A stretch of DNA of 44,552 nt from an uncultured Fidelibacterota bacterium. GTDB taxonomy: Bacteria; Fidelibacterota; Marinisomatia; Marinisomatales; Marinisomataceae. Both the position numbers and the translations under genes were made by a program. Positions 1-44,552 of this stretch are shown here, one piece after another (the stretch's first letter is position 1; the number at the start of each line of letters is the position of its first letter). Location: the NCBI GenBank assembly GCA_902624575.1, contig CACNXV010000001.1:1-44552 (forward strand), in the 5' to 3' direction. The notes below the pieces were generated by a model. That model was not told the DNA's origin, ran no database searches, and saw only the letters and a program-made list of their open reading frames with translations.

Positions 1-357
1 GAAGACATTCAAATAGGTGTTCACTGTTTGGGGTATGTTGGAGATCATGGAGAAACTGCCAGGGAAGAATTTTATCCCGGATATGCTAAATCGTTTACAA
101 AAATTGGAATTGAAAGAGGTTGGGGTCCTGTAACAAGGCAAAGTTATGATTTTCTTACAAGCGAGAATGGTGCTTTTTTTGTTGGTGATTCTGCTGAAAT
201 TGTAGATAAGATTTTGTCTCATAGCGAAGATTTAGGTGGAATTACTCAATTTGCATTTCAAATGAGTGTAGCTGAGCTATCAAATGAACAATTATCAAAT
301 TCAATTAAATTAATTGGTGAAAAAGTTTTACCAGAAATAAAAAAATCCGTAGTTTGA
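1..357 (+). CDS. LLM-class flavin-dependent oxidoreductase, C-terminal fragment (5' end outside window)
   Basis: Frame open from base 1 ([32 protein letters not shown]...); ending resembles LLM/luciferase-like monooxygenase C-termini. Confidence 0.6.
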
Positions 358-494
358 AGAAGGAACATCTCCCATCAAAAATTTGTCCTGTATGTGGATT
401 TTCATTCAATTGGAGAAAAAAGTGGAAAAAGACGTGGGAAAATGTTATTTATTGTAGTGAAAAATGTAGAAAAAATAAAAGAGTATTAAAATGA
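354..494 (+). CDS. DUF2256-family small zinc-ribbon-like protein (46 aa), TTG start
   Basis: Not in supplied ORF track. Manual translation [50 protein letters not shown]...CSEKC pairs and FxWRKKW pattern typical of DUF2256; overlaps the stop/start of both neighbours. Confidence 0.8.
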
Positions 495-1249
495 TCAAAA
501 ATATTATAACATTAGTTTTTTTATGCACATTGCTTTTTCCCTGGGGAAAAACAGGACATAGAGTAACAGGAGAAGTTGCAGAATCTTATCTTACTGAAAA
601 GACTAAAATTGAAATTGCTAAAATTTTAGATGATCCTTCACTTGCAATAGCCAGTACGTGGGCAGATGAAATGCGTGCAAATCCAGATTTTAAAAAATAT
701 AATCCTTGGCACTATGTAAATATGCCCCTGGACACAAAATATAAGGATTCCTTGAAGTCAGATAAGGGTGATCTAGTTATGGCAATCAAATTGTGTAAAG
801 AGAAGCTGAAAGATTCAAAAGTTTCAAAAGATGAGAAAGCTTTTTATTTAAGATTTTTAGTACATTTTGTTGGAGATATTCATCAGCCATTGCATGTAGG
901 AAGGTCAGAAGATAGAGGCGGAAATGAAATTAAAGTTAAATGGTTTGGTAATGATTCGAACTTGCACAGAGTTTGGGATAGTGAAATGATAAATACGTAC
1001 ATGATGAGTTACACAGAATTTGCCATGCATTTAAATAAAAATTATGATAATAGAAGCATTAAAATTAAATCTGAAAATCAGTGGGTCAATGAATCTCAGA
1101 GCATGGTTGTTAATATATACGCCGAAGCTAAAAATGGAGATTATTTAGGTTATGATTACATTTATGAAAACTTTGATATTGTCAAGTCGCAACTATTTAC
1201 TGCCGGGGTAAGATTAGCTTTAACTCTAAACACTATTTTCGATGAATAA
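491..1249 (+). CDS. S1/P1 nuclease family protein, secreted
   Basis: Signal peptide then [57 protein letters not shown]1/P1 zinc-ligand motifs. Confidence 0.9.
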
Positions 1250-2663
1250 AATATCTATACATTGGTTTAGGAGTGATTTAAGGGTTAATGATAACCCCTC
1301 ATTGCATTTTGCAGCTCAAAATGGACCTCTAACGCCTATTTTTATATTAGATACAATAAACAACACCCAAAAAGAATTTAACCTCGGTGAAGCTAGTGCT
1401 TGGTGGCTACACCATTCATTGCAATCTTTAGATGAAAGCTTAAATAATAAAATTAATTTTTTTTCAGGCGATCCAATGGAGATAATAAAAAAAATTGTAA
1501 GTGAAAATGAGGTTGAATCTTTTTCATGGAATAGATGTTATAGCCCTTGGGAAATTGAAAGGGATACAGAAATAAAATCCTTTCTTAAAAACAAAGGAAT
1601 CAAAACTAAAACCTTTAATAGCTCTTTGCTGTGGGAGCCGTGGGAAATTTTAAAAGATGATAATACTCCATATAAAGTGTTTTCTCCTTTTTATCGTAAA
1701 GGTTGTCTTAAAAAACATGCTGGTCCAAGACAAGTTGTAGATTATCCTGAAAACCTTCAATTAAATGAAGAAGGAATTTCTAATTATAAAGTTGAAGATC
1801 TTGATTTACTTTCCAAATTTTCTTGGCATGATAAACTAATCGAGCATTGGAATGTTGGTGAAAAAGCTGCTATGGATAAATATGTTGAATTTAGTCAGGC
1901 AGGTTTAACGGGGTATAAAGATGGAAGAAATTTTCCATCACAACCAAATGTTTCAGTTTTGTCTCCACATTTACATTTTGGAGAAATTTCTCCTCATCAG
2001 ATTTGGCATAACGACAAATCTCATGTTCCTGAAAGAGATGTTGCTCATTTCCATAGTGAGTTGGGCTGGAGAGAATTTTCTTATTATTTAATTTATCACT
2101 TTCCTCAGATGTGTACTGATAACCTTAATATAAAGTTTGATAAGTTTCCATGGGGTCAAAACGATGGTTTCTTAAAAGCATGGCAAGAGGGTAAAACTGG
2201 ATATCCAATTGTTGATGCTGGGATGAGACAGTTGTGGCAAACAGGTTATATGCACAACAGGGTAAGAATGATTGTTGCTTCATTTCTTGTTAAAAACTTG
2301 TTGATTGATTGGAGAAAAGGGATGGAATGGTTTAATGATTGTCTTTGTGACGCAGATTTAGCAAATAATACTGCAAGTTGGCAGTGGACTGCAGGTAGCG
2401 GAGCAGATGCAGCTCCATATTTCAGAATATTTAATCCTATTTTACAAGGTAAAAAGTTTGATACAGATGGTGAATATACAAAACACTTTGTACCCGAGCT
2501 TAAAAACTTCCCATCAAAATATTTATTTGCTCCATGGGAGGCAGAAGAAGAGGTATTTGTTCAAGCTGGGATTGAATATGGCAAGGATTATCCAAAGCCA
2601 ATAGTTTCTATTGAAGAGTCTAGAGATATAGCGTTGAAAGCATATGATAAAATTAAAGGATAA
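1242..2663 (+). CDS. phr: Deoxyribodipyrimidine photolyase / cryptochrome family
   Basis: HWFRSDLRVNDNPSL; HLHFGEISPHQIW; GYPIVDAGMRQLWQTGYMHNRVRMIVASFLVKNLLIDWRKG; WQWTAGSGADAAPYFRIFNP. Confidence 0.95.
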   Translation: MNKISIHWFRSDLRVNDNPSLHFAAQNGPLTPIFILDTINNTQKEFNLGEASAWWLHHSLQSLDESLNNKINFFSGDPMEIIKKIVSENEVESFSWNRCYSPWEIERDTEIKSFLKNKGIKTKTFNSSLLWEPWEILKDDNTPYKVFSPFYRKGCLKKHAGPRQVVDYPENLQLNEEGISNYKVEDLDLLSKFSWHDKLIEHWNVGEKAAMDKYVEFSQAGLTGYKDGRNFPSQPNVSVLSPHLHFGEISPHQIWHNDKSHVPERDVAHFHSELGWREFSYYLIYHFPQMCTDNLNIKFDKFPWGQNDGFLKAWQEGKTGYPIVDAGMRQLWQTGYMHNRVRMIVASFLVKNLLIDWRKGMEWFNDCLCDADLANNTASWQWTAGSGADAAPYFRIFNPILQGKKFDTDGEYTKHFVPELKNFPSKYLFAPWEAEEEVFVQAGIEYGKDYPKPIVSIEESRDIALKAYDKIKG

Positions 2664-3756
2664 ACTTTTAATTATTGCAACGATTACAGCAGTTTCATCA
2701 ATATTTTTTCTATCAGATAATAAAATCACTTCACATCAAATAAATATTTTAAATAATCAAAAAATTAATTTTATCGAAGGTAAAGAATTTAATAGTGATA
2801 GTCTGATAATTACCGATAACGGTAGGTTGATTTTCAAAAAAATTATTGTTCCTGACCTCAAAAAATCATCCAAAATTATTATCGAGGCTAATCTTGTTTC
2901 AGATGGTGATCCTTGGGACAAATCAGGTTCTATTTTTTTACTTAAATCACATCCAAATGAAGAACAAAAAAATCCAATCGAATTGTTAAGATTTATCACG
3001 CCTTTTGGAGTAGGGCATTTTAGCAGTCAAGAGCGTTTAGATGACTACAAACCAGTTTATATTCCTAAATGGGAAGAAGGTATAGCGTGGGAAGAAGATA
3101 TATCGCATTTAGCAAGTCTTTTTGACAACCAGCAAGTATGGATTGGCATATGGATTGATTCCTATCATAAGGATGGATTTATAATGAATGTAGATTTAGA
3201 TATTAATGAAAGTGATATCAGATTTGATTTTCTTGATAAGCAAAACGTTAACTTTATTAATAATACTCACAAATATTCTGCTAAACTCAACGGCAGCCAT
3301 GATTTTTCGCAAGATCTATTATCAAATGAATTTGTTGTCGATAAAGATATAAAAAACGCTAAGTTGTATTTTATTACGACAGGCCATGGTGCTCACAGCG
3401 ATGGAGATGAGTTTAATCAAAGAAATAACATCGTTAGTCTAAATGGGCAAGAGTTGATAAATTTCCCTGCTTGGAGAGATGACTGTGCTGCATTTAGAAG
3501 GTTTAATCCTTCATCAGGAGTATGGTATGTTGATACCACCTGGAAAGGGGAAGATATTAAGGAGAGAATTGCTTCTTCTGATTATTCAAGAAGTAATTGG
3601 TGTCCAGGAAGTAAAGTACCACCCGTTGTAATCGATTTGCCAGATATCAAAAGAGGTAAAAATATAATTACTATTGATATACCAAATGCTCAACCAACAA
3701 CAAAAGATTTTTGGAATCATTGGAATATTTCAACATATTTAGTTTATGATAATTGA
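2644..3756 (+). CDS. Peptide-N-glycosidase F-related protein
   Basis: N-terminal hydrophobic segment; RFITPFGVGHF, ITTGHGAHSDGDEFNQRNNIVSLNGQELINFPAWRDDCAAFRRFNPSSGVW, SRSNWCPGSKVPPVVIDLP: PNGase F N- and C-domain-like motifs. Confidence 0.85.
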   Translation: MIKLKDKLLIIATITAVSSIFFLSDNKITSHQINILNNQKINFIEGKEFNSDSLIITDNGRLIFKKIIVPDLKKSSKIIIEANLVSDGDPWDKSGSIFLLKSHPNEEQKNPIELLRFITPFGVGHFSSQERLDDYKPVYIPKWEEGIAWEEDISHLASLFDNQQVWIGIWIDSYHKDGFIMNVDLDINESDIRFDFLDKQNVNFINNTHKYSAKLNGSHDFSQDLLSNEFVVDKDIKNAKLYFITTGHGAHSDGDEFNQRNNIVSLNGQELINFPAWRDDCAAFRRFNPSSGVWYVDTTWKGEDIKERIASSDYSRSNWCPGSKVPPVVIDLPDIKRGKNIITIDIPNAQPTTKDFWNHWNISTYLVYDN

Positions 3757-3813
3757 TTTATTGATTTTTAATATATAATATCTATAAGGTAGCCAACTAA
3801 ATTAGGAGATAAA

Positions 3814-4476
3814 ATGCATTACTTAAATACACTAAACGAGAAATTAGACAAGTTTCATTTATTAGATCATCCATTTTATATTGCATGGAATAAAGGTGAG
3901 CTAAATCAAGCAATATTAAAGGATTACGCGGAACAGTACTACCAACACATTAAGGCTTTTCCAAGGTATATTAGTGCAACTCATTCAATTTGTGAAGATA
4001 TTGATAACAGAAAAATTTTATTAGATAATCTAAGCGATGAAGAAGATTTTGAAAAAGATCATCCAATGCTTTGGAAGCAGTTTGCATTAGCTGTTGGAGC
4101 TGATGAAAATACTGTTGAAACAGTTAATCAAGAATCCTTTACAAAGGATATGATTGATAACTTTTTTAAGCTAGCTAGATCCTCTTACGCAGAAGGACTA
4201 GGATCATTATACGCTTATGAAAGACAGGTACCAGAAATTGCAGATACAAAAATTAAAGGTCTTGTTGAACACTATAATGTATCAACTGATGCAGGGTTAG
4301 AATACTTTGTCGTGCATAAAGATGCCGATATTGAGCATAGAGAGCAAAGTGCCGAATTAATGAATAAGTTATCACCCGAAGAAAGAAAGCTTGCTGAAGA
4401 AGCAGGATTGTCAACGGTTAAGATGTTGTGGGGTTTTCTTTCTGGCTTATGCGAAAAGCATAACATTCAAGCGTAA
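3814..4476 (+). CDS. CADD-family diiron protein (heme-oxygenase-like fold), putative para-aminobenzoate synthase
   Basis: HPFYIAWNKGEL, DEEDFEKDHPMLW, YAYERQVPEIADTKIKGL, YFVVHKDADIEH match CADD family pattern. Confidence 0.85.
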   Translation: MHYLNTLNEKLDKFHLLDHPFYIAWNKGELNQAILKDYAEQYYQHIKAFPRYISATHSICEDIDNRKILLDNLSDEEDFEKDHPMLWKQFALAVGADENTVETVNQESFTKDMIDNFFKLARSSYAEGLGSLYAYERQVPEIADTKIKGLVEHYNVSTDAGLEYFVVHKDADIEHREQSAELMNKLSPEERKLAEEAGLSTVKMLWGFLSGLCEKHNIQA

Positions 4477-4478
4477 AT

Positions 4479-4910
4479 TTATTTTGGACAGTTTTTTGTT
4501 ATATCGTTCCAATTGATATTTTTATCAATCGGAGCACCTTCTGATCTAGAAATAAACTGACACCATATTTGGGTAAACTCTACTGAAGGATAAAGATACT
4601 TTTTTCTTGAGTCTTTTGTGCACTTTTTCATTGTAAAGTAACCTTTTTTCACGCCAAGGCTAATAAAGTTTACAAAAGATGATTTTGAACCATATTTTGG
4701 ATGTAAAGTGTTGTATATGTCAGAGGCTGTAGTTTTTTTATCTTCAAAAAAATTGGACATAATTAAAAGGACAGCTATTCTTGTAGATACTGATTTCAGA
4801 AAAAATCTTCTAGCTTGTTCATGTTTTGAATTAGGAACGTGCTGGGTTATAGCATTAAAAATATTTTTTGTTTTTACTGCAAAATCTTCTTTTGACTTAA
4901 GTTTTTTCAT
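4479..4910 (-). CDS. Winged-helix (MarR-like) DNA-binding protein, hypothetical
   Basis: 143 aa ORF with helix-rich N-terminus and ASDIYNTLHPKYGSKSSFVNFISLGVKKGYFTMKKCTKDSRKKYLYPS, wHTH-like layout. Confidence 0.5.
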   Translation of the reverse strand: MKKLKSKEDFAVKTKNIFNAITQHVPNSKHEQARRFFLKSVSTRIAVLLIMSNFFEDKKTTASDIYNTLHPKYGSKSSFVNFISLGVKKGYFTMKKCTKDSRKKYLYPSVEFTQIWCQFISRSEGAPIDKNINWNDITKNCPK

Positions 4911-5004
4911 CCCCGTCTATAAGATAAAGAAGATTGCCGTAAACTTGTAATATTAATTTTTAGTACTATTTATATTGTTTGAATTGTAGTGGAATTTACG
5001 TAGT

Positions 5005-5547
5005 ATGCGCGCAATAAATATGAAAATAGAACAAATAAAAGAAACAATAACAATCGTTAATGATTATCCAATCAAAGGAATCGTTTTTAAAGATATCACC
5101 ACACTTTTAGAGAATCCAGATGCATTTAAATCTACTGTAGATATTATGATAGAAAAAGTTAAGCATTTAGATTTTAATAGAGTAGTCGGAGTGGAATCTA
5201 GGGGATTTTTCTGGTCTGGATCAATTGCTTACGCTTTATCAAAATCTTATGTTTTGGCAAGAAAGCCTGGAAAGCTTCCAAGAAAAGCTGCTGAAAAGAA
5301 CTTTACGCTTGAGTATGGTACAAATAGTGTCCATATCCATGAGGATGCTATTAAAAAAGGAGATAAAGTGTTAGTGGTTGATGATTTAATTGCTACAGGC
5401 GGTACTGCAATGGCAACCGCTGAGCTTTGTCAAGAGCTTGGTGCATCTGAGGTACATATAATAGCTTTAATAGATATGCCTGAATTAGGTGGATCAAAAA
5501 AGCTTTCTGAAAAGTTTGGTGAAGTGATTACTTTAATAGATTATTAG
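5005..5547 (+). CDS. apt: Adenine phosphoribosyltransferase
   Basis: DYPIKGIVFKDITTLLENPDAF, VVGVESRGFFWSG, ARKPGKLPRK, VLVVDDLIATGGTAMATAELC. Confidence 0.95.
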   Translation: MRAINMKIEQIKETITIVNDYPIKGIVFKDITTLLENPDAFKSTVDIMIEKVKHLDFNRVVGVESRGFFWSGSIAYALSKSYVLARKPGKLPRKAAEKNFTLEYGTNSVHIHEDAIKKGDKVLVVDDLIATGGTAMATAELCQELGASEVHIIALIDMPELGGSKKLSEKFGEVITLIDY

Positions 5548-7241
5548 TCGTTAGAAAAAAGAGAAGAGAACTGTAAGAATTTACTGTAGTTTCCTTTAAT
5601 TTTAATTTTGCCCAAAGCAAAAGCTTTGGCTGAACTTTCTGTCTTTAACAATATTCCTTTCCAAGTCATAGAATCCACAGTAACAATCGCATCATAGCTA
5701 TCATCATAACTATTTGATATTTCTGCAATTTGGTTACGAATCACCACACTGTATTTTTCATTAGTATCTGATATATCAAAACCAATTTTTATATTTTTAT
5801 TGTTTGCTTTTTTTGGATTTAACCTTGGACCCATAGCTTCAAAAAAAGACTTTAATGGTATATTTTTAGCTTGTTCAGCAGAAACAGTATAATCCAATGA
5901 AGGTTTTATTTTTTTTGAAAGTTCATAGGATTCAGATAAATAATAATTTCTTGCTATAGGATTATACTCAATTAAAGATAAATACTCCAAAGATTGACTG
6001 TGCAATTTAATTATTTCATCGTCATTTGGATAGATCTCAAGTCCATAATCACTCAATTCAGCTGCCCACTGAAAATTTTCATTTTCAATTTCATTACTAA
6101 TATTTTCTATTAACAATTCTTTTGAGCCAATTAAATCAATGATATGCTTTGCTCTTTTTTTGTTTGATAAGGGTTCTAAATTAACAGCTTTTCCGTCAAA
6201 AAATCCTAAATAGCCATTATATACATTTCTTATGCTCCAAGAGACTTTTCCATATTTTTCGTTTAAATCAAAATTTTCTTTGAAAAAGATTGGGTATTCA
6301 AATTCTTCAACAAGTTCATCAGGTGTTTTTCCTTCATTAGATCCTCTAATAGTATAATCATGTATATATTGAATTGCGTCTCTATAAATAGACAATCTTT
6401 CTTCAATAGTTTCTTTTCCTTCAAGATATGGACCATGACAGCTTATTAGAAATTTTGGTTTGTATGAACGCATTGCATCAACAGATCTATACCATTTATA
6501 AGTATCTCTGTAAGAAGTTCCTCTTATTGTATATAAATTTGGGAACCTCATGTAGTAGTTATCACCGCTAATAACCAATTCTTTTTTTGGATAATAAATT
6601 ATTATCTGATCATCTGTTTCTCCTGGAGAATGTTGAATTTCCAATGTAATTCCAGCAACTTCTAGTTTTGAAGTCTGCTCATCAAAAAATATAGTAGGAT
6701 ATACAACAGGCGGTTGTTCAAAATCAAAATTTAAAGTAAATCCTAAACCATGTCCTCTTTTTAAGCTGTCAGGAAGAAAATGACCGAATTGTTTCATTCC
6801 ACGTTCAGTTAATATTGGTCTTAACAAATTATTTTGGTCATAAAAACCTTTTTCAAAAGAACGATGAGCAAATATTTCTGTTCCATCTTCCAAAAAGCCT
6901 GGTGCACCTCGCCAATGATCTACGTGAGAATGAGTATAGATGATTGCTTTGTTTGGTTTATTTGATATTTTTTTAAACTCTTTATTTATTTGTTCAGCTA
7001 AAATTGGGTCCTCAGTAGTATCGATAATAATATTTCCATCGTCGCCAACAAGCAATATAGAATTAGCCAATCCATAGCCAATTGCAACATGGACATTTTC
7101 AGTTACCTCATAAATGCCTTTTTCGAAGTAAAAATCATCATCTAACTGAATCTCAGATGTAAAATCTGATTTTTCCTCAACAGTTTTTTGCTCAGAAGAG
7201 CATGAAAATAATATAAAAAAGAATAAAAAATATAATCTCAT
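5544..7241 (-). CDS. Alkyl/aryl-sulfatase-like MBL-fold hydrolase with C-terminal SCP2-like domain, lipoprotein
   Basis: Lipobox-like LFSCSS; IYTHSHVDHWRGAPGFL zinc motif; RGTSYRDTYKWYRSVDAMRSYKPKFLISCHGPYLEG; VYNGYLGFFDG; alkylsulfatase dimerisation-like region. Confidence 0.88.
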   Translation of the reverse strand: MRLYFLFFFILFSCSSEQKTVEEKSDFTSEIQLDDDFYFEKGIYEVTENVHVAIGYGLANSILLVGDDGNIIIDTTEDPILAEQINKEFKKISNKPNKAIIYTHSHVDHWRGAPGFLEDGTEIFAHRSFEKGFYDQNNLLRPILTERGMKQFGHFLPDSLKRGHGLGFTLNFDFEQPPVVYPTIFFDEQTSKLEVAGITLEIQHSPGETDDQIIIYYPKKELVISGDNYYMRFPNLYTIRGTSYRDTYKWYRSVDAMRSYKPKFLISCHGPYLEGKETIEERLSIYRDAIQYIHDYTIRGSNEGKTPDELVEEFEYPIFFKENFDLNEKYGKVSWSIRNVYNGYLGFFDGKAVNLEPLSNKKRAKHIIDLIGSKELLIENISNEIENENFQWAAELSDYGLEIYPNDDEIIKLHSQSLEYLSLIEYNPIARNYYLSESYELSKKIKPSLDYTVSAEQAKNIPLKSFFEAMGPRLNPKKANNKNIKIGFDISDTNEKYSVVIRNQIAEISNSYDDSYDAIVTVDSMTWKGILLKTESSAKAFALGKIKIKGNYSKFLQFSSLFSND

Positions 7242-7330
7242 AGCACAAAATATAAGTCATATTAAACTTAATTTTAAATAAATTAGATTATTGACATGGA
7301 ACAAATAAAATTAAATAACATTTCTTATTT

Positions 7331-8197
7331 ATGAGCTATATATCATATTCTCGAGGAAAATATATTGCCACTGAAGAAGTAAATTTAGGAATTTTAAGCA
7401 ATTTCTTAAGTGTAATTAGAGGTTTTCAAGTTTTTACTTTTTTAAAAACCGTAAATAATGGAAATCCAATATTTCTCAATTATCATGTAGATAGAGTTTT
7501 AAAAAATGCAGAATTAATGGGTTTAAAAGTTAAAATCTCCAAAAAAGAGTTAATTTTACTCGTAGAAAAGACATTAGGTAAAAATGATTTTTCTAAAAGT
7601 GAATGTAATATAATGATTGTTTTTGCAGGGACATCTCCGACGGATGATGCTGGGCTTAGAACCGATAAATTTGCTGATCTTTTTATAGTTATTTCAAAAT
7701 CTAAAGAGTATTCGAAAGATTCTTATCAAAACGGGGTTTCATTGGGCTTGTTTGAGTACCAAAGAATGGATGCAAAAATTAAATCACCATATACTTATTA
7801 TGGAGGGCTTAAAGCTCAAAATATTATTGATTTTAAAGAATTCGACGAAATTATTTATCATAACGATGGTAAAATTCTAGAGGGAACAACTTTTTCTTTT
7901 TTTGGTGTCGACAAAAATGGTACTATAATTACCTCAAAAGCAGACGGAAAAATTCTTGAAAGCGTTACAAGAAAAGTGTTAATTGATATTATGAAAGAAA
8001 GAGGGGTTAAGCACACTATTTGCGATATTCCTTTAAAAATGATTGATGAATTTAGCGAAGCTTTTATCGCTTCATCAAATCGTGATATTATACCAGTAAA
8101 ATCAATAAACGGAATTTTATTAAATAGCGGAAAAAATGGTACTGTTTGTAAAGAAATTACAAAGCTTTACAAAGAAGAAGTTTCTATTAAAAATTAA
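7331..8197 (+). CDS. Aminotransferase class IV (branched-chain/D-amino acid aminotransferase-like)
   Basis: FLNYHVDRVLKNAELMGL; MDAKIKSPYTYYGGLKAQ (PLP lysine region); KILEGTTFSFFGVD; EAFIASSNRDIIPVKSING. Confidence 0.85.
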   Translation: MSYISYSRGKYIATEEVNLGILSNFLSVIRGFQVFTFLKTVNNGNPIFLNYHVDRVLKNAELMGLKVKISKKELILLVEKTLGKNDFSKSECNIMIVFAGTSPTDDAGLRTDKFADLFIVISKSKEYSKDSYQNGVSLGLFEYQRMDAKIKSPYTYYGGLKAQNIIDFKEFDEIIYHNDGKILEGTTFSFFGVDKNGTIITSKADGKILESVTRKVLIDIMKERGVKHTICDIPLKMIDEFSEAFIASSNRDIIPVKSINGILLNSGKNGTVCKEITKLYKEEVSIKN

Positions 8198-8278
8198 ACT
8201 ATTCTTGTTTTTAAAATTAAGCTAAATTGGAACAATATATTTTTGTGTTCGTTTATATGATAAATAACAAAACATAGG

Positions 8279-8689
8279 ATGGTTAAAATGAAAAATTTAT
8301 ACATCATAGTTCTATCATTATTTTTTACTGCATGTGCAGTTCCAGTTCCAACAGCTACTGCAGAAAGTAGCGATTTTACATTAGGTAAAGTTCAGTCCCA
8401 ATTATCTAAAGGAATGTCTTCAACGCAAGTCGTTGATCTTCTTGGATCACCAAATTTGGTCACTAGTACCAGCGATGGAGGAGAGGCTTGGACATATGAT
8501 AAGGTTTCTCAAGAATCAGAATCCTCTAGCGTTTCTGGTATCGGAGGAGGTTCTAGCGGTAACTTCTTTGGATTGTTTGCTGGTGGAAAATCTAAATCTG
8601 AAAATTCAAGTAAAAATTTGACATTGATAATTAAAATTGATTCAGATGGTTTAGTCACTGACTTTAAATATCAAAGCATCAAATACTAG
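8279..8689 (+). CDS. BamE/SmpA-OmlA-like outer membrane lipoprotein
   Basis: Lipobox LFFTACAV; GKVQSQLSKGMSSTQVVDLLGSPNLVTSTSDGGEAWTYDKV is the SmpA/OmlA pattern. Confidence 0.7.
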   Translation: MVKMKNLYIIVLSLFFTACAVPVPTATAESSDFTLGKVQSQLSKGMSSTQVVDLLGSPNLVTSTSDGGEAWTYDKVSQESESSSVSGIGGGSSGNFFGLFAGGKSKSENSSKNLTLIIKIDSDGLVTDFKYQSIKY

Positions 8690-8694
8690 AGAAA

Positions 8695-9192
8695 ATGAAA
8701 AGAAATTTTCTCATTTTTTTTGCTTTTGCAATAGTTGTACAAAGTTGTGCAGTGTCAACTTCGGAAAGAACGACTGCAATAAAACGCGCGACTGAAACAA
8801 AAGAGTACGAAGTGTCAACTAAAGAATTAATTTCAGCATCTATTGATACTTTTCAAGATCTGGGATATACCATAGACGTTCTTTCTCCTGAATTTGGTCT
8901 AATAACAGCTAGTAAAAAACAAGGAAATACATCTGAAAGAGTTGATTCTGATGAGAGCATTGGGAGTACTATTATTAGAGGAATTTTTGGTATTGAAAGC
9001 AATGACGATATTGTAATTATTCCTCTAACTTTATCTGCAACGATTACAATAAAAGAAATATCAAATGATCCTATTCTTTCTTCTCTAAGAGTAAATTTTG
9101 AAGGTGGGGAAAGAAAATTTTCTGATCTTTTTTTTAAAAGCTTTTTTGCTGCATTAGATAAATCTTTGTTTTTAGATCAAGCCATTAATTAA
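8695..9192 (+). CDS. Hypothetical lipoprotein, paralogue of following gene
   Basis: Lipobox VVQSCAV; shares RATETKEYEVSTKELISASIDTFQDLGYTIDVLSPEFGLITASK with next ORF. Confidence 0.7.
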   Translation: MKRNFLIFFAFAIVVQSCAVSTSERTTAIKRATETKEYEVSTKELISASIDTFQDLGYTIDVLSPEFGLITASKKQGNTSERVDSDESIGSTIIRGIFGIESNDDIVIIPLTLSATITIKEISNDPILSSLRVNFEGGERKFSDLFFKSFFAALDKSLFLDQAIN

Positions 9193-9764
9193 TGTATAAA
9201 TTTTTTACAAATATTTTTGTTGTATCTTTTTTGTTCATTAGTTGTGCTTCTAGTGGAAATTCTAAAAAATCCACTGCGGCACAAAGGGCAGTTGAAACTA
9301 AGGAGTATAATGTTGACAAAAAAACATTAATGACTTCTTCAATTGGAGCTTTTCAAGATTTAGGTTTTACTATTGATACAATCAGTGAAGAGTTTGGGTT
9401 AATCACTGCTAGTAAAGTTGAAGAGAAAAAGGAAGAAAGCGATGATGACGGTCTTTCAGCTGGACAAATAGTTGGTATAATTCTTTTAATAGGAGTATTT
9501 CTAGCAATAAAAGACTTACTGCCTGATAGTGATGATGACTCTGGAGGAGGAAATGGTGGAAGGGATAAAGTCATTGTTAAAGATTATAAACTTTCAGCAA
9601 CAATAACTGTAAAGTCGATAAATGAACAGGAGCCTTACTTAAGTTCTTTGAGAGTTAATTTTGGTGGCGCTGAAAGAAAAAGGTCTGTTAAATTTTTCAA
9701 GAATTTCTTTAGTGCAATAGATAAGTCTCTGTTTTTAGATCAACCAATATTTTCCTCAGAATAA
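9192..9764 (+). CDS. Hypothetical lipoprotein with internal hydrophobic insert, paralogue of preceding gene
   Basis: Lipobox FISCASS; RAVETKEYNVDKKTLMTSSIGAFQDLGFTIDTISEEFGLITASK; internal AGQIVGIILLIGVFLAIKDLLP. Confidence 0.7.
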   Translation: MYKFFTNIFVVSFLFISCASSGNSKKSTAAQRAVETKEYNVDKKTLMTSSIGAFQDLGFTIDTISEEFGLITASKVEEKKEESDDDGLSAGQIVGIILLIGVFLAIKDLLPDSDDDSGGGNGGRDKVIVKDYKLSATITVKSINEQEPYLSSLRVNFGGAERKRSVKFFKNFFSAIDKSLFLDQPIFSSE

Positions 9765-9811
9765 ACAACTTCTCATTTCTTTAAATTTTTCTTATACTTT
9801 ATTTCAATTGT

Positions 9812-12800
9812 ATGAGAAAAATTCTACATAAAATTTTATTAGTACTGTTTATTTCAATGTCATTTGCTTCAACCGGAGCCAAAAGCCATTCAGCTGAGCT
9901 GCTTCACGTTGGAAGGTACATTCCTATAGCTTCAAACAATTCCTATTTATTTACTGCTAAAACATTTTCATCATTATCTTCAAGAAAAGTTGATGTTTAT
10001 AACATTAAATCAGACGGTCAACTCAATAAATATCGAGAAATATCCTCTCCAAAACCAATGTCTGGAGATGATTTTGGTTTTAGTATAGCTGCATCAGATA
10101 AGTACGTATTGATAGGTGCTCCAGGGCATGATGATGGTCATGGTATTGCCTACTTATATGAACTCAAAGATAGCAATTGGATATTAGTTAAAACATATAA
10201 AAATCCTGTTTCTTTTCAAGATAAAGGTTATCCACATAAATTTGGATATAATGTTGCTATAACAGATGATTATTTATCAATTTCTGCCCCATTTAATAAT
10301 GATGGGGTCGTTTATATTTACGACTTAGATAGTGTTGATGAAAACAGAATCGCATCCAAGCTAGTTGATAAAGTGGATGTAAGAGAGCTTGGTGATGTTG
10401 AAGGATGTTATGCAATTGGTCCAGATCAATTTGGTTTTGGAATATCTACATCTTTCAATAAAAACAAGTTAGTAATAGGTTCACTCAAAGATTTTGTATA
10501 TCTAATAGAATACCAGGATGGTATTCCATTTGGAACTGAAATTTTAAACCCTACCAATGATCAAGAAATGGAAAGATATAAGTTTGGTCAAACAGTATAC
10601 CTCGGAAACAAAAATTTATATATATCATCATTAGCTTCTGATATGGGTAAAGGAAAAGTATATGTTTATCCCTACTTAGATGGTTTTAATAGAACAGATG
10701 AAAATCCATGGTCAAATCCTTATGAAGTTCAACCAGATGATCTTAAAGAAAATGCACATTTCGGTTATAGCTTTTCAGAACAAAATAACGAAGTTGTTAT
10801 TTCAACATTTAATCAGGCTGCAGTTTATAAATTTCAAATTAATATTAACAATAAGCTTGAACAGATTTCAATTATAAAAAACGAATCACTTCCAAAAAAC
10901 GCATATTTTGGTAGAAATGTGTTACATCTTAATAATAGTTTAATGACGGACGCTTACTATCATAATGAATTATTTATTTACAGTGATAATAGCTTAAACT
11001 TTTCTAATTCATTAGATACATCTGATGAGATATTATCTATAAAAAATAGAGTAGAGTGTACGAATGGATTTGCAGGTCAATTTGAATGTGACGATATCGA
11101 TTTATTTTCATTTATGGATAAATCTGAGATAGGAGGAAGTAATAGTACTGCTCTAAATGATATTTGGGGATGGACAGACCCTCAAACTGGAAAAGAGTAC
11201 GCTCTTGTAGGTATGTCTAATGGCACATCCTTTGTTGATATTTCTGATGCTGAAAATCCAATTTATATAGGAAGATTACCAACCCAAACTTCAAATTCAT
11301 CATGGAGAGATGTTAAAGTATATCAAAACCATGCCTTTATTGTCTCTGAGGCTGGTGGACATGGAATGCAAGTTTTTGATTTAACAGAATTAAGAAGTTT
11401 TAATGGAACATCATTCACTTTTTCAAACACAGCCTATTACAGTGGTTTTGGAAATGCACACAACATTTTTATTAATGAAGATACGGGTTTTGCATATGCA
11501 ATTGGTACAGGTACATGTGGTCCCGGCGGTTTGCATATTGTTGACATTTCAAATCCAACAAATCCAACAAAATCTGCATGTATTTCAGATCCATCCACTG
11601 GAAGAAGTAACACAGGTTATGTTCATGATGTTCAATGTGTAATTTATAATGGGCCAGATACAGCTTATCAAGGTAAAGAGGTATGTTTTGGTTCAAATGA
11701 AACAAATGTTTGGGTTGTTGATGTTAGTACTAAAACAGATGATAATAATGGAAGCAAAACAATCGGCTTGGGAAGCTATGATAACTATTATACACACCAA
11801 GGGTGGTTGACTGAAGATCATAAATACTTTATTCAAAACGATGAGCTAGATGAATCAAATAATGCTTATAATAATACAAGAACTCTTATTTGGGATGTTC
11901 AAGACCTAAGCAATCCAGTTGTTGAGACAGTCTATTTAGGGCCTACACCGTCTATTGACCATAATAATTATATAATTGGTAATAAAGTTTACATGTCTCA
12001 TTATACAAGCGGTTTAAGAGTTTTAGATATATCTGATATCAATAATCCTACACAAGATTCATTCTTCGATGTATATCCTTCAAATAATAGTACCTCTTTT
12101 AATGGTACTTGGAGTAATTATCCCTATTTCAATAGTGGAATGATTGCTGTTACAAGTATTGATGAAGGATTGTTTGTTGTTGGTCCAAGTGGTACCACAC
12201 AAGGTCAAGCACCAACTGTTTCTTATGATGTTCCAAGTGAGGGATCTGTTAAGTTAAAATGGGACTTAATTGGTAATTCAACTTCAATTGTAAATATTTA
12301 TCAATCAACAGAACCAGGTTTTTCACCATCTTCTTCAACATTAGTAGATACAGTGAGCTATCCTGGAACTGAGTATGATGTAAATAATTTGGATTCAAAT
12401 ATTTTTTACTACTTTAGATTATCTGTTACAACAAACAGTATTGAGGGGCCTTTTTCTGACGAATTAAGAGTTAAAGCGATTATTGCACCTAATCAGCCTC
12501 CAACCATAGATCCAATTAACGATGTAGCATTCAACGAAGATACAGAGTATGTAGTGAGCTTAGATGGAGTTTCTCATGGAGATGATGTTAATTCACAGAG
12601 TATTTCAATTAGTGCAATATCAAGCAATACAGATTTAATTGATGATATATCAATAACCGAATCTACAAATTCAAATGGTGTAATTTTTTATGCACTTGGA
12701 CTTGATCCCAAAGATAACATGTTTGGTAATACAGAAATTTCAGTGACTATTCAGGACGATGGTGGAACTGATAATGGAGGAATTGATACAGTATCAGAAG

Positions 12801-13510
12801 TATTTAATGTTGTTATTTATCCAGTCAACGATTCTCCGGAGAATTTTGGTGTAATTGGAGAGATGCTTGTTAATTCAGAAAACTATCTTCAAGGTGTAGA
12901 TTATAGAACTTTATATATTACACCAGAAAATATCAATGATTCATTACGATTTGTTTGGGAAGAAGCGGTAGATGTAGACGGAGATAATGTTCAATATAAA
13001 ATGATAGGATATGAACAATTAAGCTTTTTAACAATGGACGTTTATACAAATAATAATTTTTTAACATTAGCATTTAAAGATATAGTTGCAGAAACGGATA
13101 CAGTCAGTGTTTATCAAGGTTCATGGTCTGTTATTGCAACAGATGGACAGTCTTTCAATACTGCTAATACAATTGGCGGAAAATTGAGAATTGACTCAAG
13201 AGAATTGATTCCAGATAAACTAGAAATTAAACAAAGCTATCCAAATCCATTTAGGGACTTTACCACAATTGAATATGATGTTCCTTCAACACAACAAGTT
13301 GTCATTAGAATCTTTAATATTAAAGGTCAAATAGTTAGAACTTTAGTTGATGACGAGAAATCTGCAGGTTATTATTCCGAGGTTTGGGATGGAAGAAATG
13401 ATGCTGGCGATCCTGTAAGTTCAGGCGTTTACTTTTGTCAAATGTATACTCCAAAAAACCCTAATGGCGGTCAATTTGTCAAAGCCAAAAAAATGGTTAA
13501 AATTAGATAA
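9812..13510 (+). CDS. Large secreted surface protein: FG-GAP-like N-terminus, choice-of-anchor-B/LVIVD region, Fn3-like and FlgD/T9SS-type C-terminal domain
   Basis: GDDFGFSIAASDKYVLIGAPGHDDGHGIAYLY (FG-GAP-like); SALNDIWGWTDPQTGKEYALVGMSNGTSFVDISDAENPIYIGRLP (anchor-B/LVIVD); C-term SYPNPFRDFTTIEYDVPSTQQVVIRIFNIKGQIVRTLVDDEKSAGYYSEVWDGRNDAGDPVSSGVYFCQM. Confidence 0.85.
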   Translation: MRKILHKILLVLFISMSFASTGAKSHSAELLHVGRYIPIASNNSYLFTAKTFSSLSSRKVDVYNIKSDGQLNKYREISSPKPMSGDDFGFSIAASDKYVLIGAPGHDDGHGIAYLYELKDSNWILVKTYKNPVSFQDKGYPHKFGYNVAITDDYLSISAPFNNDGVVYIYDLDSVDENRIASKLVDKVDVRELGDVEGCYAIGPDQFGFGISTSFNKNKLVIGSLKDFVYLIEYQDGIPFGTEILNPTNDQEMERYKFGQTVYLGNKNLYISSLASDMGKGKVYVYPYLDGFNRTDENPWSNPYEVQPDDLKENAHFGYSFSEQNNEVVISTFNQAAVYKFQININNKLEQISIIKNESLPKNAYFGRNVLHLNNSLMTDAYYHNELFIYSDNSLNFSNSLDTSDEILSIKNRVECTNGFAGQFECDDIDLFSFMDKSEIGGSNSTALNDIWGWTDPQTGKEYALVGMSNGTSFVDISDAENPIYIGRLPTQTSNSSWRDVKVYQNHAFIVSEAGGHGMQVFDLTELRSFNGTSFTFSNTAYYSGFGNAHNIFINEDTGFAYAIGTGTCGPGGLHIVDISNPTNPTKSACISDPSTGRSNTGYVHDVQCVIYNGPDTAYQGKEVCFGSNETNVWVVDVSTKTDDNNGSKTIGLGSYDNYYTHQGWLTEDHKYFIQNDELDESNNAYNNTRTLIWDVQDLSNPVVETVYLGPTPSIDHNNYIIGNKVYMSHYTSGLRVLDISDINNPTQDSFFDVYPSNNSTSFNGTWSNYPYFNSGMIAVTSIDEGLFVVGPSGTTQGQAPTVSYDVPSEGSVKLKWDLIGNSTSIVNIYQSTEPGFSPSSSTLVDTVSYPGTEYDVNNLDSNIFYYFRLSVTTNSIEGPFSDELRVKAIIAPNQPPTIDPINDVAFNEDTEYVVSLDGVSHGDDVNSQSISISAISSNTDLIDDISITESTNSNGVIFYALGLDPKDNMFGNTEISVTIQDDGGTDNGGIDTVSEVFNVVIYPVNDSPENFGVIGEMLVNSENYLQGVDYRTLYITPENINDSLRFVWEEAVDVDGDNVQYKMIGYEQLSFLTMDVYTNNNFLTLAFKDIVAETDTVSVYQGSWSVIATDGQSFNTANTIGGKLRIDSRELIPDKLEIKQSYPNPFRDFTTIEYDVPSTQQVVIRIFNIKGQIVRTLVDDEKSAGYYSEVWDGRNDAGDPVSSGVYFCQMYTPKNPNGGQFVKAKKMVKIR

Positions 13511-13516
13511 AATCTA

Positions 13517-14131
13517 ATGAACCCCCTTAAAAATCTTTATGATTGGGTATTATCATGGGCTGAAAGTGTATATGGAACGCTTATACTCTTTCTAGTTGCA
13601 TTTGCTGAATCTTCATTTTTTCCTGTACCAGCAGACCCTTTATTAATGGCATTATGTTTGGGTAAAATTAATCGTTCTATGTATTACGTTTTCATGTGTA
13701 CTCTTGGATCAGTTTTAGGTGGAATATTTGGTTTCATTATTGGATATTTTTTATGGTATACACCAGGTGGAGAGTTAACAAGTGTCGCAGACTTTTTTTT
13801 CAGAATTATACCAGGCTTTACCAAAGAGGTTTTTGATAATGTCGGTGCTCAATATGATGCACATAATTTTTTAGTTATTTTTACCGCCGCATTCACCCCA
13901 ATTCCATATAAAGTATTTTCAATTACAGCTGGCGTTTTTCAAATTAACTTACCTATTTTCATTATAGCTTCAGTATTAGGAAGAGGGGGTCGATTCTTAA
14001 TCATTGGTTTATTAATTATGTTTTTTGGTGAGCCAATTAAAAAAATGATGGATAAACATTTTAACACTTTTATTATTATTTTAACTTTAATTTTTGCATT
14101 AAGCTATTTGCTTATTGGTTATTTATTTTAA
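13517..14131 (+). CDS. YqaA/DedA-like SNARE-associated (VTT) membrane protein
   Basis: LFLVAFAESSFFPVPADPLLMALCLG, AAFTPIPYKVFSITAGVFQINLPIFIIASVLGRGGRF. Confidence 0.85.
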   Translation: MNPLKNLYDWVLSWAESVYGTLILFLVAFAESSFFPVPADPLLMALCLGKINRSMYYVFMCTLGSVLGGIFGFIIGYFLWYTPGGELTSVADFFFRIIPGFTKEVFDNVGAQYDAHNFLVIFTAAFTPIPYKVFSITAGVFQINLPIFIIASVLGRGGRFLIIGLLIMFFGEPIKKMMDKHFNTFIIILTLIFALSYLLIGYLF

Positions 14132-14146
14132 ATGAAAGGAAATGAT

Positions 14147-15407
14147 ATGAAGAAATTATCATTAATTTTGTCAGTTTTTATTTTTGGATGTTCAACAAAC
14201 CAGGTTGGCTTGACAAGTGTAAAAGATATTTTTGATGCACCAAAAATTAACAAAACGTCTTCTGAAATATCTATTAAAGATTATAAATCACATATATCTT
14301 ATTTAGCGTCAGATAGCTTAGGTGGAAGAGCATCAGGAACTAGAGGTGACAGAAAAGCAAAAGATTATATTGTAAGGCATTTTAAGAATGCTGGAAGCGC
14401 TGAAAGAACTGTTGAAGTACAAGAACATTACGTTCCAAAAAGCCGTTTAAATCCTAAAAAAAACTGTTAAAACCTATAATATTATAGCAACATTACCTGG
14501 AAATGATGAAAGTTTAAAAAATGAATATGTTGTTATTGGGGGTCATTACGATACTACTGCTAATAAAATGGGGATTATCAATAATGGAGCAGATGACAAT
14601 GCTTCTGGTACTTCAATGGTTTTAGAGCTTTTTGAAAAATTTGCCTCAAGCAATAGTCATAAAAGAACTCTTGTTTTTATGGCCTTTGGAGGGGAAGAAT
14701 TGGGGTTATTAGGTTCTAGGCATTATGTAAATAATCCTACAATCGATCTTGATAAAGTACAATTAATGGTAAATCTTGATATGGTAGGTAGGATGGATGA
14801 AGATAATAATGTTGAATTAGGAGGATCGCCTTCTGCTAAAGATTTTTCTGCAAAATTACATCCTTTTTTAATTTCTAGTTCTTTAAACATCAAAGAGTTA
14901 GGAAAAGGAATTTTTAGCAGATCTGATCACTATAATTTTTACAGAAAAAATATACCGGTATTATTTTTCTTTACAGGTATTCATAAAGATTATCACACAC
15001 CTACAGATGATGAAAATAAAATCAATTATGATGGTATGATGGAAATTAGTTCAGTTGTTGAAGATATTGTAAATGAATTTTCAAATGTTGATGAAAGATT
15101 AATTTTTGAAAATATGGACGGGGATCAGCAAGAAATGCAGACACCTGCCCGAATGAAAGTTACTTTGGGTGTAATGCCAGACTATTCATACTCTGGTAAT
15201 GGTCTTAGAATTGAGGGTGTTAGGGAAAATCGTACAGCAGCAAAAGCTGGAATGAAAGATGGGGATGTAGTTATTCAGATAGGTGAAACAAAAGTAAAAG
15301 ACATTTATAAATATATGGAAATTTTATCAAAAATTGAGCCAGGTTCTACTGTCCCTGTTATTATTTTAAGAGATAATAAAGAGGAAACCCTGGATGTTAC
15401 GTTTTAG
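14147..15407 (+). pseudogene. M28-family metallopeptidase with C-terminal PDZ domain, interrupted by a +/-1 frameshift at the A8 tract 14456-14463
   Basis: ORF1 (lipoprotein signal, SDSLGGRASGTRGDRKAKDYIVRHFKNAG) runs into a stop just after the A8 tract; removing one A joins it to TVKTYNIIATLPGNDESLKNEYVVIGGHYDTT...NGADDNASGTSMVLE...FGGEELGLLGSRHYV...LDMVGR...SDHYNFYRKNIPVLFFFTG then PDZ. Confidence 0.8.
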
Positions 15408-16425
15408 CATTTTTGTATTTGCTCTTTTAGTATTTGCTTGTCAAAAAGAATTAAATTATCAAATTGATAATGTAAGACAAGTTTCTTTCAATGGTGATAA
15501 TGGAGAGGCCTATTTAAGCGATGATCAAACAAGACTTGTTTTCCAATCTAAAAGAGACGGTAATGATTGTGACAAGCTTTATACTGTTAATTTTGATGGA
15601 ACAAATCTTCAAGAATTTGAGCTCAAAGATGGCGCTTTTACGTGTGCATATTTTTCGCTAAAAGATAAATACATGTTTTTCTCTTCAACTATGAAAGATG
15701 GACCTAATTGTCCTGAAATTTATAAGCATCCTAATCCAAGAAAATATATCTGGCCTTTACGCAATTATGAAATATTCAGATGGGATGGAGAATCTTCTAA
15801 ACAACTCACTAACTTTCCAGGGTATAATGCGGAAGCCACAATTCATCCAAAAGAAGAAAGAATTATTTTTACATCAATGAGAGATGGTGATATCGATCTT
15901 TATTCAATGGATTATGAAGGAAAAAATTTAACCAGAATAACTTCAGAGTACGGATATGATGGTGGGGCATTCTATTCTCCAAATGGAAAGCAAATTGTTT
16001 GGAGGGCCTGGTATCCATCTACAGAAGAAGAAAAAAATAAATGGTCAAATAATTTAGAAAAAAAATATATAGAAGCGGTACCACTAGATATTTACATTGC
16101 CAATAGCGACGGTACAGATAAAATTAGATTGACGGAAAACGGAGCAACTAATTGGTCTCCTTCTTGGCACCCTGATGGAAAACATATAATTTTTTCATCT
16201 AATATGGACGATTGGCGCGATGATTACAATGCTTATGGCAGTAATTTTGAATTATATCTTATCAATATTCAATCTCGAAAAATATCTCGTTTAACAGATA
16301 ATAATACTTTTGATTCTTTTCCTGTTTTCACTAAAAATGGAAGACATATAATATTTTCTTCAAACAGGGATGCACAAAATCCAAGAAATACTAATATTTT
16401 TATAGCAGATATCCTCGACAAATAA
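15394..16425 (+). CDS. TolB-like / PD40 beta-propeller lipoprotein
   Basis: LVFACQ lipobox; repeated LVFQSKRDGN.., IIFTSMRDGDIDLYSMDYEGKNLTRIT, IIFSSNMDDWRD.., IIFSSNRDAQNPRNTNIF. Confidence 0.85.
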   Translation: MLRFSIFVFALLVFACQKELNYQIDNVRQVSFNGDNGEAYLSDDQTRLVFQSKRDGNDCDKLYTVNFDGTNLQEFELKDGAFTCAYFSLKDKYMFFSSTMKDGPNCPEIYKHPNPRKYIWPLRNYEIFRWDGESSKQLTNFPGYNAEATIHPKEERIIFTSMRDGDIDLYSMDYEGKNLTRITSEYGYDGGAFYSPNGKQIVWRAWYPSTEEEKNKWSNNLEKKYIEAVPLDIYIANSDGTDKIRLTENGATNWSPSWHPDGKHIIFSSNMDDWRDDYNAYGSNFELYLINIQSRKISRLTDNNTFDSFPVFTKNGRHIIFSSNRDAQNPRNTNIFIADILDK

Positions 16426-16430
16426 TACTT

Positions 16431-16471
16431 ATTGAGATTTAATCTCAATAATACTTGTTTTTCTTTTTTTT
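16431..16471 (+). terminator. Possible weak terminator or operator: perfect inverted repeat ATTGAGATT-T-AATCTCAAT followed by T-rich tract
   Basis: 9-bp perfect arms with 1-nt centre just after the TolB-like stop, followed by TTGTTTTTCTTTTTTTT; GC-poor stem. Confidence 0.4.
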
Positions 16472-16513
16472 TGACTTTAATATTGCCCCATAATCTCAAA
16501 AAAGGAGAGAATA

Positions 16514-18703
16514 ATGAGAAAAATGGTATTATGCGTAATGTTACTTACAGTAACTTTTGCACAAAATGTTGTTGCTGATTCTGACTCTACTAAACCAATT
16601 GCATTGGATGCAGTAGAAGTACTTGCAAACAACACTAGTATTACCAATGGTATGTTCTTGCGTAACGCAGAACCTAGTGATGTTGTAAGTAAGACTGAAT
16701 TAGAACAATTCAACCACACCGATATTCACCGTATTGTAGGTAGAATTCCTGGTGTATACATTTCTGAAGAAGACGGTTTGGGATTAAGGCCAAATATTGG
16801 CGTTCGTGGAACTGGTTCTTCAAGAATGGAAAAACTAAATGTAATGGAAGATGGTATTTTAATTGCTCCAGCACCATATGCATCTCCAGCGGCGTACTAC
16901 TCACCGACTGCAGGTAGAATGGAAGCTATTGAAGTAAGAAAGGGATCAACTCAGATTAAACACGGTCCTTTTACTACTGGTGGATCATTAAACTACATTT
17001 CAACTCCAATTCCAATGACACAGCATAATTCTGTTTCATTAGATGTTGGTAGTTTTGGTAAAACAGTTTTACACGCTAAATCTGGTAATACTATGGGTAA
17101 ATTTGGCTACCTTGTAGAATTATTTAATGATCAGACTGATGGGTTCAAAGAGCTTGATGGCGGGGGAGACACTGGATACACTAAACTTGACTTTATGACT
17201 AAGTTAAGATATGCGTTCAGTGACGCACATGCTCTTGAGTTAAAATACTCAATGACTGATGAAATCTCAAACGAGACTTATTTAGGTCTTTCAGAGGTAG
17301 ATTACAGTGACAATCCATTAAGAAGATACAGAGCGACTGCATTAGATGAAATGGATGCAGATCATTCTCAAGTTACCTTATCATACGCTGTTAAGTTAGC
17401 TGACAACATGAGTATTGCTGTTGTTGGTTACAGTAATGATTTCGCAAGAAATTGGTACAAACTTAACAAAGTTAATGGCGAAAAGTTAAGCATGATTGCT
17501 AAACCTACAGACGCTGGTTTTGGTGACTTTTATTTATTAATGAATGCACAGGATAGTGCTGATGACGCTTACAGAATTAAAGCAAATAATAGAGAATATT
17601 ATTCATCAGGTATTCAAGCTGTGCTTAACGTACAAACAGACGGTGGACATGACATACAAGCTGGTATGAGAATTCACAGTGACGAAATGGACAGATTCCA
17701 ATGGGAAGATCGTTACGGAATGCAATCAGGTCAATTAGTTATGACTACTGCTGCTACACCAGGTTCTGATTCAAACAGAATTGACTCTGCAGAAGCTTCA
17801 GCATTATTTGTTGAAGATAGATTCAGTGTTGGTGACATGATTGTTACAGCTGGTGCACGTTACGAAGAAATTACAGTAATGAGAGATGACTGGGGTAAAA
17901 CTGATCCAGATAGATCAGAAATACCAACAGATAGAAAACATACTATGACAGTATTAGTACCTGGTTTTTCTGTTGAATATCCTCTTTCAGATACTCAATC
18001 AATTTCATTAGGTATTCATAAAGGATTTGCTCCTCCAGGACCTGGTACTTCAGGTGTTACTGCAGAAGAAGTTGATCCAGAAACAAGTATGAATACTGAA
18101 TTAGGATTTAAAACCAATGAAGGTCTTAATAGCATGGAGTTTACATACTTCATGAACAACTATGATAACTTATTAGGAGCAGATACTGCTGCTGCTGGTA
18201 GTGGTACAGATGCGCTTTACAATGGTGGAGCTGTCGATGTATCAGGATTCGAACTTTATTTAAGAAGAATGCTGATGGACAATGGTTCTGTACAAATGCC
18301 AGTTGAGTTAGCATTGACTAAGACTAATGCAGAGTTCAAAGAAACATTTGAAAGTGATTTCTTTGGTGATGTTTCAAGTGGTGATAAGCTTGCTTACGTA
18401 CCAGAAACATTAATGTCTCTAAATCTTGGTCTAAATGTTGGTAAGACTGAAACTAATATTAGTGTAAAGCATACTTCAGAAATGAGAGCAACACCTGGTT
18501 CTGGTAAAATTGAAGGAACCAATAAAATTGATGCTCAAGTTCTTGTTGATTTAGGCATGAGCTACGCTTTACAAGATAATATTAAGCTAAATGTTGGAAT
18601 CAAGAATCTAATGGACGATGATGGTGTTGTTGGTAGAAGACCTTATGGTGCTAGACCTTCTATGCCACGTAGCTTCTCATTAGGAGTCGATTATACTTTC
18701 TAA
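16514..18703 (+). CDS. TonB-dependent receptor (FecA-like)
   Basis: Signal peptide; plug domain HRIVGRIPGVYISEEDGLGLRPNIGVRGTGSSRMEKLNVMEDGILIAPAPYASPAAYYSPTAGRMEAIEVRKGSTQIKHGPFTTGGSLNYIS; C-terminal SLGVDYTF beta-barrel end. Confidence 0.93.
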   Translation: MRKMVLCVMLLTVTFAQNVVADSDSTKPIALDAVEVLANNTSITNGMFLRNAEPSDVVSKTELEQFNHTDIHRIVGRIPGVYISEEDGLGLRPNIGVRGTGSSRMEKLNVMEDGILIAPAPYASPAAYYSPTAGRMEAIEVRKGSTQIKHGPFTTGGSLNYISTPIPMTQHNSVSLDVGSFGKTVLHAKSGNTMGKFGYLVELFNDQTDGFKELDGGGDTGYTKLDFMTKLRYAFSDAHALELKYSMTDEISNETYLGLSEVDYSDNPLRRYRATALDEMDADHSQVTLSYAVKLADNMSIAVVGYSNDFARNWYKLNKVNGEKLSMIAKPTDAGFGDFYLLMNAQDSADDAYRIKANNREYYSSGIQAVLNVQTDGGHDIQAGMRIHSDEMDRFQWEDRYGMQSGQLVMTTAATPGSDSNRIDSAEASALFVEDRFSVGDMIVTAGARYEEITVMRDDWGKTDPDRSEIPTDRKHTMTVLVPGFSVEYPLSDTQSISLGIHKGFAPPGPGTSGVTAEEVDPETSMNTELGFKTNEGLNSMEFTYFMNNYDNLLGADTAAAGSGTDALYNGGAVDVSGFELYLRRMLMDNGSVQMPVELALTKTNAEFKETFESDFFGDVSSGDKLAYVPETLMSLNLGLNVGKTETNISVKHTSEMRATPGSGKIEGTNKIDAQVLVDLGMSYALQDNIKLNVGIKNLMDDDGVVGRRPYGARPSMPRSFSLGVDYTF

Positions 18704-18748
18704 GGTTGTCTTCATTGCATTTTACTCTTAGGCCTTAAAAAGTAAAGG

Positions 18749-18786
18749 AACGCCCGATAATCTGTCAATCGGGCGTTTTCTTTTTC
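18749..18786 (+). terminator. Rho-independent terminator of the TonB-receptor gene
   Basis: AACGCCCGAT-aatctgtc-AATCGGGCGTT perfect GC-rich stem followed by a T-rich tract. Confidence 0.92.
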
Positions 18787-18849
18787 TCTCAAAAACTTTT
18801 CAAAAAAAATAGTTTAACTCATATTTTTTATCATTATTATACAACGCAC

Positions 18850-21060
18850 ATGAATAAATATTTATTACTAATTCTTCTCCTTACAAGTCTTTTTTCTCAA
18901 TCAATTAAAGATCTAACTGAAAGACCAGTTCTAAATGCTGTAAAAATAAGCGAAAAAATCACTCTTGACGGCATTTTTGATGAGAAGGTATGGAGTAATG
19001 TGGAAGTTGCATCAAACTTTACTGGTGCAGGTATTTTTGAAGGGAAACCTTCTGATTATGTTACTGAAGCAAAGGTGGCCTATGATGAAAATAATTTATA
19101 TTTAGCCATTACTGCTTATGTTGATAGAGAAGATTTAAGATTATCAGTAACAAGAAGAGATAATGTTGATGGCAGAGATGATAGGGTTTTTATACAAATT
19201 GATGCATTTGACGATGAATCGCTTATATATGGTATTGGAGTTAGTGCAAGTAATGCTCAAATTGACGGTAGAGCTGGTTTTGGTTGGGATCAATCATTAG
19301 ATTTGATTTATGACACAGAAGTCAAAGTCTTTGAAGACAGATATCAAGCAGAATTTTCTATTCCATTTTCAAGTCTTCGATACTCAATTTCTGAAAAACA
19401 AGATTGGAGAATAACCTTTGGAAGAGGATATACGTTAGATGATGAAATAACTAGATATGTTTGGTGGTCTCCTAAGGTTGATGGTATTGAGTGTCAAACA
19501 TGTCAATTAGGATATTTAAAAAATATTTATCCTCCAAAACAAAAAAGAGGAAAACCTAGTTTTATTCCTTCTGTTGTAGCTGGAAATACTGACAATTTTT
19601 CATCAAATGAATCGAACAAATTTGATGAAGCATCAATGTTTATCAAATACCCTATTTCTTCTGTTGATCTTTTCGAGGTAGCTATTAATCCAGATTTCAG
19701 TCAGATAGAATCAGATGATGTTCGAAATGATTTTAATACAGTTAATGCATTGTATTTTCCTGAAAGAAGACCATTTTTTAGTGAAGGTTCAGAATTATTT
19801 AAATTACAATCTGATAGAGGTTTCATTAATCTTTTTTACTCAAGAACAATTAATGATCCTTCGCTTATAGCAAAGTACACAGGAAAAATTGGTAAAACAT
19901 CTTATGGAGTTATATCTGCAAGAGATGAAAGCTCACTGCTTTTGTTGCCATTTGAAGAAACTAGCACAGTTGTTAAAGCTGGTGAAGCAACCAATAATAT
20001 TTTTCGTGTAAAACAGATGTTAAAAAACGGTGGATCCATTGGTGCTATGGTTTCTAGCAGAGACTTTGATTATGGTGGCGATATGTTGACTAGCGGGATA
20101 GATTTTCATTATCATCCTGGATACAATATTCATTTAACAGTGCATGGAGCCATGTCTGTCCACAATGAATCTGATGATCGAGAATATAATCCTGAAAATG
20201 TCGATGGAACTTTTGACAGTGGTAATCATACTAAAGCATTTGATGGCGAAAAAATTAACGGTTCGGCATTAGGTCTTGCAATAATTCAATGGACAAAAAC
20301 AGATAGCAGAGGTTTTGTAGCAAGATTTAGATCACCTGGTTTTAGAACAAGTAATGGATTTGAACAAAATAATAATACAAAATGGATTAAAATTAATAGA
20401 GGAAAAAGTATTTTTCATGATAATCATCCTCGATTACTTAAATCAGATTATAATATCGAGCTCATTCATAAAGAAAACTATGGAGGTCTTGTTAAAAGAC
20501 ATCAAATTGAAATAGAAGGAGATTATGAGTTTAACAATGGATATAAATTTTATTGGGATGTTGAGACTAATAATGAAAATTTTAAAGGCGTTGAATTTAA
20601 GGGTGATAATGAAATAAGGTTTGGTTTCAGTGCTAATCTTAATGCTAAAATGAACATGAGTTCAGGTATAACTCATGGAGGTAGAATCATAAGATATCTG
20701 GATATTCCTGAAATTGGAACTGAAAATAGCTTTTATATTAGGTATGGCTATGATATCACAAATCAAACAGGATTAAATTTTAGTTTTAGCTATGAAGATG
20801 TTAGCGATTATTATTATGGATATATTTTTAAGTCTTCAGTCAATCATGCGTTTACATCCAGGTTATCTCTTAGAACAAAACTACAATATAGTGGATTTTC
20901 AAAAAATTGGTTTATCGAGCCCATGGTTACATATCAGCCTAGCGCCTATAGTGCTTTATATGTAGGTGTAAATGATTTGCTTGAAACTGAAGATGGAATT
21001 TTTTCAAATTTAAGGGAAACTGAAAGACAGTTATTTATTAAATTTCAGTACTTATTTTAA
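18850..21060 (+). CDS. DUF5916 protein with N-terminal CBM9-like domain
   Basis: LDGIFDEKVWSNVEVASNFT...EAKVAYDENNLYLAITAYVD; FNTVNALYFPERRPFFSEGSELF; C-terminal beta-barrel-like end QLFIKFQYLF. Confidence 0.85.
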   Translation: MNKYLLLILLLTSLFSQSIKDLTERPVLNAVKISEKITLDGIFDEKVWSNVEVASNFTGAGIFEGKPSDYVTEAKVAYDENNLYLAITAYVDREDLRLSVTRRDNVDGRDDRVFIQIDAFDDESLIYGIGVSASNAQIDGRAGFGWDQSLDLIYDTEVKVFEDRYQAEFSIPFSSLRYSISEKQDWRITFGRGYTLDDEITRYVWWSPKVDGIECQTCQLGYLKNIYPPKQKRGKPSFIPSVVAGNTDNFSSNESNKFDEASMFIKYPISSVDLFEVAINPDFSQIESDDVRNDFNTVNALYFPERRPFFSEGSELFKLQSDRGFINLFYSRTINDPSLIAKYTGKIGKTSYGVISARDESSLLLLPFEETSTVVKAGEATNNIFRVKQMLKNGGSIGAMVSSRDFDYGGDMLTSGIDFHYHPGYNIHLTVHGAMSVHNESDDREYNPENVDGTFDSGNHTKAFDGEKINGSALGLAIIQWTKTDSRGFVARFRSPGFRTSNGFEQNNNTKWIKINRGKSIFHDNHPRLLKSDYNIELIHKENYGGLVKRHQIEIEGDYEFNNGYKFYWDVETNNENFKGVEFKGDNEIRFGFSANLNAKMNMSSGITHGGRIIRYLDIPEIGTENSFYIRYGYDITNQTGLNFSFSYEDVSDYYYGYIFKSSVNHAFTSRLSLRTKLQYSGFSKNWFIEPMVTYQPSAYSALYVGVNDLLETEDGIFSNLRETERQLFIKFQYLF

Positions 21061-21063
21061 AAA

Positions 21064-21510
21064 ATGAAAAATTTCTCAATCATATTATCATTATTATTTA
21101 TCACAAGTTGCGGAATATCAATTGGAAATAATATTTATAAAAATCCAAAAGAAGAAAAAGTAGAAGGCAGTGTTTATTCTCCTACAAACGGTTCAACAAT
21201 GGTAGCTATAAACTATATACTCCCTCAAAAAGCAGCCGATTTTGAAATGCTTAATAAAACTATAGTGCTTCCTGCAATCAATAAATATGATAGCGAGGTT
21301 TATAAAAGCTTAAAATTTTTAATCCCAGAAGAGCCTAATGCAGATGGAACTCTTACTTTCATGTTTATAGCTAACCCATACCTTCAAGATAAAAACTATG
21401 ATATTTTTGAAATCTTGGTTCAACAGTTTGGTCGTTCTAGAGCTGAAGAGTATTTTGACAGATGGATTAGCTGTTTTGCCTATGAGCAAGAAGTCATTTC
21501 TTTCAGATGA
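21064..21510 (+). CDS. Hypothetical lipoprotein
   Basis: 148 aa, lipobox LFITSCGI. Confidence 0.6.
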   Translation: MKNFSIILSLLFITSCGISIGNNIYKNPKEEKVEGSVYSPTNGSTMVAINYILPQKAADFEMLNKTIVLPAINKYDSEVYKSLKFLIPEEPNADGTLTFMFIANPYLQDKNYDIFEILVQQFGRSRAEEYFDRWISCFAYEQEVISFR

Positions 21511-21554
21511 TAAAAACATATCTTTTTGACATCTTCTATATTAAATTTTCTTTG

Positions 21555-22232
21555 ATGAAAAATATAAATGCTTTAATAATTCTTTTACTAGCAACAAGTT
21601 CACTTTTTAGTCAAGATATCCAAGATGCAGATCCAGATGCAAGATTTGGTAGTGATAATCAACAAGAATTATCAAGAATGTCAACGACAAGAAGTAATGA
21701 AGCTATAGTAAATGTTTTTTCAAATGCTATGGTAGCAGATGTATATGTATGGAACGTTCCATGGAAATCAACAGAAAGAACATTTCCAGCATACATCTCT
21801 TTACCTGTTGATAATAAAAAATATACTATCAGTTTATATGCACAATCTGAATTTCAATACATTACTAATGAATTACAAAATTTTGACTTTGAAAACAAAG
21901 ATATAGAAGAATTTGAAAATCTCCAGGACCAATTTGAAAGAATGAAGCTTGGAACAAAAGTTGTTTTTCCAATTCCTGGAGCCAACGAATCTATTTTCCT
22001 AACATATTGCGACTCCGATGACTCAAACTGTGAAGACGGTTTACATTGGTTGGATAAGTTTTACGCCAAGTTCTATGATGCAAAACAAGAACAGATTATG
22101 ATTTCTGATCTTAACGGTGAAAATCTTACTGATGAAGAAAAAGCACTTGTTAGAAGGCATAGAGTTGGTGTTGCTGGCATGGTTGGAATGTTTACTATAG
22201 CAATGTTTATAATCGACAATTCAGCACAGTGA
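21555..22232 (+). CDS. Hypothetical secreted protein with C-terminal hydrophobic segment
   Basis: ORF called from 21507; internal ATG at 21555 gives a signal peptide MKNINALIILLLATSSLFSQ; C-term VGVAGMVGMFTIAMFIID. Confidence 0.6.
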   Translation: MKNINALIILLLATSSLFSQDIQDADPDARFGSDNQQELSRMSTTRSNEAIVNVFSNAMVADVYVWNVPWKSTERTFPAYISLPVDNKKYTISLYAQSEFQYITNELQNFDFENKDIEEFENLQDQFERMKLGTKVVFPIPGANESIFLTYCDSDDSNCEDGLHWLDKFYAKFYDAKQEQIMISDLNGENLTDEEKALVRRHRVGVAGMVGMFTIAMFIIDNSAQ

Positions 22233-24169
22233 GTGATATTTTAATTAATATTAAAGGGATTGGTGAACATTCATTTCGTTCTGGTATAACTCCACTTGAA
22301 ATTAAAAGTGAGGTCAAAGGAATTCAGAAAAATGCAATTATATGCAAAATCAATGATTCTTTAGTTGATTTATCATCAAAAATATCCAAAGATTGCGAAA
22401 TTCAATTTTTAGATGCCCAAAGCAAAGATGGTCACAGCGTTTTATTGCATAGTACCGCGCATTTAATGGCGCAAGCTGTCAAACGACTATATCCCAAAAC
22501 AAAAGTCACTATTGGTCCATATCTAGATAATAGATTTTATTATGATTTCGATGTTGAAACCCCTTTTACAGAGGAGGATTTAAAAGAAATTGAAAAAGAG
22601 ATGCAAAAAATCTCAGATGAAAACCTAGATATTTCTCATGAAGTTAAGTCAAGAAAAGAAGCTCTAGATTTTTTTGAAAAAATCAGCGAGTCATATAAAG
22701 TTGAAATAATAAATGATATAGACAAAGATGAACTGTTAAAAGTGTATTCTCAGGGTGAATTTTCTGATTTATGTAGAGGGCCTCATGTTCCTTCAACAGG
22801 AGATATAAAGCATTTCAAATTATTATCATCCTCAGCCGCTTATTGGAGAGGAGATGAAAAAAATCAAACACTTCAAAGAGTGTATGGTACATCTTTTCAA
22901 AACCCAAAAGATTTAAAAAAATACTTGAATCAGCTTGAGGAACAGAAAAAAAGAGATCATCGTAAAATAGGTAAAGAATTAGATTTATATTTTTATGATG
23001 AAGAGATTGGACCTGGTTTACCTTTGTGGACACCAAACGGTGCCGTAATGATTGATGAATTAGAAGCTTTAGCAAAAGAAAAGGAAGATAAAGTAGGTTA
23101 TTTAAGAGTTAAGACACCACATTTAACCAAAGGATTGCTCTATGAAAAGTCTGGTCATTTAGAGCATTATATTTCAAGTATGTACCCCGCTATGGATGTA
23201 GATGGTACAGATTACTACATGAAACCCATGAATTGTCCTCATCATCACAAAATTTTTGCAAATACACCAAAAAGTTATCGTGATCTTCCTTACAGGCTTT
23301 CAGAATATGGTACTTGTTATCGTTATGAAAAATCTGGTGAGTTATTTGGGCTAATGCGTGTACGAAGCATGCAAATGAATGATGCACACATATATTGTAG
23401 CGAAGATCAGTTTAAAGACGAATTTATTGGTGTTTGCAATCTTTACATGGAATATTTTAAAATTTTTGGAATAGATAAGTATGAGATGAGACTTAGTTTG
23501 CATGATCCTAAAGGATTAGGAGATAAATTTATTAATAACTCAGAACTGTGGTTAAAAACTGAGGAAGATGTTAGAAACGCCTTGAAGGATGCAAAATTAA
23601 AATTTGTCGAATCTGTTGGTGACGCTGCTTTTTATGGACCAAAAATTGATGTTCAAGTTTGGAGTTCTATAGGTAGAGAATTTACACTTGCTACAAATCA
23701 GGTAGATTTTGCTGTTCCTGAACGATTTGATTTACATTATACAGATACAGACGGTTCAGCTAAAACACCACTTTGTATACATAGAGCACCCCTTGGTACT
23801 CATGAAAGATTCATTGGATTTTTAATTGAGCATTTTGGAGGTAATTTTCCTCTTTGGTTAGCACCAAAACAAGTTATAATTCTACCAGTTTCAGACAAAT
23901 ATAATGATTATGCTGAAAAAATAAATAATCATCTTAAAGCCGAAGGAGTAAGATCAAGTTTGGATGATAGATCTGAAAAAATTGGTTCTAAAATTAGAGA
24001 TGCAGAATTACAAAAAATTAATATTATGGTCATAGTCGGGGAAAAAGAAGTTGATAGCAATACCTTGACTATTAGAAGAAGATTTATCAAAGAGCAAGAA
24101 GTTCTTTCGTTGGAACAATTTACCAGCTCAATTAAAATAGAAATAAAAGAAAGGAGAGTTTCGAATTAA
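22229..24169 (+). CDS. thrS: Threonyl-tRNA synthetase (GTG start)
   Basis: HSTAHLMAQAVKRLYP; MKPMNCPHHHKIFANTPKSYRDLPYRLSEYGTCYRYEKSGELFGLMRVR; ATNQVDFAVPERF; APLGTHERFIGFLIEHFGGNFPLWLAP. Confidence 0.97.
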   Translation: MSDILINIKGIGEHSFRSGITPLEIKSEVKGIQKNAIICKINDSLVDLSSKISKDCEIQFLDAQSKDGHSVLLHSTAHLMAQAVKRLYPKTKVTIGPYLDNRFYYDFDVETPFTEEDLKEIEKEMQKISDENLDISHEVKSRKEALDFFEKISESYKVEIINDIDKDELLKVYSQGEFSDLCRGPHVPSTGDIKHFKLLSSSAAYWRGDEKNQTLQRVYGTSFQNPKDLKKYLNQLEEQKKRDHRKIGKELDLYFYDEEIGPGLPLWTPNGAVMIDELEALAKEKEDKVGYLRVKTPHLTKGLLYEKSGHLEHYISSMYPAMDVDGTDYYMKPMNCPHHHKIFANTPKSYRDLPYRLSEYGTCYRYEKSGELFGLMRVRSMQMNDAHIYCSEDQFKDEFIGVCNLYMEYFKIFGIDKYEMRLSLHDPKGLGDKFINNSELWLKTEEDVRNALKDAKLKFVESVGDAAFYGPKIDVQVWSSIGREFTLATNQVDFAVPERFDLHYTDTDGSAKTPLCIHRAPLGTHERFIGFLIEHFGGNFPLWLAPKQVIILPVSDKYNDYAEKINNHLKAEGVRSSLDDRSEKIGSKIRDAELQKINIMVIVGEKEVDSNTLTIRRRFIKEQEVLSLEQFTSSIKIEIKERRVSN

Positions 24170-24674
24170 AAAACCAAGAATAAGAGTTAATGATAGAATA
24201 TATGCTGACGAAGTGAGGTTGATAAGTCAGAACAAAGAGCAAATTGGAGTAGTTAGTGTAAAAGTTGCATTAGAAAAAGCTCAGGATGCAGGTTTGGATC
24301 TTGTAGAAATATCTCCAAATGCAAAACCTCCAGTTTGTAAAATAATGGATTTTGGTAAGTTTAAATACGAAGAAAAAAAGAAAGCTCAACAAAGCAAAAA
24401 GAAACAACAAACTATTAAGGTAAAAGAATTAAGAATGAGACCTAATATAGGAGATCATGATTTAGAAAATAAATTAAAAATGGGAAAGAAGTTTTTATCA
24501 GAAGGTTGTAAGCTGAAATTAACTTTAATGTATAGAGGTAGAGAGATGTCGAGGCAGGACTTAGGTCAAGAGTTGTTAACCAGAGTAATATCTGATTTAA
24601 GTGAGTATGCAGAAATGGAAAAAGATTCTCCTTTGACTGGAAGAAAAAAATCTATAATATTAGCCCCGAAATAG
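24165..24674 (+). CDS. infC: Translation initiation factor IF-3, AUU start codon
   Basis: In-frame upstream extension of the supplied ORF gives (ATT)KKPRIRVNDRIYADEVRLISQNKEQIGVVSVKVAL, the canonical IF3 N-terminus; no ATG/GTG/TTG before the conserved N-terminus; AAGGAG at 24151-24156 spaced 8 nt from ATT. Confidence 0.93.
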   Translation: MKKPRIRVNDRIYADEVRLISQNKEQIGVVSVKVALEKAQDAGLDLVEISPNAKPPVCKIMDFGKFKYEEKKKAQQSKKKQQTIKVKELRMRPNIGDHDLENKLKMGKKFLSEGCKLKLTLMYRGREMSRQDLGQELLTRVISDLSEYAEMEKDSPLTGRKKSIILAPK

Positions 24675-24682
24675 GAAATATT

Positions 24683-24886
24683 ATGCCAAAACAAAAAACA
24701 AGAAAAAGTGTTTCTAAAAGATTTAAAGTTACTGGTTCAGGTAAGCTGAAACGTAACAAGGCTGGCCATAGTCACATGCTTATTCGTAGAGATAAAGACG
24801 TTAAGCGTGCAGCTAAAAAAGCAACGGTGGTAGCTCCATCTTTTGAGAAAAAAATGAAAAAAATGATGGCGAAAGCAGGTAATTAA
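24683..24886 (+). CDS. rpmI: Ribosomal protein L35
   Basis: MPKQKTRKSVSKRFKVTGSGKLKRNKAGHSHMLIRRDKDVKRAAKKATVV. Confidence 0.96.
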   Translation: MPKQKTRKSVSKRFKVTGSGKLKRNKAGHSHMLIRRDKDVKRAAKKATVVAPSFEKKMKKMMAKAGN

Positions 24887-25237
24887 ATGCCAAGATCCAA
24901 TAGTTCAGTACCTAGACATAGAAGACACAGAAAAGTTGTTAAGCTTGCAAAAGGTTATTTCGGCGCACGAAGCAGAAATTTTAAAGCGGCAAAAGACGCT
25001 GTAACTAAAGCCGGTCTATACGCTTATAGAGATAGAAGGCAAAAAAAGCGTCAATTCAGAAGACTTTGGATTATTAGAATTAATGCTGCATCAAGATTAA
25101 ATGGTTTATCCTATTCAAATTTCGTACATTTATTGAAGGAGAAAGGGGTCGATTTAGATAGAAAGGTGTTAGCAGATTTAGCTGTTAACAATCCATCTGT
25201 CTTTGAGGACCTTGTAAAATATTTAAAGAAAAAATAG
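24887..25237 (+). CDS. rplT: Ribosomal protein L20
   Basis: [62 protein letters not shown]. Confidence 0.97.
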
Positions 25238-25246
25238 AAAAATACG

Positions 25247-26227
25247 ATGTCATTAGATAAAACCATTAAAGGATTAGAGACATCATTTTCTAAAGATTTA
25301 TCCAGTAGTAAAACTCCAAAAGAACTTGAAGAATTTCGAATAAAGTATCTCGGCAGAAACGGTCAACTCACATCGTTATTTGAAGAATTTAATAAATTAC
25401 CTGCTGCTGAAAAGCCGCGTTATGGTAAAGAGTTAAATATTTTAAAAAACAAATTAACAGCTCTTTACCAAAAGGCAATAGGAGCCAATGATAATGGTTC
25501 ATCATCAAGTGATATTGATTTTTCATTACCAGGATATAACTTACCCGATGGAAATATCCATCCTCTAGAACAAATTACCTCTGAAATAAAATCTATTTTT
25601 CAATCCATTGGATTTTCAGTGGCTTATGGACCTGAGATTGATGATGATTATCATAATTTTGAAGCACTTAATGTTCCTAAGCATCATCCTGCAAGAGATA
25701 TGCAGGATACATTCTTTATTAATCCAAATACTGTATTAAGAACGCATACTTCGAACGTACAAATTCATTTAATGGAAAATCAGGATCCTCCATTAAGACA
25801 TATCTGTTGCGGTAGAGTTTTTAGAAATGAGGCTGTAAGCTATAAAAGTTTTTGTTTGTTTAATCAAGTTGAAGGTTTGGTTATTAATGAAACATCATCA
25901 TTTGCTGAGATGAAAGGTACTTTAGAGTATTTTGTTCAGGAGATGTTTGGTAAAGATACTAAAATGCGTTTTAGACCAAGCTATTTTCCATTTACCGAGC
26001 CTAGCGCGGAAGTTGATATCTGGAATAGTAAATTAAACCAGTGGATGGAAATTTTAGGATGCGGAATGGTAAATCCAAATGTTCTGTCTAATGTTGGTTA
26101 TGATAATGAAAAATATCAAGGGTTTGCATTTGGTATGGGCATAGAAAGAATTGCTATGATTAAGTATGGCATAAAAGATATAAGATTATTTTATCAAAAT
26201 GATAAACGTTTCTTGGAGCAGTTCTAA
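25247..26227 (+). CDS. pheS: Phenylalanyl-tRNA synthetase alpha subunit
   Basis: FRIKYLGRNGQLT; HPARDMQDTFFIN; FRPSYFPFTEPSAEVDIW; GCGMVNPNVL; GFAFGMGIERIAMIKYGIKDIR. Confidence 0.97.
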   Translation: MSLDKTIKGLETSFSKDLSSSKTPKELEEFRIKYLGRNGQLTSLFEEFNKLPAAEKPRYGKELNILKNKLTALYQKAIGANDNGSSSSDIDFSLPGYNLPDGNIHPLEQITSEIKSIFQSIGFSVAYGPEIDDDYHNFEALNVPKHHPARDMQDTFFINPNTVLRTHTSNVQIHLMENQDPPLRHICCGRVFRNEAVSYKSFCLFNQVEGLVINETSSFAEMKGTLEYFVQEMFGKDTKMRFRPSYFPFTEPSAEVDIWNSKLNQWMEILGCGMVNPNVLSNVGYDNEKYQGFAFGMGIERIAMIKYGIKDIRLFYQNDKRFLEQF

Positions 26228-28608
26228 TGAAAGTATCACTGCATTGGTTAAAAAGATTTGTAGACTTTAATCTTTCAGCTACAGAATTAGCTGACAAACT
26301 AACGATGCGTGGATTTGAATCCGAAGTTGTTACTGATTTTGATAGCTTGGACAACTTGGTGGTTGGTGAAGTTTTAAAGGCTGAAAAACATCCTGATGCA
26401 GACAAGTTAAAACTTTGTAGTGTTTCCGATGGAGATGAAACCTTTAGCGTTGTTTGCGGTGCACCAAATGTAAATACTGGCCAAAAAATTGTTTTTGCAA
26501 AGGTTGGTGCGGTTCTTCCTGGAGATTTTAAGATTGGTAAGGCAAAAATTAGAGGTGTTGAAAGTTTTGGTATGATTTGTTCGGAAAGAGAGTTGGGTAT
26601 TTCGGAGGAGCACGATGGGATTATGGTTTTAGATGATTCTTTGAAAGCAGGAACACCAATTAAAGATATTTTAGGACCACTATTTAATGCAATAGATATT
26701 GAAGTTACTCCTGACAAAGCTTTTGCACTGAGTCATAGAGGTATTGCTCGAGAAGTAGCAACAATTGTTGAATCAAAACTAAAAACGCCTATATCAATGG
26801 CTAAAATCAATCCTAAGTCCAAAGAGGTTATATCTGTTGAATTAGATAAAAAAGGCGGTTGTACACGCTATATAGCTGGTGTAATGAAGGGTGTAAAGGT
26901 AGGACCATCTCCAAAATGGTTAGCTGACTATCTTAAGTCAGTTGGTCAAAAAAGTATTAATAATTTAGTTGATATATCAAATTTTATGCTTTTAGAAATT
27001 GGACATCCAACTCACATATTTGATTTACAAAAATTAGACAAACCTGCAATTAAGGTTTCTTGGGCTAAAAAAAATGAGAATTTCAATGCTCTGGACGAAG
27101 AAACCTACAAGCTGGATGCAGATCATATGGTTATAACTGATACAAAAAATACGATTGCTTTAGCTGGAATTATTGGGGGAATGGATAGCTCTGTTACTGA
27201 TACTACTACTGAAGTGCTTATAGAGAGTGCATATTTTGATCCAGTTGTAATAAGAAAAGGATCAAAAAAATTAAATTTATTGTCTGAAGCATCAAGAAGA
27301 TTTGAGCGTGGTACAGATCCAAATGCTGCCTCAGAGGCTTTTAATATGATTGTTCAATTAATGCAAGAGGTTGCTGGTGGTTCTTTAGAATCAGTAATAA
27401 CAGATGAATGCTCTATAAACCTTCAAAATACTACGGTACATCTTTCTTCTGAAAAATTATTAAAATACGCTGGACAAGATATTTCTTCAAAAGAAGTAGA
27501 GCAGATATTAAAAGGTTTACATATTGATGCTAAAAAATCAAAAAATGGTTGGACGTGTTCCATACCGACATTTAGAACCGATTTATCTGTCGAAACTGAT
27601 TTGATTGAGGAAGTTTTTAGATGCTTTGGATATGAAAATATTAAATCTTCATTTAATTATTCATCTGTGATGCAGTATGCTAATGATGAAGAGGCATCGA
27701 TCTTTTCCTTAAAACATCATCTTTCTTCACTGGGTTTTCATCAATCTTATAATAATTCTCTTGAAGATTTGGAAGAAGTTAAGCTTTTTGGTAAAGATGC
27801 AGTAAGTGTTCTTAACCCTTCGTCAGAAAGAATGAATACTCTCAGAACGACACTACATTCAGGATTGCTTAAGAATCTTGACTTTAATTATAAAAATGGT
27901 TCTCCAGACACACTAATTTATGAATATGGAACAATATTTGAAGGAAAGACTGATAAATTAGAAGACATAACTCAAAAGAGTAGTTTGTCATGTTTAGTTC
28001 ATGGAGATGTTTTTGCTAAAAATGTGCATTTTGACTCAATATCAGCTTCTTTTGCTTTTTTAAAAGGAGTTGCATCCAATATTTTTGAAGATAAAAGACT
28101 TGGAATGAAGGTAAAATTTTCAGAGGAAAAACATCACTATTGTGATCCTTACTTTGCAATAACAGACGGAAAAAAACAAATTGTAGGTGGTTTAGGTGTA
28201 ATTAGTAAATCACTCTTAAAAGATTTAGATATTTCTCATAAGCACGAAGTTGTTGTTCTAGATATTGATACGAAAATTTTTACAGACTATAAAAATTACA
28301 ATACAAAAGTAGAAGATATTATTGCATATCCAGTTGTATCAAGAGATTTGAATTTCAAAATGGATAGTAGTGTGAAGGTTGGAGATGTTGTTAAAACGAT
28401 GAAATCGGTTAATCAATCAATACTTCAGAATGTTTCACCTGTTGATATTTATCAATCAAAAAAAGATAAATCATCAAAGGATGTTTTATTTTCTTTAAGC
28501 TTTCAGTCATCTAAGAAAACACTTGAAGATAAAGATGTAAATGCTATTATTACTGAAATTATAAATATTGTTTCTAAGAAATTTAACGCTAAATTAAGAG
28601 ATAATTAA
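26227..28608 (+). CDS. pheT: Phenylalanyl-tRNA synthetase beta subunit
   Basis: MKVSLHWLKRFVDF; VVGEVLKAEKHPDADKLKLCSVSDG; VVCGAPNV; NLVDISNFMLLEIGHPTHIFDL; SEASRRFERGTDP. Confidence 0.97.
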   Translation: MKVSLHWLKRFVDFNLSATELADKLTMRGFESEVVTDFDSLDNLVVGEVLKAEKHPDADKLKLCSVSDGDETFSVVCGAPNVNTGQKIVFAKVGAVLPGDFKIGKAKIRGVESFGMICSERELGISEEHDGIMVLDDSLKAGTPIKDILGPLFNAIDIEVTPDKAFALSHRGIAREVATIVESKLKTPISMAKINPKSKEVISVELDKKGGCTRYIAGVMKGVKVGPSPKWLADYLKSVGQKSINNLVDISNFMLLEIGHPTHIFDLQKLDKPAIKVSWAKKNENFNALDEETYKLDADHMVITDTKNTIALAGIIGGMDSSVTDTTTEVLIESAYFDPVVIRKGSKKLNLLSEASRRFERGTDPNAASEAFNMIVQLMQEVAGGSLESVITDECSINLQNTTVHLSSEKLLKYAGQDISSKEVEQILKGLHIDAKKSKNGWTCSIPTFRTDLSVETDLIEEVFRCFGYENIKSSFNYSSVMQYANDEEASIFSLKHHLSSLGFHQSYNNSLEDLEEVKLFGKDAVSVLNPSSERMNTLRTTLHSGLLKNLDFNYKNGSPDTLIYEYGTIFEGKTDKLEDITQKSSLSCLVHGDVFAKNVHFDSISASFAFLKGVASNIFEDKRLGMKVKFSEEKHHYCDPYFAITDGKKQIVGGLGVISKSLLKDLDISHKHEVVVLDIDTKIFTDYKNYNTKVEDIIAYPVVSRDLNFKMDSSVKVGDVVKTMKSVNQSILQNVSPVDIYQSKKDKSSKDVLFSLSFQSSKKTLEDKDVNAIITEIINIVSKKFNAKLRDN

Positions 28609-28616
28609 GGATAGAT

Positions 28617-28910
28617 ATGGAAGCAGATAAAAAGTTAGTTAAGGTAAGAATTTTCGGTCAAGACTATTCAATTAGAGCCTCAACAAACGAAGATTACATT
28701 AAAGAGGTTGCAGCTTATGTTGACAGAAAGATGCATGAGGTTCAAAAGTCTGTACCTTCATCATTAAATGCATCAAAGATTGCAATTTTGGCTGCAATGA
28801 ATATTTCTGATGAATTGTTTGCAGAAAGAAGAGGAGAATATTCCTTTAAAGGTGAAGTTGAGTCAAAAATAAAGTCAATAATTGAACGAATTGAAGAAAT
28901 TACTGATTAG
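28617..28910 (+). CDS. zapA: Cell division protein ZapA
   Basis: LVKVRIFGQDYSIRASTNEDYIKEVAAYVDRKMHEV...KIAILAAMNISDELF. Confidence 0.9.
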   Translation: MEADKKLVKVRIFGQDYSIRASTNEDYIKEVAAYVDRKMHEVQKSVPSSLNASKIAILAAMNISDELFAERRGEYSFKGEVESKIKSIIERIEEITD

Positions 28911-28920
28911 GGGATAGGTA

Positions 28921-29790
28921 ATGGATACAAAAATATTATCTGGCCTTGATGCCAGTAAAGCTTTGTTTGGTGGGTTAGTAGCCAGAATCGATCATCTTAA
29001 ATCAAAAGGTGTCACACCTGGTCTTGCCGCAGTATTAGTAGGAGAAAATCCCGCTTCAGAAATCTATGTTAGAAATAAGACTAAAAAATTTGAATCATTA
29101 GGACTTAAATCAGACTTATTTCGTCTCAGCAAAGATGTTGAAGAAACTGAATTGCTTAAACTGATTGAAGATCTTAATAATAATAATGAAATCCATGGAA
29201 TTTTAGTTCAATTGCCATTACCAAAGCACATTGATAGCGAAAAAGTATTAAACGCCATATCTCCAACAAAAGATGTTGATGGTTTTCATCCTGAAAATGC
29301 AGGTCTACTATCTATTGGTAAACCCCGATTTGTACCATGTACACCAAAGGGTATAATGTTTATACTAAAGCATTTCAATGTTGACTTAAATGGTAAGCAT
29401 GTCGTTGTTATAGGTAGGAGTAATATTGTGGGTAGACCCATATCGATATTATCAAGCCTTAAAACATTGGGAAATGCCACAGTGACGCTATGTCACAGCG
29501 GTACTAAAGATTTAAAGTATTTCTCAAAACAAGCTGATGTTTTAATTGCAGCTTTAGGATCTCCAGAGTTTGTGGATGCTTCATATATTAAAGACGGTGC
29601 TTGTCTTATAGATGTTGGGATAAATCGAATCGAAAAGGACGGTAAATCTAGAATTGTTGGAGATGTTAATCAAGAAAGTGTTACTGGAATAGCAAGCTCA
29701 CTTACGCCAGTACCAAAAGGTGTAGGCCCGATGACAATAGCTATGTTGGTAGAAAACACCGTCTTATCAGCAGAATTATTATTAAATTAA
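28921..29790 (+). CDS. folD: Bifunctional methylenetetrahydrofolate dehydrogenase/cyclohydrolase
   Basis: PGLAAVLVGENPASEIYVRNKTKKFESLG; GILVQLPLPKHID; PTKDVDGFHPENAGLL; VVIGRSNIVGRPISILS; TPVPKGVGPMTIAMLVENT. Confidence 0.96.
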   Translation: MDTKILSGLDASKALFGGLVARIDHLKSKGVTPGLAAVLVGENPASEIYVRNKTKKFESLGLKSDLFRLSKDVEETELLKLIEDLNNNNEIHGILVQLPLPKHIDSEKVLNAISPTKDVDGFHPENAGLLSIGKPRFVPCTPKGIMFILKHFNVDLNGKHVVVIGRSNIVGRPISILSSLKTLGNATVTLCHSGTKDLKYFSKQADVLIAALGSPEFVDASYIKDGACLIDVGINRIEKDGKSRIVGDVNQESVTGIASSLTPVPKGVGPMTIAMLVENTVLSAELLLN

Positions 29791-29821
29791 TTTTTGTATT
29801 TAAAATGGAGTTGAAATAACA

Positions 29822-31612
29822 ATGAAAAAATTAAATTTCTTACTAGCAATGATAGCTTTTTTTATGATTTCATGTTCTGAAAAAGTAGACCAGAGTGAAG
29901 TTAAAAAAGCTCAACAGTTTTTTGAGTCAGTATTTCAAGATAGAGTGCTAGATAGCCCAGAATTTCAAGCATCTTTAGGTTATAAATCTAATTATGATCA
30001 ATGGGATGATATTACATGGATAAAATCAAGACAAGTTGCTTCCAGAGCTAAAGATGATTTAGTGTTTATGGAGAAAAATATTGATTTCGACAAGCTTGAT
30101 GAATCTACCAAAGTAAGTTATCGTTTAATGGAAAAGCAGTTAAAAAGAACTGTAGAAAGAGATAGTTTTATTTTCCATAATTATCCTATAACTCATAGAG
30201 GAGGAAAGCATTCTTCTATCCCATCATTTTTAATCAATTATCATAAAGTTGATGAAGAAAAAGATATTAAAGATTACATAGGAAGATTGCGCAATATTGA
30301 ACCTTTAATGGATGATTTAATCGAACAGTTAAGATTAAGACAAGATGTTGATAAACTAGCTCCATCTTTTGTATATCCTCAAGCAATTAAAACAGCTCAA
30401 AATGTTATTTCAGGTTATCCTTTTGAAGAAGTAAAAAAACAAAATGTGATTTTTGAAGATTTTATGAAAAAACTTAATAGTCTTGATATATCTGATGCAG
30501 AAAAATTAAGGTATCAAAGTGAAGCAGAAGCTGTATTAGTTACTTTGGTAAATGCATCTTATAGAAAACTGATAGCTTTCCTTGAACAGCAAGCAACCTT
30601 AGCTGACAATAATCATGGGGTTTGGAAATTTGAAGATGGTGGTGATTATTATCAATTTGTGTTGGATGGATATACAACTCTTGGTCTAACTGCAGAAGAA
30701 GTTCATGAGATTGGACTAAGTGAAGTTGCGAGAATTCATGAAGAAATATATGGAATTATGGAACAAGTTGAATTTGACGGTTCACTCAAAGAATTTTTTG
30801 ATTTTATGAGAGAGGATCCACAGTTTTATTACCCGCAAGGACCTGAAGGTAGAAAAATGTATATTGATCAGGTACAAGTAGTTGTAGATACTTTGTCAGC
30901 AAGAATTGAAGAACTTTTCTTTGGTTTGCCATCTATACCACTAGAAGTTAGAGCAGTAGAAGCTTACAGAGAAGCCTCAGCTGGTATAGCCTTTTATCAA
31001 AGAGGGCAAGCCGATGGTAGTAGACCAGGTGTTTATTATGCTAATTTGTATAACATGAGAGATATGCCTATTTATAAACTTGAAAACCTGGCTTACCATG
31101 AGGCTATTCCAGGTCATCATATGCAAATCTCAATAGCATTAGAAGTTCAGGATATGCCAAGTTTTAGAAAATATGGCGGATATAGTGTTTATTCAGAAGG
31201 ATGGGCTCTTTACTCTGAGACTCTTCCAAAAGAAATTGGTTTATATAAAGATCCATATTCTGATTTTGGTCGTTTATCAGGTGAGCTTTGGCGTGCATGT
31301 AGGTTGGTTGTAGATACAGGTGTTCACCATTATAAATGGACCAGAGAAGAGGGCATAGATTACTATATGAATAATACCGCTAATCCAGAAGGAGATTGTA
31401 TAGGAATGGTTGAAAGACATATTGTATGGCCTGGACAAGCTGTTTCCTATAAAATTGGTATGATTGAGATACAAAAATTAAGAAAATATGCCGAAGAAAA
31501 ACTTGGATCTAATTTTTCTTTACAAGCTTTTCATGATGTAGTACTTAAGAACGGTGCAGTTACAATGGATGTTTTAAATGACATAGTCAAAATGTGGGTT
31601 GATAACCAGTGA
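29822..31612 (+). CDS. DUF885 family metallopeptidase-like lipoprotein
   Basis: Lipobox FFMISCSE; AYREASAGIAFYQRGQADGSRPGVYYANLYNM; YHEAIPGHHMQISIALE; VYSEGWALYSE. Confidence 0.9.
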   Translation: MKKLNFLLAMIAFFMISCSEKVDQSEVKKAQQFFESVFQDRVLDSPEFQASLGYKSNYDQWDDITWIKSRQVASRAKDDLVFMEKNIDFDKLDESTKVSYRLMEKQLKRTVERDSFIFHNYPITHRGGKHSSIPSFLINYHKVDEEKDIKDYIGRLRNIEPLMDDLIEQLRLRQDVDKLAPSFVYPQAIKTAQNVISGYPFEEVKKQNVIFEDFMKKLNSLDISDAEKLRYQSEAEAVLVTLVNASYRKLIAFLEQQATLADNNHGVWKFEDGGDYYQFVLDGYTTLGLTAEEVHEIGLSEVARIHEEIYGIMEQVEFDGSLKEFFDFMREDPQFYYPQGPEGRKMYIDQVQVVVDTLSARIEELFFGLPSIPLEVRAVEAYREASAGIAFYQRGQADGSRPGVYYANLYNMRDMPIYKLENLAYHEAIPGHHMQISIALEVQDMPSFRKYGGYSVYSEGWALYSETLPKEIGLYKDPYSDFGRLSGELWRACRLVVDTGVHHYKWTREEGIDYYMNNTANPEGDCIGMVERHIVWPGQAVSYKIGMIEIQKLRKYAEEKLGSNFSLQAFHDVVLKNGAVTMDVLNDIVKMWVDNQ

Positions 31613-31920
31613 TAATAATTAAAACTTCAACAGATAATCATAAAGTCATGAAAATGATTGCTAATACTTTATTAAAAGAGAAATTGGCTGCTTGCGTCAA
31701 TATGATTCCAAGAATGCGTTCAAAATATGTAATGGATGGACGAATTGTTGAATCAAGAGAAGTTATTTTATTTATTAAAACAGCTAAGAAGATGGAAGAA
31801 AAAGTCTATAAGACAATTAAAGAGCTTCATAATTACGAAATTCCTGAAATTTCAACGATTGAAACATCTAAAGTTGATAAAGATTACGAAAAGTGGTTAA
31901 ACGATTTTATTGATAATTAA
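31609..31920 (+). CDS. cutA: Divalent-cation tolerance protein CutA-like (GTG start)
   Basis: LAACVNMIPRMRSKYVMDGRIVESREVILFIKTAKKMEEKVYKTIKELHNYEIPEI. Confidence 0.9.
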   Translation: MIIIKTSTDNHKVMKMIANTLLKEKLAACVNMIPRMRSKYVMDGRIVESREVILFIKTAKKMEEKVYKTIKELHNYEIPEISTIETSKVDKDYEKWLNDFIDN

Positions 31921-31923
31921 TCT

Positions 31924-32052
31924 ATGAGATTAGAAGATCTATCAGAAAAAAAGATATTACAGATAGTTGTTTTTTCGCTATTAGTTATCATGTTAGCAAC
32001 AATCCTTGTTGTTCTTTTAATTAAATATCCTCAATTATCAATTGGGGTTTAA
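31924..32052 (+). CDS. Small single-pass membrane protein, 42 aa
   Basis: Not in supplied ORF track; ATG 31924: MRLEDLSEKKILQIVVFSLLVIMLATILVVLLIKYPQLSIGV, one clear TM helix between cutA and the MBL gene. Confidence 0.5.
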   Translation: MRLEDLSEKKILQIVVFSLLVIMLATILVVLLIKYPQLSIGV

Positions 32053-32067
32053 AACTACTTTTAATTA

Positions 32068-33132
32068 ATGAAAAAACTTAAGGTATTAGTATTATTTACA
32101 ATTCTAGCTCTTTTAGCAATTTCCTTTAAAAATTTTAATTTAATTGAAAAAAAACTCTACCCTTATTTTGTACAACAGCTGGTTGATATACCTAAAAATG
32201 AACCCAATATATTAAGAATAGTTTATACAGGCGTTAGTACACCTTTAACACCGCATATTGCTCAACAAAGTGTGGTCTTTGATATAAATGATAGTATTTA
32301 CGTTTTTGATGTTGGTTCGAGGTCTGTGGCAAATTTCATTTCACAAGGAACGCTTGATGCAGCAAATGTAAAAGCTGTTTTTATCACTCATACTCATTCT
32401 GATCATGTCGGTGGACTTGGAGAGTTAGTATTAGCATCTTGGGTAAGAGGAAGAAAAAATTCCTTAAGTGTTTATGGTGCAGGAGAAGAACTCAATAATT
32501 TAGTGGATGGATTTAATCTAGCATATCAATCTGATAGAGAGCATAGAGTTATACATCATGGAGACGGTTTTTTAAAAAGTGAATTCGGCTTACTTGTTTC
32601 AAAAGCTTTTGATGTACCCGAACAAGAAAAAGTAGTTTTTGAGGACAAAAATATTAAAGTAAGTGCCTTTCAAGTACCTCATGGTCCAGTAAAAGGCGCA
32701 GTAGGTTATAGAATAGTTTCAGGAGATAGATCTGTTATTTTAAGCGGAGACACAGCTTTAATGGAGGACTATTCATTTGTCAATGGTGTTGATGTGTTGA
32801 TTCATGAAGGAATATTTACTGAAGAAAGTAAAAAAGTTAGCAAAGCTTCCTATGCATTAGGTAATGACAGAGTTGGTAAAGTTTTTGAAGATATTCAAGA
32901 TTATCACACCAACTTATTTGATACAAAAAATCAACCTGGATTATTATCAAGGTTAGATAGTTTGGATGTAGGATTATTAGCATTAATTCATATCATACCT
33001 GATAAAGATAATTTTATAATTAAAAGAGCACTAAAAAAATTCAAAAGGCTTTCTCCATTAAAAACTGTTATAGTTAATGATAACATGGTAATGCATTTAC
33101 CATTAAATTCAGAAAAAATTATTATTCGATGA
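32068..33132 (+). CDS. MBL-fold metallo-hydrolase (RNase Z/arylsulfatase-like), N-terminal signal/anchor
   Basis: FITHTHSDHVGGLGELVL; GAVGYRIVSGDRSVILSGDTALMED; VDVLIHEG. Confidence 0.9.
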   Translation: MKKLKVLVLFTILALLAISFKNFNLIEKKLYPYFVQQLVDIPKNEPNILRIVYTGVSTPLTPHIAQQSVVFDINDSIYVFDVGSRSVANFISQGTLDAANVKAVFITHTHSDHVGGLGELVLASWVRGRKNSLSVYGAGEELNNLVDGFNLAYQSDREHRVIHHGDGFLKSEFGLLVSKAFDVPEQEKVVFEDKNIKVSAFQVPHGPVKGAVGYRIVSGDRSVILSGDTALMEDYSFVNGVDVLIHEGIFTEESKKVSKASYALGNDRVGKVFEDIQDYHTNLFDTKNQPGLLSRLDSLDVGLLALIHIIPDKDNFIIKRALKKFKRLSPLKTVIVNDNMVMHLPLNSEKIIIR

Positions 33133-33770
33133 AAATTATAGATAGTCTAAACTGGAGATATGCAACAACGGATTTTGATTCATCAAAGCAATTATCTGAT
33201 GAACAGCTAGAAAATCTTAAGAAAATTGTAAGATTGTCACCGTCATCATGGGGGTTTCAGTTCTATAAAATTATTATCATCGAAGATAAAAAAATGAAAG
33301 AAAAGCTCTTACCAGCTGCCTATAATCAAAGCCAAATTACAGATTGCTCACATTTGTTTGTTTTTTGTAGCTACAAGGAGGTCTTTGAAAGTGATATTGA
33401 TCAACTTATCAGCGATATGCATGATACAAGAAAAAATGATGCAGATTATGATGAAGACGGCATAAATAGTTATGGAGAAGGCTCTAAAAAAATTATTCTT
33501 AACATGGACAAGGGTAAGCAGCTCGAATGGCTTAAAAAACAGTGTTATATAGCTTTAGGACAACTAATGGTTGGTTGCGCTGATATGCGCATTGATGCTT
33601 GTCCAATGGAAGGCTTTAAAAACGAAGAATTTGATAAAATATTAGAGTTGGAGGACAAAAACCTTATATCCGCTGTAATTTTACCTGTTGGATTTAGAAC
33701 TTCAAAAGATAAGTATCAATACAGATCAAAGTTTAGAAAGCCTTCAAAGGACCTTTTCGAAGATATATAA
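33129..33770 (+). CDS. NAD(P)H-dependent nitroreductase-family oxidoreductase
   Basis: LNWRYATTDFDSSKQLSDEQLENLKKIVRLSPSSWGFQFYKIIII; QCYIALGQLMVGCADMRIDACPMEGF. Confidence 0.9.
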   Translation: MKIIDSLNWRYATTDFDSSKQLSDEQLENLKKIVRLSPSSWGFQFYKIIIIEDKKMKEKLLPAAYNQSQITDCSHLFVFCSYKEVFESDIDQLISDMHDTRKNDADYDEDGINSYGEGSKKIILNMDKGKQLEWLKKQCYIALGQLMVGCADMRIDACPMEGFKNEEFDKILELEDKNLISAVILPVGFRTSKDKYQYRSKFRKPSKDLFEDI

Positions 33771-33806
33771 ATTTGTAAATACTCTATTAACTAATTATAT
33801 TTAAAC

Positions 33807-34229
33807 ATGCTTGATAAAAAAAATCTATTTCTATTAGCTTCAGCGACATTTATGATTGCTACAGCACAATTTCATCACATAAAGTTTAAGGATATCAACG
33901 ATTCTATCGTTGTAAGAAACCCTAATCCAATATTTACAAAAGAAACGATTACAGCAGCCGATTTTAAAGGTGCTGGTGTGACAATTTTTACTGCACCTTG
34001 GTGTAGATATTGTAAAGGAGCAAAAATCCTTTTAAATCAAGAGAATATTCCTTTTAGGGAAGTAGATGTTGAAGATTATAAGGTGTCTAGAGCAAAACTT
34101 AAAAAAATCGGTTTTGAAGACTTTTATGTACCTCAAATTTTTGTTGACGGTGTTGCTATTGGTGGATTTTCAGATTTAAAAAAGATTTTAGGTAGTGATA
34201 TGCCTGTTCCTGAAAAAAGTTCACTTTAA
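33807..34229 (+). CDS. Glutaredoxin-like protein with N-terminal signal-like segment
   Basis: TIFTAPWCRYCKGAKILLNQENIPFREVDVED..YVPQIFVDGVAIGGFSDLKKIL; N-term LFLLASATFMIATAQF. Confidence 0.85.
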   Translation: MLDKKNLFLLASATFMIATAQFHHIKFKDINDSIVVRNPNPIFTKETITAADFKGAGVTIFTAPWCRYCKGAKILLNQENIPFREVDVEDYKVSRAKLKKIGFEDFYVPQIFVDGVAIGGFSDLKKILGSDMPVPEKSSL

Positions 34230-34280
34230 TTCTTCTAATTTTATTTCAGACAAATAATTTTTTACCTATATTGCTAGACG

Positions 34281-35468
34281 ATGCAAACCTTTTTTATAAT
34301 ACTATTTATCCTAATTTTTTCCATTGCTCTTTTTATGATTGGTTACACCTTGTTTCAAATGAGCAAAAAAATGCCTACTACTTCGGATGATAAAGAAGAT
34401 CTTTTAAATGAACGTGCATCAAATATTGCAGTTGAAGCAGCAAAAAAAGCTTTAGAAGATGTCTTAAAACAAAGCGCAGAATTACAAAAAAAGGATTGGG
34501 AGTCTTATAAGAAAGATATAGATACAAGCATAGATCCTATTTCAAAATCTGTTAAAGAGCTTGATGAACGAATTGAAGGACTTCAAAAAGAAAGAAAACA
34601 AGAATTAGGATCGCTTGAAACGCAAATTAAAAACCTTCTGACTACAAATAATGATTTAAGAGATGAGACAATGACCTTGAGCCAAGCATTAAAGTCTTCA
34701 AGCGTGCAGGGTAAATGGGGTGAAGTTCAGTTAAGAAATATTGTTGAAAAATCAGGAATGATCAATCACGTAGATTTTGAAGAACAAAGAGGAACTGAAA
34801 AAGGTGATTCAATTCCTGATATGGTAATAAAGTTACCTAATGGTGGTATAATACCTGTCGATTCCAAATGTCCAATGAATGATTTTAGAGAAAGTCTCGA
34901 GGAAAAAGATGAAGATGAGCGTGTAAGATTACAGCAAGAGCATGCTAAAAAATGTCGAACGCACATGAAAGCTTTATCATCAAAAAAATATCATGAGCAA
35001 TTTGAAAGCCCAATTGATTTTGTAATTATGCTTATTCCTTTTGAGCCTGGCTTTCAAGCGGCTCTAATGCATGACGGTAACTTATTTAATGATGGAGCAG
35101 AGCTTAAAGTGTTTATTGTTTCTCCGATTTCAATAATGCCACTACTAAATCTAATAAGCGAAACCTGGAGACAGATGGCGTTAACTAAAAATGCAGATGC
35201 TGTCATAAATACTGCAAAAGACCTATCAAATCGTCTCAAAAAATATGAAGACCTGTATGATGCTGTGGGAAGTCGTATTTCCTCTTTAGGAAAGGCATAT
35301 AACGCTTCAGTGTCATCATATAATAGTAGGTTAAAACCATCTGTAAGAGATATTCAAAAGCTACAAGGAATTGAAATTGACAAGACTCAACTGGACAATG
35401 TTAATTTAGATGTAAAGCCAGTTATTGAACGAATAGAAGCTGAAAATGTGGATGATGAAGATGTTTAG
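34281..35468 (+). CDS. rmuC: DNA recombination protein RmuC
   Basis: N-terminal TM, coiled coil, SSVQGKWGEVQLRNIVEKSGM, PDMVIKLPNGGIIPVDSKCPMNDF, VSPISIMPLLNLISETWRQ. Confidence 0.93.
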   Translation: MQTFFIILFILIFSIALFMIGYTLFQMSKKMPTTSDDKEDLLNERASNIAVEAAKKALEDVLKQSAELQKKDWESYKKDIDTSIDPISKSVKELDERIEGLQKERKQELGSLETQIKNLLTTNNDLRDETMTLSQALKSSSVQGKWGEVQLRNIVEKSGMINHVDFEEQRGTEKGDSIPDMVIKLPNGGIIPVDSKCPMNDFRESLEEKDEDERVRLQQEHAKKCRTHMKALSSKKYHEQFESPIDFVIMLIPFEPGFQAALMHDGNLFNDGAELKVFIVSPISIMPLLNLISETWRQMALTKNADAVINTAKDLSNRLKKYEDLYDAVGSRISSLGKAYNASVSSYNSRLKPSVRDIQKLQGIEIDKTQLDNVNLDVKPVIERIEAENVDDEDV

Positions 35469-35838
35469 CTTTGAAGACATAGACTTTTCTTACTACAGAA
35501 AATTTGTTCTTGAATTAATGCGTATAGTATTGATTTTTATATTTTTAAACGCTGGCTTAAACAAATTACCTATTATTGACGGCCAAGGACTAACAAAAGC
35601 TTTACCATTATGGTTAGTTTATTTTGTAGTAATATTTGAAATTGTTGGTCCTATTTTTCTAGCTCTTGGTATTAAATATAGGCAATTACAACTCATTGGA
35701 TCCTCAATGATAGCAATCGTCATGCTAGGTGCGTCGTATATGAAATTTTTTGTTTGGGATAGCGCTCTTTTATCTAAAGACTTTATGTACCCATTTGTTT
35801 TATTTTTGATTTCTTCGATATTTATTACTGAAGAATAA
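35446..35838 (+). CDS. DoxX-like integral membrane protein
   Basis: LRIVLIFIFLNAGLNKLP...VYFVVIFEIVGPIFLALGIKYRQLQLIGSSMIAIVMLGA; exact start uncertain. Confidence 0.65.
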   Translation: MWMMKMFSFEDIDFSYYRKFVLELMRIVLIFIFLNAGLNKLPIIDGQGLTKALPLWLVYFVVIFEIVGPIFLALGIKYRQLQLIGSSMIAIVMLGASYMKFFVWDSALLSKDFMYPFVLFLISSIFITEE

Positions 35839-35854
35839 AAAAGAATTTTTCTAT

Positions 35855-35889
35855 AAAAAAAAGGTGTCTTCGACTAGACACCTTTTTTT
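35855..35889. terminator. Bidirectional Rho-independent terminator between convergent genes
   Basis: A8-GGTGTC-ttcgacta-GACACC-T7, symmetrical; flanking genes converge. Confidence 0.93.
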
Positions 35890-35911
35890 GTATACCGAGG
35901 TAATGAGATAA

Positions 35912-36394
35912 CTATTTGGTATTGTAAGCAATAGCTTCGTCTTCATTAACTTCACTGAGTTGTGGTTCAGTGTGATTAACTTCAACTTCTTCTAATACTA
36001 TGTCGCGTTGGATGATTTCAAATGTTTCATCCACATAGTTGGTTGTATATAAATTTCCATTCCATTCAAAATTTTGACCTGGTCCGAGTGCATTTCTAGC
36101 AGCAAGGAAAGCTTCATTAAAAGAGGGAACAGGGGTAGTTTCAATTTGAACAACATTATCGCTTAATGTTGCCACTGCGTCTGTAGTCATGGCTTCATCA
36201 TTGACTGAATTACCCATATTTGCGTTATTAACTAATGAGGTAATTTCTACATCCACAGTGGCTTCATTGCGTAAGCTTTCTGAGGTAGTTGTATCGGCTA
36301 GTTCAACTTCTTCGGATTTATCCATTAGAAAAAACAGTGAACCGATGCATAAAATTACAGCTGCTAATACGAATTTTTCAACATTATTATACAT
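35912..36394 (-). CDS. Hypothetical membrane-anchored protein carrying the GPGxxFxWNxxxYTTNYxxET motif
   Basis: N-terminal TM; SFNEAFLAARNALGPGQNFEWNGNLYTTNYVDETFEII shared with the 39567-39956 protein. Confidence 0.7.
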   Translation of the reverse strand: MYNNVEKFVLAAVILCIGSLFFLMDKSEEVELADTTTSESLRNEATVDVEITSLVNNANMGNSVNDEAMTTDAVATLSDNVVQIETTPVPSFNEAFLAARNALGPGQNFEWNGNLYTTNYVDETFEIIQRDIVLEEVEVNHTEPQLSEVNEDEAIAYNTK

Positions 36395-36499
36395 ATTTTT
36401 TAACTCCGTTTGTTATGCCTCTTAATGTCTCTTTCATATTGTATATACTTTTAAATTATAATTAGGTTTCCAAGTATTTTGTATATTCATAGCCTAATC

Positions 36500-38227
36500 A
36501 TGAGTGAATTCAAAATAGAACTAAATTCAATTACAAAAAAACTTCCCAAGCATTTACAAAAGTACATAGTCAAACAACCATACGCTGAGTACACTGCTCA
36601 AGATCAGGCTGTTTGGAGATATGTTATGAAGGCAAATATTGATTATTTACAACATGTTGCCCATGAAAGCTTTTTACCAGGTTTAGCAAAATCTGGAATA
36701 ACTACTGATGAAATTCCTCACATGGAAGGTATGAACCGAATTCTCAAAGATATTGGTTGGGCAGCTGTGGCGGTTGATGGATTTATTCCACCAGCAGTAT
36801 TTATGGAATTTCAAGCAAATAATGTTTTAGTTATTTCAGCTGATATAAGAACAATTGAACACATAAAATATACACCAGCACCAGATATTATTCATGAGTC
36901 GGCTGGACATGCACCAATCATAGCCAAAAAAGAATATTCTAATTATTTAAAAGTCTTTGGTGAAATTGGCGCTAAAGCTATCTCCAAACCAATTGATGAC
37001 CAATTATTTAAAGCAATTAGACATTTATCAATTCTTAAAGAAAACCCTAATTCTTCAAAAAAAGAAATTGATTCAGCTACAGAAACAGTTGAGCATTTAC
37101 AAAAAAATATAGGCCAACTTTCTGAAATGGCTAAAGTAAGAAATTTGCATTGGTGGACTGTTGAATATGGATTAATTGGAACTCTTGAAAATCCTAAGAT
37201 TTATGGAGCTGGGCTTTTGTCTTCAATTTCAGAGTCTCAAGAATGTTTAGAACCAGATATTTCAAAAATACCTTACAGCTTAAAAGCTGCAGAAGTGAAT
37301 TTTGATATTACAACAGCGCAACCACAACTTTTTGTAACTGAATCATTTAAACAATTAAATGATGTTCTCGAAGAGTTTGCAAAAACAATGGCATTTAGAA
37401 CAGGTGGATTAAGTGGTATAAATAAACTTATTGAATCTGAAAAATTAGGTACAGTTCAATTAAGTTCAGGATTACAAATATCAGGAATATTTGCCAAGGT
37501 TTTACACGAAAATAATCAACCTATTTATCTTCAATCATCAGGTCCGTCATCCTTATCCTGCAATAATATAGAATTAAACGGTCATGATAAATCATACCAT
37601 CAAGATGGTTTTGGCAGTCCAGTTGGATCCATAGTAGGATTAGAAAAGTCTTTAGAGGATTGTTCAGATGAGGAATTAGAAAAAATAGGCATTATAGTTA
37701 ATCAAAATATTGAAATTACTTTTGATAACGGAGTACATGTTAATGGCAAGCTAATATCAATGACCCGCTCAGTTAGTGGAAAGCTTCTTCTTTTAACTTT
37801 TGATGAATGTAAAGTTAAGCTAGATAAACAGACTTTATTCGAACCAGAATGGGGTATATATGATATGGCAGTAGGTGAAACTATCACTTCATGTTTTGCT
37901 GGTCCAGCCTCCTATCAATCGTTTGAGGATGGTGGAGAATTATCATCTGAAAAACCTGCAGCAATTAGTTATTCAAAAGAGCAGTTAAATCTTCATTGTT
38001 ATTATAAAGAAGTAAAAAGCATGAGGAAAAATGATAATATTGATTCAAAAAGATTGCATGAAATCTTTAAAAACTTACAAACTAATTATCCTAACGACTG
38101 GTTGTTGTCATTAGAAATTTTAGAATTAAGTAAAGATGATCAAGAATTTGCTCAAAAAATAACATTTTATCTTAAAAAACTAACAAACTTTAAAGGATTA
38201 GTTTCCAAGGGATTAGATCTTTATTAA
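36500..38227 (+). CDS. phhA: Phenylalanine/aromatic amino acid 4-monooxygenase, long form
   Basis: IEHIKYTPAPDIIHESAGHAPIIAKKEYSNYLKVFGEIG (non-haem iron ligands); ATG 36500 preferred to upstream TTG. Confidence 0.88.
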   Translation: MSEFKIELNSITKKLPKHLQKYIVKQPYAEYTAQDQAVWRYVMKANIDYLQHVAHESFLPGLAKSGITTDEIPHMEGMNRILKDIGWAAVAVDGFIPPAVFMEFQANNVLVISADIRTIEHIKYTPAPDIIHESAGHAPIIAKKEYSNYLKVFGEIGAKAISKPIDDQLFKAIRHLSILKENPNSSKKEIDSATETVEHLQKNIGQLSEMAKVRNLHWWTVEYGLIGTLENPKIYGAGLLSSISESQECLEPDISKIPYSLKAAEVNFDITTAQPQLFVTESFKQLNDVLEEFAKTMAFRTGGLSGINKLIESEKLGTVQLSSGLQISGIFAKVLHENNQPIYLQSSGPSSLSCNNIELNGHDKSYHQDGFGSPVGSIVGLEKSLEDCSDEELEKIGIIVNQNIEITFDNGVHVNGKLISMTRSVSGKLLLLTFDECKVKLDKQTLFEPEWGIYDMAVGETITSCFAGPASYQSFEDGGELSSEKPAAISYSKEQLNLHCYYKEVKSMRKNDNIDSKRLHEIFKNLQTNYPNDWLLSLEILELSKDDQEFAQKITFYLKKLTNFKGLVSKGLDLY

Positions 38228-38278
38228 TTATAATTATTTTTGAGTTTCTAATTATTTAATTCTTTTCTATTTTTGATT

Positions 38279-38560
38279 ATGGAAGAAACAATAGCAGTAT
38301 CGGCATATCTTTTAGTTTGGGCTTTATTAACTATTAAATCATTTGATTTAGCTCAATCTTTAAGAGTTGCAATAAATAATGGTGATACAGTAAGACCTAT
38401 AGCTAAAGCTTTTACATCTGTTTTTTGTATTATAGTTGGGTTGCTTTTTATGCAAACTCACTTATGGTTTGATATTTGGGACAGTATTGTTGTTTATGCA
38501 ATTCATCTCTTTATCATTGGATATCAAATGGTAATGATTTGGTACCCAAAACCTGAATAA
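38279..38560 (+). CDS. Small hypothetical membrane protein
   Basis: 93 aa from ATG 38279 (upstream TTG 38273 in track), several hydrophobic helices. Confidence 0.6.
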   Translation: MEETIAVSAYLLVWALLTIKSFDLAQSLRVAINNGDTVRPIAKAFTSVFCIIVGLLFMQTHLWFDIWDSIVVYAIHLFIIGYQMVMIWYPKPE

Positions 38561-38567
38561 TATTAGT

Positions 38568-39563
38568 ATGGAAAAAGTTTTTGTAAGTGGTGGATCTGGA
38601 TTTATTTCATTACATCTAATCTCAAAGCTCATTCAAGAGGGCTATAAAGTACGTACGTCTTTACGCTCATTAGATAGAAAGCAAGAAGTCATTGATGCGG
38701 TTGAAAAAGAAGTATCAACGGAAGGCATGCTTGAATTCTGTGAACTTGATTTATTAAAAGACGAAGGATGGGATGAAGCTGTTGCTGGATGTGATTATGT
38801 CCAACATATTGCCTCACCAATACCAACAAGTAGTTCAAATGATTATGATGTTGTAGTAAAACCTGCAGTAAACGGTATAAAACTATGCCTTAACGCGGCT
38901 TTAAAGAATAATGTCAAACGTTTTGTAATGACATCCTCAGTTGCAGCGGTAGGGGGGTCAAATCACAAAAATGAATACGATGATACCGATTGGACAGATT
39001 TAAGTATGGATGTCGCTCCTTACCAGACTAGTAAAACCAAAGCGGAGCAATATTTATGGGACTTTATGAAAGATAACGAAGGAAAAACTGATATGGAAGC
39101 TGTTGCAATTAATCCGTCCATGGTTTTTGGAAGCTCGTTATCTGATGATATTGGCGCTTCAAATTTGGTTATTAAGCGTTTAATTGACGGATCATTACCT
39201 GTAACCTTAAATATTTGTATTAATATAGTTCATATTAAAGATGTTGCTGATATGCATTTTGAAGCAATGATTAATGACAAGGCTCCTGGAAAACGCTTTA
39301 TTGCATCAAATAATCACATGTTTTTTCCTGAAATAGCCAAAGTGCTCAATGATAATGGCTATAAAGCTCCTAAAATAAAACTACCTTCACTTTTAGCACG
39401 AATATTTTCCATTTTTGATAAGCAGATTAAACACTTTGTAAATGACATCGATATTTTACGTGTATATCATGCAAATAATGCAAAAAACATATTAGGTTGG
39501 AATTTTAGATCTTCAGAGTCAGCGATTATTGATGCTGCAAAGCAAATTAAAACACTATTATAA
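38568..39563 (+). CDS. NAD-dependent epimerase / dihydroflavonol-4-reductase-like SDR
   Basis: KVFVSGGSGFISLHLISKLIQEGYKVRTSLRS; VQHIASPIP; VKRFVMTSSVAAVGG; YQTSKTKAEQYLWDFM. Confidence 0.92.
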   Translation: MEKVFVSGGSGFISLHLISKLIQEGYKVRTSLRSLDRKQEVIDAVEKEVSTEGMLEFCELDLLKDEGWDEAVAGCDYVQHIASPIPTSSSNDYDVVVKPAVNGIKLCLNAALKNNVKRFVMTSSVAAVGGSNHKNEYDDTDWTDLSMDVAPYQTSKTKAEQYLWDFMKDNEGKTDMEAVAINPSMVFGSSLSDDIGASNLVIKRLIDGSLPVTLNICINIVHIKDVADMHFEAMINDKAPGKRFIASNNHMFFPEIAKVLNDNGYKAPKIKLPSLLARIFSIFDKQIKHFVNDIDILRVYHANNAKNILGWNFRSSESAIIDAAKQIKTLL

Positions 39564-39566
39564 TAT

Positions 39567-39956
39567 TTATTTCTTAGCTACTTCGTTTAAGAACGAATAA
39601 TCAATTTCAAATAAATCACTATCTTTAAAAGATCTAACAGCGATCATATCTGTAAAACGTTCATCAGTTTTATATGTATTACTTTCTTTATCAATTTTCA
39701 CAACCTCATCAGCAATAACAATAATTGTCTCATAATAATAGTTTGTTGTATAATATTTATTATTCCATTTAAATATTTGACCAGGTCCTTTTTTCTTTCT
39801 TGCTTGTCTAAAAGCTTCTGAAAAAGATTGTAATCCTTCAGCTCTATATTCATTTACATAATAGGTTCTTTGTATCATTCCATCTTCATCGATTTGTTGA
39901 TTGTCTTTTATATCATTAGAAGTGAAAGCAAGAAAGATAAATAGATTTGTTAGCAT
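39567..39956 (-). CDS. Hypothetical secreted protein carrying the GPGxxFxWNxxxYTTNYxxET motif
   Basis: Track ORF starts at 40007 but the internal ATG (39956) is preceded by AAAAAGGAG and begins a signal-like segment MLTNLFIFLAFTSND; SFSEAFRQARKKKGPGQIFKWNNKYYTTNYYYETIIVI. Confidence 0.7.
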   Translation of the reverse strand: MLTNLFIFLAFTSNDIKDNQQIDEDGMIQRTYYVNEYRAEGLQSFSEAFRQARKKKGPGQIFKWNNKYYTTNYYYETIIVIADEVVKIDKESNTYKTDERFTDMIAVRSFKDSDLFEIDYSFLNEVAKK

Positions 39957-40074
39957 AAATGCTCCTTTTTGAGTTATCCTCAAAATTCTTTCTCTATTTC
40001 TTAACATATATTAAAAAAAATAGTTCCAAAATTTCGAAATTTCTTGATTTTTTTCTAGGCGCATCTAACGAAGA

Positions 40075-40671
40075 TTAGTTTTTCGGAATAAATCCATAGT
40101 TCATTTCGCTAAAATTAGAGGCCTCATTTTTACATTTTTGTCTTAAACCTTTTTTTCCATGTACTTTATCTCTAAGTGGATTGTGTTCTATTGAATCATT
40201 TAATGTTGGTTTAAGATGTTTAACTAAATATTTTTCTAATTCTATAGCATCTTTTGTTTCTATGTAAAAATATTCAAGATTTTCTTTCATCCAATTTGTT
40301 AAAATTGTTTCTTTTGTATAGTCATCTTCTGGCAAAATAAAGTTAAAATTAGCAATATGATTAGGTATATTTTCTTGTTTATCAAATCTCGGGTATGCTT
40401 TAAGACTAAATTTTTTTTTAAATATTGCACCCAAAGATCTTCTTAAGGTAGAACCAGAAGAAGAGGTTTGTTTTGATGAGGTTTCAATGTGACTTCCAAA
40501 CCTACCAAAAATCGACTTTGTTTTAATAGCTCTTCCAATATAAACGATTCTAAAATAGTCAGGATTTTCAAATCCATCTAAAGCGGCTTTTTCATTTAAT
40601 CTAAATAAGTAAACACCATTTTCTCTTGGTAGTTCATCTCTATCAATTTCAGATACTTTCTTAAATAACAT
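40075..40671 (-). CDS. GIY-YIG-like nuclease-superfamily protein
   Basis: ENGVYLFRLNEKAALDGFENPDYFRIVYIGRAIKTKSIFGRFGSHI...STLRRSLGAI...IELEKYLVKHLKPTLND: GVY/YIG, R and E elements of GIY-YIG fold. Confidence 0.6.
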   Translation of the reverse strand: MLFKKVSEIDRDELPRENGVYLFRLNEKAALDGFENPDYFRIVYIGRAIKTKSIFGRFGSHIETSSKQTSSSGSTLRRSLGAIFKKKFSLKAYPRFDKQENIPNHIANFNFILPEDDYTKETILTNWMKENLEYFYIETKDAIELEKYLVKHLKPTLNDSIEHNPLRDKVHGKKGLRQKCKNEASNFSEMNYGFIPKN

Positions 40672-40892
40672 AGAATCTAATTTATGTTCTCTTATATATA
40701 TTCGTCAATGTGAATATAACTTATTGTCGATAAAAAATGTATTGAATTGCCTTTTTAAAGAAATATGGGAACCTAAATAACAAAATTATGTATATATGAT
40801 AGATTTAAACGAAATTATTATATTTCACTTCCATTTTTTTATTCCTTTATTTCGTTTAAACGCCTTAATTTCAGCATATAAACCTTTATATG

Positions 40893-40921
40893 TTGACATT
40901 TAAGGTTATATTATTTATATT
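40893..40921 (+). promoter_or_regulatory. Predicted sigma70-type promoter for the 40953 operon
   Basis: TTGACA (40893-40898), 17-nt spacer, TATATT (40916-40921), upstream of ATG 40953; flanking AACCTT/AAGGTT arms (40881-40886 / 40902-40907). Confidence 0.6.
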
Positions 40922-40952
40922 TACGTATTATTAATTTAATTTAAGAGGGCAA

Positions 40953-41423
40953 ATGAAAGAAAAAATCATTAAAGAAATAGAATTTTTGATGGCTGATATT
41001 TTAATAGATAATATCCCAACCAGAAGAAGTTTAGATAGCGATCATACATTAAAACAAACAAAGTTTTGGAGGGGTGCTGATTTAACAGTCACAGATAACA
41101 TAGATGATGTGATTGCGCCTCATTCATTTTATGGTCAAGATGTTATTATTGTAACAAATTTAGCATATCAATTATCATGGGTCTTGTGTGAGCTGCGCGA
41201 TATTTATTCAAGAAATGATTTTTTCGATTATGATTTAAAATATCATATTTATGGAAAATTTGCTGATAGATTTAATATCTATCAAAAACAATCTTCCAAT
41301 GATAAAGATGTTATTTTAAAGTCCTTACAAGACTTAATCTATTCTAATGAATTTAAAATGTTACCGAATGATAGCACCGATTTAAATAGTTTAACCATAG
41401 ATCATATTCAAGGAGAAGCATAA
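40953..41423 (+). CDS. Hypothetical protein (156 aa), first gene of putative defence-like operon
   Basis: Good promoter upstream; stop overlaps start of next gene; no recognised domain. Confidence 0.65.
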   Translation: MKEKIIKEIEFLMADILIDNIPTRRSLDSDHTLKQTKFWRGADLTVTDNIDDVIAPHSFYGQDVIIVTNLAYQLSWVLCELRDIYSRNDFFDYDLKYHIYGKFADRFNIYQKQSSNDKDVILKSLQDLIYSNEFKMLPNDSTDLNSLTIDHIQGEA

Positions 41424-41653
41424 TGGGTATTAAAGAAAGAGAAGAAAAGTTTGTAATGTTAGCTGAAAAGAGAGTAAAAAGCGCATTAAATGCACTTAGA
41501 CTTGTTAAAAACTTGGCTAATAAATCAAACTATTCATATGAAGAAAGAGATGGTAATAAGATTTACCGAACACTCTTAAGAGAAGTTCAGAGTGTAAGAG
41601 AAGCATTTAGAAATAATGGTAAAGATTCTAGCAATGATTTCAAGTTGCGATAA
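41423..41653 (+). CDS. Small helical hypothetical protein (76 aa)
   Basis: KEREEKFVMLAEKRVKSALNALRLVKNLANKSNYSYEERDGNKIYRTLLREVQSVREAF; start overlaps previous stop (TAATG). Confidence 0.65.
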   Translation: MGIKEREEKFVMLAEKRVKSALNALRLVKNLANKSNYSYEERDGNKIYRTLLREVQSVREAFRNNGKDSSNDFKLR

Positions 41654-41762
41654 TAAGATTTTATTTATGTTCGAGTATCATATCAATCCCATGTTTTCAT
41701 TTTACTCCTTTTTGTTTTTTGTGTTGTTAAAAGGGGTTGGTATGATGCCTCCTTTCGTCGAT

Positions 41763-41792
41763 TATAGTGGAGATTGGTCGTTCTCCACTATA
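41763..41792 (+). promoter_or_regulatory. Strong hairpin in leader of HATPase gene
   Basis: TATAGTGGAG-attggtcgtt-CTCCACTATA (10-bp perfect stem, extendable to 13 bp with one bulge); no T-tract, so not a typical terminator. Confidence 0.55.
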
Positions 41793-41825
41793 TCGTTAAT
41801 ATTAACACATAATTATGGAGTGTAA

Positions 41826-43781
41826 ATGAGTGGTAAAAACAATTGGATGTGTGATAAGATTTCATCAAAACCAGGCTGGAATCATCCAGGTTTAGATAAA
41901 TTTATTCCTGATTCAGGGGTTAGAATAACTAGTGTAGTAAGAGAATCAATTCAAAATAGTATTGATGCTAAACCAAAAGGCTCTAAAAATCCATGCATTG
42001 TTGAGTTTGAATATCTAAAAAATTCCGATATAAGCATAATACCTAATTTTGAGGAATATGATAACTATTGCAGAGATTCAATAAAGTATAATATGGAACG
42101 TAATAAAGACAACCTTGCAATGATAGATGATATGAAAGCAACTTTAAAATATTTAGACGAATGTAAAAAAACAAAAAAAATAGACGTTATCAGAATTGGC
42201 GATTATAATACTGTTGGCTTAGAGCACGTTAATAAGAATGATGAAAGATTTGATACAATTCTATCTGCTGAAGGTTCATCTGTTTATCAAGGTGAATCAG
42301 GAGGTGGAACATTTGGATTTGGTAAATATGCATCCTTCACAATATCTCAATTACGAACTGTAATATATTCAACTTTTAATGAACAAGAAGAATATGGATT
42401 TGCAGCTAAGGCTATAATGGGATCATTTCCAATAAATGGTGGAAATAAACATTTTTCTAATATTAATAAGTTTGTGACAGAAAAAAACAAGGCTATAGAC
42501 GATATTAATGAAATTGAGAAATACGTTTCTTTAAGGAGTGAGAAGGGAACTGATATATACATAATTGCACCAAGAAAAGATCTTTCTTTCAATAGTAAGA
42601 ATTTTATACAAACAATTGCTAAAGAAGTATCAGAAAATTATTTTTTATCAATTTATGACAAAGAATTAGTTTGTAGGATTATAAATGGATCTTACAAAAA
42701 GGTTATAGATCACAATAATATTGAAGAATTGTTAATTGATAATTATAGAAAATTTTCTAAAAAAGCAGACAATAAAAGCTATCATAGTGATTTAGCAAAA
42801 GTAATTCAAGGAAATAAGCCATGCTCAATGTTTTATTTAGATGCTTATATAAATGGCGTTTCTAAAGAAGTAAATTGTGAACAATTTAAAAAAGTAAGCC
42901 TTTACGTTTCAGTTGATCCAAAAGATCATAATGATCAAATAATTGATGCACAACATGCTATGTGGATGAGAAAGCTTAAAATGAAAGTTAAACTTGATTC
43001 GACAATTAGAAGAAAAGATAAACCTTATGTTGCCTTGATTCTTGTAACGGATAAAAATGGGAATAAATTTATGGCTTCAATTGAAAATGGACCTCACAAT
43101 GATCTAATTCCATCAAGATTGCAAGGTGAAAATGAAACAAAAGCTAGATCTTCAATGCAAAAAGTGCACAAGGAATTAGATAAGTTTTTAGAAGAACTTA
43201 GAGATGAAAGTGGGGAATCCAGTTTAATAAGCGAAACTGATTTTTGGACGACTTCTTTTCCTGGAGAATCTCCTTCTGGAAGCAAGAATCCACTTAAAAT
43301 AAAATATAGAAAAAAATCTTCAAAGAAATTTGAAGAAAAGAAACAAAAAAAGAAGAATCCTTTTCATGTTCTCAAAAGAGATATTAATGGTATAATTACA
43401 GAACCTGGACCGGATCCTAAACCAGGAGAAGGACCTAATCCAAAACCAGCTCATAAGTATAGTTTAACAAGAGGTAAAATTGATGAAATGCGAATTCTAC
43501 ATCAAACAGATAATAAATATAAAGTCATCTCTATTTTTAACGAAGATTTAGATGAGGCAAGGTTTGTTTGTTATGCAAGTAGTGACAATAACGAGAAGGA
43601 AAGAAGAGTTAAGGTAGAAAAAGCTTTTTCTGAAAGTATCGATTATAAAGTTACAACAAATACATTTGTTGCTAAAAATATCACAAAAGGTAAAAATACT
43701 TTTGTAATTGAGATTGATCAAAATGTAAAAATTGCACCTCAATTATGGATGTTAGAAAGTGATGAGGAAGAAAATGAGTAG
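41826..43781 (+). CDS. GHKL/Bergerat-fold (MutL/Hsp90/MORC-like) ATPase, putative defence protein
   Basis: N-box VRESIQNSIDA; degenerate G1 RIGDYNTVGL; G2 GESGGGTFGFGKYASF; C-terminal Pro-rich linker PGPDPKPGEGPNPKPAHK followed by a likely beta domain. Confidence 0.75.
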   Translation: MSGKNNWMCDKISSKPGWNHPGLDKFIPDSGVRITSVVRESIQNSIDAKPKGSKNPCIVEFEYLKNSDISIIPNFEEYDNYCRDSIKYNMERNKDNLAMIDDMKATLKYLDECKKTKKIDVIRIGDYNTVGLEHVNKNDERFDTILSAEGSSVYQGESGGGTFGFGKYASFTISQLRTVIYSTFNEQEEYGFAAKAIMGSFPINGGNKHFSNINKFVTEKNKAIDDINEIEKYVSLRSEKGTDIYIIAPRKDLSFNSKNFIQTIAKEVSENYFLSIYDKELVCRIINGSYKKVIDHNNIEELLIDNYRKFSKKADNKSYHSDLAKVIQGNKPCSMFYLDAYINGVSKEVNCEQFKKVSLYVSVDPKDHNDQIIDAQHAMWMRKLKMKVKLDSTIRRKDKPYVALILVTDKNGNKFMASIENGPHNDLIPSRLQGENETKARSSMQKVHKELDKFLEELRDESGESSLISETDFWTTSFPGESPSGSKNPLKIKYRKKSSKKFEEKKQKKKNPFHVLKRDINGIITEPGPDPKPGEGPNPKPAHKYSLTRGKIDEMRILHQTDNKYKVISIFNEDLDEARFVCYASSDNNEKERRVKVEKAFSESIDYKVTTNTFVAKNITKGKNTFVIEIDQNVKIAPQLWMLESDEEENE

Positions 43782-44552
43782 AATTACATACTTTCCACAC
43801 CCGGTTCTAGCAACATTTTTAAATAATGACTACAACAGTGATTGTCAATTCGAGATAATTCATGGTGAAAGACATGAAAATGAAGAAAGACAAATTGTTA
43901 TTGATAATGTATTTTATGAATTAAAAAGTAAATCTTTGAAAAAACTTTTAGACGATAAATTAGCACAAGTTGTTTGTGAAGTTAGGTGTGCGGCAACTTT
44001 ATTTTCAGACACTTTTATTATTAATGATGCGCCTAAAGATATAATTTTAAAACAAAACGAATTGAGGGGAACAATTGAATTTGATCTCAAAATATTATTA
44101 TCAGAAAATCTTAAAAATTTTATGTTTGAAGATGATACAAATGAAACTTTTTATAAAAATGAATCATTTGATTTGCAAAAAAATGATATTTTAGCAATAT
44201 CTAATACGAAAAAATTTACATTTGAACCTAGAAATCTTCCAGACGCAGAAATTCAAGCAAAAGAAATTTTTCATTGTGTACCATCAAGCGAAATTGATGA
44301 AATAACATATGATATAGAAAAAAGAGGAGTATTTATATATTTACCAGATAAAACTAATAATAATATTTATCTTGAATGGCAAAATCTATCATCAAAGCCT
44401 AATTTGAGAAATTTATTATTTAATTTTCCTTTAGTTCAAAGAGTTCTTTTGAGAGTTTTAAATGAAGAAATTAATTATTCCTGGACTAAAGCTATTAAGA
44501 AGGATATAGATAAACATGATTTGCAAAAAGATAATCATAAAGCAATTTTTAA
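43774..44552 (+). CDS. Hypothetical protein, partial (continues past window end)
   Basis: ATG 43774 overlaps HATPase stop by 8 nt; open to window end: MSRITYFPHPVLATFLNNDYNSDCQFEIIHGERHENEERQIVIDNVFYELKSKSLKKLLDDKLAQVVCEVRCAATLFSDTFII...; not in supplied track. Confidence 0.7.
   Translation, partial: MSRITYFPHPVLATFLNNDYNSDCQFEIIHGERHENEERQIVIDNVFYELKSKSLKKLLDDKLAQVVCEVRCAATLFSDTFIINDAPKDIILKQNELRGTIEFDLKILLSENLKNFMFEDDTNETFYKNESFDLQKNDILAISNTKKFTFEPRNLPDAEIQAKEIFHCVPSSEIDEITYDIEKRGVFIYLPDKTNNNIYLEWQNLSSKPNLRNLLFNFPLVQRVLLRVLNEEINYSWTKAIKKDIDKHDLQKDNHKAIF

Follow-up and report, generated by a model that had tools for sequence, protein, structure and literature searches.

Genes at the locus and in its chromosomal slot

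The window, that is, the whole stretch of 44,552 bases analysed here, is the beginning of a 144,462-bp contig in a 72%-complete draft genome of 667 kb. An ORF check confirmed all four genes that a sequence-only reading of this DNA had placed near the window end: a 156-aa protein of no recognised family (40953–41423, + strand); S, a 76-aa helical protein that its family profile marks as the conserved first gene of the module (41423–41653, +); A, a 651-aa GHKL ATPase (41826–43781, +); and B (+), which starts at 43774, occupies 43774–44552 of the window and ends at 44628. The 156-aa and 76-aa ORFs overlap by 1 nt (TAATG), 172 nt lie between S and A, and A overlaps B by 8 nt. The fourth gene, described in that reading as truncated, is cut by the end of the window, but the contig itself runs on: C (284 aa, 44628–45482) overlaps B by 1 nt, a C5 DNA methyltransferase (Dcm, 45643–46740; PF00145, 3e-58) starts 161 nt after C, and an HNH protein (46727–47404; HNH_2, 1.9e-12, with a PADLOC match to an HNH/type II enzyme) overlaps Dcm. 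A gene for a 223-aa protein comes next, then leuS, so that the rest of B, C, the methyltransferase and the nuclease precede the downstream housekeeping genes.

Sequence searches identified A with PADLOC PDC-M33A (PDLC04582, residues 14–631 matched, E 2.9e-53) and B with PDC-M33B (PDLC04583, E 1.2e-25). C of the window genome gave a partial, weak match to PDC-M33C/DUF6339 (E 9.8e-5, positions 58–116 of 250), and the third gene of its relatives matches PDC-M33C, which is DUF6339, strongly. The operon had been proposed as a candidate undescribed one with no clear match to a known system; with A, B and C matching PADLOC-DB PDC-M33A, B and C, it is, by these profile matches, one copy of the catalogued PADLOC candidate PDC-M33, plus S. 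PDC (phage defence candidate) systems are unpublished or unvalidated PADLOC candidates (PMC11811056, PMC12988326), and no mention of "PDC-M33" or "DUF6339" was found in the literature searched.

The 156-aa gene, counted earlier as a component of the operon, lies outside the conserved system. Its product has no significant match in Pfam, PADLOC or NCBIfam and no relative in other M33 loci or on plasmids, and among 170 genomes it gave a single marginal match (E 7e-4, with stops); we rejected it as a core member. Ahead of the operon is the promoter-like site TTGACA-17-TATATT (40893–40921, +), a consensus match alone; it ranks first in the region (11/12 matches), but such sites barely exceed chance in this AT-rich DNA (32 observed vs. 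26 ± 5 expected). Further upstream, at 40804–40860, there is a perfect 12-bp inverted repeat with a 33-nt spacer. A putative RNA hairpin in the gap between S and A (41759–41795, +; fold of 41740–41825, z = –2.85) could be an attenuator or processing site.

The operon sits in a slot between an epimerase gene and leuS. Four sister genomes have other restriction–modification (R-M) genes there, whereas the slot of a fifth (G014) is empty save for the 223-aa gene common to all. The occupants are two N6_N4 methylases in G009 (epimerase 99.7% identical), Dcm and GIY-YIG in G008, two D12 methylases in G011, and HsdR/S/M in G012. Both flanks of the slot are common to the sister genomes, which argues against misassembly. 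The earlier proposal of an accessory locus centred on a GHKL ATPase was right, and the locus is inserted among housekeeping genes. The 198-aa GIY-YIG nuclease-family protein upstream of the operon (40075–40671, –; PF20815, E 4.7e-15) is 29% identical to the GIY_YIG_2 relative beside Dcm in the G008 slot and is, on this sequence evidence, cargo of the same hotspot. Two small proteins encoded at 35912–36394 (–) and 39567–40007 (–) have a similar stretch, NEAFLAARNALGPGQNFEWNGNLYTTNY and SEAFRQARKKKGPGQIFKWNNKYYTTNY, respectively, and are probably paralogues; the latter lies at the hotspot edge and is retained in 4/5 sister genomes examined.

The conserved module and its proteins

We assembled 54 loci with A (47 from a profile search of genome records, plus plasmid loci). 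B is present in 52/54 and C in 47/54, counts that do not represent independent events, as many of the loci are from related Bacilli MAGs. About 47 loci share the order A-B-C, with medians of 14–17 nt for the gene overlaps, and this recurrence of overlapping genes places the gene set far above chance. S lies upstream of A in 37/54 loci, either directly, with a spacing usually below 60 nt, or with a ~840-aa protein in between. The ~840-aa family occurs in 22 loci (e.g., L010, 7477–9978), mostly between S and A, and carries a Sigma70_r4 HTH (Sigma-70 region 4) in the examples scanned. The module is also found in Actinomycetota, Deinococcota, a Planctomycetales MAG, a Nanoarchaeota MAG and Neomarinimicrobiota, and plasmids of Ligilactobacillus, Priestia, Planococcus, Arthrobacter and Paenarthrobacter carry complete A-B-C with adjoining R-M genes. 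A Deinococcus locus, in which the ATPase is annotated short, is similar to those plasmid loci.

Neither A nor B has a credible Pfam match, and sequence-profile searches with A, B and S against solved structures gave no credible relative. The AlphaFold2 model of A (m3b32dd83f3f0, mean pLDDT 73.6) comprises Bergerat and S5/transducer domains up to residue ~460, a disordered linker (463–551) and a C-terminal beta-sandwich (~552–644). Its best Foldseek matches are topoisomerase VI-B (6.6e-9), SMCHD1 (1.4e-6) and MORC2 (4.6e-5), with GyrB, PMS2 and MutL also found; the predicted fold is thus topoisomerase VI-B/MORC/MutL-like, and these structural matches support the assignment of A as a Bergerat/GHL protein. 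The N-box RESIQNSIDA and the G2 motif GGTFGFGK, pointed out in the sequence-only reading, are both present. The G1 motif GDYNTVGL, which had been called degenerate, is typical of the family: 45 homologues all have D126, T129 and G131, and relatives have DSGTVG (L057) or DYGTNG (L060) at this motif. Its interpretation as a loss-of-function motif was rejected. Also invariant in the 45 homologues are E40, G161/G164/G166/K167 and GTD241–243 and, in the S5 part, R382/E420/H424. From the conserved columns and the Foldseek matches, A has the N, G1, G2 and GT motifs and the S5/transducer domain of a GHKL + S5 (GHL) ATPase. E420 and H424 form an ExxxH motif in the C-terminal part of S5, close to where the folded part of the model gives way to the linker. 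A is unlikely to be a MutL/DNA-repair housekeeping gene, being present in 2/199 relatives (its own genome included) and in a slot that is swapped.

B has a beta-rich N-terminus and a helical C-terminus. A B relative was modelled with AlphaFold2 (mfc5313fbec3b, pLDDT 90); Foldseek of B gave mostly immunoglobulin/FnIII-like matches with a TM to the query of ≤0.28, too low to name a fold. C of the window genome was one of the seeds for the C family, which was found in 44 loci; against solved structures, its sequence profile found nothing beyond designed proteins (C3HR3) and weak matches to enzyme segments. Judged from conservation, which is a separate matter from activity, few polar residues of B and C are conserved, and no pattern among them resembles that of a nuclease.

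S has no significant match in PADLOC, Pfam or NCBIfam, and its family shares the invariant residues F10, R17, N33 and Y37. By sequence, S is a new component, a conserved fourth member of the module that is absent from the PADLOC models; a search with those models would miss it, and the module may depend on it to work. Outside M33, S is likewise found ahead of no fewer than three further GHKL-like ATPases. It lies ahead of 615–621-aa GHKL-like proteins in Agrobacterium, Dinoroseobacter and R. leguminosarum, of which the first two match HATPase_c_3 at 0.001–0.003 (below the Pfam cut-off) and the third is 59% identical to the Agrobacterium protein; two of these HATPase_c_3-like proteins of Rhizobiales and Dinoroseobacter are followed by a gene for an ATP-binding protein. 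GHKL-like proteins in Ensifer (800 aa) and a Bacillales genome (784 aa), both recognised by motif reading alone, likewise have S ahead of them. Among 263 genomes of the order of Sporosarcina genome G199, S was found in 11: six with M33 in the locus (including G199, itself found through M33), one with the 784-aa protein, and four with tandem S, of which the three examined have no M33 gene. Such loci (L126, L127 and L128) encode ~160-aa proteins of two S domains without an M33 gene, and L127 and L128 each have a divergent single S gene beside the tandem-S protein.

Restriction–modification neighbours and candidate roles

R-M genes lie within 5 kb of the module in 35/54 loci. We counted 64 in 386 kb near the module (≤5 kb) and 0 in 214 kb at 5–10 kb, a near/far count that is partly biased because most seeds of the R-M models were near genes. 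On iteration, D12 methylases came under the label of one restriction-enzyme model (RE_6997), so that the totals hold and the split by type fails. Of the near genes, 54/64 are co-directional with the module, and neighbours are often within 600 nt upstream. A less biased PADLOC scan of random ORFs points the same way: among the best 25 of 252 families, 100 near ORFs gave 9 C5-type and 8–9 D12-type methylase matches, and among the best 25 of 175 families (2–3 members each), 100 far ORFs gave no methylase model. Across ten such genomes, C5 methylases average ~0.7 per Mb (about 17 in 24 Mb), as against their presence at about 13/54 M33 loci. The nuclease beside the module is of the HNH type in the window genome and of AlwI, MutH/Sau3AI or other types elsewhere, and Vsr adjoins Dcm in four loci. 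No R-M gene was detected within 5 kb in 19/54 loci, some of which are short contigs and two of which (L049 and L052) contain a DPPY methylase seen by eye, but several long Anaeroplasmataceae loci and L008 among them have none. The defence context proposed earlier was correct as to an accessory locus but incomplete, the context here being specifically R-M, with Dcm and HNH adjoining.

We give about an even chance to the locus being an R-M cassette that carries PDC-M33 (S-A-B-C), in which a MutL/MORC-like ATPase without a recognisable nuclease of its own is an accessory coupled to R-M. In this scheme, the C5 methyltransferase would mark host DNA, and A, as a dimerising ATPase of the MutL/MORC/topoisomerase VI-B type, would close on DNA upon ATP binding, with B and C, which have no conserved nuclease-like residue pattern, as adaptors and S as a small protein that partners or regulates the ATPase. 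The ATPase could clamp or loop unmethylated invading DNA and thereby license or boost attack by the endonuclease of the cassette; alternatively, it could block such DNA directly. Coupling to R-M is supported by the GHL fold and invariant ATPase residues of A, the density of R-M genes within 5 kb, the plasmid loci that pair A-B-C with R-M, and slot swapping, and is weakened by the 19/54 loci without a detected R-M gene. Because the same module stands beside unrelated R-M types, coupling by direct contact could only be of a generic kind. It is rather unlikely, though far from negligible, that PDC-M33 is instead an autonomous anti-phage system (acting, e.g., by abortive infection or replication block) that travels with R-M in defence islands. 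The module is complete without nearby R-M in L019, L027, L037, L042 and L057, Gabija and AbiD are found farther out, Shedu adjoins the module in L060, and a DarTG-like pair (macro domain) was recognised by eye downstream of M33 in L057 (3929–6060, genome G107), all as such a system would have it; however, it would leave unexplained why R-M genes are packed within 5 kb with none detected at 5–10 kb, mostly co-directional and often ≤600 nt upstream, and B and C lack a conserved catalytic pattern for an effector. The Vsr genes adjoining Dcm and the presence of MutL and PMS2 among the structural matches of A would suit a module that shields the host from its own R-M or repairs R-M-linked damage in a MutL-like manner (e.g., together with Vsr where 5mC has been deaminated) instead of acting against phage. 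However, Vsr is missing from most loci, and many have adenine methylases, for which deamination of 5mC is of no consequence, making this role improbable.

The role of S is a separate matter. A small transcriptional regulator of the cassette, as opposed to a physical partner of the ATPase, would be compatible with any of these explanations, and by analogy we rate it at somewhat below an even chance. RptR, a 79-aa repressor of type I R-M islands with a deposited structure (9R2Z; PMC12255303), offers the parallel: S is likewise small (75–80 aa) and helical and is the first gene of the module, and in Bacillales orphan tandem-S proteins are divergent from single S genes. The S profile has no relative among solved structures, although the RptR structure is reported as deposited, and in most plasmid and several Bacillales loci S is immediately followed by a GHKL-like ATPase, the family of which varies, which is less expected of a regulator. 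More tentatively still, S might be a shared small partner or controller of several unrelated GHKL defence ATPases (M33A, the 615–621-aa Rhizobiales/Dinoroseobacter proteins, the 784-aa Bacillales protein and the 800-aa Ensifer protein), which would define an undescribed S-GHKL class on R-M and other defence operons.

Comparison with known systems

The closest catalogued relative is PDC-M33 itself, with M33A matched over the full protein, M33B adjoining A, and M33C (DUF6339) adjoining B with a match that is weak and partial here and strong in relatives; the PADLOC matches take in A, B and C, and S and the R-M partner fall outside them. The Mza system (MutL-like ATPase, Z1, AIPR) resembles the locus in having a GHKL ATPase in a conflict locus. 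A check for Z1, AIPR and methylase partners, as the sequence-only reading had advised, found the C5 methyltransferase downstream and no PADLOC or Pfam match to Z1, AIPR or the Mza-type ATPase, the cassette genes past the window being C, Dcm and HNH; identity with Mza was thus rejected. The sole further resemblance is that of the HTH stretch of the ~840-aa partner, in other M33 loci, to MzaA.

For VcSduA, a Shedu protein with a GHKL domain, control of a defence nuclease by the GHKL ATPase has likewise been proposed, but there the nuclease is fused (PMC12137116), whereas none is seen in A, B or C. CapK and CapS resemble M33 in that a GHKL protein is encoded in immune loci; the former is a kinase of HTH-STAS-GHKL layout and the latter a repressor of STAS-wHTH layout (PMC13373217), and neither architecture is seen at the M33 locus.

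MORC/paraMORC ATPases were placed in an R-M setting by Iyer et al. 2008 (PMC2292703), and DNA looping between recognition and cut sites was predicted there for such ATPases. As far as the accessible portion of that source describes it, paraMORC2 shares with A the GHKL + S5 architecture and an ExxxH motif (E420/H424 in A), a likeness drawn from the published description, and shares with the M33 loci a sporadic spread, many Gram-positive members, and methylase, Vsr and nuclease neighbours. Helicase partners, common for paraMORC2 in the same portion, are not a fixed part of M33 loci, and DUF6339 and S are not mentioned in it.

A role of MORC-like ATPases in bacterial R-M has thus been predicted since 2008, and no experimental answer for the family was found in the literature searched. 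In the locus and its relatives there is now a delimited unit of four genes that recurs and has an R-M partner, an empty site to compare it with, and specific residues (E40, E420/H424), with which the question can be put to the test in laboratory strains. In kind, this is an ordinary defence-island finding, PDC-M33 in an R-M slot, to which S and a testable mechanism are the additions.
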